DNA of 64,000 nucleotides, from contig NZ_KI911559.1 in NCBI RefSeq assembly GCF_000515255.1, positions 1,401,548-1,465,547 on the forward strand, read 5' to 3'. The notes under the pieces were generated by a model, which worked only from the letters and a program-made list of their open reading frames with translations, was not told the origin of the DNA and did no database searches. This stretch comes from Rhodovibrio salinarum DSM 9154. GTDB lineage: Bacteria; Pseudomonadota; Alphaproteobacteria; Kiloniellales; Rhodovibrionaceae. The first letter of the stretch is position 1. The number at the start of each line of letters is the position of its first letter. Positions 1 to 64,000 of this stretch are shown in pieces. Both the position numbers and the translations under genes were made by a program.

Positions 1-398
1 GCGCCCGAGATGATCAGCGGCACGATCATCGGCGAGATCAGGATCGACATGATCGCCTCGCGCGCTGGCATGTGCGGGCGCGACAGGCCGAGGGCGGCGA
101 GCGTGCCGAGCGCGGTCGCGATGAAGGTGGCGGCGATCGCGATCAGAAAGCTGTTCTTGATCGAATGCAGCCAGCTCTCGGAGGTGAAGAAGTCCTGATA
201 CCAGCGCGTCGAGTAGGCCTCCGGATCCAGGTCGAGCATGCCTTCCGTGAAGGTGAAGTAGGGTTCCGCGTTGAACGACAGCGGCACGATCATGATGATC
301 GGCAGGATCAGGTAGAGGAACACCAGCCCGCAGATCGTCAGGTAGGTGTAGTGCCAGGTCCGCTCGAGGCGGCCGACGTAGGGTGCGAACTTCGCCAT
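1..398 (-). CDS. ABC transporter permease, PotC-like (partial)
   Basis: Inner-membrane permease of a polyamine-type ABC importer, cut by the left edge of the window, so only about 132 N-terminal residues are visible. The start is the ATG at 398; the protein opens MAKFAPYVGRLERTWHYTYL, followed by a hydrophobic helix (about residues 20-42) and then a periplasmic loop with PYFTFTEGM. A second hydrophobic stretch begins near the edge. It begins 5 bp after the stop of the upstream permease gene, so the two are almost certainly co-transcribed and translationally coupled. The family assignment rests on position (second permease after ATPase, binding protein and PotB-like permease) and on the N-terminal pattern. 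The EAA loop that would confirm it lies outside the window. Confidence 0.85.
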   Translation of the reverse strand, partial: MAKFAPYVGRLERTWHYTYLTICGLVFLYLILPIIMIVPLSFNAEPYFTFTEGMLDLDPEAYSTRWYQDFFTSESWLHSIKNSFLIAIAATFIATALGTLAALGLSRPHMPAREAIMSILISPMIVPLIISG

Positions 399-403
399 CG
401 GGC

Positions 404-1687
404 TTACCCCAGCTTCATGTTGTCGATGCCGACGATGCGGTTGTAGCCGGCATAGAGGAGCAGCACGCCGAACAGCAGGATCGTGCCGATCGCGGCCGCC
501 AGGCCCCAGTTCAGGGACTGCTGCATGTGATAGGCGATGTAGTTGGAGATCAGCTGGCCGGATTGGCCGCCAACCAGGGCGGGGGTGATGTAGTAGCCGA
601 TCGCCAGGATGAAGACGAGGATACCACCCGCCCCCATGCCGGGGATCGTCTGCGGCACGTAGACCCGCCAGAAGGCGACCGGCGGCCGGGCGCCGAGCGA
701 TTTCGCCGCGCGCATGTAGGAGGGCGAGATGCCCTTCATCACCGAATACAGCGGCAGGATCATGAACGGCAGCAGGATCTGCGTCATCGCCACGATCGTG
801 CCGGTCTGGTTGTAGATCATCTGTAATCGGCCTTCATCGGAGAGAATGCCGAGCCAGACCATCATGTCGTTCAGCACGCCTTCGGTCTGCAGCACCACGA
901 TCCAGGTCGTCGTGCGCACCAGCAGCGAGGTCCAGAACGGCAGCAACACCAGGATCATCAGCAGGTTGGCGTGACGCGCGGGCAGGGTGGCCAGCAGGTG
1001 CGCGACCGGGAAGCCCAGCAGCAGTGCGAGACCGGTGATCAGCGCCGACATCCAAAGCGTGCGGATGAACAGCATGACGTAGATCTGCCGGTATTCCGGC
1101 TGGGCGACGATTTCGCCCGTATCGGAGTAGGTCAGATCGATCGCGTTGAGGTAGTAGCTGGTGGTGTAGTAGCCGCTTTCCCGCTCGATCAGGCGCCAGA
1201 CATCCAAGTCGCCCCAGTCGTCGTTGATCTCGATCAGGGCTTCCTTGTAGGGCGGTTCAAGCTGATCGGACCGGCGTGCGGTGCCCATGATCAGCGAGCG
1301 CATGCCGGCGTCTTGGTAGTTCAGCCGGGTCGCCGCCTGGCCGATGGTACGGGAGCGTTGGCCTTCCTGGATATCGAGCGCGAGCGCCTCGAAGGCGGCT
1401 TCGCCGGGCACGCTTTCGCCGTCCCAGGTCTCCAGCGCGGCCACCGTGCGCGGCAGTGCCTCGGGGATCTGGTGGTTCTCGACCGACCGGCTGGCCATGT
1501 CGAAGATCGGCATCAGGAAAGAAAAGAAAATGAAGAACAGCAACGGTGCGGCGAGCCCGAAGGCGATCAGCTTGTTGCGCCGCATCGCCCGGCGGATCGA
1601 CGCCTTGAGCGGCGTGCCGTCGGCCGTGGTCAGCTTGTCGAGGCGGGTGTCGCCGTCCCCGCTCTGTGTGATGTCGGCCTGAGCCAT
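404..1687 (-). CDS. ABC transporter permease, PotB-like
   Basis: A 427-residue inner-membrane permease, first of two in a polyamine/opine-type ABC importer. A cytoplasmic N-terminus of about 35 residues precedes the first helix (about 38-60, LIAFGLAAPLLFFIFFSFL). Then comes an unusually long hydrophilic segment of roughly 140 residues before the remaining five helices begin (around residue 208). The EAA-type loop that contacts the ATPase is visible as AAKSLGARPPVAFWRVYVP in the C-terminal third. PotB of enteric bacteria is about 285 residues, so the insert after helix 1 explains the extra length; long versions of this kind occur in alphaproteobacterial relatives. It follows the binding-protein gene after a gap that holds a strong stem-loop. 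Substrate is inferred only. Confidence 0.88.
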   Translation of the reverse strand: MAQADITQSGDGDTRLDKLTTADGTPLKASIRRAMRRNKLIAFGLAAPLLFFIFFSFLMPIFDMASRSVENHQIPEALPRTVAALETWDGESVPGEAAFEALALDIQEGQRSRTIGQAATRLNYQDAGMRSLIMGTARRSDQLEPPYKEALIEINDDWGDLDVWRLIERESGYYTTSYYLNAIDLTYSDTGEIVAQPEYRQIYVMLFIRTLWMSALITGLALLLGFPVAHLLATLPARHANLLMILVLLPFWTSLLVRTTTWIVVLQTEGVLNDMMVWLGILSDEGRLQMIYNQTGTIVAMTQILLPFMILPLYSVMKGISPSYMRAAKSLGARPPVAFWRVYVPQTIPGMGAGGILVFILAIGYYITPALVGGQSGQLISNYIAYHMQQSLNWGLAAAIGTILLFGVLLLYAGYNRIVGIDNMKLG

Positions 1688-1864
1688 CCCTGTCCCCGCT
1701 GCGGCTGGTCCGGTGGCCGGGTTGCCGCGGCGGTTCGGCCGCGGGTCGGCACGTCCGGCTCTTTCTCGGGAGTCGTTGTCTTTTTTCGTCGCCTAAGGCG
1801 GCAGCCCTGGGACATCTGCCGGGTCATCTACGTGTCGCCGGGTGTCGCCGGGGCTTGGCCGGAT

Positions 1865-1903
1865 GCGGGCGGGGCTGGGACGGTGTCCCGTGGCCCCGCC
1901 CGC
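1865..1903 (-). promoter_or_regulatory. Intergenic stem-loop between binding-protein and permease genes
   Basis: An 11-bp perfect GC stem (1865-1875 with 1893-1903) encloses a second 5-bp stem, GGGAC/GTCCC (1877-1881 with 1885-1889). It lies 43 bp downstream of the binding-protein stop codon. There is no T-run after it on the minus strand, so it is more likely an mRNA 3'-end stabiliser or partial terminator than a full Rho-independent terminator. Such hairpins commonly raise binding-protein over permease expression in ABC operons; that role is inferred here. Confidence 0.6.
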
Positions 1904-1945
1904 TGGCTTCCGGTGTGCCCCGTCAGCCAGGCTGTGCGCTGTTAG

Positions 1946-3040
1946 TTAGCGGGCCAGCCAGGCGTTGAAGCGTTCCGACATGGCGTCGCCGTTATCGGCC
2001 CACCACTCGGCGTCCTTCTTGATCGGGTTCTTGAAGTTCTCCGGGGTGGTCGGCATGTGCGGCTTCATGTCGATGCCCGCTTCCGCGTGGGTCGACACGA
2101 GCGGCGCCGAGGACTTCCGGGCCGGGCCGTAGGAGATGTACTTGGCCTGGTCGGCGAGGCGCTGGGTGTCCGTGGCGAAGTTCAGGTAGTCCTTCACCCG
2201 GTCAGTCAGCTTGCCGCGCGGGACGACCCAGCCGTCCAGCTCGAAGTACTGCCCGTGCCACATCAGTTCGAACGGCTGGTCTTCCATCACCTGCGCGTTG
2301 AAGAAGCGGCCGTTGTAGCCGGTGGCGATCGAGACCTCCTGGTCGGCCAGCAGCTGCGGTGGCTGCGCGCCCTCGGTCCACCAGATGGCGTCGTCTTTCA
2401 GTTCGTCGAGCTTGGCGAACGCGCGGCCGATGCCCTCGTCGGTGTCGAGCACCTCATAGACCTCGTCCATCGGCACGCCGTCGGCGACCAGGGCCCACTC
2501 CATGTTGCCATCCGGGACCTTCCGCAGCGCCCGCTTGCCGGGATAGGTGTCCATGTCCCAAACGTCGCTAACCTTCGATGGATAGTTGCCGTCCGGGAAT
2601 GCTTCCTTGTTGTAGGCGAACAGGGTGGCGTAGACGATCGACGGCACGAAGCATTCGCGCAGCTGGACGAAGTCCTCGCTGGGCGGCGTGCCGTCCGGCG
2701 CGTCGGCCAGGATCTCGTCGGCCGGCAGCGGCTCGACGATGCCCTCGGCACAGGCGGTCATCGCCGGGCCTTCCAGCATGTCGACGATGTCCCAGGTCAC
2801 ATTGCCGGCCTGCACCTGGGCGCGGATGCCGGCGAGGCCGTTCGCGGATTTATCCTCGTTAACGATGTTAACGTCGGGATTATTCTCCATGTACGGCTCG
2901 TGATAGGCCTTCTGCTGGGACATGGTGTACGCACCGCCCCAGGAGACGATGGTCAGGGTCTCCGCAGACGCGGCCCCGGCCGTCACGCCAAGCGCAAGCG
3001 CGCTGCTGGCGGCCAGAAGGGTGGCTTTGTGAAGCTTCAT
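1946..3040 (-). CDS. Periplasmic polyamine-type substrate-binding protein (PotD/PotF family)
   Basis: Extracellular solute-binding protein of 364 residues that delivers the ligand to the permease pair. A Sec signal peptide is clear: positively charged start MKLHK, a hydrophobic core, and cleavage after ASA near residue 26. The mature protein opens with TLTIVSWGGAY, the typical first strand of this family (COG0687). The C-terminal region carries the lobe-closing segment with a conserved W (DAEWWADNG). The gene lies 208 bp downstream of the ATPase gene and upstream of both permeases, giving the order ATPase, binding protein, PotB, PotC. The nearby class III aminotransferase at 7.2-8.6 kb would suit polyamine catabolism, but the ligand could equally be another cationic amine. 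Confidence 0.9.
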   Translation of the reverse strand: MKLHKATLLAASSALALGVTAGAASAETLTIVSWGGAYTMSQQKAYHEPYMENNPDVNIVNEDKSANGLAGIRAQVQAGNVTWDIVDMLEGPAMTACAEGIVEPLPADEILADAPDGTPPSEDFVQLRECFVPSIVYATLFAYNKEAFPDGNYPSKVSDVWDMDTYPGKRALRKVPDGNMEWALVADGVPMDEVYEVLDTDEGIGRAFAKLDELKDDAIWWTEGAQPPQLLADQEVSIATGYNGRFFNAQVMEDQPFELMWHGQYFELDGWVVPRGKLTDRVKDYLNFATDTQRLADQAKYISYGPARKSSAPLVSTHAEAGIDMKPHMPTTPENFKNPIKKDAEWWADNGDAMSERFNAWLAR

Positions 3041-3248
3041 TAGGCTCTCCCTGATTTGTTGGCCGGTCGGGGCTTGTGCGTGTCGACCGGCAGTCGGGCC
3101 ATGATGCTTTGAGATCGATTCGGCGAACTCGGCTCAGCGAACCCGGTGTTCGACCGAATTCGAAGGCACGGCACCGTAGCGCCGGCCTGAGGGCCGCCGG
3201 CTTGTCGGCTTCGCCGACCTCGACGGCCACGCCGCCGCGCCTGGCGCA

Positions 3249-4334
3249 TCATGCATCCAGGGCGCGGCAATCCTGCGTCGCCCAGCCGACCTTCACGGTT
3301 TCGCCCTTCTTAATGATGGCGTGACCGGAGGCGTTGGGGATTTTGATGACGAACTCGTCGTTGCCGCAGACGCGTACCCGCGTGCGGATGTGATCGCCCA
3401 GGTAGATCAGCTCTTCGACCTGCGCATCGAAGGCGTTGTCGATGCCGTTACTGGGATTGACCTCGACCCGTTCGGGACGGAGCGACAGCGTGGTTTTCTG
3501 CCCCTCGCCGGCAACGTTGACCGGCAGCGCCTTCACCGTGCCGCCGTTGTTGTCCAGTTCGACGTCGCAGGCTTCGCCGTTGACGTGCTTGACCGTGCCG
3601 CGCAGGCGGTTGTTCTCGCCGATGAAGTAGGCGACGAACGCGTTTTGCGGTTGCTCGTAAAGCTGATCCGGGGTGGCCAGCTGCTGGATGATGCCATCGT
3701 CGAACACGGCGATCCTGTTCGACATGGTCAGCGCCTCCGACTGGTCGTGCGTGACGTAGACGACCGAGACGCCCAGCTGCTCGTGGATGTGCTTGATCTC
3801 GAGCTGCATCTCCTCGCGCAGGTTCTTGTCCAGCGCGCCGAGCGGCTCGTCCATCAACACCAGATCCGGATCGAACACCAACGCCCGGGCGACCGCTACG
3901 CGCTGCTGTTGGCCGCCGGACAACTGGCCCGGGCGACGATTGCCGAACTGGCCCAGCCGGACCATGTCGAGCGCGCGCTGCACCTTCTTGTCGGCATCCG
4001 CCCGGTTCATCTTACGCACGTCGAGTGGGAAGCGGAGGTTCTCCGCCACCGTCATGTGCGGGAACAGTGCGTAGTTCTGGAACACCATCCCGATCCCACG
4101 CTTGTGCGGCGGCACCGCGTTGATCGGCGTGCCGTTCAGCAGGATTTCGCCATGGGTGGGGACCTCGAAGCCGGCCAGCATCATCAAGACGGTGGTCTTG
4201 CCGGAGCCGGATGGGCCGAGGAGGGTGAGAAATTCGCCGCGGGCCACGTGCAGGTTGAGGTCTTTTACGACGAGCGTTTCGCCGTCATAGCTCTTCTGCA
4301 CATGGTTGAATTCAACGATATTGTCGTGCGACAT
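3249..4334 (-). CDS. ABC transporter ATP-binding protein, PotA-like
   Basis: Cytoplasmic ATPase of the polyamine-type importer, 361 residues from the chosen start. Walker A is GPSGSGKTT (about residues 39-47), the Q-loop lies in FQNYALFPHMT, the signature is LSGGQQQR, Walker B is LVLMDEPLGALD and the switch His is in VTHDQSEA. A C-terminal TOBE-like domain (about 270-361) follows, as in PotA and other CUT1/polyamine ATPases. An upstream in-frame start at 4394 exists, but the ATG at 4334 is preferred: it has AAAAGGA seven to eight bases upstream and gives the family's normal N-terminus (MSHDNIVEF). It is the first gene of the minus-strand operon, so its promoter should lie in 4335-4743. Confidence 0.92.
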   Translation of the reverse strand: MSHDNIVEFNHVQKSYDGETLVVKDLNLHVARGEFLTLLGPSGSGKTTVLMMLAGFEVPTHGEILLNGTPINAVPPHKRGIGMVFQNYALFPHMTVAENLRFPLDVRKMNRADADKKVQRALDMVRLGQFGNRRPGQLSGGQQQRVAVARALVFDPDLVLMDEPLGALDKNLREEMQLEIKHIHEQLGVSVVYVTHDQSEALTMSNRIAVFDDGIIQQLATPDQLYEQPQNAFVAYFIGENNRLRGTVKHVNGEACDVELDNNGGTVKALPVNVAGEGQKTTLSLRPERVEVNPSNGIDNAFDAQVEELIYLGDHIRTRVRVCGNDEFVIKIPNASGHAIIKKGETVKVGWATQDCRALDA

Positions 4335-4743
4335 CCCCGTCCTTTTCGTCTCCCAGGCACCGTGGCGCTTACAAGCGTTCACGAGGTCTTGCACGAATGC
4401 CGAGCCTGGAACGACTTGCCGTCACGGCGCTATGCCCGCACCAACCAGTCCGCCAGTGGTGCGTGATTTGCCTTGGTTCGGCGTCGACCCGTTGTTTTTT
4501 TGACGGTCCCGACACCACGGCGCCCTGTCGCCGTTTGGCTAAGGCTAATCGATCCGCTACCTGATTGGGAGTCATTTTGTTTCAAGATTGGGACTGGCCC
4601 GAGTGCGCCGGTCGGGAGCATACGGACTGTTCCTCTGGCCTCCGATCGGGTGATCCGGCAGAAGGTCGGAGCCGGAACGCTTTGACGAGAACGTGACGGC
4701 TTGCCGCCGGCGATCAGCAAGACGCAGCCCAAGGAGGAAAAGC
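4335..4743. other. Intergenic region between divergent PotA-like and FAH-family genes
   Basis: About 400 bp with no credible gene; the open frames here are shadows. It must contain the minus-strand promoter of the ABC operon and the plus-strand promoter of the FAH-family gene. A TTGACG (4499-4504) follows a T-run on the plus strand, but no convincing -10 lies at the proper distance. The strongest element seen is the ribosome binding site AAGGAGG at 4731-4737, six bases before the GTG at 4744. Confidence 0.5.
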
Positions 4744-5451
4744 GTGTCCGATTGCTCCGCAACCCACGACACGGTCGTGCCCGCGCCCACGTCCGTCCTG
4801 CTGCCGGTCGTCGGCGACAGCCGGCGGTTCCCGGTGCACCGGGTGTATTGCGTCGGACGGAACTACGCCGCGCACGCCGTTGAGATGGGCCACGACCCCA
4901 ACAAGGAGCCGCCGTTCTTCTTTCAAAAGAACCCGGACAACCTGCTGTGTGGGGTGCCCGAGATGCCCTATCCGCCCGCGACCTCGGATCTGCACCACGA
5001 GATCGAACTCGTGGTCGCGCTGCAGGCGGGCGGCCGCGATATCCCGACCGCGCGCGCGCTCGACTACGTTTACGGCTATGCGGTCGCGCTCGACATGACC
5101 CGGCGCGATCTGCAGGGGGAGGCGAAGAAGCTCGGCCGCCCCTGGGCGGTCGGCAAGGCGTTCGAGCACTCGGCTCCGTGCGGTCCGGTCGTGCCAGCCT
5201 CAAAGATCGGCCACCCGGATGCCGGCGCGATCTGGCTCGACGTCAACGGCGAACGGCGGCAGGAAGGCGACCTGGTGCAGATGATCTGGAAGGTGCCGGA
5301 GATGATCGCGATCCTGTCCGGCCTGTTCACACTCCAACCCGGCGATCTGATCATGACGGGCACGCCGGCCGGCGTCGGTCCTGTACAGCGCGGCGACCGC
5401 CTGCACGGCCATGTCGCCGGCATCGGGGCGTTGGAGGTCGCGATCGGGTAG
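4744..5451 (+). CDS. Fumarylacetoacetate hydrolase family protein (fumarylpyruvate hydrolase-like)
   Basis: A 235-residue cytoplasmic hydrolase/isomerase of the FAH fold. It probably cleaves a C-C bond in a diketo acid such as fumarylpyruvate, or acts as an oxaloacetate tautomerase. Family signatures are VYCVGRNYAAHAVEMG near the N-terminus, the metal ligands in DLHHEIELVVAL (the HxE motif and a downstream Glu), the GYAVALDMTRRDLQ segment, and the C-terminal PGDLIMTGTPAGVGPV. The GTG at 4744 is chosen because AAGGAGG lies six bases upstream; a longer frame from 4693 adds only an Arg-rich tail atypical of the family. It is monocistronic, converging on hemA with a strong hairpin between them. 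The exact substrate cannot be told from sequence. Confidence 0.9.
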   Translation: MSDCSATHDTVVPAPTSVLLPVVGDSRRFPVHRVYCVGRNYAAHAVEMGHDPNKEPPFFFQKNPDNLLCGVPEMPYPPATSDLHHEIELVVALQAGGRDIPTARALDYVYGYAVALDMTRRDLQGEAKKLGRPWAVGKAFEHSAPCGPVVPASKIGHPDAGAIWLDVNGERRQEGDLVQMIWKVPEMIAILSGLFTLQPGDLIMTGTPAGVGPVQRGDRLHGHVAGIGALEVAIG

Positions 5452-5481
5452 GGGAGTGCGTCCTTGGAAACGCGCATACAA

Positions 5482-5515
5482 AACGGTCCATCTCGCTCTT
5501 CGCGGATGGACCGTT
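5482..5515. terminator. Hairpin between convergent FAH-family gene and hemA
   Basis: An 11-bp perfect inverted repeat (5482-5492 with 5505-5515) around a 12-nt loop lies 30 bp past the FAH-family stop and 63 bp past the hemA stop. It can fold on either strand. The flanks are only weakly T-rich on either strand, so it is probably a shared transcript-end hairpin; efficiency is unknown. Confidence 0.6.
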
Positions 5516-5577
5516 AAAGCGTTGATCGGGTCGCGAAAGGGCGGCGGAGCCCGTCCTCCCCCGTCGTGCGTGGGCGG

Positions 5578-6789
5578 CTACGCCGCCTGACGCAGCCCCA
5601 GGCGTGCCCAGACGTCGATCAGGGCCTGGGTCAGGTGGTCCATGTCCGCGTCGCTGTGGCAGGGGTTCGGCGTCAACCGCAGCCGCTCGCTGCCGCGCGG
5701 GACGGTCGGATAGTTGATCGGCTGGACGTACAGGCCGTGACGCTCCAGCAACAGGTCCGAAGCTTCGCGACACAGCGTCGGGTCGCACACCATCACCGGC
5801 ACGATGTGGCTTTCGGTGTGCACCACCGGCAGCCCGGCGGCGGCCAGCTTGCGCTTCAGCGTCGCGGCGCGCTCCTGGTGGCGCTCGCGCTCGATCTGGC
5901 TTTCCTTCAGGTGCTCGACGCTCGCCAGCGCGCCGGCTGCGACGTGCGGCGGCAGGGCGGTGGTGAAGATGAAGCCGGAGGAATAAGAACGGATGAAGTC
6001 GACGAGGTCGGCGTTGCCGGTGATGTAACCGCCAACGCAGCCGATCGCCTTGCCCAGGGTCGCCTCGATGATGTCCAGACGGTCCATCAGGCCGTCACGC
6101 TCCGCCACGCCCCCGCCGGTCGGACCGTACAGGCCGATCGCGTGCACCTCGTCGAGGTAGGTGAGCGCGTTGTACTTCTCCGCGACGTCGCAAATATCTG
6201 CGATCGGGGCGATGTCGCCGTCCATCGAGTAGACGCTCTCGAATGCCACGACCTTCGGCCGGCTGGGATCGATCGCCGCCAGCTTGCGCTCCAGATCGGC
6301 GACGTCGTTGTGCTTCCAGATCACCTTTTCGGCGCGGGAATGCCGGATGCCCTCGATCATCGAGGCGTGATTGTAGGAGTCCGACAGGATCACGCAGTCG
6401 GGCAACCGCGCCCCCAGCGTGGCGAGCGAGGCCATGTTGGAGACGTAGCCGCTGGTGAACAGCAGGGCCGCTTCCTTGTTATGCCAGTCGGCCAGCGCTT
6501 TCTCCAGCTGGACGTGGTAGTAGTTGGTGCCGGAGATGTTGCGCGTGCCGCCGGCGCCAGCGCCGCAGCGGTCGATCGCCTCGTGCATGGCCTGCAGCAC
6601 CTTGGGGTTCTGCCCCATGCCGAGGTAGTCGTTGGAGCACCAAACGGTGACCTGACCAACTTCGGGCTTGCCGTGGTGGACGGCGTGCGGGAAATCCCCG
6701 GCGCAGCGCTCAAGCTCCGCGAAGTAGCGGTAACGGCCCTCCTGCTTGAGCTCGTCCAGCTTGCCTTTGAAGAACTGCCCGTAGTCCAT
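5578..6789 (-). CDS. hemA: 5-aminolevulinate synthase
   Basis: PLP enzyme that condenses glycine and succinyl-CoA to 5-aminolevulinate, the first committed step of haem and bacteriochlorophyll synthesis by the alphaproteobacterial C4 pathway. Length (403 residues) is normal. Family features in order: [20 protein letters not shown] at the start, [42 protein letters not shown], the PLP-aspartate region [13 protein letters not shown], and the Schiff-base Lys247 in [11 protein letters not shown]. The C-terminus has [15 protein letters not shown]. It appears monocistronic; the region upstream (6790-7225) holds a TGT-N12-ACA site that might be a photosynthesis-repressor operator. The start codon gives exactly the expected family N-terminus. 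Confidence 0.97.
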
Positions 6790-7225
6790 AATACTACCTC
6801 GCCCCGATGCTCGGTGGACCCGGCGCGGGGCTGTCCCCCATGCGCCGCGTCCTTGGGATACTGGTCGGCGGGCTCGCGGGGCCGTTGCGCGTGCCCTGTC
6901 CGCCGATCACTGACGTACAGCCGATCGCTGACGTCCATATGTGCGGTACGATCCAATCCGTCACGTGTCGATAACAGGGGGTGCGGATCAAGACCGCAGA
7001 CGCCCCATGTGCGCTTCCGTCGCGCCGGATCGGGACCGATAGCCAGCCTTCAGTCTGCCGACTGTTGGCGTTGCTGCCAAGAACAAACTGTCGCGCTGAG
7101 TTGACACAACGTCAATCCGAAAACGACAAGCCAGGTTGACACGCCATTCGTCCGACACGCTCATCGGTGTCGGGGCATAGCGTGCCTCGACTGAACATCC
7201 GATGAACGTGTGCCGGTGGGTGAAG
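6790..7225. other. Non-coding region upstream of hemA
   Basis: About 435 bp between the hemA start and the aminotransferase stop, both on the minus strand. No gene is supported. It holds a 5-bp inverted repeat TTGAC/GTCAA (7101-7105 with 7111-7115), another TTGGC/GCCAA (7065-7069 with 7076-7080), and a TGT-N12-ACA match at 7089-7106 resembling the PpsR/CrtJ consensus. The hemA promoter is expected here, but no -35/-10 pair stands out. Confidence 0.45.
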
Positions 7226-8617
7226 TCAGGCCGCCGCCAGGCCTTCGCGCTGGACCCAGTCCCAGGTCTCCTCCAGCGCTCGGCCGAAAGCGGCGACGAT
7301 CTCGTCGATCTGTTTCGGCTCGATCACCAGCGGCGGGCAGAACGCCAGCGTGTCGCCCATGTTGCGCAAGATCACGCCATGGTCGCGGCAGCGCGCGTCG
7401 AGGTAGCCGCCGACCTTGCCCACCGGATCGAACGGCGTGCGGGTCGCCTTGTCGGCCAGCAGCTCGACGCCGGCGATCAGGCCGACGCCGCGAACCTCGC
7501 CGACCAGCGGATGGTCGGCGTAGGCGCGCAGGCCGTCCTGCAGGTGCGGCGACAGGTCGCGGGCCCGCGCGGCGATATCCATCTCCTCGTAGATCTTCAG
7601 CGTCTCCAGCGCCACGGCCGCGGCGACCGGGTGGCCGGAGTAGGTGAAGCCGTGGGCGAAGGTGCCGATCTTGTGCGTGTTGTCGGCGATCGCCTGGTAG
7701 ATCTCGTCGCGCATCATGATCGCGGAGATCGGCACGTAGGCGCTCGACAGCGCCTTGGCGCAGGTCACCATGTCGGGCTCGATCCCGAAGGTCTGGCAGC
7801 CGAACATCTGTCCGGTCCGGCCGAAGCCGCAGATCACCTCGTCGGCGATCAGCAGCACGTCGTGCTTCTTCAGCACCGCCTGGACTTTCTTCCAGTAGCC
7901 GGCCGGCGGGATCACGACGCCGCCCGCGCCCATCACTGGCTCGGCGATCATCGCGGCGACCGTCTCCGGCCCCTCGTCCTGGATCAACTGGTCCAACTCG
8001 TCGGCCAGGCGCTGGCTGAACGCCTCCTCGCTCTCCCCGGCGTGCGCCTCGGCATGGTAGTGCGGACAGCCGGTGTGGCGTACGCCCTCGATCGGCAGGT
8101 CGAAGTCGAGGTGGTTCTTCGGGATGCCGGTCAGCGAGCCGGAGGCGATCGTGATGCCGTGGTAGCCGCGCTTGCGGGAGATGATCTTCTTCTTCTCCCG
8201 CCGGCCGAGGGCGTTGTTGTAGTACCAGACGAACTTCACGGCCGTGTCGTTCGCCTCCGACCCGGAGTTGGCGTAGGCAACCTTGCCCATCTTCCCCGGC
8301 GCGATTCCGAGCAGCGTCTCCGACAGCTCGATGACGCTGGGCGGCACCTTGTGCGCGAAGGAGTGGTAGTAGGCGAGTTCGCGCAGCTGCCGCTCGGCCG
8401 CCTGGATCAGCCGCTCCTGGCCGTAGCCCAGCGCCGTGCACCACAGCCCGGCCATCCCTTCGATGTACTGCTTGCCGCTGTCGTCGGTGACGGTGCAGCC
8501 CGCGCCCTTGGTGATGATCAGCGGGCCCTGCTCTTCGTGCGCGCGCGCGTCGGTGTAGGGGTGGAAGTGATAGGCGACGTCGCGTGCGGCCGGGGAATTC
8601 GGACGATCGTGCTGCAT
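7226..8617 (-). CDS. Class III omega-amino acid/polyamine:pyruvate aminotransferase
   Basis: PLP-dependent fold-type I transaminase of 463 residues, related to putrescine/cadaverine:pyruvate (SpuC-like) and beta-alanine:pyruvate aminotransferases. Motifs: GMAGLWCTALGYG near the N-terminus, YANSGSEANDTAVK (phosphate-binding loop), RGYHGITIASGSLTG, MIAEPVMGAGGVVIPP, the PLP-aspartate in LIADEVICGFGRTG, and the Schiff-base Lys288 in TCAKALSSAYVP. The final third has GVILRNMGDTLAFCPPLV. It starts 191 bp from the divergent tRNA-Pro gene and appears monocistronic. The polyamine-type importer 3 kb away makes a diamine substrate attractive, but the family is broad and the substrate is inferred. Confidence 0.92.
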   Translation of the reverse strand: MQHDRPNSPAARDVAYHFHPYTDARAHEEQGPLIITKGAGCTVTDDSGKQYIEGMAGLWCTALGYGQERLIQAAERQLRELAYYHSFAHKVPPSVIELSETLLGIAPGKMGKVAYANSGSEANDTAVKFVWYYNNALGRREKKKIISRKRGYHGITIASGSLTGIPKNHLDFDLPIEGVRHTGCPHYHAEAHAGESEEAFSQRLADELDQLIQDEGPETVAAMIAEPVMGAGGVVIPPAGYWKKVQAVLKKHDVLLIADEVICGFGRTGQMFGCQTFGIEPDMVTCAKALSSAYVPISAIMMRDEIYQAIADNTHKIGTFAHGFTYSGHPVAAAVALETLKIYEEMDIAARARDLSPHLQDGLRAYADHPLVGEVRGVGLIAGVELLADKATRTPFDPVGKVGGYLDARCRDHGVILRNMGDTLAFCPPLVIEPKQIDEIVAAFGRALEETWDWVQREGLAAA

Positions 8618-8808
8618 GGCTTTCGGCTCGGCTGTCCTGCGTAAATAGAAGGGGGTGTCGTTCGACCGCGACAGGCTACGCCGCCGCTGCCGGGCCCGCC
8701 AAGCCTCCCGCGACTCCGGGCGGGGCGAGGGCGTGCCAGAAGTTGAACAAAATCTCGAACGCGGCCATTGTCAGGGCGTCCGTCAGGCGATATACACGCC
8801 CGCGCTGA

Positions 8809-8885
8809 CGGGGCGTAGCTCAGCCTGGTAGAGCGCCGTCTTCGGGAGGCGGAGGCCGTTGGTTCGAATCCAGCCGCCCCGACCA
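8809..8885 (+). tRNA. tRNA-Pro (CGG)
   Basis: A complete cloverleaf of 77 nt with encoded CCA. The acceptor stem CGGGGCG pairs with CGCCCCG. The D arm is GCTC/GAGC, the anticodon stem CCGTC/GGCGG carries loop TTCGGGA (anticodon CGG), and the T arm is GTTGG-TTCGAAT-CCAGC. It is followed by a Rho-independent terminator. Confidence 0.97.
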
Positions 8886-8906
8886 ATATGATTGGCACGT
8901 CGCAAG

Positions 8907-8938
8907 AAGCCGGTTCTCCGAGGGGAGCCGGCTTTTTT
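8907..8938 (+). terminator. Rho-independent terminator of tRNA-Pro
   Basis: The stem AAGCCGG...CCGGCTT, extended by an imperfect TTCTCC/GGAG region, is followed by six T residues (8933-8938). It begins 22 nt after the CCA end of tRNA-Pro. Confidence 0.9.
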
Positions 8939-9014
8939 GCGTTGTGCCATTGCCTGCCCGGTTGCCGAGCCCTTAGCGTCGCGCTGCGAAGTTATACGTG
9001 GAATGGAGGTTTGG

Positions 9015-10202
9015 ATGGCCGGGCGGGGCGCTGCGATTCCGCGGTATCGCCGGTATAGCGGGCCGGCGGTGCTGTCGCAGGGGTTCCGGCCGTTTTTCCT
9101 GGGCGCCGGCGTTTGGGCGGTCGCCGGGATGCTGCTGTGGTCGGGCGTATTGCTTGAGGGCGTGCCGCTGCCCACCGCGTTCCGGCCCGCGGTTTGGCAC
9201 GCGCACGCCATGCTGTTCGGCTTCGTCGGCGCGGCGATGGCCGGGTTCCTGGCGACCGCGGTGCCGAACTGGACCGGCCGGATGCCGATCCAGGGCGCGC
9301 CCCTTGCCATGCTCGCCGGTCTTTGGGCATTGGGACGGCTCGCCTGTGCCACCTCCGGCGTGATCGGCGCGCCGGCGGCGATGATCCTCGATCTGTTGTT
9401 CTTCCTGGCCTTGCCGGCCGCGCTCGCGCGCGAGGTTGTGGCCGGGCGGAACTGGCGCAACCTGCCGGTCGTGGGGGCGACGCTCGTGGTCGCGGGCGCC
9501 AATGCGCTTGTGCACCTGGACCCGGTCGCCGGCGTCGACTCCGGCTATGGCCTGCGGCTGGCGATCGGGGCGTTCGCGTTCCTGATCGCGCTGGTCGGTG
9601 GGCGGATCGTGCCGTCGTTTACCCGCAACTGGCTCGCTAAGCGGGATGGCAGGCACCGCCCGGCCTCCGCCAATCGGGCGGATCGGGCGGTGGTTGCGCT
9701 GACCGGTCTTGCGGCGGCAGCCTGGACGGGGTGGCCGGACCATGCGGTCACGGGCGTGTTGTCGGGCGGGGCCGCGCTCGCCAACGCCTGGCGGCTGAGC
9801 CGCTGGCAGGGGCACCGGACCTGGCGCGAGCCACTGCTGCTCGTGCTGCACGTCGGTTACGCCTGGCTGGCGGTCGGGTTCGGATTGCTCGCGCTCGCCG
9901 CGCTGAGCGATGCGGTGGCGCAGACGACGGCGTTGCACGCGCTGACCGCCGGGGCGATGGGGACCATGCCCGCCGCCGTGATGACCCGCGCGACGCTGGG
10001 ACACACGGGCCGCGCGCTCACCGGGGGGGCAGGGTCGGCCGCGCTGTTCGCGCTGGTGGCGCTTGCCGCCGCGTTGCGTCTCGCGGCCCCGATGTCGGGT
10101 GGGGGATACCTGAGCTTGCTCGGCGCCAGCGCACTTGCCTGGATCGCCGGCTTTGGACTGTACGTGGCGCTCTACGGCCCCCTGCAGATGCGGCCGCGAT
10201 GA
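9015..10202 (+). CDS. NnrS family membrane protein
   Basis: A polytopic inner-membrane protein of 395 residues with about twelve hydrophobic helices. The family hallmark is the early SQGFRPFFLGAGVWA and VWHAHAMLFGFVGAAMAGFLATAVPNW segments, with His residues thought to bind haem or copper. NnrS proteins are linked to nitric oxide metabolism and NO-stress tolerance. The ATG at 9015 is chosen because GGAGG (9005-9009) lies five bases upstream; an ATG at 9003 is also in frame. No nitrite or nitric oxide reductase gene is nearby, and the gene stands alone, convergent with ispB 13 bp away. Function beyond the family name is not established here. Confidence 0.9.
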   Translation: MAGRGAAIPRYRRYSGPAVLSQGFRPFFLGAGVWAVAGMLLWSGVLLEGVPLPTAFRPAVWHAHAMLFGFVGAAMAGFLATAVPNWTGRMPIQGAPLAMLAGLWALGRLACATSGVIGAPAAMILDLLFFLALPAALAREVVAGRNWRNLPVVGATLVVAGANALVHLDPVAGVDSGYGLRLAIGAFAFLIALVGGRIVPSFTRNWLAKRDGRHRPASANRADRAVVALTGLAAAAWTGWPDHAVTGVLSGGAALANAWRLSRWQGHRTWREPLLLVLHVGYAWLAVGFGLLALAALSDAVAQTTALHALTAGAMGTMPAAVMTRATLGHTGRALTGGAGSAALFALVALAAALRLAAPMSGGGYLSLLGASALAWIAGFGLYVALYGPLQMRPR

Positions 10203-10215
10203 TAGGGGGGGATGC

Positions 10216-11280
10216 CTAGTAGGCCCGCTCGATCGAGAAGTCGAGCGCGTCGATCAGGGCCTGCTTGATCTCGCCGTCGGGGAAGACGTCCATCGCGGTG
10301 CGGGCGTTGCGGCCATAGGCGCGGGCGCGTTCCAGGCTGTCATTCAGGCAGTCGTGCTTCTGCAGGAGCTGCATGGCGTGGGGCAGGTCGCCCTCGCGCT
10401 GGTCCATCTCCTCCAGGCAGCGCCGCCAGAACGCCTTTTCGTCCGCGTCCGCGCGCTCGAAGGCGAGCACGACGGGCAGGGTGATCTTCCCCTCGCGGAA
10501 GTCGTCACCGACCGTCTTGCCAAGCGCTTCCTGCTTGGCGGAGTAGTCGAGCACGTCATCGACCAGCTGGAACGCCATGCCCAGGCCGGTGCCGAAGCTG
10601 CGCAGGGCCTGCTCTTCGTCCGCCGAGCGCTCCGCCATCACCGCGCCGATCTGGCAGGCGGCGGCGAACAGCGCGGCCGTCTTGCCCTCGATCACCTCAA
10701 GGTAGGCCTGCTCGTTGGTGTCGGTGTCGTTGGTGGTGATCAGCTGGTGAACCTCGCCCTCGGAGATGATCGCGGAGGCGTTGGACAGGATCTCCAGCGT
10801 GCGCATCGAGCCGTCGGCGACCATCAGCTGAAAGGCGCGGGAGAACAGGAAGTCACCGACCAGCACACTGGCCTGATTGCCCCACAGCGAGTTGGCGGTG
10901 TCCAGCCCGCGGCGCAGTTCGCTCTCGTCGACCACGTCGTCGTGCAGCAGGGTCGCGGTGTGGATGAACTCCACGCTGGCAGCCAGGCCGATGTGCCGGC
11001 GGCCCTGGTAGCCGCACATCCGCGCGCTGGCGAGGGTCAGCAGCGGGCGCAGGCGCTTGCCGCCGGCGGCGATGATGTGGCCGGCGAGTTGTGGGATCAG
11101 CGCCACGGGCGACTGCATATGCTCGCGAATCACCGCGTTGACGGCCTGCAGGTCCTCCGCGCACAGCTGTTGCAGCGGCGCGATCCCCTGCTTGGCGTCG
11201 CCCTTGTCGCTGCCCTTATCGCTGTCTGTGCCCGGTGTATTGCCCGGGGCCTGCTTGTTCGCGTCGGGGGCCACGGCCAC
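10216..11280 (-). CDS. ispB: Polyprenyl (octaprenyl/decaprenyl) diphosphate synthase
   Basis: Trans-isoprenyl diphosphate synthase that builds the C40-C50 side chain of ubiquinone; 354 residues from the chosen start. The first Asp-rich motif is in LLHDDVVDES and the second in LVDDVLDYS. GGKRLRPLLTLA, GNQASVLVGDFLFSRAF and KTAALFAAACQIGA are typical of the family. The frame is open to 11418, but the GTG at 11280 has GAGGAG seven bases upstream and gives a normal length, whereas the upstream extension overlaps a pair of palindromes that look regulatory. The N-terminal 25 residues are low-complexity (DSDKGSDKGDAK). The product chain length cannot be read from sequence. Confidence 0.93.
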   Translation of the reverse strand: MAVAPDANKQAPGNTPGTDSDKGSDKGDAKQGIAPLQQLCAEDLQAVNAVIREHMQSPVALIPQLAGHIIAAGGKRLRPLLTLASARMCGYQGRRHIGLAASVEFIHTATLLHDDVVDESELRRGLDTANSLWGNQASVLVGDFLFSRAFQLMVADGSMRTLEILSNASAIISEGEVHQLITTNDTDTNEQAYLEVIEGKTAALFAAACQIGAVMAERSADEEQALRSFGTGLGMAFQLVDDVLDYSAKQEALGKTVGDDFREGKITLPVVLAFERADADEKAFWRRCLEEMDQREGDLPHAMQLLQKHDCLNDSLERARAYGRNARTAMDVFPDGEIKQALIDALDFSIERAY

Positions 11281-11339
11281 GTCCCGGCTCCTCGCCCGTC
11301 TTTTGTCGGATCGGTGTCGATTTATCTGGTTTGTCAGCT

Positions 11340-11374
11340 TGCGGTATGCCGCACTACGTCTGCGGTACGCCGCA
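11340..11374. promoter_or_regulatory. Twin 14-bp palindromes upstream of ispB
   Basis: Two perfect or near-identical palindromes, TGCGGTATGCCGCA (11340-11353) and TGCGGTACGCCGCA (11361-11374), lie 21 bp centre to centre, which is two helical turns. They sit 60 bp upstream of the ispB start and about 107 bp upstream of the divergent DUF2007 gene. The arrangement is typical of a cooperative dimer-binding operator. No cognate regulator is encoded next to it. Confidence 0.55.
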
Positions 11375-11480
11375 TTGGGGCGGGAGCATAGAGGGCATTC
11401 AAAGGGGGTCAAGGGCACCGCCGCTGTGCCAAACCCCCGCAGGGACCGCCAGAGCGTGGCGGCAGGGGACGAGAAGAAGC

Positions 11481-11699
11481 ATGCGCGAACTGCTGCGCAC
11501 CAACGATCCCGTGAAGCTTTCCTGGATCCAGGCGTTGCTGGCCGATGCCGGGATCGAGGCGGTGGTGCTGGACACCCATACCTCGATCGTCGAGGGGTCG
11601 ATCGGCGCGATCCCGCGCCGGCTGTGCGTCCTGGCGGAAGATCTGGAGCGCGCGCGGCGGGTGCTGGAGGATGCGGGCGAGGGCTACAGCGAATGGTGA
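11481..11699 (+). CDS. DUF2007 domain small protein
   Basis: A 72-residue cytoplasmic protein. The sequence MRELLRTNDPVKLSWIQALL, followed by the GIEAVVLDTHTSIVEGSIG core and an RLCVLAEDLERARRVLED segment, is the DUF2007 (putative signal-transducing) domain, which has a GlnB-like ferredoxin fold in solved relatives. A GAGAAGAAG stretch immediately precedes the ATG. Its stop overlaps the start of the methyltransferase gene (ATGGTGA), so the two are translationally coupled. DUF2007 next to a TrmN6-like gene and divergent from ispB is a recurrent alphaproteobacterial arrangement in my recollection. The molecular role is unknown. Confidence 0.88.
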   Translation: MRELLRTNDPVKLSWIQALLADAGIEAVVLDTHTSIVEGSIGAIPRRLCVLAEDLERARRVLEDAGEGYSEW

Positions 11700-12475
11700 G
11701 GCCAGCCGATCCGGAAGCGGAGTCTACGGGGAGCGACGATCTGGCGGTGACGCACGACCGCCTGCTGGGGGGGCGGGTCGCGCTGGCCCAGCCGATGCAT
11801 GGCTATCGGGCCGCCCTCGATCCGGTGCTGCTGGCCGCCGCGGTGCCGCTGCGGGGCGGCGAGCGGGCGCTGGAACTCGGCTGCGGCGCCGGGGCGGCGG
11901 CGCTGTGCCTGCTGGCGCGCGTGCCGGAGGGGCGGGTGAGCGGTCTGGAGGCGCAGCCCGCCTTGGTTCGCCTGGCCCGGTCTAACGCGGCGACAAACGA
12001 CGTGGGCGATCGTTTCGAGGTATACGCGGGCGACCTGCTCGACCCGCCGTCGGACGTGGCGTCGGGCGCCTTCGACCATGCGTTCGCGAATCCGCCCTAC
12101 CTGGCGGCCGGCACGGCGGATGCGCCGAGCGATCCGCTGCGCGCGGCGGCGAACGTCGAGGGCGCGGCGCGCCTGCCCGATTGGATCTCGGCGCTGGCGC
12201 GGGCAACACGGCGTGGCGGGACCGTTACGGTCATCCACCGCGCCGATCGCCTGCCTGAACTGTTGAGCGAGATGGGGCGGGTTGCTGGCGCGCTGGTCGT
12301 CTGTCCGCTTTGGCCCGCGGCCGGCAAGCCGGCCAAGCGCGTGCTGGTGCAGGGGCGTGTCGGCGTTGGCGGTCCGGCGACGCTCGCGACCGGCCTGACC
12401 CTGCATAGCGATGGCGGTTTTACCTTGGAAGCGCGCGCGATCCTGGAGGACGTTGTCCCGCTGAAGCTGCGATAG
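11693..12475 (+). CDS. TrmN6-like tRNA1(Val) adenine-N6 methyltransferase
   Basis: A SAM-dependent class I methyltransferase of 260 residues. Motif I is ALELGCGAGAAAL (about residues 60-72), an acidic post-I residue follows in VSGLEAQPALVRLA, and the catalytic motif IV is FANPPYLAAG, the N-P-P-Y signature of exocyclic-amine adenine methyltransferases such as YfiC/TrmN6. The ATG at 11693 overlaps the DUF2007 stop codon (coupled translation). Likely target is A37 of tRNA-Val, inferred from family; the exact RNA cannot be told apart from related N6-adenine enzymes by inspection. It is the last gene of this small operon. Confidence 0.85.
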   Translation: MVRPADPEAESTGSDDLAVTHDRLLGGRVALAQPMHGYRAALDPVLLAAAVPLRGGERALELGCGAGAAALCLLARVPEGRVSGLEAQPALVRLARSNAATNDVGDRFEVYAGDLLDPPSDVASGAFDHAFANPPYLAAGTADAPSDPLRAAANVEGAARLPDWISALARATRRGGTVTVIHRADRLPELLSEMGRVAGALVVCPLWPAAGKPAKRVLVQGRVGVGGPATLATGLTLHSDGGFTLEARAILEDVVPLKLR

Positions 12476-12585
12476 GGTGTCCAGCGTGAAAGTCCCCTAT
12501 CGAATTTTCGCGTTTTAGCCCCAGGTGCGTGCAGGCCTGTAACCCATCCTTGGCAAACACCCGAACTCGGGGTCATTTAGCCACC

Positions 12586-13458
12586 ATGATATATAAGCTC
12601 ATCTCTCGGATTCCCGGCCTTAGACGCTTTTCCAAGAACAAGCCCGTGGTGCCCGTTCTGCGCCTCAACGGCGCGATCGGGCAGGGCGGGGCGCTGCGCT
12701 CGGGCCTGACCGCCAGCGCGCTGGCGGAGCCGATTCGCCGGGCGTTCTCCACCTCCGGCGCCAAGGCGGTGGCGCTCGCGGTCAATTCGCCGGGCGGTTC
12801 GCCCGTGCAGTCCGAGTTGATCGCCAGCCGGATTCGCCAGCACGCCGAGGAGAAGGACCTCAAGGTCTACGTTTTCTGCGAGGACGTCGCGGCCTCGGGC
12901 GGCTATTGGCTCGCGTGCGCGGGCGACGAGATCTATGCCTCGAAGGCTTCGATCGTGGGCTCGATCGGTGTGGTCGCGGCCGGCTTTGGCTTCCAGGACC
13001 TGATTCAGCGCTACGGCGTGGAGCGCCGGGTGCATACCAGTGGCGAGAAGAAGGTGATCCTCGACCCCTTCCAGAAAGAGGACCCGGACGAGGTCGCACG
13101 GCTCAAGGAGATCCAGGCGGAGATCCACGAACACTTTAAGGCGATGGTGCGCGACCGCCGCCAGGGCAAGCTGAACGCCGAGGAATCCGAACTCTTTTCC
13201 GGCGCGTTCTGGACCGGACAGGAAGCCTACAAGCTGGGCCTGATCGACGGCCTCGGCGAGCTGCGCCAGACGTTGCGGGGCGTGTTCGGCGAGAAGGTGC
13301 GGCTGCCGCTGGTCGAACCGAAGCAGTCCTGGCTCAAGCGCAAGTTCGGCGGCGCTTCCCTGAGTACCTTTTTCGACGGGGCTGGCGACGGCAGTTGGGC
13401 CGGCGATCTCCTGTCCGCGGCGGAAGAACGCGCGCTCTGGTCGCGCTATGGGTTGTAA
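12586..13458 (+). CDS. S49 family peptidase (SppA/SohB-like)
   Basis: A 290-residue protein related to signal peptide peptidase. The core carries the nucleophile region EDVAASGGYWLACAGDEIY and the segment SKASIVGSIGVVAAGFGFQDLI, matching the catalytic Ser and Lys of the short, single-domain S49 enzymes. The N-terminus (MIYKLISRIPGLRRF) is amphipathic rather than a clear transmembrane helix, unlike E. coli SohB, so membrane association is uncertain. The start at ATG 12586 has no good Shine-Dalgarno, but the upstream extension is unlike the family. It stands alone between the methyltransferase gene and a zinc-ribbon gene. Confidence 0.88.
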   Translation: MIYKLISRIPGLRRFSKNKPVVPVLRLNGAIGQGGALRSGLTASALAEPIRRAFSTSGAKAVALAVNSPGGSPVQSELIASRIRQHAEEKDLKVYVFCEDVAASGGYWLACAGDEIYASKASIVGSIGVVAAGFGFQDLIQRYGVERRVHTSGEKKVILDPFQKEDPDEVARLKEIQAEIHEHFKAMVRDRRQGKLNAEESELFSGAFWTGQEAYKLGLIDGLGELRQTLRGVFGEKVRLPLVEPKQSWLKRKFGGASLSTFFDGAGDGSWAGDLLSAAEERALWSRYGL

Positions 13459-13637
13459 GCCCTTCTCCGGGGGCGTGGCGGCGGGCTGACGCGCGGGTTT
13501 CAGCTATCAGGGGCGTTTTGCCGCAGGGTGCGGGCGCCCCAAGCTTCTCCCGACCGCTCACATCCCTTGGATGCGTGGCAGCCCTAGTGGGGTGCCACCG
13601 GCTTGACCAGCCCAAGGCGTCCGGGCCAAATGCGGGC

Positions 13638-13901
13638 ATGTTCTCCTTTTCGAAACTGCTCGTTCTGGCTGCGGTGATCGCGGCCGTCTGGTTCGGCTTC
13701 AAGTACGTCGCGCGCCTGCAGTACCAGCGCGAGAAGGCCGCGGAGGCGCGCGACCGCGTCGAACGCCGGCGCGACGGCGAGCCGGTGAACGCCCGGAAAG
13801 GCCGCGAGAAGGCGCAGGACATGGTCCAGTGCCCGGCCTGCATGGCCTACGTCGCGCCCAAGGGCGCGCGTAACTGCGGCCGTCCGGACTGTCCGTATTA
13901 G
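13638..13901 (+). CDS. Membrane-anchored small zinc-ribbon protein
   Basis: An 87-residue protein. An N-terminal helix (FSKLLVLAAVIAAVWFGFKYV, about residues 3-23, with the long part hydrophobic) anchors it in the membrane. A charged, Arg/Glu-rich linker (about 28-60) follows. The C-terminus has C-x2-C, then C and a final C (CPACMAYV...NCGRPDCPY), a treble Cys-pair arrangement suggesting a bound zinc. No known name applies; similar short proteins are common in alphaproteobacteria. The ATG at 13638 is chosen because it starts directly before the helix. Function unknown. Confidence 0.75.
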   Translation: MFSFSKLLVLAAVIAAVWFGFKYVARLQYQREKAAEARDRVERRRDGEPVNARKGREKAQDMVQCPACMAYVAPKGARNCGRPDCPY

Positions 13902-14117
13902 CGACGGTCGCCCTCTCCCCTTCCTCTCAAGTGCGAGGCGCCCAAGCGGCCGTTTTCGCCAGCCATCAGCGGGACGCAAAGCTACGGAGGTACGGCGTTG
14001 ATTCGCCGTATCGTCGCGGCTAAGGTCCGCGCCGTTCCCGCAGTGCACCACAACCGGCGGCAGCCCCGCGACCGGCGGGCGCTCAAGGCCCCGGCGAACC
14101 GCTAGGCAGACGACGCG

Positions 14118-15065
14118 ATGCCCACCGAGGCCCGCAGCCAAGGCCGCGACACCCAACACCACGACCCCGAAACCTGTTTCCAGCGCCTGCTGCTGAAGCT
14201 CCAGACCTACTGGGCGGAGCGCGGCTGCGTGCTGCTGCAGCCCTACGACATGGAGGTCGGCGCGGGGACCTTCCACCCGGCGACCACTCTGCGTTCGCTT
14301 GGGCCGGAGACCTGGAACTGCGCCTATGTCCAGCCTTCGCGTCGGCCGACCGACGGGCGGTATGGCGAGAACCCCAACCGGGTGCAGCACTATTATCAGT
14401 TTCAGGTGCTGATGAAGCCCTCGCCGAAAGACAGCCAGGAACTCTACCTCGGCTCGCTGCGCGCGATCGGGATCGATACGCGCGCCCACGACATCCGCTT
14501 CGTGGAGGACGACTGGGAAAGCCCGACGCTGGGCGCCTGGGGCCTCGGCTGGGAGGTCTGGTGCGATGGCATGGAGGTCAGTCAGTTCACCTACTTCCAG
14601 CAGGTCGGCGGGATCGACTGCGATCCCGTGTCGCTGGAGCTGACCTACGGGCTGGAGCGCCTGGCGATGTACGTCCAGGGCGTGGAGAACATCTTCGACC
14701 TGGACTGGGACGGCGTGCCCAAGGACCAGGGCGGCAAGACCTACGCCGACGTCTTCCTGCAGAACGAGCGCGAATTCTCCGCCTACAACTTCGAGGAAGC
14801 GGATACCGAGGTGCTGTTCCGCCACTTCCAGGACGCGGAGAACGCCTGCAATCATCTGCTACGCCGCGATCCGCCGCTGTCCCTACCGGCTTACGACCAG
14901 TGCATGAAGGCGAGCCACCTGTTCAATCTGCTGGACGCCCGCGGCGTGATCTCGGTAACCGAGCGGGCCAGCTACATCGGCCGGGTGCGCGCGCTGGCGA
15001 AGGGCTGCTGCGAGGCGTGGCTGGCCAGCCGAACCCAGACGACCGACGCCGGGGAGGCGGCCTGA
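14118..15065 (+). CDS. glyQ: Glycyl-tRNA synthetase alpha subunit
   Basis: Catalytic subunit of the bacterial alpha2-beta2 glycyl-tRNA synthetase, 315 residues, which charges tRNA-Gly. Recognisable segments are [33 protein letters not shown] in parts, [22 protein letters not shown] (class II motif 2 region) and [20 protein letters not shown]. The C-terminal helices end in [20 protein letters not shown]. It overlaps glyS by one base pair of the TGATG junction. The 216-bp upstream region contains a GGGACGCAAAGC sequence that recalls the core of the c-di-GMP-I riboswitch; this is discussed under findings and not asserted. Confidence 0.97.
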
Positions 15066-17170
15066 TGCCCCAGTTCCTGCTTGAGCTGCGCAGCGAGGAA
15101 ATCCCCGCGCGCATGCAGGCCAAGGCGTGCGCCGATCTGAAGAAGCTGGCCCAGCAGAAGCTGGAGGTCGCGAGCCTGAGCTACGAAGGGCTTGAGGGCT
15201 TCGTCTCCCCTCGCCGGCTTGCGCTTCTGGTCGATGGGTTGCCGGAGAAGCAGCCGGACACGCGCGAGGAGAAGAAGGGCCCCAAGGTCGACGCCCCGCA
15301 GAAGGCGGTCGACGGCTTCCTGCGCTCGGTCGGCTTGAACTCGATCGAGGAGGCGGAGCAGCGCGAGACCGAAAAGGGTACCTTCCTGTTTCACGTCCGC
15401 GAGATCGCCGGCCGGCCGACCCGCGAGGTGTTGGCCGACATGGCGGCGGAGCTGCCGCTGGAACTGCCTTGGCCGAAGTCGATGCGCTGGTCGGAGACGA
15501 GCGCGCGCTACGTTCGCCCGCTGCATGGCATTCTGGCCCTCTTTGGTGGCGAGCCGGTGCCGGGCCGCCTCGACCTCGGACGCGGCGAAGCGCTCGAGTT
15601 CACGACCGAAACGCGCGGCCATCCCTTCACGGCGCCGGAAGCCTTCGCGGTCGCGGACTTCGAGGACTACCGCGCCAAGCTGAAGCAGGCCGGGGTCGTG
15701 CTGTCGCGCGATGCCCGCCGCGAACGCATCCGCACGGAGGCTGAACGTGTCGCCGCGGCGGAAGGGCTGCGGCTGCGCCCCGACGACGGTCTCTTGGATG
15801 AGAACGCCGGCCTGACCGAGTGGCCGGAGGTGCTGCTGGGGCGGATCGAGGACCGCTTCATGGCGCTGCCGCCGGAGGTGCTGCAGGTCTCCATGCGCAC
15901 CCACCAGAAGTATTTCGCCACCGAGACTGAATGCGGCCGGCTCGCCAACCGCTTCATCGTGGTCACCAACATTAAGACGCCGGACAACGGGGCCGCGATC
16001 GTCGCCGGCAACGAGCGGGTGCTGCGCGCGCGCCTGGCGGATGCCGAGTTCTTCTGGCAGACCGACCGCCAGCAGCCGCTGCGCGACCGGGTGGCGCAAC
16101 TGCACGAGGTGGTTTTCCAGGAGAAGCTGGGTACGCTGCACGACAAGGTCGAGCGGATGCAGACGCTGGCCGCCACGTTGGCCGGGCCGGTCGGCGCGGA
16201 TCGGGACAAGGCGCGCTCCGCCGCCTACCTCGCCAAGGCGGACCTCGTCACCGGCATGGTCGACGAGTTCCCCGAGCTGCAGGGCCTGATGGGCAGCTAC
16301 TACGCTGAAGCCGACGGCGAGGCGCCGGAAGTCGTGCGCGCGGTTGGCGAGCACTATTCGCCACTGGGCCCGAGCGACGACTGCCCGAGCGCGCCCGAAA
16401 GCGTGGCCGTGGCGCTCGCCGACAAGCTGGACACGCTGACCGGCTTCTTCGCGATCGGCGAGAAACCGACCGGCTCCAAGGACCCCTACGCCCTGCGCCG
16501 TGCGGCGCTGGGCGTGGTGCGGCTGATCACGGATAACGGCCTGCGCGTGGGCCTGCGCGGCGCGCTTATCGAGGCGCACGGCCTGCTGCCGGAGGCGGTG
16601 CGCAAGGCCGCCAATGCCGGGACGGTCGCGGACGAAGTTCTCGCTTTCCTGACCGACCGCCTGAAGGTGGTGCTGCGCGATCGCGGCGTGCGCCACGACC
16701 TGATCGCGGCCGTGTTCGCGGTCGAGCGGCCCGAGGGCGGGCCGGAGGACGATCTGGTCCGGCTGCTGGCGCGGGTGGACGCGCTGGAAGGCTTTTTGCG
16801 TTCCGACGACGGCGCCAACCTGCTGATCGCGTATCGCCGCGCGGCCAATATCGTCCGGATCGAGGAGAAGAAGGACAAGCAGGTCTACGACACCGACGTT
16901 GCCGAGGACGCGTTGAGCGAGACGGCGGAGGCCAACCTGTTCCGCGCGCTCGATACCGCGGCGCGGCAGGCGAACGGTGCGTTGGCGCAAGAAGACTTCC
17001 AAGCCGCGATGCAGGCATTGGCAGAGCTGCGGGCGCCGGTCGACGCCTTCTTCGAGGACGTGACCGTCAACGCTCAGGATCCAACGCTCCGCGCCAACCG
17101 TTTACGCCTGCTGAAGCGGATCGGCACGACCTTGGCCCAGGTGGCCGACTTCTCGAAAATCGAAGGGTAG
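15065..17170 (+). CDS. glyS: Glycyl-tRNA synthetase beta subunit
   Basis: Tetrameric-type GlyRS beta subunit of 701 residues, providing tRNA binding and the C-terminal anticodon domain. It begins [21 protein letters not shown], the normal family start, and contains FVSPRRLALLVDGLPEKQ, LPKSMRW-like LPWPKSMRWSETSARYVRPL, and the HD-like EFPELQGLMGSYYAEADGE segment. The C-terminal half ends with ANRLRLLKRIGTTLAQVADFSKIEG. The ATG at 15065 overlaps the glyQ stop (TGATG), so the subunits are coupled. A gap of only 8 bp leads into ppdK, suggesting one transcript. Confidence 0.97.
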   Translation: MPQFLLELRSEEIPARMQAKACADLKKLAQQKLEVASLSYEGLEGFVSPRRLALLVDGLPEKQPDTREEKKGPKVDAPQKAVDGFLRSVGLNSIEEAEQRETEKGTFLFHVREIAGRPTREVLADMAAELPLELPWPKSMRWSETSARYVRPLHGILALFGGEPVPGRLDLGRGEALEFTTETRGHPFTAPEAFAVADFEDYRAKLKQAGVVLSRDARRERIRTEAERVAAAEGLRLRPDDGLLDENAGLTEWPEVLLGRIEDRFMALPPEVLQVSMRTHQKYFATETECGRLANRFIVVTNIKTPDNGAAIVAGNERVLRARLADAEFFWQTDRQQPLRDRVAQLHEVVFQEKLGTLHDKVERMQTLAATLAGPVGADRDKARSAAYLAKADLVTGMVDEFPELQGLMGSYYAEADGEAPEVVRAVGEHYSPLGPSDDCPSAPESVAVALADKLDTLTGFFAIGEKPTGSKDPYALRRAALGVVRLITDNGLRVGLRGALIEAHGLLPEAVRKAANAGTVADEVLAFLTDRLKVVLRDRGVRHDLIAAVFAVERPEGGPEDDLVRLLARVDALEGFLRSDDGANLLIAYRRAANIVRIEEKKDKQVYDTDVAEDALSETAEANLFRALDTAARQANGALAQEDFQAAMQALAELRAPVDAFFEDVTVNAQDPTLRANRLRLLKRIGTTLAQVADFSKIEG

Positions 17171-17178
17171 GGACGACC

Positions 17179-19839
<2,661 letters not shown>

Positions 19840-19908
19840 GGCAAGGGAGAAGGCTAGCGCCCGGCGGCGCGTGTGGGTCGGTGCGGCCCTGCGCCGCCGG
19901 GCGGCTGT

Positions 19909-20391
19909 TCAGCCAGCAACGCGGGTGTAGAGGTGTGTCTGCCCATCCCGTGTAAAGGCGAGGACATCCTGTACGCCGCCGCCGCGCATGCCGGGAGAAT
20001 CCTGCGGCATGCCCGGCACGGCGATGCCGTGCACGTCCGGGCGCTCGGTCACCAGCTTTTCGATCGCGGGCAAAGGCACGTGCCCCTCGATCACATAGCC
20101 GTCGGCGATCGCGGTGTGGCAGGCGGCAAGCTGGGGCAGCAGGCCGACCTGTTTCTTGATCGACGAGACGTCTTGCAGATTGACGACCTCGACCGTCCAG
20201 CCGCTGGCGCGGAGGTAGTCCACCCACCGCTCGCAACAACCGCACGTCGGGCTCTTGTAGACGCGCATTGTCTTGGCCTCGGCCGCGTGGACGGGACCGA
20301 AGCTCGCCAGAACGCCTGTTGCGGTAATGCCGGCGACCGCCCCCAAGGCAAGCCGGCGTGAAATCGGTTTCCGACCAGCGTCGCGCGCCAT
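19909..20391 (-). CDS. DUF411 metal-binding-like exported protein
   Basis: A 160-residue exported protein of the DUF411 family, members of which are often found with copper or heavy-metal genes. The signal region has a twin Arg (SRRLALGAVAG, residues 11-21) and a hydrophobic core ending in HAAEA, so Tat export is possible. The mature part starts with MRVYKSPTCGCCERWVDYL with Cys50, Cys52 and Cys53, resembling a thioredoxin/glutaredoxin-like redox or metal site. It continues with the family's ACHTAIADGYVIEGHVPLPAI. The ATG at 20391 is preferred over 20403 and 20475: GGAGA lies five bases before it and it gives a compact signal. Function is not established. Confidence 0.88.
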   Translation of the reverse strand: MARDAGRKPISRRLALGAVAGITATGVLASFGPVHAAEAKTMRVYKSPTCGCCERWVDYLRASGWTVEVVNLQDVSSIKKQVGLLPQLAACHTAIADGYVIEGHVPLPAIEKLVTERPDVHGIAVPGMPQDSPGMRGGGVQDVLAFTRDGQTHLYTRVAG

Positions 20392-20717
20392 CGTGCTCTC
20401 CATGTTGCCTGAAATGCCGTGCCTGCGGAACGCGACGGTCCATTCGATGCAGGCGCCCCTTATTGGAATATGCAACAGTACTCAGGCAGAACGGGCAAGA
20501 CGGCGACTGAGAAAAATACGGCTTGACCTTCCGTCCACTGGAACCCCATCGAATTGTTCGATTACCCACGAAAGGACTCGTCGGCGCGCCTGGCCGTCTT
20601 AGAGGCGCGGCGGTTGGCTGACGCATCCCCCGTCACGCATGCGTGATCCTGTGCCGCGTTGAACCTGACGCGCGCGTGCTCCACCTGCTGAAACGGCACA
20701 CTACCAAGGGAGATCGC
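20392..20717. other. Divergent intergenic region with a 14-bp palindrome
   Basis: About 325 bp between the divergent DUF411 and carboxymuconolactone decarboxylase-like genes; no gene is supported. A perfect 14-bp palindrome TCACGCATGCGTGA lies at 20633-20646, 72 bp upstream of the plus-strand gene, and looks like a dimeric regulator site. A moderately AT-rich stretch at 20465-20480 may be part of the DUF411 promoter. Confidence 0.45.
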
Positions 20718-21272
20718 ATGCGTGTGACCACCAAGCCGCTTGGCGAGTACCCCTGGTACATTCGCCTGTTTTTCTGGAAGCAGAAGCGTACCTACGGGCA
20801 GGTGTTGGAGCCGGGGCTGGTCTGGGGCCGGTCGCCCAGGCTGTTCATGGGGGTGGCCCTGCTCTATGGCATGATCGAGCGGCGCCGGAATCCGCTCGCT
20901 CCGGCATTGCGCTCGCTGGTTACGGTGCGGGTCTCGCAGATCAACCATTGCCGCTTCTGCGTCGACGTCAATTCGGCGACCTTGATGAAGCGTGGCATCG
21001 GCGAGGAGAAGGTGGCCGCGCTGGACGATTGGCGGAACAGCAACCTGTTCGACGAAACAGAGCGCGCGGCGCTGGCCTACACCGAGGCGGTGACCTATTC
21101 CGACCGGGAGCCGGACGACGCGATTCACGAGGAACTGCGCCGCCATTTCGACGAGGATGCGGTGGTCGAACTGACCGGCCTGATCGCCTTCCAAAACATG
21201 TCGAGCAAGTTCAACGCGGCCCTCGACGTCCCACCGCAGGGCTTCTGCCGCCTGCCGCAAGCGGGGGAGTAG
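20718..21272 (+). CDS. Carboxymuconolactone decarboxylase (AhpD-like) family protein
   Basis: A 184-residue alpha-helical protein of the CMD/AhpD superfamily. The redox motif is Cys78-x2-Cys81 in INHCRFCVDVNSATLMKRG, with the downstream acidic/His region (ERAALAYTEAVTYSDREP). The EELRRHFDEDAVVELTGLIAFQNMSSKFNAAL segment is typical of alkylhydroperoxidase D-like or CMD proteins with peroxidase activity. The ATG at 20718 has AAGGGAGA just upstream and removes an implausible 25-residue leader. It stands alone. The physiological substrate is unknown. Confidence 0.88.
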   Translation: MRVTTKPLGEYPWYIRLFFWKQKRTYGQVLEPGLVWGRSPRLFMGVALLYGMIERRRNPLAPALRSLVTVRVSQINHCRFCVDVNSATLMKRGIGEEKVAALDDWRNSNLFDETERAALAYTEAVTYSDREPDDAIHEELRRHFDEDAVVELTGLIAFQNMSSKFNAALDVPPQGFCRLPQAGE

Positions 21273-21411
21273 ACGTTAGGGCTTCGCTAACGTTGATCGT
21301 GATTATCTGTTGTCGTCTCCGGGGGTGCAGGGTTACAACTGATCCCGGACGACGCAGAAGCGCACATATCTTGCGCGCGTCTGCAATGCGTGGACCGCCG
21401 GGTCGAGGATC

Positions 21412-21549
21412 ATGGTGAAGCTGAATGCCACCAACGATCGGACTGTAAACGCCGCCGCGGCATCGGCTGCCGGCTTGGCGAACGGTGGTGTGCGTCTACC
21501 CGCTGACCGTCTCCTCGGTGATACCCTTCTTCTGCTTATCTGCCCCTGA
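21412..21549 (+). CDS. leuA leader peptide (attenuator)
   Basis: A 45-codon open frame starting ATG 21412 (or GTG 21415, better spaced from GAGGA at 21405-21409). It ends in RLPADRLLGDTLLLLICP, with four consecutive Leu codons CTT CTT CTG CTT (21526-21537). Two further Leu codons, CTC CTC, lie at 21511-21516, and one is in RLP. Its stop codon lies inside the 5' arm of a strong hairpin. The next gene is leuA. Leader peptides rich in the end-product amino acid control leu operons by transcription attenuation, and the layout fits that model. The start codon and exact length are uncertain; the Leu run and hairpin are directly visible. Confidence 0.72.
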   Translation: MVKLNATNDRTVNAAAASAAGLANGGVRLPADRLLGDTLLLLICP

Positions 21550-21622
21550 ACGCGCTGGCGCGTCAGTCGCCGGGGTGCGGGCGTTCAGGGGGGAGAGGGC
21601 AGCACAGCACCCCAGCCGCAAA
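21543..21622 (+). promoter_or_regulatory. leuA attenuator hairpins
   Basis: An 11-bp perfect stem CCCCTGAACGC/GCGTTCAGGGG (21543-21553 with 21581-21591) begins at the leader stop codon. A competing pairing, GGGGTGC (21572-21578) with the GCACCCC a few dozen bases downstream, would exclude the first stem. Alternative structures overlapping a Leu-rich leader are what attenuation requires. No clear T-run follows, so termination might be Rho-assisted or the T-tract is degenerate. Confidence 0.55.
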
Positions 21623-21753
21623 ATCACCGACACTTCGTGGCGACAGGTCATTTGTTGAGACCACGCCACCGGCTCGGAATCGCCGGAACCGCGCGCCCGT
21701 GTCGCGCGCCGTGCCCGAGCCTGCGGGACGAGGAAGGACGCGAGTAACACGCC

Positions 21754-23358
<1,605 letters not shown>

Positions 23359-23385
23359 CTCTCGCTTAAAGCCGGGAAAATCGGT

Positions 23386-23427
23386 GAGGGTGGGACCCTT
23401 GGGACGAACCCGGGGCATCCCACCCTC
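23386..23427 (+). promoter_or_regulatory. Stem-loop downstream of leuA
   Basis: A 10-bp perfect inverted repeat GAGGGTGGGA/TCCCACCCTC (23386-23395 with 23418-23427) begins 27 bp after the leuA stop. There is no T-run directly after it; a proper terminator follows 29 bp further on. It may be a 3'-end protecting hairpin. Confidence 0.55.
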
Positions 23428-23455
23428 GTTGCCGACACAGCTTCGCCATCTGTGC

Positions 23456-23490
23456 CTGTCCTCTCCCGTTCAGAAGAGGACAGCTTTTTT
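23456..23490 (+). terminator. Rho-independent terminator of leuA
   Basis: A 9-bp perfect stem CTGTCCTCT/AGAGGACAG (23456-23464 with 23475-23483) is followed by C and T6. The rest of the 340-bp leuA-mreB gap (23491-23700) is without a visible gene and should hold the mreB promoter; AAGGAG lies at 23681-23686. Confidence 0.92.
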
Positions 23491-23631
23491 ATCTTTCCCT
23501 GTTGCTGCCGTCCTGGCCGGGAAAAATCCTTGCCGTGCTGGGTCAAAAATCGTTAAGCGGGCGCGTGATCCTTTAGCGCGCGTTAACCACTTAGGGCACA
23601 CTGTCGCGGCAGTGAATCGGCGGCGGCCTAG

Positions 23632-24741
<1,110 letters not shown>

Positions 24742-24744
<3 letters not shown>

Positions 24745-25907
24745 TCTTCTGGAACTGTAATTCATATCATTTACTGGATCAGTTTCGGGAGATGATGGGA
24801 TGTCAGGTCGGGTGGCGGATGCAGTTGTTCTGAGTGACGAGGAGCAGGTTTTTCTCGAAGCGCAGGTTCGTCGGCATAAGGCGGCACGGTCGCTTTCGGA
24901 TCGCTGCCGAATGATCCTTCTCTGTGCTCAGGGTTTGCAGAGTAAGGAAGTCGCGAACCGGCTCGGTGTGCATGAGCACACGGTTGGAAAGTGGCGCAGA
25001 CGGTTCGTGAAGGACCGGATCGAGGGCCTCACGGACGAACATCGCCCCGGCCGGCCGCGCACAGTTTCGGACGACCAGGTTGCCGATGTGATCGAGCGCA
25101 CGCTGCACACCACGCCCAGGGACGCCACCCACTGGTCGATCCGAACCATGGCCGCCGAGAGCGGGCTGTCGCACACCACGATCCGGCGGATCTGGACAGC
25201 CTTCGGCCTGCAGCCACACCGGAGCGAGACGTTCAAGCTCTCGACCGATCCCCTATTCGTCGACAAGGTGCAGGACATCGTCGGCCTTTACATGTCGCCG
25301 CCGAACCGGGCCATTGTGTTGTGCGTGGACGAAAAATCCCAGATCCAGGCGCTGGATCGCGAGCAACCGGTGCTGCCGATGGCGCCGGGTGTCGCCGAGC
25401 GGCGAACCCACACATACATTCGCTATGGCACCACGTCACTCTTTGCTGCGCTCGACATCGCCACAGGGGCGGTGATCGGGAAATGTTACAAGCGCCACCG
25501 GACGACAGAGTTCCTGGACTTTCTCAAGAAGGTCGATGCTGCCGTGCCGAAGGGGCCGGACGTGCATCTGGTGATGGATAACTACGCCACCCACAAGGCA
25601 CCGAGCATCAAGGCCTGGTTGGCACGCCGCCCGCACTGGCACGTCCACTTCACCCCCACATCGGCAAGCTGGATCAACCAGGTCGAACGTTGGTTCGCGG
25701 AACTGACCCGCAAGCAGTTGCAACGCGGCGTTCACCGCTCGACCACCGAACTGGAAGCCGATATCGCTGCCTTCATCAAGGCGCATAACGAAAATCCAAA
25801 ACCCTACAAATGGGTCAAATCCGCCGACGAAATACTCGCCGCCGTCAAGCGGTTCTGCCAGCGAACGGAGCAAACCCTATGCGCCGAACTTTAGATTCAG
25901 GTGACTA
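24742..25907 (+). mobile_element. IS630-family insertion sequence in the mreB stop codon
   Basis: The element proper runs 24744-25905 (1162 bp) and is flanked by the TA dinucleotide duplication typical of the family (24742-24743 and 25906-25907). The ends are imperfect inverted repeats: the left GTCTTCTGGAAC... and the right end read inward GTCACCTGAATC... agree at 13 of the first 20 positions. It carries one transposase gene. It separates mreB from mreC, which are normally co-transcribed. Confidence 0.9.
24800..25894 (+). CDS. IS630-family transposase
   Basis: A DDE transposase of 364 residues. An N-terminal helix-turn-helix region (SLSDRCRMILLCAQGLQSKEVANRLGVHEHTVGKW in parts) is followed by a winged-helix-like segment (HWSIRTMAAESGLSHTTIRRIW). 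The catalytic acidic residues appear in LCVDEKSQIQ, in LVMDNYATHK and in SWINQVERWFAEL (the DDE triad with E). The single frame is intact, so the element may be active. Its stop lies 11 bp from the right end of the element. Transcription is in the same direction as the mre genes, so read-through could help express mreC. Confidence 0.95.
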   Translation: MSGRVADAVVLSDEEQVFLEAQVRRHKAARSLSDRCRMILLCAQGLQSKEVANRLGVHEHTVGKWRRRFVKDRIEGLTDEHRPGRPRTVSDDQVADVIERTLHTTPRDATHWSIRTMAAESGLSHTTIRRIWTAFGLQPHRSETFKLSTDPLFVDKVQDIVGLYMSPPNRAIVLCVDEKSQIQALDREQPVLPMAPGVAERRTHTYIRYGTTSLFAALDIATGAVIGKCYKRHRTTEFLDFLKKVDAAVPKGPDVHLVMDNYATHKAPSIKAWLARRPHWHVHFTPTSASWINQVERWFAELTRKQLQRGVHRSTTELEADIAAFIKAHNENPKPYKWVKSADEILAAVKRFCQRTEQTLCAEL

Positions 25908-26042
25908 GGTCGAACGCGAAAAATTCACCTGCTCGGCGGGTCTGTTGTTTAATCCTTAACCGTTCTTGTCTAGTTTGGCATCTGCCGCCAACATGCGTCG
26001 GGTCCGATTCGGACCGAATGTGCGGCAGTCGGGAGGCACCGC

Positions 26043-27023
26043 GTGAGACGACCGGCAGGAACGCTGCTGACCTTGGCAACGCCGATCCGGGCGTGGGCCC
26101 AGCGCTTCGCTTTCCTGCTTCTCGTGGGTGCGGCCTTCGCCTTGATGCTGCTCGGCAAGGCGGACACGGTCTTTGTCGAACGCGCCCGTACCGCGATCAC
26201 CGATACCGTTACCCCCGTTCTGGACGTCGTTTCGCGGCCGATCGCCTCGGTTGCGGAGGTGCTGCGCGAGGGGCAGGAGCTGGCGGCGCTGCGCGCGCAG
26301 AACGCTGCGCTGCGCCAGGAAAACGCCCGGCTGCAGCATTGGCAGACGGTGGCCCGGCGCTTGCAGGCCGAGAATACAGCCCTCAGCCAGTTGCTGAATG
26401 TCGCCCCCGAGCCCAGCACCAGCTACGCCACCGGCCGGGTCGTTGCGGATACCGGCGGGGCGTTCGTGCGTTCCGTGCTGATCAACGCGGGCCGCACGAT
26501 GGGCGTGCAGAAGGGCCAGGCGGCCTTGGCGGGCGATGGGCTGGCCGGGCGTGTGGCCGAGGTGGGCCAGCACAGCGCGCGCGTGCTATTGCTGACCGAT
26601 ATCAACTCGCGCATTCCAGTCGTGATCGCCGACAGCCGCTATCGCGGCATTCTCGCGGGCGACAATACCTCCCGCCCGCAGCTGCGCTACCTGCCGGAGG
26701 AAGCCCGGCCGAAACCGGGCGAGCGGATCGTCACCAGCGGCCACGGCGGCGTCTTCCCGCCGGGACTGCCGGTTGGCCGGGTGGCCACGGCGGAGGAGGG
26801 CAACGTCCGGATATCTCCGTTCGCCGACTGGAACCGGATGGAATTCCTGCGCGTGGCCGACTATCGCATGCCGGGAATTCTGATGACCGATGGCGCGACG
26901 GCGCCCAAGCCGCCGGGCACGCCACGTCCGGGGATGGACAGGCTGCCCGAATTGCCGAGCGCAAGCGGCGAGGGCGGCGCGCTGGCCGAGCGCGCGTTGG
27001 AGGCGGAGGCCCCGCGCGAGTGA
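26043..27023 (+). CDS. mreC: Rod shape-determining protein MreC
   Basis: Bitopic inner-membrane protein of 326 residues whose periplasmic part links MreB to the peptidoglycan elongation enzymes. A short cytoplasmic tail precedes one helix (about 20-40, FAFLLLVGAAFALMLLG). A coiled coil (about 75-120, ALRAQNAALRQENARLQHWQ) and two beta-barrel domains follow (GRVVADTGGAFVRSVLINAG; VTSGHGGVFPPGLPVGRV). The GTG at 26043 has GGGAGGC six to seven bases upstream. The C-terminus is a low-complexity Ala/Glu/Pro tail. An IS now lies between mreB and this gene. Confidence 0.95.
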   Translation: MRRPAGTLLTLATPIRAWAQRFAFLLLVGAAFALMLLGKADTVFVERARTAITDTVTPVLDVVSRPIASVAEVLREGQELAALRAQNAALRQENARLQHWQTVARRLQAENTALSQLLNVAPEPSTSYATGRVVADTGGAFVRSVLINAGRTMGVQKGQAALAGDGLAGRVAEVGQHSARVLLLTDINSRIPVVIADSRYRGILAGDNTSRPQLRYLPEEARPKPGERIVTSGHGGVFPPGLPVGRVATAEEGNVRISPFADWNRMEFLRVADYRMPGILMTDGATAPKPPGTPRPGMDRLPELPSASGEGGALAERALEAEAPRE

Positions 27024-27132
27024 TCCGGTGGGCGCAGCTTGCGCTTGGGCACGTCGGACGACGCATGCGCACAGGCGCCATGGAGTTTGATCATGTCAGC
27101 CGAACGTGTCGCAGGACCGCGGGGAGTGCGGC

Positions 27133-27642
27133 GTGAAAACGACCTTTTGGCAGCGCCTCGATCTGGTCGCGCGTCAGATCACGCCGCTACTGCTCACCCT
27201 GGCCCTGGTGACACTGACGCTGGTGCCTTATCGGATTCCGGACTTCGCGCCGGTGGTGCCGTGGCTCGCGCTGATCAGCGTGTACTATTGGTCGGTCCAC
27301 CGGCCGGATCTGATGCCGGCGGCAGTGGTGTTCCTGATCGGGCTGTATCACGATCTTGCCGGCGGCACGGCGCTGGGCGTGGGCGTTCTGATCCTGCTGC
27401 TGGTGCATGCGCTGATCGCCACCCAGCGGCGCTTCTTCATCAGCCGGTCGTTCTTCGTCGTCTGGGCCGGCTTCGCCATCATCGCGCTGGGCGCCAGCGT
27501 GGTGCTCTGGCTGCTGAACGCGATCCTGGCCGGTGCCTTGATCGGGCCCCGTCCGGCGGTGTTTCAATTCCTGACGACGGTGGCGGCCTATCCGCCGCTC
27601 GCCTGGCTGTTCGCGCAGGTGCAGCGGGCGGTGCTGCGCTGA
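27133..27642 (+). CDS. mreD: Rod shape-determining protein MreD
   Basis: A polytopic inner-membrane protein (169 residues, about five helices) of the elongasome. Segments such as LALISVYYWSVHRPDLMPAAVVFLIGLYHDLAGGTALGVG are characteristic (the D-L-x-x-G-x-x-L-G signature of MreD). The GTG at 27133 is chosen because GGGAG lies about six bases upstream and it leaves a short basic N-terminus (VKTTFWQRLD); an upstream GTG at 27106 is also in frame. It lies 109 bp after mreC and 64 bp before mrdA. Confidence 0.92.
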   Translation: MKTTFWQRLDLVARQITPLLLTLALVTLTLVPYRIPDFAPVVPWLALISVYYWSVHRPDLMPAAVVFLIGLYHDLAGGTALGVGVLILLLVHALIATQRRFFISRSFFVVWAGFAIIALGASVVLWLLNAILAGALIGPRPAVFQFLTTVAAYPPLAWLFAQVQRAVLR

Positions 27643-27706
27643 CCAGGGCCGGGCGCGTGGCGGCCTGATAAGCGTCCTTGCGGACCCGCACGAGAGACCG
27701 ACAACG

Positions 27707-29695
27707 ATGGCGTTGCTGAACGAAGATCATAGCCGCTTCAAGACCTTTTCCCGGCGGGCAGCCCTGCTGGGCGGGGGCAAGGCGCTGCTGTTCGGCGCGC
27801 TGGCGGCGCGGTTGTACTACCTGCAGGTCGTCGAATCGGACAAGTACGCCACGCTCGCCGAAGACAACCGCATCTCCCTGCGCCTGCTGCCCCCGCCGCG
27901 CGGGCGGATCCTCGACCGTTTCGGCATCCCGCTGGCGGCGAACGAGCAGAACTACAAGGTCGTTCTGGTCGCCGAGCAGGCGAACGACGTTGAGCGCACG
28001 CTCGACCGTCTGGGGCAGGTCATCGAGCTGAGCGCGGACGAGCGCGCGCGGATCATGACCGAAGTGCGCAAGAAGCGCGCCTTCGTGCCCGTCACCGTGC
28101 GGGAGTACCTGGATTGGCAGACGGTCAGCCGGATCGAGGTGAACGCGCCCGACCTCCCGGGCATTTCGATCGACGTCGGCCAGACCCGCGCCTATCCGTT
28201 CGGCAAGGAAATGGCGCACGTCCTTGGCTACGTCGCCGCGGTGTCGGAGGCCGAGCTGAAAGCGGCCGAGGACCCGCTGCTGGAACTGCCGGGCTTCAAG
28301 ATCGGCAAGAACGGGCTGGAAAAGGAATACGACGAGAAGCTGCGCGGCACCGCCGGCACCACGACGGTCGAGGTCAACGCCGTTGGCCGCACCATCCGCG
28401 AGCTGAAGCGCGAGGAAGGCACACCCGGACAGGATTTGGTGCTGAGCGTCGACAATCAGCTGCAGGCCTACGTGCAGCAGCGTCTGGCGGGCGAGAAGAG
28501 CGCCTCCGTCGTGCTGCTGGACATTGCCACCGGCGGCGTGCTGGCGCTGGGCTCCGTGCCGTCCTACGACCCGAACGCCTTCAACCTCGGCATCTCGTCA
28601 AGCCACTGGCGTCAGCTGCTGAACGACCCGCTGCACCCGCTGACCAACAAGGCGACCGCCGGACTCTACAACCCGGGCTCGACCTACAAGATGGTCGTCG
28701 CGTTGGCGGCCCTGGAGGCGGGGATCGATCCCGCGGAGGAGGTCTACTGCCCGGGGCACTACGATCTGGGCAATGCCCGCTTCCACTGCTGGAAGCGCTG
28801 GGGCCACGGCAAGATGGACATGCACGCCGCGATCAAGGAGTCGTGCGACGTCTATTTCTATGACGTCTCGCGCCGGGTTGGCGTCGATAACATCGCGGCG
28901 ATGTCGAACAAGCTGGGCCTGGGCGCGCGCACCGGTCTCGACCTGCCGGGCGAGCGCGGCGGCACGATCCCGACCAAGGCCTGGAAACGCGCCCAGATCG
29001 GCGAGCCCTGGCAGGGCGGCGAGACCCTGGTCACCTCGATCGGGCAGGGCTTCGTGCTGACCTCGCCGCTGCAACTGGCGGTGATGACCGCGCGTATCGC
29101 CGGCGGCCATGCCGTGACCCCGCACTTCGCCCGCGACCTGCAACCGCGCGGCGACGACGATCCCACGGCACAGGCGGTTGATGCCGCCCAGGCGATGGCG
29201 GCCCGGCAGGGCGATCCGGCGGAGGCGGCTGCCGCCACGCCCGCCGCCCGTGCCGGCCTGTTCCCCAAGCTGGATATCCCCGAGGCCGATCTGGCATTGA
29301 TCCGCGATGCCATGGATGCCGTGGTCAACGAACGCGGCGGCACCGCCTACAGCAAGCGGATTACCCGCGAGGGCTGGGCCATGGCCGGTAAGACCGGCAC
29401 CTCGCAGGTGCGCCGGATCACCATGGCCGAGCGTCGGCAGGGCGTGGTCGAGAACGAGGACCTGCCGTGGCGCCGGCGCGACCACGGCTTATACGTCGCC
29501 TTCGCGCCCGTGCACGCGCCGCGCTACGCCTGCGCGGTCGTGGTCGAGCACGGCGGGGGCGGCAGCAGCGCCGCCGCGCCGATCGGCCGCGACGTGTTGA
29601 CGGAGGCCCAGCGCCTCGATCCGCTGGCCAACGACTCGCCGCGGCAGATCGCGGACGCCCCCTCGCGGACGCAGGGCACGGGGCGCATGCCATGA
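27707..29695 (+). CDS. mrdA: Penicillin-binding protein 2 (elongation transpeptidase)
   Basis: Class B PBP of 662 residues that cross-links lateral-wall peptidoglycan. A single N-terminal helix (LLGGGKALLFGALAARLYYLQVV, about 22-44, in parts) is followed by the pedestal domain (PPPRGRILDRFGIPLAAN). The transpeptidase domain carries the SxxK nucleophile Ser325 in NPGSTYKMVVAL, the S-x-D variant motif in ESCDVYFYD, and KTG in AGKTGTSQVRR. The C-terminal tail is Ala/Pro-rich. The gene ends ATGA, overlapping the rodA start, so the transpeptidase and its partner glycosyltransferase are coupled. Confidence 0.96.
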   Translation: MALLNEDHSRFKTFSRRAALLGGGKALLFGALAARLYYLQVVESDKYATLAEDNRISLRLLPPPRGRILDRFGIPLAANEQNYKVVLVAEQANDVERTLDRLGQVIELSADERARIMTEVRKKRAFVPVTVREYLDWQTVSRIEVNAPDLPGISIDVGQTRAYPFGKEMAHVLGYVAAVSEAELKAAEDPLLELPGFKIGKNGLEKEYDEKLRGTAGTTTVEVNAVGRTIRELKREEGTPGQDLVLSVDNQLQAYVQQRLAGEKSASVVLLDIATGGVLALGSVPSYDPNAFNLGISSSHWRQLLNDPLHPLTNKATAGLYNPGSTYKMVVALAALEAGIDPAEEVYCPGHYDLGNARFHCWKRWGHGKMDMHAAIKESCDVYFYDVSRRVGVDNIAAMSNKLGLGARTGLDLPGERGGTIPTKAWKRAQIGEPWQGGETLVTSIGQGFVLTSPLQLAVMTARIAGGHAVTPHFARDLQPRGDDDPTAQAVDAAQAMAARQGDPAEAAAATPAARAGLFPKLDIPEADLALIRDAMDAVVNERGGTAYSKRITREGWAMAGKTGTSQVRRITMAERRQGVVENEDLPWRRRDHGLYVAFAPVHAPRYACAVVVEHGGGGSSAAAPIGRDVLTEAQRLDPLANDSPRQIADAPSRTQGTGRMP

Positions 29696-30843
29696 GCCTT
29701 GCCGGTTTCAACCGCAACCCCGAACTCAGCCTGGGTCAGAAGATCCTGCAGGTGAACTGGGGCCTGATCCTGCTGATCGCGGCGTTGGCGGGGATCGGCT
29801 GCGTGATGCTCTACTCTGCGGCCGATGGCAGCCTGACGCCGTGGGCCCAGCGGCACGCCCTGCGCTTCGGCGGTGGCCTGGTGCTGCTGCTGACGGTCGC
29901 GATGTTCGACATCCGCTTCTGGTTCCGCTGGTCGTATCCAATCTACGTGGTCGGCGTGTTGCTGCTGATCGCCGTGGAGGTGATGGGCACGGTCGGCATG
30001 GGCGCGCAGCGCTGGATCCAGCTGGGCCCCCTGACCCTGCAGCCGTCCGAGGTGATGAAGGTCGCCATCGTAATGGCACTCGCCCGTTACTTTCATGGCA
30101 TGGCGGAAGAGGAGATCGTCCGTCCGACCAAGCTGATCGGGCCGCTGGTGCTGGTTGGCCTGCCGACCGTGCTGGTGCTGAAGCAGCCCGACCTGGGCAC
30201 CTCGCTGATCCTGATCATGGTTTCCGGCGTGCTGTTCTTCGCCGCCGGCGTGCGCTTGTGGAAGTTCGGCGTCGTCGCGGCGTTGGGCGCGGCCGCGGTG
30301 CCGGTCGCCTGGCAGTTTCTGCACGACTATCAAAAGCAGCGGGTGCTCACCTTCCTGAACCCGGAAAGCGATCCGCTGGGCGCCGGCTACCACATCATGC
30401 AGTCCAAGATCGCGCTGGGGGCCGGCGGGATGTTCGGCAAGGGGCTGCTGGAGGGTTCGCAGTCGCATCTGAACTTCCTGCCGGAAAAGCAGACCGACTT
30501 CATCTTCACCATGCTGGCCGAGGAGTTCGGGCTGATGGGCGGGGTGGCGCTGCTGGTGCTGTACGCGCTCGTCATCCTCTATGGCTTCGCAATCGCGTTG
30601 CGCGCCCGCAACCAGTTCGGCCGCCTGCTCGCGATCGGCCTGACAGCCAACCTGTTCCTCTACGTCTTCATCAACATCGCCATGGTGATGGGCCTGATCC
30701 CGGTGGTCGGCGTGCCGCTGCCGCTGGTCTCCTACGGTGGCACGGCGATGCTGGCGATCATGATCTCGTTCGGTCTGGTGGTCTCGGTCTACGTCCACCG
30801 CGACGTGCGCATCCCGCGCCGCGGCCTGGGCGAGGAGGATTGA
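29692..30843 (+). CDS. rodA: Rod shape-determining glycosyltransferase RodA (SEDS family)
   Basis: A polytopic inner-membrane protein of 383 residues and about ten helices that polymerises lipid II with PBP2. Family segments are LGPLTLQPSEVMKVAIVMALARYFH, LKQPDLGTSLI, ESDPLGAGYHIMQSKIALGAGGMFGKGL, LPEKQTDFIFTMLAEEFGLMG and VSYGGTAMLA (each seen in part). The catalytic Asp of SEDS proteins lies in the large periplasmic loop near ESDPLGAGYH. The ATG at 29692 overlaps the mrdA stop. It is the last gene of the cluster. Confidence 0.97.
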   Translation: MSLAGFNRNPELSLGQKILQVNWGLILLIAALAGIGCVMLYSAADGSLTPWAQRHALRFGGGLVLLLTVAMFDIRFWFRWSYPIYVVGVLLLIAVEVMGTVGMGAQRWIQLGPLTLQPSEVMKVAIVMALARYFHGMAEEEIVRPTKLIGPLVLVGLPTVLVLKQPDLGTSLILIMVSGVLFFAAGVRLWKFGVVAALGAAAVPVAWQFLHDYQKQRVLTFLNPESDPLGAGYHIMQSKIALGAGGMFGKGLLEGSQSHLNFLPEKQTDFIFTMLAEEFGLMGGVALLVLYALVILYGFAIALRARNQFGRLLAIGLTANLFLYVFINIAMVMGLIPVVGVPLPLVSYGGTAMLAIMISFGLVVSVYVHRDVRIPRRGLGEED

Positions 30844-30996
30844 CCCTAGGTCTCGGGGGCACTGGCGGCTGTGCGTCGGGCGCCGGAGAGCAGCGCGGGC
30901 CGGCCGGAGTCGGACACGGCTTGGCAAAAACCACGGGCCTGAGACAAAACAGGCCTTCACAAAGCCCCCGCGCCTTGCTATCACCCGGCCCGCGTT

Positions 30997-31072
30997 GGGC
31001 CTGTAGCTCAGTTGGTAGAGCAGTCGACTCTTAATCGACTTGTCCAAGGTTCGAGTCCTTGCAGGCCCACCA
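30997..31072 (+). tRNA. tRNA-Lys (CTT)
   Basis: A complete 76-nt cloverleaf with encoded CCA. Acceptor GGGCCTG/CAGGCCC; D arm GCTC/GAGC; anticodon stem GTCGA/TCGAC with loop CTCTTAA (anticodon CTT); T arm CAAGG-TTCGAGT-CCTTG. It ends 99 bp before the first CRISPR repeat. Confidence 0.97.
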
Positions 31073-31171
31073 TCCCCTCCCTTCCGGTAATGTTCGCCCG
31101 CCGTTGGCGGAACCGCTGGTAAGTGCTCTGAGCGGGCACCATTCGTCCGCGACCGAGACGCCAACGCGGCC
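31073..31171. other. Short spacer between tRNA-Lys and the CRISPR array
   Basis: Ninety-nine bases with no gene. It is not AT-rich, which is unusual if it were the adaptation leader. A GCCCGC...GCGGGC inverted repeat can be drawn in it. It could hold tRNA-Lys 3' processing signals and, if the array is read left to right, the promoter-proximal flank. Confidence 0.4.
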
Positions 31172-33248
31172 GTTGCGGCTGACGCTCGATCTCTAAGCGG
31201 CTATAATGTACATCGTGCAGGTGTCGCCGTCGTAGCAGTTGCGGCTGACGCTCGATCTCTAAGCGGCTATAATCGCCACGCCCCGCATGCGCCCGCCGGC
31301 GTAGTTGCGGCTGACGCTCGATCTCTAAGCGGCTATAATACGATATTATGTCGATAACTCGCGTACAAGGTTGCGGCTGACGCTCGATCTCTAAGCGGCT
31401 ATAATTAAAGCTGCATCCCACCGACCAATTCGGTCGTTGCGGCTGACGCTCGATCTCTAAGCGGCTATAATAACCGCATAATGCGGTCGATGTTGTGGAC
31501 AGTTGCGGCTGACGCTCGATCTCTAAGCGGCTATAATGATACCTCGACGCGGTTCACCGGATGATGGGTTGCGGCTGACGCTCGATCTCTAAGCGGCTAT
31601 AATGCCGGGCCGGAGCGGGATCGGGTCCACACCGTTGCGGCTGACGCTCGATCTCTAAGCGGCTATAATGATAGCGGTCCGCAATAGCCTCGTCAGAAAG
31701 TTGCGGCTGACGCTCGATCTCTAAGCGGCTATAATGCTCCAAGAATATATTGACAATCACTGCAGTTGCGGCTGACGCTCGATCTCTAAGCGGCTATAAT
31801 GGCACATCATGGTGCGGCAGCAGAAGACCGGTTGCGGCTGACGCTCGATCTCTAAGCGGCTATAATGTTCGAGGAAGTCGGGCGGTCAATTCAATCGTTG
31901 CGGCTGACGCTCGATCTCTAAGCGGCTATAATCGAGTTCCGCAAGACGTTGTTCGAGGACAAGTTGCGGCTGACGCTCGATCTCTAAGCGGCTATAATGC
32001 TTCGGCTTGCTCATTCCGGTCTCGCGAGTTGCGGCTGACGCTCGATCTCTAAGCGGCTATAATGGCCTTCATGTCGCCGCGGTAGGTGTTGGAGTTGCGG
32101 CTGACGCTCGATCTCTAAGCGGCTATAATATTTCTGACCTACGCCGAGGGTGCGCCGCAGTTGCGGCTGACGCTCGATCTCTAAGCGGCTATAATGAACA
32201 CCCGTATGCAGTCGTGGTCGCGTACGTTGCGGCTGACGCTCGATCTCTAAGCGGCTATAATCTTCCTGAGTATCGGGGCGGCGCGACGACATGTTGCGGC
32301 TGACGCTCGATCTCTAAGCGGCTATAATGGATCTCTACAGCGGGAAAGTCCTGGCCTGGTTGCGGCTGACGCTCGATCTCTAAGCGGCTATAATAAACAA
32401 TTGGCGCACTAGCACGAAAGCTGAGTTGCGGCTGACGCTCGATCTCTAAGCGGCTATAATCCTGCCCGACGGCCTGCGGGCCGGCATCCCGTTGCGGCTG
32501 ACGCTCGATCTCTAAGCGGCTATAATGATATGGAGTTCGCTGCGCGTCCGTGGGAGTTGCGGCTGACGCTCGATCTCTAAGCGGCTATAATGCTCTTGGC
32601 CGCGGTAGGCGGTCGAGACGGTTGCGGCTGACGCTCGATCTCTAAGCGGCTATAATGGTTTCGAGAGCACGTCGACCCCTGCGAAGTTGCGGCTGACGCT
32701 CGATCTCTAAGCGGCTATAATGGTGCCCCGATCTCGACGGTGATCCGCTCGGTTGCGGCTGACGCTCGATCTCTAAGCGGCTATAATCGGCCGGCAACGC
32801 CGACGCCGGCGTCGAGTGTTGCGGCTGACGCTCGATCTCTAAGCGGCTATAATGACGACGCCCACGACGACCGGCACACGCAAGTTGCGGCTGACGCTCG
32901 ATCTCTAAGCGGCTATAATAAGCCCCGGCATGCCAGCCGGTAGTGATGGTTGCGGCTGACGCTCGATCTCTAAGCGGCTATAATGCGCCCGCTGCGCTTC
33001 GGCAACGTCGGCGTGTTGCGGCTGACGCTCGATCTCTAAGCGGCTATAATTTCCGCCATCAGTAAGGCACCTCTTCTGCGGTTGCGGCTGACGCTCGATC
33101 TCTAAGCGGCTATAATCCAGGCATCAAATGGGCCACGACCGTAGGGGTTGCGGCTGACGCTCGATCTCTAAGCGGCTATAATACCTGGTGGCGATTGTGC
33201 GCGTCCTCCCAGGTTGCGGCTGACGCTCGATCTCTAAGCGGCTATAAT
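31172..33248 (+). CRISPR. Type II-C CRISPR array, 32 repeats and 31 spacers
   Basis: The 36-bp repeat begins GTTGCGGCTGACGCTCG and ends AAGCGGCTATAAT; the first copy is 31172-31207 and the last 33213-33248. I counted 32 copies with no visible sequence variation and 31 unique spacers, of which most are 30 bp, several 29 bp, and one (after repeat 17) 31 bp. Orientation is given as plus because the repeat's complement matches an anti-repeat at 39363, because GTTG-type 5' ends are typical of crRNA repeats in type II, and because a Rho-independent terminator follows the array on the plus strand. The TATAAT at each repeat end, with CTGACG 17 bp upstream, looks like a promoter in every repeat. Confidence 0.98.
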
Positions 33249-33260
33249 AGATACCTTGCT

Positions 33261-33288
33261 AAGCCCCTGACCCAGGGGCTTTTTCTTG
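33261..33288 (+). terminator. Rho-independent terminator after the CRISPR array
   Basis: A 9-bp perfect stem AAGCCCCTG/CAGGGGCTT (33261-33269 with 33273-33281), a 3-nt loop and a T-rich tail (TTTTTCTT). It lies 12 bp past the last repeat. The T-run is on the plus strand only, so it stops transcripts leaving the array rather than those coming from cas2. Confidence 0.88.
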
Positions 33289-33321
33289 CCCAGCCAATGG
33301 GCGAATTTGAACGTTTGGCGG

Positions 33322-33666
33322 TCAGAAAAGGGCGAGTTGGTTTGGATTTCCACGGCCGCGTTCCCGTTTTCGTCCCGTAAAAATGCGCGCGTTGGCGTAT
33401 TGTTTATCGGTCAGGGTAACGATGTGCACCTTGCCGCTTGCTGGCAAGCTGCCGCGAATGCGCTGGATGCGCGTTTCCGCCGCTTCCTTGCTTTCGACGA
33501 AGCGGAGATAGACGGAAAACTGCGCCATCTCGAAGCCTTCGTCGAGCAGGAAGTTGCGAAAGTCGGTCGCCGCCTTGCGTTCCCGCTTGGTGCCCACCGG
33601 TAGATCGAACATCACATAGAGCCACATGAGACGATACCCGCTGAGTGCCGGATACGACCGGGCCAT
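33322..33666 (-). CDS. cas2: CRISPR-associated endoribonuclease-like protein Cas2
   Basis: A 114-residue adaptation protein that forms the spacer-integration complex with Cas1. The ferredoxin-like fold starts at LMWLYVMFDLPVGTKRERKAA, with the conserved Asp after the first strand, followed by DFRNFLLDEGFEMAQFSVYLR and KVHIVTLTDKQY. The C-terminus ends NPNQLALF, common in type II-C Cas2. The ATG at 33666 begins 3 bp after the cas1 stop; an internal Met at residue 14 is also possible. It is the last gene of the cas9-cas1-cas2 operon and converges on the array. Confidence 0.95.
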   Translation of the reverse strand: MARSYPALSGYRLMWLYVMFDLPVGTKRERKAATDFRNFLLDEGFEMAQFSVYLRFVESKEAAETRIQRIRGSLPASGKVHIVTLTDKQYANARIFTGRKRERGRGNPNQLALF

Positions 33667-33669
33667 GGG

Positions 33670-34569
33670 TCAAGCCAGCAGCGGCGGTACCCGCCGTGCC
33701 AGGTCCAGTTCACGTGCCGTGCCGGCGTAGCATTGCGCCAGCGACACGGCGGCGCGTTCCAGGCAGGTGCCGACCGGGGTCATCCCGTCCGTCGTGCTCA
33801 TGTCCAGGGTCAGGATTCGCGCCAGGTCCGGCTTGGTGGTGCGGTCGACGGTTTCCGCCCCGTCGTTCACCAGATCGGCAACCAACAGGTCCGCCATGGG
33901 GCGGAACGGTTCCATCAGGTCGTCGGCCAGTTGGAAAGCGTTGCCCCGCTGCCGATGGGCGAGACCGAGGCTGGGGTGCAGGCCCGCCGCCATGATCGCC
34001 CGCGCCGTGCCGGCGCGCAGCACGGTATAGGCGTAGTTCAGCAGGGCGTTGACCCCGTCCATGTCGCGGTTGCGGCGGAAGTCCGGTCCGAACAGGAGCG
34101 GCCAGTAGCGCCGGGCCGCCTGCGCCTCCACATTCTCTGGATCGCCGGAACGGACCTTGCGCTGCAGCAGTTGGAAACCGGTGTGGCTTGCGCCGACGGC
34201 ACGCAGCGTTTCCGCCTGCCCGGCGATCTTGGCCCGGACCAGTTGGGCCCACAGCCGCTTTTTCAGCGGCTTCGGCGCTGCCGCCTGGTCGGCGAGCCGG
34301 CCGGCCTGGGTGTGGTGGCCGGCGACCGGCAGCAGGAAGGCAGCCGGCAAATGGTTCGATCCGCACAGCACCACCGGGGCACCGCGCTCCGCCAGGGCGG
34401 CGATCAGCGCGTTGGAGTAGGTCAGGCCATAGCCGCTGGCGATCACCGCGACCACGTCGTCGAGCGGCACGCGGCCGATTTCCGCGCCGTTGGCGGCGAC
34501 GGTCAGGAAGCCACGGTCCTTGGCAAGGTGCCGCCCGGTTTCCGCCACCTCCACCACGCGCCCGATCAC
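33670..34569 (-). CDS. cas1: CRISPR-associated integrase Cas1
   Basis: A 299-residue integrase that inserts new spacers with Cas2. The N-terminal beta domain has DDVVAVIASGYGLTYSNALIAALAERGAPVVLC. The catalytic alpha domain carries the metal ligands Glu in NVEAQAARRYWPLLFG, His in GLHPSLGLAH, and the acidic residue in QLADDLMEPFRPM. Length and pattern fit type II Cas1. The ATG at 34569 overlaps the cas9 stop (ATGA), showing coupled translation. No csn2 or cas4 gene is present, consistent with subtype II-C. Confidence 0.96.
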   Translation of the reverse strand: MIGRVVEVAETGRHLAKDRGFLTVAANGAEIGRVPLDDVVAVIASGYGLTYSNALIAALAERGAPVVLCGSNHLPAAFLLPVAGHHTQAGRLADQAAAPKPLKKRLWAQLVRAKIAGQAETLRAVGASHTGFQLLQRKVRSGDPENVEAQAARRYWPLLFGPDFRRNRDMDGVNALLNYAYTVLRAGTARAIMAAGLHPSLGLAHRQRGNAFQLADDLMEPFRPMADLLVADLVNDGAETVDRTTKPDLARILTLDMSTTDGMTPVGTCLERAAVSLAQCYAGTARELDLARRVPPLLA

Positions 34570-37500
34570 CGGGGCTCTCCATCGCGTGCAGGCTTGACCC
34601 GGCCGAGAACGTCAACATGGACGCGTCGGGCGTTGGCAGTTTTCAGTTTGCTCCAAGTGGCGAACACCCATTGCAGGTGATCATCCTTGTCTTCATGCCG
34701 CGCTTGAATGCTGCCGCCTTCGTTATGGGCGGCGAGACGCACGCGTTTTGCGGAGGGTTCCAGGCGATGCACGCGGTAGACACAGCTGCCTAGCCCATTG
34801 TCGAAATCCGCTTCGACGCAGTCACCCGGGTGCAGCCGCATCACGAGCCGGGCGTTCGGATTCTTATCTGGCCAGTCCGGCGTGTAGCCGGGCTGGTTGG
34901 CGTCGTGCATGGTCACCCCTTCGCCCTGCCAGGTGCCGTCGGGGAGCTCGAAAATCTCCACCCGGTGGTTGTCGCCGGGGACGTACGCCTTCTCGAAGGT
35001 CCGGCCCAGGCTGTCGGTATGGCGGACGGTGCGCACGGACTTCTCGGTCTTCAGGAGGCGCACGCGGTAGACCTGCTGGTCCCGGGCGAATTCATCCAGC
35101 AGGGCGCGCCGGCGTGCGCCGGTCAATGTGCCTTCCCGCGTTTCTGCCGCCTGCAAGTGGGCGTGCAGTTTCTCCCGCAGGCGGGCGTCGCGAATCTGGC
35201 CGATCTCTTTGTTGGTGAGGTCCGTCACCGGTTTGCGGGTCACCAAGTTGAAGCGCTTGTCGTCGATCTCCTCGTCGACCCGGCCATAGGCGGTCTGCTC
35301 GTGCAGGCGGCCGGCGGTTTGATGCACGTCGGCCTGGGCGCCGGGGGCCAGGCCGTGGTCGGGCTTGTGGCTCACCACCATTGTCCGCAGCCGGGCCCAC
35401 AGGTCGTCGCGGTAGCCGGGGTAGGGCTCCGGAAACGCGCCCTGCGGAAACCGGCGGTCGAGGTCGAGTTCTTCCGCTTGGGCGGAGGCGCGGGCGATCC
35501 GGTTCAGCAGGCCGCGGTCGGTGTTGGCGACGACAAAGGCGTCGATCGTGTGGTGCCGGTGGTCGTTCCGGTTTTTCGCCGCTGTATCGCTCTCGGCTTC
35601 CGCTTCGGTTTTGCGATTATCCTCCCGTGGCAGGACGTTCAGACCCCACTTGCCGCGGAGCATCGCGGTGAGCCGTCCGGGCACGACCCAGACTTGGTCG
35701 CAAACCTGCTCCAGGTAGGTCTTGGCGAGGCGCGACATGTATTTGGTGTCGTTCAGTTGTCTGGCGAGGAAATCGCCGTGCTCTGCGAGCTTTTCCATCG
35801 CATCCGGCTGGAAGCGCCAAGCTTTTGCCGGCACGATCCGCTGGGCCCGGGCGACGATCTCTTCCAACTCCGTCCCGGACCAGACATCCACCGGCGGGCG
35901 CTTGCCCTTTTGGCGGTTGGCTTCGCGCGTGCACAGCACCTTGTTCGCGAAGCTGTCGTCCAGGGTCTTGGAGTGCGGCAGAATATGCTCGATTTCGATC
36001 TGGGGCGTGAACAGGTCTTGGCAGCCGATTGGGGTGCCGGTGAAGACGCATACCCGTTCGTCCGGAGGCAGCTCTTCGTAAAGGCGTAGCCGCAGCATCG
36101 AATCGCGGCTGACAGGCACACCGAGCTCCGCCAGTCGGGCGCGGCGTTGCTCGTTGCGGGTCTCGTTCTCCCGGTTGCGCTGCTGATCCTTGGCCTTTTG
36201 CTCTTGGTTCTGCTTCAGCTCGCGGCTCAGCTCGATCACGACTTCTGTCGGCGGGCCATAGCTATCGATCAGCGCATTGACCAGCTTGCGCACCTGGTTG
36301 AGCGCGATGTGCACGGTCGGGTTCGCCACCCGGCCAACCCGCTCCTGCGAACCGTCCGGCGCGGCCGGGTTGGAGATCACGTGACGGGGCAGCGCCTCGC
36401 CATAGTAGGGCAGGCGCGTTGCAAGCCCGTCGCGGCGGTGATCGGAGTGGTGGTGGCCGATCGCCGCGACAGCTTCATCGTAGGTTAGGGGTCGGGCATA
36501 GACCTCGCCCGTCTCGGGATCGCCCCCGTCCTCGCGGGACTGCGTCTCCATCCCCTGGACCAGATCCCGCAGCACGCCGCGTCCGAATTGTCCGTGTCCG
36601 TCGGGCAAGCGCACGGTGGTCAGGTGCTTGGCCTTATCGGTGTCGATACCAAGGGTGTCGCGCAGCCATTCCGCCAGGGCGTCGGGGTCCTCGACGGCGA
36701 GCAGGTGTTCGACGACGGCAATCTGGCGGTCGCGGGGGAGGGCCGGCCACTGCTTGCCCAGGGCGTTCTTGTGGGCGAGTTTTGCCGCTGTCTGGTCCGG
36801 CGGGAAACCGGTCTGGCCGGCCAACTCGTAATTGAACCGGGCCTCGCCCGGCAGCTTGAGGGCCTTGCGCAGACTCTCGAAGGTCACGCGGTTGGTGGAT
36901 CGGCAACTGAGTACGCCGATCAGCTTATCGCGCTCCTCAAGGGTCAGATAACGCGCCGGCTGCCCGGGCCGGGCGATCACGCGCAGTTGTGCCACGTCTT
37001 GAAGCATGCGGAAGCGCTGGAACAGCGGATGCGCCTTGGGGGCGCGGGCACCAAGGTCGACCGTCACGCCATCCAGCTCGACCTCCGCGACCGCCGGGCG
37101 CAGCGTGCAGCGGCCGACCGGTGGTGTCTTCAGCGGGCGCTGCTCAATGACAATGCGCTTGATGTCCTGCAGCAGATCGCCGGTTAGCTGGGGATGGTGG
37201 GGCTGTTGCGCCTGCCAGATTGCGTCCAGTTCTTGTTCGATCAGTTGGCGCGAGGGGTACCAGGGGTAGGTGACCTTGGTGCCATTACGCTGGGGACGGA
37301 AACGGACCGTCTGAGGCGTTTCAGCTTGGTCGGTGCGGTGGCCATATTTGTCGCGCCCGTGCCGCTTCGCCAGCAGCTGTCCAAGTGTTGTGGCAGCTTC
37401 TGCATCCAGGGCCTGCGTGAGCTCGGCGATGCCTTGCTTGATGGCGCCCTGCTCGGCGTCCTGATTATCGGCCAGTCGATTCGACTGGAAGCCGCGGCGC

Positions 37501-37913
37501 TGGTTCAGATGGAAGATCGCGCGGCCCAATTCATAGGCGTTGAGCGGCCCTTCCAACGCAGCGGCGCGCAACCAGTAAGGGTCCAGCCGTTCCAGCTCTT
37601 TGCGCTTTTCCACGTCCTCCGGCATGAGGCCGGCTGTGATCAGCGTCTGCATCAGCCGCCGCTGACGTCGAACGAAGCGGTCACGCCGTCGACGGGCGCT
37701 GCGCGCAGCTCGACGGTCTGCAGCCAGCGATTCCTTTGATTGCGGATCGCGTCCGGCCTCTTCTTGCGGGGTGAGCAGACGGGTCCCCGCATCCAGCAAG
37801 CCGACGGGCTGATGCGCTGGCCGGCCATCTGTGGTGGTGGTCCTTTCCAGATGAAGGGCACACCACCCGATGGAGTTGCTGCCCAGATCGAGTCCTAGCC
37901 GGTACTGTTGCAT
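34566..37913 (-). CDS. cas9: Type II-C CRISPR effector nuclease Cas9
   Basis: RNA-guided double-strand DNA endonuclease of 1115 residues, within the II-C size range. RuvC-I has Asp9 in YRLGLDLGSNSIGW. An Arg-rich bridge helix follows (RAARSARRRRDRFVRRQRR). RuvC-II has Glu561 in VVIELSRELKQ, the HNH domain has His643 in IEIEHILPHSKTLDDSFANK, and RuvC-III has Asp791 in HHTIDAFVVA. All four catalytic positions are present, so the enzyme looks active. The C-terminal 250 residues are the wedge/PAM-interacting region. An in-frame GTG at 37961 could add 16 residues; ATG 37913 is preferred for its canonical N-terminus. cas9 heads the operon, 115 bp from an ISAs1-type element. Confidence 0.97.
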   Translation of the reverse strand: MQQYRLGLDLGSNSIGWCALHLERTTTTDGRPAHQPVGLLDAGTRLLTPQEEAGRDPQSKESLAADRRAARSARRRRDRFVRRQRRLMQTLITAGLMPEDVEKRKELERLDPYWLRAAALEGPLNAYELGRAIFHLNQRRGFQSNRLADNQDAEQGAIKQGIAELTQALDAEAATTLGQLLAKRHGRDKYGHRTDQAETPQTVRFRPQRNGTKVTYPWYPSRQLIEQELDAIWQAQQPHHPQLTGDLLQDIKRIVIEQRPLKTPPVGRCTLRPAVAEVELDGVTVDLGARAPKAHPLFQRFRMLQDVAQLRVIARPGQPARYLTLEERDKLIGVLSCRSTNRVTFESLRKALKLPGEARFNYELAGQTGFPPDQTAAKLAHKNALGKQWPALPRDRQIAVVEHLLAVEDPDALAEWLRDTLGIDTDKAKHLTTVRLPDGHGQFGRGVLRDLVQGMETQSREDGGDPETGEVYARPLTYDEAVAAIGHHHSDHRRDGLATRLPYYGEALPRHVISNPAAPDGSQERVGRVANPTVHIALNQVRKLVNALIDSYGPPTEVVIELSRELKQNQEQKAKDQQRNRENETRNEQRRARLAELGVPVSRDSMLRLRLYEELPPDERVCVFTGTPIGCQDLFTPQIEIEHILPHSKTLDDSFANKVLCTREANRQKGKRPPVDVWSGTELEEIVARAQRIVPAKAWRFQPDAMEKLAEHGDFLARQLNDTKYMSRLAKTYLEQVCDQVWVVPGRLTAMLRGKWGLNVLPREDNRKTEAEAESDTAAKNRNDHRHHTIDAFVVANTDRGLLNRIARASAQAEELDLDRRFPQGAFPEPYPGYRDDLWARLRTMVVSHKPDHGLAPGAQADVHQTAGRLHEQTAYGRVDEEIDDKRFNLVTRKPVTDLTNKEIGQIRDARLREKLHAHLQAAETREGTLTGARRRALLDEFARDQQVYRVRLLKTEKSVRTVRHTDSLGRTFEKAYVPGDNHRVEIFELPDGTWQGEGVTMHDANQPGYTPDWPDKNPNARLVMRLHPGDCVEADFDNGLGSCVYRVHRLEPSAKRVRLAAHNEGGSIQARHEDKDDHLQWVFATWSKLKTANARRVHVDVLGRVKPARDGEPR

Positions 37914-37981
37914 TATCGCACCCCCATGCTCGCCCCATGCCTGTGGCGCCGCGCTCGCCACATCCGCGTCTTAGCCAAGAA

Positions 37982-38011
37982 ATACTAGCGTGTCGGTCGT
38001 GATTTCGACAG
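37982..38011 (-). promoter_or_regulatory. Possible cas9 promoter
   Basis: On the minus strand a CTGTCG (38011-38006) and a TAGTAT (37987-37982) are 18 bp apart, 69 bp upstream of the cas9 ATG. The inserted IS begins only a few bases upstream of this -35-like element, so the promoter would have survived the insertion. Match quality is modest. Confidence 0.35.
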
Positions 38012-38017
38012 GGGTGC

Positions 38018-39304
38018 TAGGCGATCGCACGGCAACGAGTCCGGGTTAACGGGCGGCAGAGGTGAGGATCTTCTGGAGGTAGTCGGTGTTCCAGCCGGCG
38101 ATTTTCCGGGCGGTTTTCAGGGAGTTTTTGTCTTTGCCGCGTCGCAGGATGTTGAAGGCGAAGCGCCTGACCAGCGCCATGTTCTTGGCGCCGTGCCCGC
38201 GGCGCAGGCGTGAGAGGTCCTCCTTGAAGGTCACGTCGAGCACCCAGTGCAGACTCTCGATCCCCCAGTGGCCGCGGATCGCCTGGGCGGCGCGCTCGGG
38301 GGTGAGTTTGGCAGAGGAGAGGTAGTACCGGATCTGCTCGCTGACGTGGCCGGCCTTCTCGCTGCGAGAGGTCGTCTGGATCAGGCAGGCCAGGCCGGGA
38401 AACCGCGGTTCGCCGGGATAGCGCCGGTTGCCGCCGAGCCACGCGATATCATGGCAGACCCGGTAGGTCCGGGTTTCCAGCCGGCCATGGTCCTTGTCGA
38501 CGACCTCCAGACTGGGCAGCCCGGCGCTGGCGGGGTCGGTGAAGAAGAGGTCGGCCTCCGCGTGTAGGCTGGGCTGGTTGGCCTTGAGCGCGACGACGTA
38601 ATCCGCTCCGGCCTCCTGGATCGCGGCGGCGACCGCGGGCGTGGCGCCGATCGCGTCCACAGTGACCAAAGCGCCGTTGACCGGCAGGCGCCCCAAAATG
38701 GCGCGGATCGCTGCGGTCTCGTTAGCTTTGTCCGGCACGGCTTCCTGCGCCAGGACGAGGCGCTCGTTGGACGCCCAGGCGGAGACCAGATGAAGCGCCG
38801 CCTGGGCGGCATTGGTATCGTGGCTGCGCCGCAACGTCTTGCCGTCGAGCGCGACGACCTCGGGGCCATCTGGCCGCAAGTCGGCCACCCAGGCCATGAA
38901 CGCCGCCTCGAACAGCGCGGGATCGATCCGGTTCATCACAGTTCGCAGCCAGTCCTCCTTGGGCACGCCGAAGTAGAACTCTCCGTGTTGGCGCAGGAAC
39001 GCCACGTGGCTGTCGCCCCAAGCCACGATCTCGTCGTAGTCATCGCATCCAGCGATGGTGGCGCTGGTCACCAGGAACAACAGCTCCGACAGCTGGAAGC
39101 GAACCCGCCACGGATCGCGGGGATCCTCGACCCGGCTGAAGTGCTGCAACAAGAGGCGCAGACTATCGCGGGGCGGCGCCTGATCCATCCGCAGGTCTCC
39201 TTTCGAACCGGGGAAACCTGTTTGAATCAAACCGCTCCGCGTCGGCACCAGCGAAATCCGTACCTCACCGCGTTAACCTGAGCAGGTTGCCGTGTAGGCG
39301 ATCG
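38018..39304 (-). mobile_element. ISAs1-family insertion sequence between cas9 and tracrRNA
   Basis: The element proper is 38028-39294 (1267 bp). Its ends are inverted repeats beginning CACGGCAAC and continuing to GGTTAACG, 19 of 24 positions matching. It is flanked by a perfect 10-bp direct repeat TAGGCGATCG (38018-38027 and 39295-39304), the target duplication. It carries one intact transposase gene. The exact duplication suggests a fairly recent insertion. Confidence 0.93.
38046..39188 (-). CDS. ISAs1-family transposase (H-repeat-associated type)
   Basis: A DDE transposase of 380 residues. The N-terminal domain has HFSRVEDPRDPWRVRFQLSELLFL in parts, then AGCDDYDEIVAWG. The catalytic core shows ALDGKTLRRSHD, LVTVDAIGATPAVAAAI and DYVVALKANQP, with the C-terminal Glu region RGHWGIESLHWVLDVTFKED. 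This is the DDE_Tnp_1-associated pattern of ISAs1 elements. The ATG at 39188 has AAAGGAGA seven bases upstream; a 20-residue upstream extension is less likely. The frame is intact. Confidence 0.93.
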   Translation of the reverse strand: MDQAPPRDSLRLLLQHFSRVEDPRDPWRVRFQLSELLFLVTSATIAGCDDYDEIVAWGDSHVAFLRQHGEFYFGVPKEDWLRTVMNRIDPALFEAAFMAWVADLRPDGPEVVALDGKTLRRSHDTNAAQAALHLVSAWASNERLVLAQEAVPDKANETAAIRAILGRLPVNGALVTVDAIGATPAVAAAIQEAGADYVVALKANQPSLHAEADLFFTDPASAGLPSLEVVDKDHGRLETRTYRVCHDIAWLGGNRRYPGEPRFPGLACLIQTTSRSEKAGHVSEQIRYYLSSAKLTPERAAQAIRGHWGIESLHWVLDVTFKEDLSRLRRGHGAKNMALVRRFAFNILRRGKDKNSLKTARKIAGWNTDYLQKILTSAAR

Positions 39305-39355
39305 CAACACGCTTGACAGGAAAGATTGGACATCGGAGAGTATTGCTACGGGTGT

Positions 39356-39472
39356 TGTTTGTTAGCCGCTTAGAGATCGAGTGTCACCCGTTAACAAGCA
39401 CCTTTGAGTGCACAGAATCCCTCCTCTGTTTTGGAGGGGCGCGCGGCGGGCTGCGGCCCGCCGTTTGCGTTT
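39356..39472 (+). ncRNA. tracrRNA gene of the type II-C system
   Basis: The segment 39363-39395 is the reverse complement of the CRISPR repeat over almost its full length: TAGCCGCTTAGAGATCGAG is exact, then a wobble, one mismatch and a one-base bulge near the end of the duplex, as in known crRNA:tracrRNA pairs. Downstream are a GCAC/GTGC nexus-like hairpin (39398-39411), a CCCTCC/GGAGGG hairpin (39419-39438) and a GGCGGGC/GCCCGCC hairpin with GTTT tail (39445-39466) that would terminate transcription. The gene is on the opposite strand to cas9. A TTGACA is present at 39313-39318, but no good -10 was found, so the 5' end is approximate. Confidence 0.88.
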
Positions 39473-39502
39473 GGACTTGTGCGCGCGCCGGAGGGGCGGT
39501 GG

Positions 39503-39796
39503 CTACAGCAGGTACAGCAGGCCGCCGCTAACAGCCGCCAACAGCAGGCCCATCGCCATCGAGGCGGTCAGTCGGCTGGCCTCAACCCCCGCGACGTCGG
39601 CGACCTCTTCGGGCAGGGAACGGGAGCGGGCCAAGAAGATGCGCTTGAACAGACCGGCCAGGAACAACGCCGCGCCAACGCCGAAAATGCCCCAGAACAC
39701 GACATCCAGCGAATTCGTCTGTTCCGCGGCCAAGGCCGCCAGGGCGGCGACCAGCCCGTACATCAGAATGGCGAGTATGTCCCAGGGTTTCATCAT
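39503..39796 (-). CDS. Small polytopic membrane protein of unknown function
   Basis: A 97-residue protein with three hydrophobic segments: ILAILMYGLVAALAALAA, VVFWGIFGVGAALFLAGLF and MAMGLLLAAVSGGLLYLL, with a basic loop (KRIFLARSRSLPEE) between the second and third. I do not recognise the family. The ATG at 39796 has GGGGAAG eight bases upstream; a GTG nine bases earlier is the alternative. It is about 120 bp downstream of a response-regulator gene on the same strand and 40 bp from the tracrRNA terminator on the opposite strand. Confidence 0.65.
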   Translation of the reverse strand: MMKPWDILAILMYGLVAALAALAAEQTNSLDVVFWGIFGVGAALFLAGLFKRIFLARSRSLPEEVADVAGVEASRLTASMAMGLLLAAVSGGLLYLL

Positions 39797-39913
39797 GGCG
39801 TTCACTTCCCCGCATGGCCGCGTCAGGGCCCGGTCGTATCGCCGCGCCCGTCTCTATTGAGCATGCCGCGGGGGAGAGGATCAACGCCGACGTTGCCGTG
39901 CAGGCGACTTCGT

Positions 39914-40381
39914 CTATCGGGAGGAGGTGTTTGCCACAGCCATCCGCGAGGGCTGCTCGGCTGGCGCCGTGGGGCGGGCCGGCTCTTCCGGTGTCGTCAG
40001 CGTCCGGCGCACCAGATCGGTTAATTCGTTCGGCATGAACGGCTTGGCGATCGCGGCGACCGCGCCCAGCGCTTTGGCGGCATGCAGCATGTCGATGCCT
40101 GCATAGCCACCGGACATTGCGATCACGGGGACATCCACTTTGGACAGCTGGCCCGAGCGCAGCAATTCGATGCCGTCGCAGTGGGGCATGAACAGGTCCG
40201 TCAGAATCAAGTCGGGCGCCGCAATGTCCAGGAGCTCGATCGCCGTGTTGCCGTCGCGCGCCAAGATGACGCGATAGCCCGCGCGCGTGAGGGCGGTTTG
40301 CACCATGTCGCGTACGAGCGCGTCGTCGTCGACGACCAGAATGGTGCCGGCGGTTGGGGAAGTTGGAGCGTGCTGGGCCAT
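39914..40381 (-). CDS. Single-domain response regulator (CheY-like receiver)
   Basis: A 155-residue receiver-only protein. The acidic pair is in ILVVDDDALVRDMV, the phospho-acceptor is Asp62 in LILTDLFMP, the Thr/Ser switch lies in VIAMSGGY, and the conserved Lys is in AIAKPFMPNEL. No output domain follows; the C-terminal 30 residues are Pro/Ala/Thr-rich and probably disordered. The ATG at 40381 is chosen because homology begins only a few residues later, although no good Shine-Dalgarno is visible. It is divergent from motA, which makes a role in motility signalling possible but unproven. Confidence 0.88.
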   Translation of the reverse strand: MAQHAPTSPTAGTILVVDDDALVRDMVQTALTRAGYRVILARDGNTAIELLDIAAPDLILTDLFMPHCDGIELLRSGQLSKVDVPVIAMSGGYAGIDMLHAAKALGAVAAIAKPFMPNELTDLVRRTLTTPEEPARPTAPAEQPSRMAVANTSSR

Positions 40382-40472
40382 GGAGAATTGGCGTCCCGGA
40401 ATGTCGTGGTGACAGAGGCGTGCCGGGCAGCTTCCCGACACGCCTAAAGTTACGTCCGATGCCGGGTAAATG

Positions 40473-40494
40473 CCTATACCAACGCTCGTATAGG
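40473..40494. promoter_or_regulatory. Inverted repeat between response regulator and motA
   Basis: CCTATAC (40473-40479) and GTATAGG (40488-40494) form a 7-bp perfect inverted repeat with an 8-nt gap in an otherwise GC-rich 269-bp divergent region. It lies 92 bp upstream of the response-regulator start and could be an operator. Nothing else stands out in 40382-40650. Confidence 0.4.
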
Positions 40495-40650
40495 TATGAG
40501 TGTTTGCCCCGCTCAAAAGGATAGTGTCGCGCCAGCGGGCGGGACGATCGATCAGCTTTAATCCAAAGGTAACCGAAACCGGTGCACCAATGGTGCGTCG
40601 CGAAAACTGCGGCCGTTGGATGAGACGTCACCGTCGAAAGGGTTTGGATC

Positions 40651-41520
40651 GTGCTGTCGCTTGGAGGAATGGGAATCGTCGTGATGGGCGTTTTCGGCGG
40701 CTATCTGCTAGCCGGCGGAAAGATGTCCGTGATCATCAAGGCGTTGCCGTTCGAGTTCATGATGATCGGCGGTGCGGCCCTTGGCGCTCTGTTAATCGCC
40801 AATTCGATGAAGGTCGTGAAGCAGACGTTCGGTGGCGTTCTGCGCGTGATCAAAGGGCCGAAGTGGAAGCAGAAGGACTATCAGGACCTGCTGTGCCTGC
40901 TCTACGCGCTGGCCAATGTCTACAAGAAGAAAGGCGCGCTCGGTCTCGAACAACACGTCGAGCAACCGTCGGAGAGCCAGATTTTCCAGACCTATCCCAA
41001 GGTGCTGAACGACCACTTCGCCTGTGCGATGATTTGCGACACGCTGCGGATGATGACGCTCAACCTGGAGGACCCGCACCAGATCGACGACTACATCGAT
41101 CGGCTGCTGGAAAAGCATCACCACGAGGACATGCAGGGCGCGCAGGCGTTGCAGACGACCGCCGACGCGCTGCCGGCGCTGGGTATCGTCGCGGCGGTGC
41201 TGGGCGTGATCAAGACGATGGCTTCGATCAACGAGCCGCCGGAAGTCCTTGGCAAACTGATCGGTGGCGCGCTGGTTGGTACCTTCCTCGGCGTGTTCCT
41301 GGCCTATGGCTTCGTCGGACCGCTGTCCTCGCGCCTGTCGCAGATCGTCGAGGACGATTCGCGCTTCTATCACGTGATCAAGGACGTGCTGGTCGCGATC
41401 GCTCAGGGCGCCGGTCCCCAGCTCGCCGTTGAGATCGGGCGTGGCAACGTGCCCACGGCCGTTCAGCCCAGCTTCTTCGACCTGGAGCAGGCGGTCGAGC
41501 AGGCCCCGGCGGTCACCTAA
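40651..41520 (+). CDS. motA: Flagellar motor stator protein MotA
   Basis: An inner-membrane stator subunit of 289 residues that conducts ions with MotB to drive flagellar rotation. Four helices are visible: VVMGVFGGYLLAGG, FEFMMIGGAALGALLIA, TADALPALGIVAAVLGVIKTM and LIGGALVGTFLGVFLAYGFVGPL (in part). The cytoplasmic loop contains KQKDYQDLLCLLYALANVYKKKGALGLEQHVE and NLEDPHQIDDYID. The GTG at 40651 gives the family's normal start. motB is not adjacent, which is common in alphaproteobacteria. The stop codon lies in the first of three 15-bp tandem repeats. Confidence 0.95.
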   Translation: MLSLGGMGIVVMGVFGGYLLAGGKMSVIIKALPFEFMMIGGAALGALLIANSMKVVKQTFGGVLRVIKGPKWKQKDYQDLLCLLYALANVYKKKGALGLEQHVEQPSESQIFQTYPKVLNDHFACAMICDTLRMMTLNLEDPHQIDDYIDRLLEKHHHEDMQGAQALQTTADALPALGIVAAVLGVIKTMASINEPPEVLGKLIGGALVGTFLGVFLAYGFVGPLSSRLSQIVEDDSRFYHVIKDVLVAIAQGAGPQLAVEIGRGNVPTAVQPSFFDLEQAVEQAPAVT

Positions 41521-41556
41521 CGGGCCGTCACTTAACGAGCCGTCACCTAACGACCG
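41512..41556 (+). repeat. Three tandem 15-bp repeats spanning the motA stop
   Basis: Three copies of GTCACYTAACGRSCS-like units: GTCACCTAACGGGCC (41512-41526), GTCACTTAACGAGCC (41527-41541), GTCACCTAACGACCG (41542-41556). The repeat length is a multiple of three, so the TAA stop is repeated in frame three times. Confidence 0.85.
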
Positions 41557-41592
41557 GGGACGGATCGTTCGATCCACCCAGCCGCATCCACC

Positions 41593-41621
41593 AAGGCCCG
41601 TTTCCCCAGGAAACGGGCCTT
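41593..41621 (+). terminator. Hairpin downstream of motA
   Basis: A 13-bp perfect stem AAGGCCCGTTTCC/GGAAACGGGCCTT (41593-41605 with 41609-41621) with a 3-nt loop. The downstream T-run is weak (TTGTG) on the plus strand. It lies 72 bp past motA and 43 bp before the end of a minus-strand mini-ORF, so it may serve both directions. Confidence 0.7.
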
Positions 41622-41664
41622 GTGACGTATGGTGAGTCGGACAGGCGTGTCGCTGGGCCGACGC

Positions 41665-41748
41665 CTAGCGGAGCGCGAACGCGAGTGCGGATAGCAGTAC
41701 GAGTGCATTGGTGCCCCAGAAGACGGCGAGCACGAGTTGCTGGCGCAT
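41665..41748 (-). CDS. Possible 27-residue single-helix membrane peptide
   Basis: A 28-codon frame reading MRQQLVLAVFWGTNALVLL followed by SALAFALR: one hydrophobic helix with charged ends. It starts 18 bp after the stop of the ferric-reductase-like gene on the same strand. No clear Shine-Dalgarno precedes the ATG. The well-formed helix and the position at an operon end make it plausible as a small subunit, but it is unproven. Confidence 0.35.
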   Translation of the reverse strand: MRQQLVLAVFWGTNALVLLSALAFALR

Positions 41749-41766
41749 GGCGGTTGGTCCCGGAAA

Positions 41767-43197
41767 TTAGGTGTAGTCGAACTTCTCGGAGATGATCCGG
41801 TGGGCGGGCACGTCCAGATTGCGTAGTTCCCTGTCCACCGCGTCGATCATCGGGCCGGGGCCGCAGATGAAGTAGCGGGCCACCCGCCGGCTTTCACGGG
41901 GCAGGCAAGCGTCCAAGACATCCTGCGTGATCATGCCGGCGGGGCCGTCCCAGTCTTCGGGGGGCTCCTGCAGCACGTAGTGTACCTTTAGGTTCAGGTG
42001 CTGGGCCATCTGGTCGAGTTCGGCCTTGCTGGCGATGTAGTCCACCGTGCGGTTGCCATAGATCAGGGTGATCGGCCGACGGTCGCCTTCGGTTCGAAAG
42101 GCGCGCAGGTGGCTTAGCATCGGTGCGATGCCGACGCCGCCGGCGATGTAAACAGTTGGGATCTCCTCCGCGTCCGGTACGAAGTTGCCGTGGGGACCGT
42201 CCAGATAGGCGGGCGTGCCGGGTGGGATCTCGCCGATGTGACGGGTGAAGTCGCCGTTCTCGCGGATCGTGAAGCCGATCTCCGGTGTCTGCTCGGGCGC
42301 GGTGGAGATCGAGAAGGGGTGCTCGCGCACCCGGAAGGGATGCGGGCCGATCTTCACCCAGGCGAACTGGCCGGGCTGGAAGCGCAGCGTCCCGTGCGTC
42401 CCGGCGCCGTCGCGCGCCTTCAGGCGCAGTTCCCACGTATCGGCGGCGACCGATTCCACGCTATGCACGGCATAGGGCGCACGCTTCTGCTGGATCGATC
42501 GGATGATGTAGACGTAGATCAGCGTCATGCCCGCCAGCGTCAGCAGCGCCCCCCAGAAGACGATCATCGCGGGTTGCGCGCTGTAGCGCCCGGCGGCGAG
42601 CGCGTGATGAGCAACCAGGCCGGTCACCAGGACCGCGCCGATCGCGTGGGCGCCGCGCCAGCTTTCGTACCGGTAGGGCAGCAGACGTCGCCCAATTGCG
42701 GTTGCCACCAACACCACCAGCAGCCCCCAGGCGACCGCGCCGGTGGCGATCGACCAGGTATCGAGGCCAAGGCGCAAGTGCGCGTCGGTGTCCCAAGGCA
42801 GGGCATGGCCCATCGGGGTCGAATAGACGAAAGGGTGGACCAGCATGAAGCCGACCAGCGAGAGCGCCACCAACTGGTGGAACCGCATGGTGAGGTCGAT
42901 GCCGATCCGCCCGGACACGCTCCGGTAACGCCCGGACAGCATGAACTCCAGGCACATGATGGCAAGCGCCGACAGGCCGAGTGCGCTGGCCACCTCGTCC
43001 CAGAAAGGCCGCGGCGGTAGCGGGTGTGCCGCGGCGATCGCGACCGGGGCCAGCGCCAGCACGAGATAGAGCGTCAGGACCAGGCCCGGGTGCAGGCCCA
43101 CGCGCGGCGGCCAACGGTGGTCCTGTAGCGCGGTTTTCGTAGCCGGCGTAGGCCGCTCACCGGCTTTCGGGTGGGCATCGATGGCCAAGGTGGTCAT
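41767..43197 (-). CDS. Ferric reductase-like transmembrane flavoprotein
   Basis: A 476-residue membrane oxidoreductase. The N-terminal half has about six helices with paired His residues typical of the ferric-reductase haem domain (LTMRFHQLVALSLVGFMLVHPF; WRGAHAIGAVLVTGLVAHHAL, in parts). The C-terminal half is a ferredoxin-NADP reductase module: FAD motif RVREHPFSIS, GPHGNFVPD, NAD(P) motif VYIAGGVGIAPMLSHL and RYFICGPGPMIDAV. Electrons would pass from NAD(P)H through FAD and haem across the membrane. The electron acceptor is unknown; bacterial relatives include NOX-like and MsrQ-like proteins. It stands alone, divergent from nothing conserved. Confidence 0.88.
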   Translation of the reverse strand: MTTLAIDAHPKAGERPTPATKTALQDHRWPPRVGLHPGLVLTLYLVLALAPVAIAAAHPLPPRPFWDEVASALGLSALAIMCLEFMLSGRYRSVSGRIGIDLTMRFHQLVALSLVGFMLVHPFVYSTPMGHALPWDTDAHLRLGLDTWSIATGAVAWGLLVVLVATAIGRRLLPYRYESWRGAHAIGAVLVTGLVAHHALAAGRYSAQPAMIVFWGALLTLAGMTLIYVYIIRSIQQKRAPYAVHSVESVAADTWELRLKARDGAGTHGTLRFQPGQFAWVKIGPHPFRVREHPFSISTAPEQTPEIGFTIRENGDFTRHIGEIPPGTPAYLDGPHGNFVPDAEEIPTVYIAGGVGIAPMLSHLRAFRTEGDRRPITLIYGNRTVDYIASKAELDQMAQHLNLKVHYVLQEPPEDWDGPAGMITQDVLDACLPRESRRVARYFICGPGPMIDAVDRELRNLDVPAHRIISEKFDYT

Positions 43198-43359
43198 CCC
43201 TGTTCGCGTGTGCCTTGCGCGGCTTGCCGATGGTCCCAGGGCAAACCGTGCGGTGCATTAATTCCATCGCCGGAATGAGTCGTGATTGCTGACGGCGCAA
43301 ACGGGCGCGTTTTGGTGCATCCTGCAGCGCGGCTCAGTTTTGCGGAGGTGCCCATACTG

Positions 43360-43902
43360 TCAGGAAAGGCAGTTCAGGACGAAATCCGCGCGTCCATTAA
43401 TATCGATCTTTGGCAAGATAATCGTATCGTAGCCGAGGCTGTCGAAAGCCTTGAGCAGTCGATGGTATTCTTCGAGGGCGTCGTCCATACCATGCTGCCG
43501 CGCGCCATCCGTCTTGTAGATTTCCGGCCATGGCGGGGTCAGAAAGACCTGCCGGTGAAAGCAGTCTGTTGCGCGGAGGGTGTCGGATGCGGCGATGCCC
43601 GTCGCGTGCTCCAACGCGACGGCTGCATCGACAAGCCCACGGTCGAAGAAGACCCACGCCTGCGCGCCATCCATGTGCTGCCGATCGCGGGAGGCCATCT
43701 CGATCGCCCGCCGCGCGAACGCTTCGAGATCGACCCAGGGGAGCGCCTTTCCGGCGCCGCGCTGTTCCTCCGCAACGATTCGTCTGCCGGGTTCTTCGAC
43801 GGTCTGGAAGCCCCGCCGTTGCAACTCGGCTAGGAGCGTCGATTTTCCGCCACCCGAACAGCCGGACAGAATGACATGCCGGTTGGCGGTGTCGCTTCGC
43901 AT
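43360..43902 (-). CDS. P-loop ATPase (AAA_28-like)
   Basis: A 180-residue nucleotide-binding protein. The Walker A motif is GCSGGGKST (residues 14-22, Lys20), followed by LLAELQRRGFQTVEEPGRRIVAEEQR. A Walker B-like WVFFDRGLVDAAVALEHATG and VFLTPPWPEIYKTDGARQHGMDDALEEYHRL complete a kinase-like fold. Such single-domain proteins are annotated as ATPases or predicted kinases. The ATG at 43902 is chosen since GGAGGT lies seven bases upstream. The true substrate is unknown. The intergenic region to the next gene upstream has no clear features. Confidence 0.82.
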   Translation of the reverse strand: MRSDTANRHVILSGCSGGGKSTLLAELQRRGFQTVEEPGRRIVAEEQRGAGKALPWVDLEAFARRAIEMASRDRQHMDGAQAWVFFDRGLVDAAVALEHATGIAASDTLRATDCFHRQVFLTPPWPEIYKTDGARQHGMDDALEEYHRLLKAFDSLGYDTIILPKIDINGRADFVLNCLS

Positions 43903-44146
43903 CTGGCTCACCTCCGGCGGTCGCTTATACGAATATCGTGCAGGGCAATGGCAGTTCTGTTCCGCGCGCGCGGACACAAACTTCTTGCCAGGACCCGTCT
44001 GCCTCAAACGGTCGTTTCGGGACCAGGCTCACTTACCGAAAAATGTTCAGGGTCCAAATGATCTATGTCACGCGCCCATTGCGGAACAGCCGTGCTGGGG
44101 CCGGGATGCGGGACCTGGACAGGGCGCCATGAACGTCTTGTCGGCT

Positions 44147-45055
44147 CTACCTCGCCGTTTCGGCTTCGATATAGACCCGGGTGACTTCCGGCTGGGCCTG
44201 TTTGATGGCGGCATCGAGCCGGGCGATCGTCTGCTCGATCCGTCCGGTCGGGAGACCGTCGGCGAATTCGACGCTGACGGTGGCCAGCACGTCGTCCGGG
44301 CCGAGTTGCAGGGTCAGCACTTGATTCACCCGCTCGACGTCGCTCTCTTTCCGAACGAGGCTGCGGATTCCGGCGGTGACGTGCGGCAGGGCGGACTCGC
44401 CGACCAGCAGGCCCTTGGTTTCGTAGGCGAGCAGGAAGGCGGTGACGCCCAGGATCAGGCCGATGACGATCGAGGCGACGCCATCCATCACCGCCCAGCC
44501 GAACAGATGCGCCATACCCACGCCCAGGAAGGCCACCACCAGGCCCGAGAGCGCCGCCGTGTCCTCGAACAGCACGGTGATTACCGTGGGGTCTTTGCTC
44601 TCGCGGACAGCCTGGATATAGCCGCGATCTCCCTTGGTCTGCTGGAACTCCTTGAGCGCGACCGAGAAGGCCCAGCCTTCGAACCCCATGGCAAGCAGCA
44701 GAACGACGTAGTTGACGACCGGGTTGGTGACCGGGTGCGGGTGCAGCACCTTCTCCACGCCCTCGTACAGCGACACGCCGGCGCCCACCGCGAAGATCAG
44801 GATCGCCACCACGAACGCCCAGAAATAGAGCTCGCGGCCGTAGCCGAAGGGATGATTCTCGTCGGCTGGCTTCTTCGCCCGGGCGGTGCCATGCAGCATC
44901 AGCCCCTGGTTGCCGGTGTCCACGACAGAGTGAATGCCCTCCGCCAGCATGGCCGAGGAGCCGGTGATCCCGGCGGCGACGAATTTGGTCACCGCGATCA
45001 GCGCGTTGCCCGCGAGGGCGGCGTAGATCACCTTCTTGGAATTGGCATTCGCCAT
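44147..45055 (-). CDS. Cation diffusion facilitator family transporter
   Basis: An inner-membrane divalent-metal/proton antiporter of 302 residues with five to six helices. The transport-site motif is His42-x3-Asp46 in LAEGIHSVVDTGNQGL, and the second half-site is in LFEDTAALSGLVVAF. A cytoplasmic C-terminal domain (about 210-302) has the ferredoxin-like dimerisation fold (VERVNQVLTLQLGPDDVLATVSVEF). The HSVVD pattern matches the CDF subgroup close to ZT-like/Fe-Zn transporters. The ATG at 45055 is chosen over an upstream Met because the family begins there; GAGGT lies upstream. Metal specificity is not readable. Confidence 0.9.
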   Translation of the reverse strand: MANANSKKVIYAALAGNALIAVTKFVAAGITGSSAMLAEGIHSVVDTGNQGLMLHGTARAKKPADENHPFGYGRELYFWAFVVAILIFAVGAGVSLYEGVEKVLHPHPVTNPVVNYVVLLLAMGFEGWAFSVALKEFQQTKGDRGYIQAVRESKDPTVITVLFEDTAALSGLVVAFLGVGMAHLFGWAVMDGVASIVIGLILGVTAFLLAYETKGLLVGESALPHVTAGIRSLVRKESDVERVNQVLTLQLGPDDVLATVSVEFADGLPTGRIEQTIARLDAAIKQAQPEVTRVYIEAETAR

Positions 45056-45530
45056 AGGGGCGCGGACCTCGCAACTGCTATGAACGGAAAAGGCAGCGCG
45101 AGGGTGGCGATTAACCGGCGGGGGTGCAATGCGGGAACGTCCCGCTGGTCCCAATAGACCGCTGGTTTGCTTCAACTCCGTTGACGGCCTCTCGTGCGCT
45201 GTGTGGGCATACGGCCAGTGGCGACGTCCCGACCTTCGCCTGGTTGGCTTGGGTCTTGGGGGGCGATTTCGTAGAAATTCACCCGCCCGTTTGCGTCCCC
45301 GGTTGTGTCTAAGGTTTTTACAGTTCTGCGCCAGTATCTTCTTAAGGTGTAAAATATCCCAACAGATGAACTCCTAACACAATCGGGGTAGGCGCTAAAT
45401 CAATGGGTTAGGGTCTGGCATGGCGCTTGCTTTAAGAAGCTTCGCGATGTGGGGCGGGCGGTCCGGGGTTTTCGAATAGAAATTATTTTCTGGATCGACT
45501 TATCGAACTGTACTCAGGAGGCGGCGGGGT
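45056..45530. other. Intergenic region upstream of the anchor-A protein gene
   Basis: About 475 bp with no supported gene. It is more AT-rich than its surroundings from about 45300 onward, as expected for a promoter region. AGGAGG at 45516-45521 is the ribosome binding site for the following gene. No operator or riboswitch could be recognised. Confidence 0.45.
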
Positions 45531-46520
45531 ATGATGCAAAAACCGACTGTATTGAATAGGGCCATTCTTGCGGCCGTTGCTGGTGTCGTGGCCATGGTCG
45601 CGGGGGCTGGCGGGGCGACGGCTGCGCCAATGACGACAACCGAGATTCTGGACCAATTCAATCTGGTCGTGTTCGGCGACCTTTCGGGCACTTCGGAAGT
45701 TGAAGGGCGTTCGCTGATCGGCGGAAACCTGACCGGCGGCTCAATGACCTTCAACACCCGCGCCGCGCCCATCTCAACGTTCGATGAGCTGATCGTCGGC
45801 GGCAACGTTTCTGGCGGTGGTTTCAAGAACCTGAACAATGGTGGCGATGCGACGGTCGGCGGCAACGTTCAGAACATGAACCTGAACGGCAATGGCACCC
45901 TGAACCTGGGGGGTGCGGTGACCGGGACGGTGCATGCCGGCACCGTCAACGCCAACCAAGCGGTCACGATCCCGGATTTCCAGGCGGCGCTGCAAAAGAC
46001 CTCGGCCGATTTGGCGGGGCTTGCCGGTGTTGCGCCGGGGTTGTCCGGCAACCGGGGCCTGTTTAATACCGCGATCCCGGATGGCAATGATCTGGCCGTC
46101 TACAACGTGGATACGAGTTTCTTCGACGCCATCAACGAAATCGAGCTCGGCCTGAACGGCGCGACCACCGTCGTGATCAACGTCACCGGGACGGGCGCGC
46201 TTACGATCAGCGATAATTTCCTGGGGGGTCCGTTTGCCTTGGCGGACAATATCCTCTGGAACTTCAGTGACGTGACCAGCCTGACGTTCGGGACCCAGTT
46301 CTTCGGCTCCGTCCTGGCGCCTAATGCGGCTGTCACCAATACCAGCCCGATCGAAGGCAGCTTGATCGCCGATAGCCTGGTCCTGAATGGGGAAGTGCAT
46401 CAGCAGCCATTTGCCGGCGACCTTCCAACGACCAGGGTGCTGGGCCCTGGCACCCTGGTGCTGTTCGGTGGCGGTCTGCTGGCGCTTGGGGCTGTCGGAC
46501 GCCGGCGGCACGGCAGGTAA
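45531..46520 (+). CDS. Choice-of-anchor A family surface protein with degenerate PEP-CTERM-type tail
   Basis: An exported protein of 329 residues. A signal peptide (AILAAVAGVVAMVAGAGGATAA, about 12-32, in part) precedes the collagen-binding-like/choice-of-anchor A domain, recognisable as ILDQFNLVVFGDLSGTSEVEGRSLIGGNLTGG in parts, with repeated GGN(V/L) beta-helix-like turns. The C-terminus has the tripartite sorting layout: a motif (VLGPGTLVLF), a hydrophobic helix (LVLFGGGLLALGAVG) and a basic end (RRRHGR). The expected P-E-P is replaced by L-G-P. Asn/Gly-rich composition differs from neighbours. It is probably an outer-surface or matrix protein. AGGAGG lies nine bases before the ATG; a second ATG follows directly. 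Confidence 0.85.
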   Translation: MMQKPTVLNRAILAAVAGVVAMVAGAGGATAAPMTTTEILDQFNLVVFGDLSGTSEVEGRSLIGGNLTGGSMTFNTRAAPISTFDELIVGGNVSGGGFKNLNNGGDATVGGNVQNMNLNGNGTLNLGGAVTGTVHAGTVNANQAVTIPDFQAALQKTSADLAGLAGVAPGLSGNRGLFNTAIPDGNDLAVYNVDTSFFDAINEIELGLNGATTVVINVTGTGALTISDNFLGGPFALADNILWNFSDVTSLTFGTQFFGSVLAPNAAVTNTSPIEGSLIADSLVLNGEVHQQPFAGDLPTTRVLGPGTLVLFGGGLLALGAVGRRRHGR

Positions 46521-46556
46521 CACCGGTTTCGCCCGTCGACAGCGCGCGATCACGCC

Positions 46557-47207
46557 CTAGCGGTCGCTTGCTTCCTGATGCCACGGCGTCAACGCGCTTT
46601 GCAGGCGGACCAGCAGCAGGTCGACCACGATCGCGAGTGCGACCGACAGCACGAAGCCAACGATCACCGGGGTGGCGAAGTCGCGGGTGAAGCCGTCGAT
46701 GAACAGGCGGCCCAGACCGCCCTGGCCGATCAGGGCGGTGACCGTGACCAGCCCGATCGTGGTCACGGCGGCGATCCGGATCCCGGCCATGATCATCGGC
46801 AGCGCCAGTGGCAGTTCCACCTGGAACAGCCGCTGTGTGCGGGTCAGGCCCATCGCCTTTGCCGCCTCCAGCACGTGCGGGGAGACGCCGCGCAGTCCCT
46901 CCACGATGTTCCGCACCAGGATCAGGAGCGTGTAGATCGTTAGCCCGATCAGCGAGGTTGCCTTGGAGAGCCCGGTGTAGGGGATCAGCAGGATGAACAG
47001 CGCCAGCGAGGGGATCGTGAACAGCACCCCCGTGAAGCCCAGCAGCGGACCGTAGAGGCGCGGCCAGCGCAGCGCGGCGAGCGCCAGCGGGAAGGCGATC
47101 GCGACCCCGAACAGGAGTGCCAGGCTGGCCAGTTGGATATGCTCGACGAACAGCCAGCCGATGTCGTCCAGGTGGTTCCTGACCCAGGACCAGCGGATCA
47201 GCTCCAC
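46557..47207 (-). CDS. Osmoprotectant ABC transporter permease (OsmW/OpuCB-like)
   Basis: A 216-residue inner-membrane permease for glycine betaine/choline-type osmolytes. Six helices are visible, with the binding-protein-dependent permease loop EAAKAMGLTRTQRLFQVELPLALPMIMAGIR. The GTG at 47207 has GGAGG seven bases upstream and overlaps the end of the ATPase gene by 10 bp, so the two are translationally coupled. A longer frame upstream is an artefact of the ATPase's shadow. It is the last gene of the minus-strand operon: permease, binding protein, ATPase, permease. Confidence 0.92.
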   Translation of the reverse strand: MELIRWSWVRNHLDDIGWLFVEHIQLASLALLFGVAIAFPLALAALRWPRLYGPLLGFTGVLFTIPSLALFILLIPYTGLSKATSLIGLTIYTLLILVRNIVEGLRGVSPHVLEAAKAMGLTRTQRLFQVELPLALPMIMAGIRIAAVTTIGLVTVTALIGQGGLGRLFIDGFTRDFATPVIVGFVLSVALAIVVDLLLVRLQSALTPWHQEASDR

Positions 47208-48295
47208 AGCCCGGCCTCCGCGATCCGGTCGAGGGTGATCACCCCCAGATAGTTGCCGGCGGCGTCGACCCGGACGACCGACCGGCTTTCCGCCGACAAG
47301 GCGGCGTCGAGCGCGGTGCGCAACGTGTCCCCGGGGCCGACGGTGGCGATCTCGGGCCCGCCAACGATTTGCCGGGCGGTGTGGCCGTTGACCAGCTGGC
47401 GGCTGTCGCACCACCCGAGGAATCGCCGGTCCGCGCCCACCACGGGCACCCATGGTTGCCCGGCTTCTTCGGCCGCGGCTTCGACCACGGCGGCGTCGGC
47501 ATCGGGATCGACCGGGTTGCCGGCGGTGACGTCGAGGCTGTCCGCGGTCATCAGGGCAAGGCGTTTGAGCGTGCGCTCGCGGCCGACAAAGTCCGCGACG
47601 AACCGGCCGGCCGGGCGGGCCAGGATGTCCACCGGCCGGCCGTACTGCGCCAACCGGCCGCCTTCCTTTAGAATGGCGATCTTATCGCCCAGCTTGATCG
47701 CCTCGTCGACGTCATGGGTGACGAAGACGATCGTCTTGCGCACCTGTTTCTTGAGGTCGAGGAACTCCTGTTGCAGGCGGGCGCGCACGATCGGATCGAC
47801 GGCGGCGAACGGCTCGTCCATCAGCAGTACCGGCGGCTCTCCTGCCAGCGCGCGGGCAACGCCCACACGCTGCTGTTGCCCGCCGGACAGCTGGTGAGGG
47901 AAGCGTTGCGCGACGGCGCGGTCCAGGCCGACGGTCTCCAACATGGCATCGACGCGCGGCGCGATCTCCCCGCGCGCCCAACCGAGCAGCCGGGGCACGG
48001 TGGCGATGTTGCCGTCGATTCGCCGGTGCGGGAACAGCCCGGCGTGCTGAATGACGTAACCGATGCCCCGGCGTAGCCGGGTCGGATCGACCTGGGAGAC
48101 GTCCTGGCCGTCGACCAGGACGCGTCCCTCGGTCGCTTCCTCCAATCGGTTGATCAGCCGCAGCGTGGTCGTCTTGCCGCAGCCCGAGGGGCCAACCAGC
48201 ATCACGGTCTCGCCGTCGGCGATCTCCAGGTCCAGGGCGTCCACCGCCGTCGTGCCGTCGGCAAAACGCTTGGTTACCTGCTCGAAGCGGATCAT
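47198..48295 (-). CDS. Osmoprotectant ABC transporter ATPase with CBS domains (OsmV/OpuCA-like)
   Basis: A 365-residue cytoplasmic ATPase. Walker A is GPSGCGKTTTL (about 35-45), the Q-loop is in VIQHAGLFPHR, the signature is LSGGQQQR, Walker B is LLMDEPFAAVD and the H-loop VTHDVDEA. The C-terminal 110 residues form a pair of CBS-like modules (WVPVVGADRRFLGW; VVRVDAAGNYLGVITLD) which in OpuA-type transporters sense ionic strength. A long acidic linker (PVDPDADAAVVEAAAEEA) joins them. The gene fits a halotolerant lifestyle. It starts 57 bp after the binding-protein gene. Confidence 0.94.
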   Translation of the reverse strand: MIRFEQVTKRFADGTTAVDALDLEIADGETVMLVGPSGCGKTTTLRLINRLEEATEGRVLVDGQDVSQVDPTRLRRGIGYVIQHAGLFPHRRIDGNIATVPRLLGWARGEIAPRVDAMLETVGLDRAVAQRFPHQLSGGQQQRVGVARALAGEPPVLLMDEPFAAVDPIVRARLQQEFLDLKKQVRKTIVFVTHDVDEAIKLGDKIAILKEGGRLAQYGRPVDILARPAGRFVADFVGRERTLKRLALMTADSLDVTAGNPVDPDADAAVVEAAAEEAGQPWVPVVGADRRFLGWCDSRQLVNGHTARQIVGGPEIATVGPGDTLRTALDAALSAESRSVVRVDAAGNYLGVITLDRIAEAGLWS

Positions 48296-48352
48296 TGGCA
48301 GAGCTCGGGGACCTGAGGTGGTGGTTTGCTGGCTTCACGCGGGGCCGTCGGG

Positions 48353-49276
48353 CTAGATCAGCCCTTGGGCCTTCAACCATTCCTCGGCGACCATCTCCGG
48401 ATCCATCTTATCGATACTCACCTTGGCGTTGAGCTTGGTCAGCGCTTTGGTGGACAAGGCGGCGGAGAGCTCGTTCAGTGCCGCTTCGATTTCCGGCGAG
48501 GTTGCATCGGCGCGGATCACGGGCACGAGGTTCTGGGCCGGGATCAGGTTCTTGTCGTCCTCGAGCGTGACCCAGCCGTTCTCGTCGATTGCGCCCTGCG
48601 TGGTGAACATGCGCGCGACGTCGATATCGCCATTCTGGAGCGCGTTCTTGGTCAGCGGCCCGCCCGCGTCGAGCGACCGGAACTCCTGGAACTCGATGCC
48701 GTAGACGTCCTTCAGGCCGGGCAGCCCGGCGTTACGCGTCTTCATCTCCGGCGGCCCGCCGATAATCAGTTCACCCGCCACGTCGGCCAGATCGGACACG
48801 GTGGTCAGGTTGTATTTCTCCGCGGTTTCCGCGCGGATGACCAGGGCGTCCTTGTCCTGTGCCGGAGAGGGCTCAAGGGCAACGATCCCCTCAGGCAGCC
48901 TCTCGCGGAGCTGGGTCAGGACCTCCTCCGGCTTGCGCGCGTGGGTCTCTCCGCTGGTGACGTAGGACAGCAGCGCCCCGGTGTATTCCGGCAAGGCCTC
49001 GATCTCGCCCTTGCGCAGGGCGGGGAAGACGATCTCGCGCGAGCCGAGGTTGAGGCGGGTCTCGACCTCGACGATACCGCGCGCTTCCAGGATGTCCTCG
49101 TACATGTTGGCGAGGATCAGTTGCTCGGGGAAATTGGTGGAGCCGACGATCAAGGTGTCGTCGGCCTTGGCCGAACCGATGCCCGCGAGGGTTCCCGCGG
49201 CGATTGCGGCCGCGCCAGCGAGCGCGGGCAGGGTATGTCGCAGGGCGTGCTGGGATAGCTGAGTCAGGCGGATCAT
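48353..49276 (-). CDS. Osmoprotectant-binding periplasmic protein (OsmX/OpuCC-like)
   Basis: A 307-residue substrate-binding protein of the glycine betaine/choline (OpuAC, QAT) family. The signal peptide runs to about residue 36 (ALAGAAAIAAGTLAGIGSAKA, in part). The mature domain begins DDTLIVGSTNFPEQLILANMYEDILEARG in parts, the family's opening, followed by EALPEYTGALLSYVT, in which the aromatic residues line the ligand pocket, and DVARMFTTQGAI. The ATG at 49276 with GGGAGGC upstream is chosen over an upstream Met at 49414. It is followed by the ATPase gene. Confidence 0.94.
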   Translation of the reverse strand: MIRLTQLSQHALRHTLPALAGAAAIAAGTLAGIGSAKADDTLIVGSTNFPEQLILANMYEDILEARGIVEVETRLNLGSREIVFPALRKGEIEALPEYTGALLSYVTSGETHARKPEEVLTQLRERLPEGIVALEPSPAQDKDALVIRAETAEKYNLTTVSDLADVAGELIIGGPPEMKTRNAGLPGLKDVYGIEFQEFRSLDAGGPLTKNALQNGDIDVARMFTTQGAIDENGWVTLEDDKNLIPAQNLVPVIRADATSPEIEAALNELSAALSTKALTKLNAKVSIDKMDPEMVAEEWLKAQGLI

Positions 49277-49497
49277 GGAGTGCCTCCCTAGTGGCTTTTG
49301 TTCGTGTTTGCGGGTGTCCGACGCGTAGGAGGGGGAAATGTCATCGATTACGTCTGCTACGTCTGCGTCGGTCATGTGGATTAATGGTTGGAGGCCTAGT
49401 CTGCCCGGGCCCATGGCCGTGTGTCATCGGCAAGATGGGCTGGTGGTGCCGCCTGTCAACGAAACCGGGAGCGACGAAAGCGCCGGAGTAGGATGGC

Positions 49498-50313
49498 TCA
49501 CGGCGTGGCCTGTTGGCGCATGCTTTGGAGAGCGCGCGGAACGATCACCCGCTGCAGGCCGGCCAGCAACAGCTCTGCTGTCATCGCCAGCACTGCCACT
49601 GCGATCGCGCCGCCCAGGACCTGGTCCATGCGGTGCTGCGCCAAGCCGTCGATGATGAAGCGGCCCAGCCCGCCCAAGCCGACATAGGCACCGATCGTCG
49701 CGGTGGCGATCACCTGCACCGTGGAGGTTCGGATGCCCGCCATGATCGCAGGCGCGGCGAGCGGCAATTCGACCTGTAGCAACCGCTGCCAGCCGGTCAT
49801 GCCCATGCCGCGGGCGGCACCTGTGACCTGACGGTCGACGTCGCGCATGCCGACGTAGCTGTTGGTCACGATCGGCGGTATGGCGAGCGCGACCAGCGCG
49901 ACGATCACCGGCAGGTCGCCATAGCCGGCGATGATGAACACCAGAATCACGATTCCGAACTCCGGCACCGCGCGGCCGATGTTGGAGACGTTGATCGCGA
50001 ACAGCCCGCCCTTGCCCAGATGGCCCAGCCCGATGCCGACCGGCAGGGAGATCGCAAGTGCGATGGCGAGCGAGACCCCGGTGTAATACAGGTGTTCGAT
50101 CACCCGGTTGGGAATCCCGTCGTTGCCTGTCCACCGTCCGGCCTCGGTGAACCAGGTCCAGAGATTCTGCAGCACCTCGACCGGGCTGCCGGCGCCGCGC
50201 ATCATCAAAGAATCGCTGGCACAGCCCGTCAGCGCCAACAGTGTCAGGCTGGCAAGCGCGAGCGTGGTCCGCGATGACCGGGCGCCTGCGCTGGGCATGC
50301 GTTTGGGTGTCAT
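49498..50313 (-). CDS. Osmoprotectant ABC transporter permease (OsmY/OpuCD-like) with lipobox-like N-terminus
   Basis: A 271-residue inner-membrane permease, first gene of the operon. The core has six helices and the EAA-type loop (GAARGMGMTGWQRLLQVELPLAAPAIMAGIR). It differs from the other permease by an N-terminal extension: TTLALASLTLLALTGCAS, which looks like a lipoprotein signal with Cys in a lipobox (LTGC). After it comes a periplasmic-type segment (PVEVLQNLWTWFTEAGRW). The start is taken as ATG 50313; an ATG five codons in is also possible. The gap to the binding-protein gene (49277-49497) has no supported gene and may carry a second promoter. Confidence 0.9.
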   Translation of the reverse strand: MTPKRMPSAGARSSRTTLALASLTLLALTGCASDSLMMRGAGSPVEVLQNLWTWFTEAGRWTGNDGIPNRVIEHLYYTGVSLAIALAISLPVGIGLGHLGKGGLFAINVSNIGRAVPEFGIVILVFIIAGYGDLPVIVALVALAIPPIVTNSYVGMRDVDRQVTGAARGMGMTGWQRLLQVELPLAAPAIMAGIRTSTVQVIATATIGAYVGLGGLGRFIIDGLAQHRMDQVLGGAIAVAVLAMTAELLLAGLQRVIVPRALQSMRQQATP

Positions 50314-50563
50314 GGCGATGGGTATCGCCCACCGCCGCACTCAGGTCAAACCCGTGCGTCCCGTTGAAGTCGCCGCTCGGCCGATGGGATCGCCCGGATA
50401 GGGATTAAGTCCGGAGTGTCATGCGTCGGCTTGTTGAGCCGTTTCTCGAGCCGCCGGTCTTGCGGGCACGGGATTCCGCCGCTGCTGGCCAACCGCTGAG
50501 ATGGTCTGATATGAATGGGAGACGGCCCATCGTTGAGGCTGTCCAGGGACTTCGGGGGAAGAA

Positions 50564-51685
50564 TTGAACAACGGGATGAAGCCGGTCGTCGCGGCGCTGG
50601 CCGCGGCGTTCCTGGTGGCGGTAACCCTGATCGCTGTGGTGCGTCCGGCGAGGGCCGATGAGCGTGCCTGGATCGTTGTCGATGCCGCGACGGGATCGGT
50701 GGTCAAGGCGCACCGCGCGCAGGCGCAGCACTATCCGGCCTCACTTACCAAGATGATGACGCTTTACATGGTGTTCGATGCGCTTGCGGCGGGCGAGCTG
50801 CATCTGGACGACACCATGTACGTCTCGCCGCACGCCCAGGAGATGCCGCCCACCGAACTGGGCCTGCGCGCCGGCGACCGGATCGACGTGGAGACGGCGA
50901 TCAAGGCGCTCGTCACCAAGTCCGCGAATGATGCCGCCGTGGTGATTGCCGAGCATATGGCGGGGACCGAGTGGGACTTCGCCATGGATATGACGGCGCG
51001 GGCGGAGGAGCTTGGCCTGGACGATACCGAGTTCCGTAACGCTTCTGGCCTGCCAAACCCCTATCAGGTCACCACGGCGCAGGACATGGCGGTGCTCGCG
51101 CAGGCGCTGATCGACGACTACCCCGGCTACTACAAGTACTTTTCCCTGAAGCGGATGCGCTATCACGGGCGCGTCTACCGCAATCACAACAACCTGTTGG
51201 GCCGTTACGACGGGGTCGACGGCATCAAGACCGGTTACATCGACGCCTCCGGCTATAACCTGGTCGCCTCCGCCAAGCGGCAGGGCCGACGGGTGATCGC
51301 CGTGGCGCTCGGTGGGCGCAGCGCGGGCGCGCGCGACCGGCGCGTGGCGGACCTGCTCGACGTTGGCTTCAACCAGTTACCCAGCCAACTGCCGCCCGTC
51401 CCCAAGGCCAAACCGGGGCGTGGCCGCTATGCCGTCCAGGTCGGTGCGTTCGCCAGCGAACCTGCGGCCAAGCGGATCACCAAACGGGCGTTGGAGGAGG
51501 CGCGCTCGGCGCTGGCGGGGGGCATCCGTCGGGTCGCCCACCTGAGCGAGCGCGATCTCTACCGGGCCCGGGTAACCGGTTTGACCAGCGGGGCAGCGGA
51601 ACAGGCCTGCCAGCGCCTGAAACGCCGCGGGATGGAGTGCCTGGTCGTGCGTGGGACGCCGACCCAGATCGCCGATGGTAGTTGA
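50564..51685 (+). CDS. D-alanyl-D-alanine carboxypeptidase with C-terminal SPOR domain
   Basis: A 373-residue exported class C low-molecular-mass PBP (DacA/DacC-like) that trims peptidoglycan pentapeptides. The signal peptide ends at ARA near residue 31. Peptidase S11 motifs: Ser60-x-x-Lys63 in ASLTKMMTLY, Ser120-x-Asn122 in KSANDAAVV, Lys222-Thr-Gly in GIKTGYIDASGYN. A SPOR domain (about 288-362, GRYAVQVGAFASEPAAKRI) should bind denuded septal glycan. The start is TTG 50564 with GGGGGAA just upstream; an ATG at 50576 is the alternative. The combination of S11 and SPOR is usual in alphaproteobacteria. Confidence 0.94.
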   Translation: MNNGMKPVVAALAAAFLVAVTLIAVVRPARADERAWIVVDAATGSVVKAHRAQAQHYPASLTKMMTLYMVFDALAAGELHLDDTMYVSPHAQEMPPTELGLRAGDRIDVETAIKALVTKSANDAAVVIAEHMAGTEWDFAMDMTARAEELGLDDTEFRNASGLPNPYQVTTAQDMAVLAQALIDDYPGYYKYFSLKRMRYHGRVYRNHNNLLGRYDGVDGIKTGYIDASGYNLVASAKRQGRRVIAVALGGRSAGARDRRVADLLDVGFNQLPSQLPPVPKAKPGRGRYAVQVGAFASEPAAKRITKRALEEARSALAGGIRRVAHLSERDLYRARVTGLTSGAAEQACQRLKRRGMECLVVRGTPTQIADGS

Positions 51686-51784
51686 TTGCCTGTTGCCCGC
51701 CGGACGCGCGATATAGGCGCGCATGAAGCATCCATGCGGCGGCCCACCCGGGGCGGCCACGGACCCCAGTAAGGAGCCTCCTGG

Positions 51785-52432
51785 ATGGAGACGTTGGCCG
51801 CGCTTGCCACACTCTGGTTTGTTCACCTGCTTGCGGTGATGTCACCTGGACCGAGCTTGGTCGTGGTCGCGCGCAGCGCGATCGCCGGATCCCGCACGCG
51901 CGGCATGTGGGTGGCGCTCGGCCTGGGCCTGGGCACGCTGGTTTGGTCGTTGGCCGCGATGTTTGGTCTCAACGCGCTGTTTGCGCTCGCGCCCTGGCTT
52001 TATACGGGGATCAAGGTCGCCGGCGCGATTTTCTTGCTTTATATCGCGGTGATGATGTGGCGCCATGCCCGGGATCCGGTGCCGACCGGGGAGACAATGG
52101 GGTCGGACTCCGAGGATAGGCCGGACTTGCTGAAGCGGCCGGGGGCGGCCGTACGCCTGGGCCTGTTGACCCAACTGTCCAATCCGAAGGTTGCTGTCTT
52201 TTTCGGATCGATTTTCGTGACGTTGTTGCCGGCCGCGCCGTCGCCCGCCGTGCAGGCGGCCGTGATTGCCATCCTCTGCCTCAACGAGGTGGCATGGTAT
52301 ACGGCCGTCGCCTACGCCTTCGGCGTGCAGCGCCTGCGTCGGGGCTACGCCCGGGCGAAGGCGTGGATTGACCGGACTTGTGGCGGCTTTTTAACGCTTC
52401 TGGGGCTTCGGCTGGTCTTGGATGTTCGGTGA
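51785..52432 (+). CDS. LysE family amino-acid exporter
   Basis: A 215-residue inner-membrane exporter of the LysE/RhtB family with about six helices. The family signature appears at the N-terminus, HLLAVMSPGPSLVVVARSAIAGSRTRG, followed by GLGLGTLVWSLAAMFGLNALFALAPWLYTGIKVAGAIFLLYIAVMMW (seen in parts). A second half contains LGLLTQLSNPKVAVFFGSIFVTLLP. AAGGAGCC precedes the ATG. The exported substrate (amino acid or homoserine lactone) is unknown. It stands alone 100 bp after the carboxypeptidase gene. Confidence 0.92.
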   Translation: METLAALATLWFVHLLAVMSPGPSLVVVARSAIAGSRTRGMWVALGLGLGTLVWSLAAMFGLNALFALAPWLYTGIKVAGAIFLLYIAVMMWRHARDPVPTGETMGSDSEDRPDLLKRPGAAVRLGLLTQLSNPKVAVFFGSIFVTLLPAAPSPAVQAAVIAILCLNEVAWYTAVAYAFGVQRLRRGYARAKAWIDRTCGGFLTLLGLRLVLDVR

Positions 52433-52450
52433 GGGCCCGTTTGGCGCGGG

Positions 52451-52810
52451 TTAGAACCAGATCTTGCCGTCCGCTTCCGGGTCCTCGATGTGGCTGTAGT
52501 CGCCGTATTGGTAGGCCTGTTCGATCATATCGGTCGGCACTTCCGCGACGTAGCCGCTATGCCCTTTGGCGGGTTTCGGCCGTCCGGCACCCGCGACCAG
52601 ATCGGCGATGATCCGGCGCAGTAAAAGATTCTGACGCAGCAGGCTATCGATGTCACGGTGGCTGACGTGACCGTCCGCGTCCGCCCATCGCTCAAACACC
52701 TCCCGCTCGCTTGCGCCCAGGGCGTTGGCATCGATATCTCCGGCCGCAGTCTGCTCACCCGGTGTTGAGGCCAAGGATGTCGCGGCGAGCTTGTAGTCCA
52801 ACTGACCCAT
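52451..52810 (-). CDS. Hypothetical cytoplasmic protein
   Basis: A 119-residue hydrophilic protein with no recognised domain. It is acidic, with a helical middle (SEREVFERWADADGHVSHRDIDSLLRQNLLLRRIIADLV, in parts) resembling an EF-like or coiled segment, and a C-terminal part rich in Asp, Tyr and Gly (EQAYQYGDYSHIEDPEADG). The ATG at 52810 (AGGACGAAGAAAACA upstream) is preferred; a start 21 bp upstream is possible. It converges on the LysE gene. Codon use resembles the neighbours, so it is likely real. Confidence 0.6.
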   Translation of the reverse strand: MGQLDYKLAATSLASTPGEQTAAGDIDANALGASEREVFERWADADGHVSHRDIDSLLRQNLLLRRIIADLVAGAGRPKPAKGHSGYVAEVPTDMIEQAYQYGDYSHIEDPEADGKIWF

Positions 52811-53265
52811 TGTTTTCTTCGTCCTATTCATCGGCATGTGCGGGATTGCTGTAACACCTAAGTGATTTACATTTCCTTGCGTCCACGTCAAATGCGCGAA
52901 AAGTTATCGTCGGACATAGCGCACTAGGCGTATGGATGTGCGGTTGTATCCATTAGGATATTCGTGTCTTGGTGCTATGTAACCATCTAATACTTATGGA
53001 TAGATGTGGTGGGAAATTTACGTAAAATAGGGTCTGTAATGTGCGGAACCCTTCTGGATTTTATCTAAAAACACATCGAGTGATGTGTGGTGCGACCCTG
53101 AACACGGTCGGCGTGCACCTGATTTTTGGGCGCACTGCGTGACAACGGACAGCCACAGTATGTGAGAACCTTGTTGCTCAGCCGTGCAGCCCTCCCGCGT
53201 CGCATACTGGGTCATCACCTCTTCCTTTGGACAGACACACCGACACGTCCGAAGAGGCGAATGAT
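52811..53265. other. AT-rich region upstream of the ECF sigma factor gene
   Basis: About 455 bp of clearly lower GC than the rest of the window, between the hypothetical gene and the sigma factor. It contains an inverted repeat CCATCTA/TAGATGTGG (52983-52989 with 53001-53009) and a possible small minus-strand ORF (53018-53215). Low GC may reflect promoters or transferred DNA. No GGAAC-N17-TGTTG site is present here, so autoregulation through that motif is not seen. Confidence 0.45.
53018..53215 (-). CDS. Possible small ORF divergent from the ECF sigma factor gene
   Basis: A 65-codon frame starting MTQYATREGCTAEQQGSHIL with AGGAAGAGG directly upstream of the ATG. It contains four Cys and several His residues and ends in an AT-rich stretch. 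No family is recognised and codon use is not typical. The position, head to head with a sigma factor gene, is where an anti-sigma factor would often lie, but the sequence does not resemble NepR. Treat as tentative. Confidence 0.25.
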   Translation of the reverse strand: MTQYATREGCTAEQQGSHILWLSVVTQCAQKSGARRPCSGSHHTSLDVFLDKIQKGSAHYRPYFT

Positions 53266-53760
53266 ATGCAGGAGCGCTTTGAGATAGCTGTTGCCCGGGA
53301 GTTGCCGGCTGTACGCCGCTACGCGGCAACCTTGGCGCACGACCGCGCTGACGCAGACGACCTCGCTCAGGATACGCTGGAACGCGCGCTGATGCGTCCG
53401 CAACAGTATCGCGAGGGCACGCACCTGCGTGCCTGGCTTTACAGCATCCTGCGTAGCCGGTTCTTCAACCAGCGCCGCGACGCGGTCACGCGGTCGACTG
53501 CCTTGGCCCGGCGGTATCCGGTTCTCGGCTCATCGACCGTTGACGCCAATCAGGAAGCGCACGCGGAACTCCGTGAGATCAGTTCCGCCATGCAGCGCCT
53601 GTCAGATGATCATTTGGCGGTGCTTCAACTGACCGTACTGGACGGCTGCAGCTACGAAGAGACCGCCCGGCGTCTGAGTATGCCGGTCGGGACGGTACGC
53701 TCGCGATTGGCGCGGGCGCGTCAGCAGTTGCAGGCTGACCAGCCGCACCAGTGGCACTAA
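53266..53760 (+). CDS. ECF family RNA polymerase sigma factor
   Basis: A 164-residue extracytoplasmic-function sigma factor. Region 2 is visible as VRRYAATLAHDRADADDLAQDTLERAL with HLRAWLYSILRSRFFNQRR, and region 4 as MQRLSDDHLAVLQLTVLDGCSYEETARRLSMPVGTVRSRLARAR (each in parts). The pattern resembles the alphaproteobacterial EcfG (general stress) group. Neither PhyR nor a clear NepR gene is adjacent. The ATG at 53266 has GAGG a suitable distance upstream. Four neighbouring genes downstream carry GGAAC-N17-TGTTG, close to the EcfG consensus GGAAC-N16/17-CGTT, so this factor or a paralogue probably controls them. Confidence 0.9.
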   Translation: MQERFEIAVARELPAVRRYAATLAHDRADADDLAQDTLERALMRPQQYREGTHLRAWLYSILRSRFFNQRRDAVTRSTALARRYPVLGSSTVDANQEAHAELREISSAMQRLSDDHLAVLQLTVLDGCSYEETARRLSMPVGTVRSRLARARQQLQADQPHQWH

Positions 53761-53839
53761 CCAAGCGGCCCCGGTAGCGCTATGCGCAACCGGGGCTATA
53801 ACGTCGGCGGGACACGGGGCTATCCACCCCTGGGTCCGC

Positions 53840-54154
53840 TTAGCGCGATCCGCCGTGGCGCTCGCCCAGCAGCAGGCCCACAATCAGTCCGCCGATCAGG
53901 GTGATGGCCAGGGTCGCCATCGGGTTTTCGCGGGCGCGGTGCTCAAGCCGGCGGCCCGTTTCCTGAGCGGCCTCACGCCCGCGGGCCGCCTGGCCGCGGC
54001 CGATCGCGTTCACATCGCGCGCCAGACCTTCCACATCGTCCTGCAGACGCTGCAGGCGCTGGCGCAGGATGTCGCTTTCGCCGCCGGTGTTCCGGTTGCC
54101 CTGGGCATTCTTATCGCCGGTATCCTGGGTGTTGGCGTAGGTCTGTTCCGCCAT
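53840..54154 (-). CDS. ElaB/YqjD/DUF883-like membrane-anchored stress protein
   Basis: A 104-residue protein. A hydrophilic Gln/Asn-rich start (MAEQTYANTQDTGDKNAQG) precedes a helical segment ILRQRLQRLQDDVEGLARDV with heptad character, then a basic Arg-rich stretch, and a C-terminal transmembrane helix ending in a Gly-rich tail (MATLAITLIGGLIVGLLLG). This is the layout of DUF883 proteins, which associate with ribosomes and the membrane in stationary phase in enterics. The ATG at 54154 has GAGAGGAG six bases upstream. A GGAAC-N17-TGTTG promoter lies 89-115 bp upstream (54243-54269). Confidence 0.75.
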   Translation of the reverse strand: MAEQTYANTQDTGDKNAQGNRNTGGESDILRQRLQRLQDDVEGLARDVNAIGRGQAARGREAAQETGRRLEHRARENPMATLAITLIGGLIVGLLLGERHGGSR

Positions 54155-54242
54155 CTTCATCTCCTCTCGTTCGTGACTCGTGACTCATAGGGGGATCCGT
54201 AGACGATGGCTGCCCACGGGCACGCCCTCGTCTGTACCTATG

Positions 54243-54269
54243 CAACACATGACCGACCGCTTGAGTTCC
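54243..54269 (-). promoter_or_regulatory. ECF-type promoter GGAAC-N17-TGTTG (gene at 53840-54154)
   Basis: On the minus strand GGAAC (54269-54265), 17 bases, then TGTTG (54247-54243). It has the same elements and spacing as three other sites within 2.6 kb. It resembles the EcfG-type promoter consensus. Confidence 0.75.
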
Positions 54270-54312
54270 ATGCATCTGGTCAAGGCGGTGTCGACGAACG
54301 CAAAAATCCTTT

Positions 54313-54339
54313 GGAACTGGCGGGCTCATCCGGGTGTTG
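54313..54339 (+). promoter_or_regulatory. ECF-type promoter GGAAC-N17-TGTTG (gene at 54407-54877)
   Basis: GGAAC at 54313-54317, then 17 bases, then TGTTG at 54335-54339. It lies 67 bp upstream of the ATG at 54407. It faces away from the divergent site at 54243-54269, 44 bp away. Confidence 0.75.
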
Positions 54340-54406
54340 TAATAGGTGACGACATCGCTCGCCCTGCAGAGATATCACTGCTTTGAACGGAAAGGATCGC
54401 GGTCCC

Positions 54407-54877
54407 ATGACTTCCCACGGCTTCGCCGACATGCTTGCGCGCGTCTGCACGGCCATTGCGCTGCTGGGGCTCGCCGGGATCGTGTTGGTTGCAACGCTTG
54501 GCGGGATTGCGGCGTCCATTTTTCTCGGGCTCGCCGAACTGCTGCACCCGGCCTGGGCGGCGCTTGGCACGGCGGCGGCTGGACTCGTATTCGTGGCCGG
54601 ATGCCTTTTATTCGCCCGCGTGGTCGCGCGGTCGCCGGCGCGCCGCGAGCCGCGGCGACCGGAAAGCGCGCCGCAGGATGGTGTGGCGGATAATGGTGAC
54701 GCGGACGCCGCCGAAGACGACCTTGCCCGGCTTCAGGCGCTTGCGGAGCGGGTGGAGCCGGCTGCGCGCCGGAATCTCGGACCGCTCGGGCTGGCGGCGT
54801 TCGCGCTCGGCGTGTTGCTGGGGCGGCGGCCCGATTTGCGGCGGGAGTTGATCGCTGCCCTGAAGGAGCGGGCATAG
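54407..54877 (+). CDS. Putative phage-holin-like membrane protein of the stress cluster
   Basis: A 156-residue inner-membrane protein. Two helices are near the N-terminus (LARVCTAIALLGLAGIVLVAT and LGTAAAGLVFVAGCLLFARV, in parts), a hydrophilic acidic linker follows (about 85-115), and a third hydrophobic segment (LGLAAFALGVLLG) precedes a basic C-terminus. The pattern recalls small stress-induced holin-like or YqjE-type membrane proteins often encoded beside DUF883 genes; I infer this from layout only. An AAAGGA lies ten bases before the ATG 54407, and a TTG at 54383 is in frame. The gene follows a GGAAC-N17-TGTTG promoter. Confidence 0.6.
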   Translation: MTSHGFADMLARVCTAIALLGLAGIVLVATLGGIAASIFLGLAELLHPAWAALGTAAAGLVFVAGCLLFARVVARSPARREPRRPESAPQDGVADNGDADAAEDDLARLQALAERVEPAARRNLGPLGLAAFALGVLLGRRPDLRRELIAALKERA

Positions 54878-54892
54878 ATCGTCGCATCGGGT

Positions 54893-54919
54893 GGAACCGG
54901 GGGCATAGGTTGGGTGTTG
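54893..54919 (+). promoter_or_regulatory. ECF-type promoter GGAAC-N17-TGTTG (gene at 55061-55489)
   Basis: GGAAC at 54893-54897, 17 bases, TGTTG at 54915-54919, 141 bp upstream of the gene start. It lies just after the stop of the preceding membrane-protein gene. Confidence 0.72.
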
Positions 54920-55060
54920 CCCACCTAGGACAGGCCGCCCCTGGCAACGCAACCGGATCGGCGTCTGGCCAGTGACCCCAAGCGATCCAGTGAACCCGCG
55001 CGATGCGGTGCGGCGCGCTTTCCGAGCGATTACCACGAAAAGACAGGAGACGAGGACGGT

Positions 55061-55489
55061 TTGACCTCCACTACCATCGACATTCACGGGCGCCACGACA
55101 CCCATCGGCTGAGCGGCGAGATCGACGGCTCGCAGAACCTTGCCTTCATGATCGATGCCGCCGTCAAAGCCTGTCGCGACCTTTGGCATCCCGTAGAAGC
55201 CCATAAGGTTGACCACGGTGCACGCGCCGATGAGGCCGACTTCGAACCGGATAGCTGGATGAACGCCGGCTTGCTCACGGCCACTCTGGTGCGCACGGCC
55301 GCCGAGAACGGCTTTACTCTCGACCTGATCGGCGCCGACGAACCGGACGCCGATGTTCCGGAGGCGCACGTTGTGCTGGTTCAGGACGAGTTGAAGCCGC
55401 GAACGGTGGACGTGCAGTTGGAAGAAAGCGGCGTCCAGCGGTTCCATGGCCGGGTAACCGATTTCGTCGGCTGGGCCAAAGCGGTGTGA
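55061..55489 (+). CDS. Hypothetical protein of the stress cluster
   Basis: A 142-residue acidic, soluble protein with no transmembrane segment and no recognised family. Its composition is rich in Asp, Glu and His. Recognisable local features are a helical stretch NLAFMIDAAVKACRDLW and an alternating C-terminal half (EAHVVLVQDELKPRTVDVQLE) that suggests beta strands. The start is uncertain: TTG at 55061, preceded by GAGACGAGGACGG, matches the frame; no ATG lies close. Its promoter is a GGAAC-N17-TGTTG site (54893-54919). Confidence 0.6.
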   Translation: MTSTTIDIHGRHDTHRLSGEIDGSQNLAFMIDAAVKACRDLWHPVEAHKVDHGARADEADFEPDSWMNAGLLTATLVRTAAENGFTLDLIGADEPDADVPEAHVVLVQDELKPRTVDVQLEESGVQRFHGRVTDFVGWAKAV

Positions 55490-55549
55490 TGCCTGATCCC
55501 GCCGCCGTCTGCGCCATAATTCCGGTTTGGGAGACGGCGCAGGCGCGGC

Positions 55550-56128
55550 TTACTCGGCACTCTGCCGGCAGACGGACTCGAGGCCCCCGCGGGGCTCGTA
55601 GTCGCGTACGCCTTCGAGCAACCAGGCGTCGACGGGATGATTGGCGTCCGAGCGCAGCACGTGAATGTCGCCCGTACCTTCCATGATCACCGCCTGGACC
55701 TGTTCGAGATCGTGGACGTTCGAGCTGCGCAACGTGCTGCGCAGGTCGTCCTCGGTGATCCGGGCGACCGCCATGTTGGTGGGCAGCAACCGGCCGCGCG
55801 GCCCCATAAGCAGGATCGGCCGGTTATCCAGGATCTTTTCCGCGGCCCGGAAGCGCCCGCGGATCTTCGAGATCGCCAGTTGCAGCGCGTAGAGCGCGAT
55901 GATGCCCGCGATTCCGCGGCTGAGCGCCGGGCTGTCGGAGACGATGGTGGTCGCGATCGTGGAGCCGATCGCGATCGTGATCGCGATGTCGAAGTTGGAC
56001 ATTTCGGCGAAACTGCGCACGCCAGCCAGACGCGCACAGGCCAGGATCACGGCGTACATCACAACCGCGCTCGCCCCGACGTAGAGCAACTCACTAGGGG
56101 GAACCTGCAAAAAGTCGGTGGGGGACAC
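55550..56128 (-). CDS. DUF421 family membrane protein
   Basis: A 192-residue protein with three N-terminal helices (LLYVGASAVVMYAVILACARLAGVRSF; NFDIAITIAIGSTIATTIV; IAGIIALYALQLAISKI, in parts). A cytoplasmic domain follows (ENILDNRPILLMGPRGRLLPTNMAVARITEDDLRS, in parts). This matches the DUF421/YetF fold, found in spore formers and in alphaproteobacterial stress clusters. A GTG at 56128 is the apparent start. No GGAAC-type promoter was found in its upstream gap (56129-56242). The function is unknown. Confidence 0.85.
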   Translation of the reverse strand: MSPTDFLQVPPSELLYVGASAVVMYAVILACARLAGVRSFAEMSNFDIAITIAIGSTIATTIVSDSPALSRGIAGIIALYALQLAISKIRGRFRAAEKILDNRPILLMGPRGRLLPTNMAVARITEDDLRSTLRSSNVHDLEQVQAVIMEGTGDIHVLRSDANHPVDAWLLEGVRDYEPRGGLESVCRQSAE

Positions 56129-56242
56129 GAGCGGTCTCCGTTCTTGAGGTCGGGAGTGAACACACGCAGCCCCACCGCACCCGCGCCCGGTGGGCTGGGT
56201 GTCGACGGGGCGCGTGCGCGGATGTGAGCTTGAAGTGGGCGG

Positions 56243-56689
56243 CTACACCGCCATCACGGTGCCGAGCTGCTCGTGCAACTCCTCGGTCTGGGCGTTGACC
56301 AGTTCCTTCTTGATCTCGCCCACCACCATCTTGCGGGTGTCGTCGTCCAGCTCATTGCGCAGGTGACCCATCTCCTTGGGCGGCGCGACCAGCACCAGGC
56401 GGTCGAACTCGTGGCGCTTGCGGGCATGGATCAGCACCTCCGCCACCTCGTGGGCGAAGCGCTCCTTGGCGAACTCGTGATGGTCGACCTTCGGGGTGAG
56501 GCCGTGGCCATCGCCGCCAGGGCCTTTTCCGAAGCCCGCCTGATCGCGCGTCAGCTCGCGGTCGGGCGGCAGGGCCTGCTGCATCGCGCGGTCTCTGGCG
56601 GATTGCAGACCCTTCTCCGGACCCAGGTTTTCCAGAAAACGGGCCCGCCGCCCATCGGCCACCAGGACCCAGGTGCGTATCGGCTTCAT
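56243..56689 (-). CDS. Host attachment protein family (Host_attach)
   Basis: A 148-residue cytoplasmic-looking protein. It starts MKPIRTWVLVADGRRARFLEN, the family's characteristic opening, and contains HHEFAKERFAHEVAEVLIHARKRHEFDRLVLVAPPKEMGHLRNEL (in parts) and a C-terminal EIKKELVNAQTEELHEQLG. The fold resembles eRF1/Pelota-like domains. The name came from Agrobacterium plant-attachment work, but the biochemical role is not settled. A GGAAC-N17-TGTTG promoter sits 60-86 bp upstream on the same strand (56749-56775), placing it in the stress cluster. Confidence 0.86.
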   Translation of the reverse strand: MKPIRTWVLVADGRRARFLENLGPEKGLQSARDRAMQQALPPDRELTRDQAGFGKGPGGDGHGLTPKVDHHEFAKERFAHEVAEVLIHARKRHEFDRLVLVAPPKEMGHLRNELDDDTRKMVVGEIKKELVNAQTEELHEQLGTVMAV

Positions 56690-56748
56690 CGGGGACTCCT
56701 TAGCCGTGTATTGCGGATCGGGCGGGCGTATCCCGCCCCGTTAAGGCA

Positions 56749-56775
56749 CAACACCTGGGGACCGGCTCTGGTTCC
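56749..56775 (-). promoter_or_regulatory. ECF-type promoter GGAAC-N17-TGTTG (gene at 56243-56689)
   Basis: On the minus strand GGAAC (56775-56771), 17 bases, TGTTG (56753-56749), 60 bp upstream of the ATG at 56689. It is the fourth exact copy of the motif in this region. Confidence 0.75.
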
Positions 56776-56797
56776 GGTTTAATCCCACATCTGTTGG

Positions 56798-57733
56798 CTA
56801 GCCGCCGATCTCTGGCATCTTCGGCAGGAAGTCGCCGCGCCGTGAAAGCACGAAGTCCTGGAAGACACGCGCGGTTTTGGTCGGATCGCGGTCGGCGCGG
56901 CGGATCAGGTACCATTGCCGGCCGATCGGCAGGCCGGGGGCCTTTACCGTCGCCAGTTTGCCCTCGGCAATCTCGGTATGGACCGTGTGCGCGGAGATGA
57001 TCGCGATGCCAAGGCCGGCCATCACCGCCTGCTTGATCGTCTCGTTGGTCCCCATCTCGTAGACGTGAAACGGCCGGTCGCTCTCCAGCCGATCCAGGAA
57101 ACGCCACATCAGCGTTCGCGTGCCCGAGCCCTCCTCGCGGGTCAGGAAGGTACATTCCGCCAGGTCTTGCGCGCTGACCTCGTCTTTCTGGACCAGCCAG
57201 CTGTCCGGCTGGGCCACCAGTAGGTAGGGGTGTTCGCCCAGCGTCTCCTGCACCACCTCGATATGCTTGGGCGGCCGGCCCATGATCGCCAGATCGTATT
57301 GCCGGCGGTCCAGGCCGGCGATGATGTCGTCACGGTTGCCGATCGATAGGTGCACCCGGATATCCGGATAGGCTTGCATGAAAGCGGCGACCAAACGCGG
57401 AGCGAAGTATTTGCCGGTGGAAACCACACCCAGCGTGACCGCGCCGGTGGCCCCGGCCTGCAACGCTTCGATCCGGCTGCGGCATCGCTCGACCACCGCG
57501 TCCATGTCGTTGGCTGCCTCCAGAAGCTCCAGGCCGATCGGGGTGGCCTCCAAGCCGTCGCGGTCGCGGGTGTAGATCGGCGCGCCCACGCTGCGTTCCA
57601 GAATCTTCAGTTGGGTGGTCACCGCAGGCGGGGTGACGCACAGCTCCTGTGCGGCGGCGGTTACCGATCCGTTGCGGATCGTGGCTGCAAACGCCCGGAG
57701 CTGGCGGAGCGACAGGCTACGCAGGTCGGCCAT
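56798..57733 (-). CDS. cbbR: LysR-type regulator CbbR of the Calvin-cycle operon
   Basis: A 311-residue LysR-family transcription factor. The N-terminal winged helix (about 5-65) has LRQLRAFAATIRNGSVTAAAQELCVTPPAVTTQLKILERSVG in parts. The C-terminal effector domain includes GAVTLGVVSTGKYFAPRLVAAFM and MGTNETIKQAVMAGLGIAIISAHTV. Position, divergent from cbbF and the RuBisCO operon, identifies it as CbbR, which activates cbb genes in response to RuBP or NADPH-linked signals. The ATG at 57733 has AAGGAGA upstream. The AT-rich operator region 57744-57780 separates it from cbbF. Confidence 0.93.
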   Translation of the reverse strand: MADLRSLSLRQLRAFAATIRNGSVTAAAQELCVTPPAVTTQLKILERSVGAPIYTRDRDGLEATPIGLELLEAANDMDAVVERCRSRIEALQAGATGAVTLGVVSTGKYFAPRLVAAFMQAYPDIRVHLSIGNRDDIIAGLDRRQYDLAIMGRPPKHIEVVQETLGEHPYLLVAQPDSWLVQKDEVSAQDLAECTFLTREEGSGTRTLMWRFLDRLESDRPFHVYEMGTNETIKQAVMAGLGIAIISAHTVHTEIAEGKLATVKAPGLPIGRQWYLIRRADRDPTKTARVFQDFVLSRRGDFLPKMPEIGG

Positions 57734-57743
57734 ATAGTTCTCC

Positions 57744-57780
57744 TTAATCTGAATTCTAGAATATTAAATTTTGTTTTGTA
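57744..57780. promoter_or_regulatory. AT-rich probable CbbR operator and cbb promoter region
   Basis: A sharply AT-rich patch (TTAATCTGAATTCTAGAAT and following ATTAAATTTTGTTTTG) in an otherwise GC-rich sequence, including the palindrome ATTCTAGAAT. It lies just upstream of cbbR and about 180 bp upstream of cbbF. LysR-type sites (T-N11-A) can be drawn through it, but I cannot fix the exact operator. Confidence 0.55.
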
Positions 57781-57955
57781 AGGCAAAGCGCCAAAGTGCC
57801 GGCGTGCCCAAAAAGGCGCGGCGCTGGACTCTGGGCTTCCTGGTGGTGCGACGCGGGAAAGGCTTGCGCAGAATGGGGGTATGGGCGCACTCCCGAAGAG
57901 GTGCGAGCACGGCGCAGATGCCACCAGGACGTCAGTTGAGAGGGGAGAGACGAGT

Positions 57956-59023
57956 ATGGCGAGCGAGCCCGAGGTCACGGCCGCCAAGACACGCGAAACG
58001 TTGAACGACTATCTGGCCCGATGGGCTGGTCAGGACGAGGAACGCACGGCAACCGCGGATACGCTCCTGCGGATGTGCGACGCCGCCGCGGAGATCGCCC
58101 GACAGATTGGCTGGGGGCCCCTGGGCGGTCCGCTCGCCGAGGAGGTCGGGGGCGAGAACGCCGCCGGCGATACCCAGAAAACGCTTGATGTTACTGCCAA
58201 CGAGCTGCTGCTGGACGCGCTGCGCGAGGCGCCGGTCGCCTACTACGCCAGCGAGGAAAGCGAGCAGATCCAGACGCTCGATCCCGCCGCGCCGGTTTCG
58301 GTCGCGGTGGACCCGCTGGACGGGTCCTCGAACATCGAGCTCAACGTTTCGGTCGGCAGCATCTTCTCGATCTTCCCCACCGTGCCCGGCGGGGCGGAAT
58401 CCTCCCTGTTTCGTCCTGGGCGCGAACAGCTTGCGGCGGGCTATTTCGTCTATGGTCCGCACACCTCGCTGATAATCACGTTGGGCGAGGGGACGGATCA
58501 TTACGTTCTCGACCCGAAGACGCTGCAGTTCCGCCTGGTCGAACGCGGCGTGCAGATCCCGCGGGAGACCAAGGAGTTCGCGATCAACGCCTCGAACTAC
58601 CGGGAATGGTATCCGCCGATCCGATCCTTCGTCGACGATCTGCTGGAAGGCGAACAAGGGCCGCGCGGCAAGAAGTTCAACATGCGTTGGGTCGCCTCGC
58701 TGGTCGCGGAGGTGCATCGGATCATGATGCGCGGTGGCGTGTTTCTCTACCCGAACGATCAGCGCCGTGGCTATCAGAACGGGCGCCTGCGCCTGGTCTA
58801 CGAGGCGGCGCCGATGGCCTTCCTGGTGGAGCAGGCCGGGGGCGGCGCCACCGATGGGACCGAACGTATTCTGGATAAGGTGCCGAGCGACCTGCACCAG
58901 CGTGTGCCGTTGGTGATCGGGTCGCTGACCAAGGTGGAGCGGGTCGCGAAGTACTACACCGACCCCAGCTTCGAGCGCACCCAGTCGCCCTTGTTCGCCG
59001 AGCGCGGGCTGTTTCAGAGGTAA
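57956..59023 (+). CDS. cbbF: Fructose-1,6-bisphosphatase (Calvin cycle, class I)
   Basis: A 355-residue phosphatase for fructose-1,6- and probably sedoheptulose-1,7-bisphosphate, regenerating RuBP. The metal-site motif VSVAVDPLDGSSNIELNVSVGSIFSIF (in part) is the class I signature. The GRLRLVYEAAPMAFLVEQAGGGATDG segment is the conserved C-terminal substrate site. The ATG at 57956 has GGGGAGA upstream and yields the family length. It is the first gene of the cbb operon, divergent from cbbR, and 30 bp before cbbP. Confidence 0.96.
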   Translation: MASEPEVTAAKTRETLNDYLARWAGQDEERTATADTLLRMCDAAAEIARQIGWGPLGGPLAEEVGGENAAGDTQKTLDVTANELLLDALREAPVAYYASEESEQIQTLDPAAPVSVAVDPLDGSSNIELNVSVGSIFSIFPTVPGGAESSLFRPGREQLAAGYFVYGPHTSLIITLGEGTDHYVLDPKTLQFRLVERGVQIPRETKEFAINASNYREWYPPIRSFVDDLLEGEQGPRGKKFNMRWVASLVAEVHRIMMRGGVFLYPNDQRRGYQNGRLRLVYEAAPMAFLVEQAGGGATDGTERILDKVPSDLHQRVPLVIGSLTKVERVAKYYTDPSFERTQSPLFAERGLFQR

Positions 59024-59053
59024 GTAACGAGAAAGAGACACGGAGACGGGCAG

Positions 59054-61475
<2,422 letters not shown>

Positions 61476-61518
61476 CGCCTGTTCCGTACGCAATACCCGC
61501 ACGCAAGCGAGGACCGAC

Positions 61519-61947
61519 ATGCGACTGACCCAGGGCACCTTCTCCTTCCTGCCCGATCTGAGCGACGACCAGATCTACAAGCAGGTGCAGTACGCCATCG
61601 ACAATGGCTGGGCCGTGAGCCTGGAATACACCGACGATCCGCATCCCCGGAACACCTACTGGGAGATCTGGAACCGTCCGATGTTCGACAATCCAGACGC
61701 CCAGGCGCTGATCGAGGAGTTGAAGGAGGCGCGTGCGCAATTCCCGAACTACTACATCCGGATCGTGGCGTTCGATAACAGCCACGGCTGGGAGGCACCG
61801 CGCCTGTCCTTCATCGCTCACCGCCCGCCGGAGGAACCGGGCTTCCGCCTGGAGCGCATGGAAGGTCCGCAGCGCCGTCAGCACTTCAGCCTGCAGCCCT
61901 ATGCCAGCGCCAAGCCAACCGGCCAGCGCTACAAGAGTGCGAAGTAA
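61519..61947 (+). CDS. cbbS: RuBisCO small subunit (form I, red type)
   Basis: A 142-residue small subunit. It begins MRLTQGTFSFLPDLSDDQIYKQVQYAI and contains VEYTDDPHPRNTYWEIWNRPMF (parts), with the family's extended C-terminal tail (FSLQPYASAKPTGQRYKSAK) that forms the beta-hairpin barrel typical of red-type enzymes. The conserved Y-W pair lies in NTYWEIW. The 138-bp gap to cbbX holds a large imperfect palindrome. Confidence 0.96.
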   Translation: MRLTQGTFSFLPDLSDDQIYKQVQYAIDNGWAVSLEYTDDPHPRNTYWEIWNRPMFDNPDAQALIEELKEARAQFPNYYIRIVAFDNSHGWEAPRLSFIAHRPPEEPGFRLERMEGPQRRQHFSLQPYASAKPTGQRYKSAK

Positions 61948-61962
61948 GGGCTAAGTTCCCCG

Positions 61963-62051
61963 CGCCGCCATTGGGAGGACTGGGACGGGGAGGTTGCACG
62001 GTCCATGCTGGCGGCAACCTCCTCCCCGAATTCCTCTTCCCATTGGCGGCG
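61963..62051. repeat. Large imperfect palindrome between cbbS and cbbX
   Basis: The outer arms CGCCGCCATTGGGA (61963-61976) and TCCCATTGGCGGCG (62038-62051) pair in 13 of 14 positions. An inner stem GGAGGTTGC/GCAACCTCC (61989-61997 with 62014-62022) lies between them. The whole element of 89 bp would fold as a cruciform or long mRNA hairpin, 15 bp past the cbbS stop. Confidence 0.75.
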
Positions 62052-62085
62052 AGGGAGTCCCGTGTGTGACGTCAAGGAATCCGCC

Positions 62086-63114
62086 ATGGCCGACGACTTT
62101 GATCCGCAGCGCCCGAGCCGCCGGCCGCGCACCCAGGCTTCCGGCACCAGCGAACCTGCGGAAAGCGGCCGCGAGCAAAAGTCTGCCGAGCCTGCGCCCA
62201 GCGCGGTCGACCTGGGCGCCGAGTGGCAGAAGGCCGGCGTGCAGGAGGTGCTGGACGAGCTCGACCGTCAGTTGATCGGTCTGCAGCCGGTCAAGCGCCG
62301 AATCCGCGAGACGGCAGCGCTCCTGCTGGTCGAGCGGGCGCGCACGCGCATGGGCCTGACCCACGAGGCGCCGACGCTGCACATGTCCTTCACCGGCAAT
62401 CCGGGCACGGGCAAGACCACGGTCGCCATGCGCATGGCCGACCTGCTGCACCGCCTGGGCTATCTGCGCCGTGGGCACGTCGTGAACGTCTCGCGTGACG
62501 ATCTGGTCGGGCAGTACATCGGCCACACCGCGCCGAAGACGAAGGAAGTCGTGAAGAAGGCGATGGGCGGGGTGCTGTTCATCGACGAGGCCTACAATCT
62601 CTACCGCCCGGAGAACGAGCGCGATTACGGCCACGAGTGCATCGAGATCCTGCTGCAGGTGATGGAGAACCACCGCGACGATCTGGTGGTGATCCTGGCC
62701 GGCTATACCGGCGCGATGGCGAAGTTCTTCCAGTCCAATCCAGGCTTCCGTTCGCGCATCGCCCACCACATCGACTTCCCGGATTTCCAGGACGACGAAC
62801 TGTTGGCGATCGCCAAACTGATGCTGGGCGAACATCACTACAAGCTGACGCCGGCGGGCGAGCAGGCGCTGCAGGAATACATCGCCAAGCGCCGTGCGCA
62901 GCCGCATTTCGCCAACGCCCGCAGCGTGCGCAATGCCCTCGACCGCGCGCGGCTGCGTCAGGCTATGCGCCTGTTCGAGACCGCGGACGGCCCGCTCGAC
63001 GCCGAGGCGCTGTCGACCATCGATGCCCCGGACATCTATGCCAGCCGGGTATTCAAAGGCGGCCTGGACAGCGACCACGCCAGTCCGGAGAACGACGGTC
63101 AGCCGGCGGGGTAG
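62086..63114 (+). CDS. cbbX: Red-type RuBisCO activase CbbX
   Basis: A 342-residue AAA+ ATPase that releases inhibitory sugar phosphates from red-type RuBisCO by pulling on the large subunit's C-terminal tail. Walker A is [20 protein letters not shown] (in part), Walker B is [16 protein letters not shown], and sensor 1/Arg-finger region follows as [25 protein letters not shown] (in part). The first 45 residues are Arg/Pro-rich and variable. The ATG at 62086 is chosen over an upstream frame opening at 62005 because the palindrome lies before it and AAGGA precedes it. It completes the cbb operon. Confidence 0.95.
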
Positions 63115-63136
63115 GGCAGGTCGGCGCTTTGGGCGG

Positions 63137-63586
63137 TTACTCCGCTGCCATGCGCTCGCGCGTCAACTCCCAGGCCTGGGGAGCCATGGCGGGCAGGTCG
63201 GCATTCGCCTCCGCCATTTCTAGAAATGCCCGAGCGCAGGCGTTGGCCGGGCGCATGTCGTGAAGCGACAGGCGTAGGCCGTGCCAAAGCATGGCCGCCG
63301 CGCAGGGACCGGGCGCGGCCTTGGCGCTGAGGTCGCGCGCGTGCGCGGCGCCGGCCTCGGTGATCGACACGCGCCACCTGTCAGGCAGGCCGCGGGTGTC
63401 GAGTGCGACGAAGCCGGTCTCGTGCAGGTCGTACAGGCGCCCTTGCACCAGTTCGGTCGTTGGTGTGAACCAGTGACCGCTCAATGCGCCCAGACGCGCC
63501 GGCAGCTCGCCCACGCGGGGCGTCTCTTCGCGCGCCACCAGCAGCACCGACAGGTCGATGATCTCGTTGACGCTTAGACCGGCCAT
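63137..63586 (-). CDS. Putative winged-helix (PadR-like) small protein
   Basis: A 149-residue protein. The N-terminal part (MAGLSVNEIIDLSVLLVAREETPRVGEL and the pattern VQGRLYDLHETGFVALD, in parts) resembles a PadR/winged-helix DNA-binding region with a turn leading to a wing-like strand. The C-terminal half is helical (HDMRPANACARAFLEMAEANADL). The family assignment is weak. The ATG at 63586 with GGGAGA seven bases upstream is the best start. It converges on cbbX 22 bp away. Its relation to the last partial gene, with which it shares the strand, is unknown. Confidence 0.5.
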   Translation of the reverse strand: MAGLSVNEIIDLSVLLVAREETPRVGELPARLGALSGHWFTPTTELVQGRLYDLHETGFVALDTRGLPDRWRVSITEAGAAHARDLSAKAAPGPCAAAMLWHGLRLSLHDMRPANACARAFLEMAEANADLPAMAPQAWELTRERMAAE

Positions 63587-63651
63587 CGCCGTTTCTCCCA
63601 TTCGCGGATCCAAGAGGGGCTCGAAAAAGGACTGCCCGTTTTAAAAGCGGG

Positions 63652-64000
63652 TTAGTGGACAGCCGCGCTGCCGGGAGCCGTCGCGGCTGGCCAGTCGTGC
63701 GGGCTCGCCGTCGGGGCGAGGGCTTGCGGCTGGTCGATGGCGACCGGGAGCTCGACCTGAGAGAGCGCGTGGGCCAGACGCATCGCGGCGCGCGTCGCCT
63801 CCCGCGCGGCAACCGGTGAGAGCAGGCTGCGCAGCAGCTGTTCGCAACCGGACCGGTCGCCGTCCTGCGCGGCGGCGACGGCCGCCAGCACCTGGGCTTC
63901 GTCCGGGCTGACCTGTTTGCAGCAGAAGCAGCCGATCGCCACCGGCTTCACCGCCGCGCCGTCGAGCCAGTCGAAGATTTGATCGAAGTCGCGCGCGACC
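63652..64000 (-). CDS. Uncharacterised protein with CFCC motif (partial)
   Basis: A partial minus-strand frame running off the right edge; about 116 C-terminal residues are visible. It reads ...FDWLDGAAVKPVAIGCFCCKQVS, with three closely spaced Cys, followed by a helical Ala/Asp/Gln-rich segment and a proline-rich end. The frame continues beyond the window, so the true start is unknown; GTG 63951 is only an internal candidate. It lies 65 bp from the previous gene. No function can be assigned. Confidence 0.5.
   Translation of the reverse strand, partial: VARDFDQIFDWLDGAAVKPVAIGCFCCKQVSPDEAQVLAAVAAAQDGDRSGCEQLLRSLLSPVAAREATRAAMRLAHALSQVELPVAIDQPQALAPTASPHDWPAATAPGSAAVH

Follow-up and report, generated by a model that had tools for sequence, protein, structure and literature searches.

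The CRISPR array at positions 31172..33248 (forward strand) of the window, by which the whole 64-kb stretch of analysed DNA is meant, raises the question of whether each repeat contains a promoter of its own. The array consists of 32 exact copies of a 36-nt repeat (GTTGCGGCTGACGCTCGATCTCTAAGCGGCTATAAT), the first starting at 31172 and the last ending at 33248, and of 31 spacers of 29–31 nt (24 of 30 nt, six of 29 nt and one of 31 nt). The original prediction, that every repeat ends in TATAAT and displays CTGACG 17 bases upstream, was confirmed by exact count. In 32/32 repeats CTGACG occupies positions 8–13 and TATAAT positions 31–36, with a gap of exactly 17 bases. TATAAT was detected 32 times in the window, in each case within a repeat on the forward strand; the remainder of both strands is free of it. 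The hexamer is preceded by GGC and not by TGN, so that an extended -10 element (TGn) is absent from the window repeat. TG precedes the hexamer in 37 of the 65 distinct repeats of the sample described below, and TGn is thus not a defining feature of the II-C repeat-promoter group. No further copy of the repeat (first 22 nt, at most three mismatches) was found elsewhere in the single-contig 4.18-Mb genome. The region 31107–31142 was considered as a degenerate 33rd repeat, as the spacing fits, but it was rejected: it is identical at 17/36 positions, and its local alignment score was reached in 374/2000 shuffles and in 198/708 further pieces of the window. Comparison of the spacers with phage records gave just six weak matches (E 0.2–0.6).

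The genes cas9, cas1 and cas2 are contiguous and located on the reverse strand, with the array on one side. They were identified as cas2 (33322..33666; TIGR01573, E 3.4e-17; PF09827), type II cas1 (33670..34569; TIGR03639 cas1_NMENI, E 2.1e-68) and cas9 (34566..37961; 1131 aa as listed; TIGR01865, E 1.2e-166; RuvC_III, HNH_4 and Cas9_a). The true start of cas9 may lie slightly downstream of the listed GTG. On the other side lies a gene for an ISAs1-family transposase (38046..39248, reverse strand; NF033564, E 1.3e-102), which is not part of the CRISPR system. The corresponding insertion (about 38009–39315, ends approximate; inverted arms at 38028–38051 and 39271–39294, 79% complementary) separates cas9 from a putative tracrRNA at about 39349..39475 on the forward strand (MFE -54.7 kcal/mol, z -2.66), which holds an anti-repeat (39359..39394, forward strand) and a terminator-like hairpin (39443–39464, forward strand). 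By eye, the right end of the insertion coincides with, or lies only a few bases from, a TTGACA at 39313–39318, and this motif may be the -35 of the tracrRNA. Neither csn2 nor cas4 was found at the locus among five window proteins run against family libraries. With a Cas9 harbouring RuvC and HNH domains, the cas9-cas1-cas2 set and a candidate tracrRNA with anti-repeat, the locus is, judging from its gene content, a type II-C CRISPR-Cas system in a GC-rich alphaproteobacterium. Elsewhere in the window, an IS630-family transposase gene (24800–25894) lies between genes that resemble mreB and mreC. A protein resembling 2-isopropylmalate synthase (21754–23358), which we take to be LeuA, shows 96% identity to a protein of Rhodovibrio sodomensis, followed by 80% to one of Ferruginivarius sediminum, and this single protein suggests a Rhodovibrio-like alphaproteobacterium as the host.

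A promoter scan of the region 30800–33700 delivered 34 sites, compared to 1.3 ± 1.2 in shuffled sequences, and 32 of them are the repeats. As the repeats are copies and represent one event, their 32-fold repetition adds no evidence. When a single repeat was shuffled, a TATAAT end was obtained in about 1/10,000 shuffles, whereas 8.0% of them had four or more of the six -35 bases at a spacing of 16–18. Chance alone favours the -10 and says nothing on the -35. Across the whole genome, TTGACN-N17-TATAAT with at most one mismatch occurs at 34 places, of which 32 are the repeats. Outside the repeats and with at most two mismatches, 89 places were counted (one of them within the array, on its opposite strand) against 104 for the reversed pattern, indicating that such sites are not enriched genome-wide as such.

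For comparison, 113 further loci, all from Pseudomonadota, were fetched, 101 chosen by Cas9 and 12 by cas1. The Cas9 loci were collected in rounds (45/48 other genomes, 28/29 new, 1/1 new and 27/31, one fetched earlier); a single-protein search of genome contigs returned no Cas9 relatives. Including the window, 109 of 114 loci showed a Cas9 match; the script found an array in 80 of these, and 29/109 were without script-detectable array. Arrays were oriented solely by their antisense position relative to cas9. The repeats were reduced to a set of 65 distinct ones and to a non-redundant set of 33 that differ by at least seven edits over the first 28 nt; since the repeats share ancestry, the loci are not independent. 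One locus (L046) was dropped as a minisatellite, manually entered repeats were used for L049 and L062, the repeat of L096 was trimmed by one base, and for L068 the first array alone was counted. L129, with its array on the other strand, was scored as failing the orientation test, and its array was reversed in later tests. Three named plasmid relatives were read, in one of which the script detected an array. As controls, 22 distinct repeats (10 non-redundant) were taken from 27 loci with stronger TIGR00287 cas1 matches, classed as a group by this match; six of the 27 gave no array.

In the orientation given by the cas9 strand, TA at -12/-11 (six and five bases from the repeat end) was present in 79/80 loci and TAnnnT in 76/80. 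The corresponding numbers were 64/65 and 61/65 for distinct repeats, and 32/33 and 29/33 for non-redundant ones, whereas reading the latter on the wrong strand gave 1/33. None of the 10 non-redundant control repeats of other cas1 types displayed TAnnnT at either end. The failures comprise three repeats ending in GCTATAAC, GCTAAAAC and GCTATAAC, plus L129. The most critical bases of a -10 element are T-12, A-11 and T-7. Column information over 29 non-redundant repeats reached 2.00 bits for T31, 1.78 for A32 and 1.42 for position 36, next to 0.06, 1.20 and 0.82 bits for positions 33, 34 and 35, respectively; the GTT at the repeat start, G29 and C30 are conserved as well. The last six columns of the repeat thus look like a -10 element. 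Two loci of the sample showed peculiarities. L129 has the sole array out of 80 on the cas9 strand, and its repeat ends in TATAAT once reversed. In L259, a plasmid of Azospirillum thermophilum, cas9 is annotated at 8004–11248 as two overlapping ORFs, suggesting that the gene may be frameshifted or misassembled.

Conservation of the repeat end could also reflect base-pairing with the tracrRNA. An anti-repeat was found in 79/80 loci; in 78 it shares the strand of the array, and in 75 it lies past the 5' end of cas9. A few of those with low scores may have arisen by chance. Among 63 distinct repeats the paired fraction was 0.95–1.00 over positions 16–24, while positions 31–36 gave 0.68, 0.81, 0.70, 0.67, 0.51 and 0.51; positions 1, 3 and 9 at the 5' side pair as poorly as the repeat end. 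Such a role is favoured by position 31 being paired in 68% and position 32 in 81% of these repeats, yet positions 35–36 are paired in just 51%, and TAnnnT is nonetheless kept in 61/65 distinct repeats. In the window, repeat and anti-repeat form 24 consecutive pairs (positions 9–32, unbroken with G-U allowed), and of positions 33–36 one is paired, with 33, 34 and 36 unpaired. On these sequence comparisons, tracrRNA pairing does not account for the kept -10 bases and is a very improbable reason for their retention. The anti-repeat of the window is complementary to GCTAACAA, and the repeat of the closest relative (L039) ends in GCTAAACT; the window repeat end may have come closer to TATAAT at a time when the tracrRNA was already fixed.

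The oldest repeats of the arrays offered a further test of the promoter. According to one study (PMC12080349), the first repeat of II-C arrays is the oldest, new spacers enter at the last repeat, and first repeats are mutated in 60%, mostly within the first 15 nt. Feussner and colleagues consider that a lower number of mutations could be due to retained promoter function. If the array were transcribed from elsewhere, the first repeat would be without use, and even decay would be expected. As all 32 repeats of the window are identical, its first one undamaged, this analysis rests on the relatives. After exclusion of nine arrays near contig edges, 71 first repeats remained, of which 24 showed no damage and 47 did, the latter including 46 distinct ones. 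Over positions 1–7, 8–14, 15–22, 23–30 and 31–36, the 237 changes in these 46 repeats were distributed as 135, 61, 27, 11 and 3, and TA together with the last base was unaltered in 44/46. The detector misses first repeats that carry over 12 mismatches, and the 5' end was possibly replaced by flanking DNA, which may explain part of the 5'-sided decay; counts were therefore also restricted to the remaining positions. From position 9 onward, 3/90 changes fell in 31–36 versus 19.3 expected, and within positions 17–36 it was 3/29 versus 8.7 expected (p = 0.012). The 1500 later repeats contained 55 changes, five in 31–36 versus 9.2 expected, which is no clear deficit. The positions of the changes counted here fit the retained-promoter idea of Feussner and colleagues. 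The decayed oldest repeats can be considered as a natural deletion series for the promoter footprint; they suggest that the promoter would need about the last 14 bases of the repeat and not the supposed -35. Upstream of the first repeat of L125, a further decayed repeat was observed, of which mainly the 3' part is left; it ends in TATAAT and is nearer to the consensus than the TACAAT of the L125 array itself.

The retention in first repeats also bears on a role of the TAnnnT end in spacer insertion by Cas1-Cas2 instead of transcription. Repeat ends serve in spacer integration, and the GTT at the repeat start is conserved too. However, no TAnnnT end was seen in the 10 non-redundant control repeats, and the end is kept in first repeats whose 5' part decays, while insertion in II-C systems is reported at the last repeat (PMC12080349). 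An insertion role is hence judged quite unlikely as the reason for the conserved end.

A third alternative is a single long precursor, transcribed from a leader promoter or by read-through from a tRNA gene and processed by RNase III together with the tracrRNA, the TATAAT being incidental. A tRNA-Lys (CTT) gene is indeed located upstream on the array strand (30997..31072, forward strand), its 3' end 99 nt before the first repeat. No forward-strand terminator was found by the scan between tRNA-Lys and array, where folding was no better than in shuffles (z 0.20), and base-pairing with the anti-repeat covers most of the repeat. On the other hand, the 3' end of the first repeat would have no task, yet it is kept in the decayed first repeats of relatives. 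The scan also showed no forward promoter-like site from 30800 to the first repeat, which is a weak point as it equally misses whatever promoter drives tRNA-Lys. A precursor as the whole explanation is considered improbable. Precursor transcription and repeat promoters can coexist, and read-through from tRNA-Lys could turn the intact first repeat into a source of extraneous crRNA.

It is thus with high confidence that the array is proposed to belong to a type II-C locus in which each repeat would carry a sigma-70-type promoter, with the 3'-terminal -10 TATAAT as its essential part. This reading is based on the observed repeat sequence, on how well it is conserved among relatives and preserved in their decayed oldest repeats, and on the hairpin described below. 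The initial idea of a consensus promoter in every repeat stood with regard to the -10, as kept in relatives and decayed oldest repeats, and did not stand for CTGACG as -35, given that a match as good occurs by chance in 8% of shuffles.

It is nevertheless possible, though the less favoured option, that both hexamers matter, with CTGACG as a working -35 and a promoter stronger than those of relatives. Over 51 arrays, the mean number of matches to TTGACA was 2.96/6 at a spacing of 16 and 2.33/6 at 17, but the peak is not clean, as a spacing of 23, which falls on the conserved repeat start, scores 2.73. In the 33 non-redundant repeats the best -35 match at 16–18 was 3.45 compared to 2.32 ± 0.16 in shuffles (0/2000 reached it); the stretch is constrained by tracrRNA pairing as well. 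The quality of -10 and -35 correlates (rho 0.41, p 0.018), a relation confounded by base composition. One relative, L074, displays a perfect TTGACA-N16-TGCTATAAT, while the Neisseria-type repeat of L125 has a -35 score of 2/6. In the 30 first repeats changed in positions 7–14, the best -35 match dropped from 2.93 to 2.60, compared to 2.72 for random substitutions at the same sites, 462/500 of which reached the value of the first repeats. As this loss is no better than that produced by random substitutions, the -35 is not visibly kept. On a 12-base score, the window repeat is one of nine with at least 10 among the 65 distinct repeats; it does not stand out as had been supposed, since 8/64 others tie with or exceed it. 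With a bonus for TG, nine repeats outscore it and it ranks 14th of 65, ties being present; L074 scores 12/12 and, unlike the window repeat, possesses the TG as well. CTGACG may help the promoter.

According to the proposed mechanism, RNA polymerase would start from each repeat about 7 nt into the following spacer, and the crRNA would from the outset have a guide of about 24 nt (23–25 nt for spacers of 29–31 nt). The original prediction had given about 22–24 nt for the guide, which the present arithmetic moves to 23–25 nt. A preference for purines at the predicted start as support for the promoter was rejected, as no such preference was found (15/31 at spacer position 7). Processing would be needed only at the 3' side of the crRNA, where the next repeat pairs with tracrRNA. 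New spacers, we infer, would enter at the cas2-side end, where each would gain a copied repeat and hence its own promoter. Run-on transcripts would end at a hairpin 12 nt past the last repeat, and termination at this point would keep the 32 promoters from firing antisense into cas2-cas1-cas9.

This terminator-like hairpin with T run was detected at 33261..33281 on the forward strand (MFE -15.1 kcal/mol, z -2.76), starting 12 nt past the last repeat. In 41/80 loci (13/33 non-redundant) the 100 nt following the last repeat contain a hairpin with subsequent Ts, against 4/80 for the other strand of the same segments; in the 100 nt before the first repeat such a hairpin was present in 6/70 cases. 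In 13 loci the hairpin starts exactly 12 nt past the last repeat. A motif at the start of the hairpin, AAN4YTR, which was chosen after viewing the tested sequences, was found 10–15 nt past the last repeat in 56/80 loci (3.5 in shuffles) and in 22/33 non-redundant ones (1.1 in shuffles). Tentatively, the hairpin with AAN4YTR may be both an insertion mark for Cas1-Cas2 and a common terminator for the repeat promoters. If true, any newly inserted spacer would sit between a copied promoter and the terminator. In that case, antisense transcription from dozens of promoters would be kept out of the cas operon, and crRNA would become more abundant toward the hairpin end, favouring the newest memory. 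Among titles and abstract openings of one limited literature collection, no report of a terminator at the last-repeat end was found; the terminators discussed in PMC12080349 sit upstream of the array.

Repeat-embedded promoters were reportedly described by Zhang et al. in 2013 for the type II-C system of Neisseria meningitidis. Three later texts, citing Zhang 2013, likewise present per-repeat promoters for Neisseria (PMC10309648, PMC13187072, PMC8616872). The Neisseria system resembles the locus studied here in its cas9-cas1-cas2 set, its 36-nt repeat with a -10-like end and an array antisense to the cas genes. The comparison with relatives supports, for the window, a repeat-embedded promoter of the direction and logic known from Neisseria and Campylobacter. 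The Neisseria system differs in having TACAAT preceded by TGC, whereas the window repeat has TATAAT preceded by GGC, with CTGACG at -35 distance. L125, with a Neisseria-type repeat, and most loci of its family end in GCTACAAT. Unlike Neisseria, the host of the window is a GC-rich alphaproteobacterium. In Campylobacter jejuni, another II-C system with tracrRNA, a start site in each spacer and a -10 box in the 3' part of the repeat have been described (Dugar et al., 2013, PMC3656092); these were mapped by differential RNA-seq, while the promoters of the window are deduced from sequence features. Among the relatives, L039 (Cas9 56% identical) shares the repeat frame and a hairpin 12 nt past the last repeat, its repeat ending in GCTAAACT, and the Azospirillum thermophilum plasmid L259 shares the repeat frame, with a repeat that ends in GCTACAAT; both differ from the window in a less perfect -10 hexamer and in having no CTGACG. 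Per-repeat promoters were also proposed for Flavobacterium from RNA-seq and sequence (PMC10309648), stated as general for II-C (PMC12080349), and considered possible for a metagenomic II-C system (PMC10281378). The sources disagree on RNase III: crRNA maturation in C. jejuni is stated to require it (PMC3656092), whereas a review calls the mechanism RNase III-independent (PMC8616872).

As per-repeat promoters have already been published for II-C systems, the array of the window is a further example of a known design. It is a clear one, and the comparative analysis adds independent support for one promoter per repeat as the rule of II-C arrays in the sampled Pseudomonadota. This support extends to a GC-rich alphaproteobacterium in whose 64-kb window TATAAT is present in the repeats only, and where every stored spacer probably has its own transcription start.
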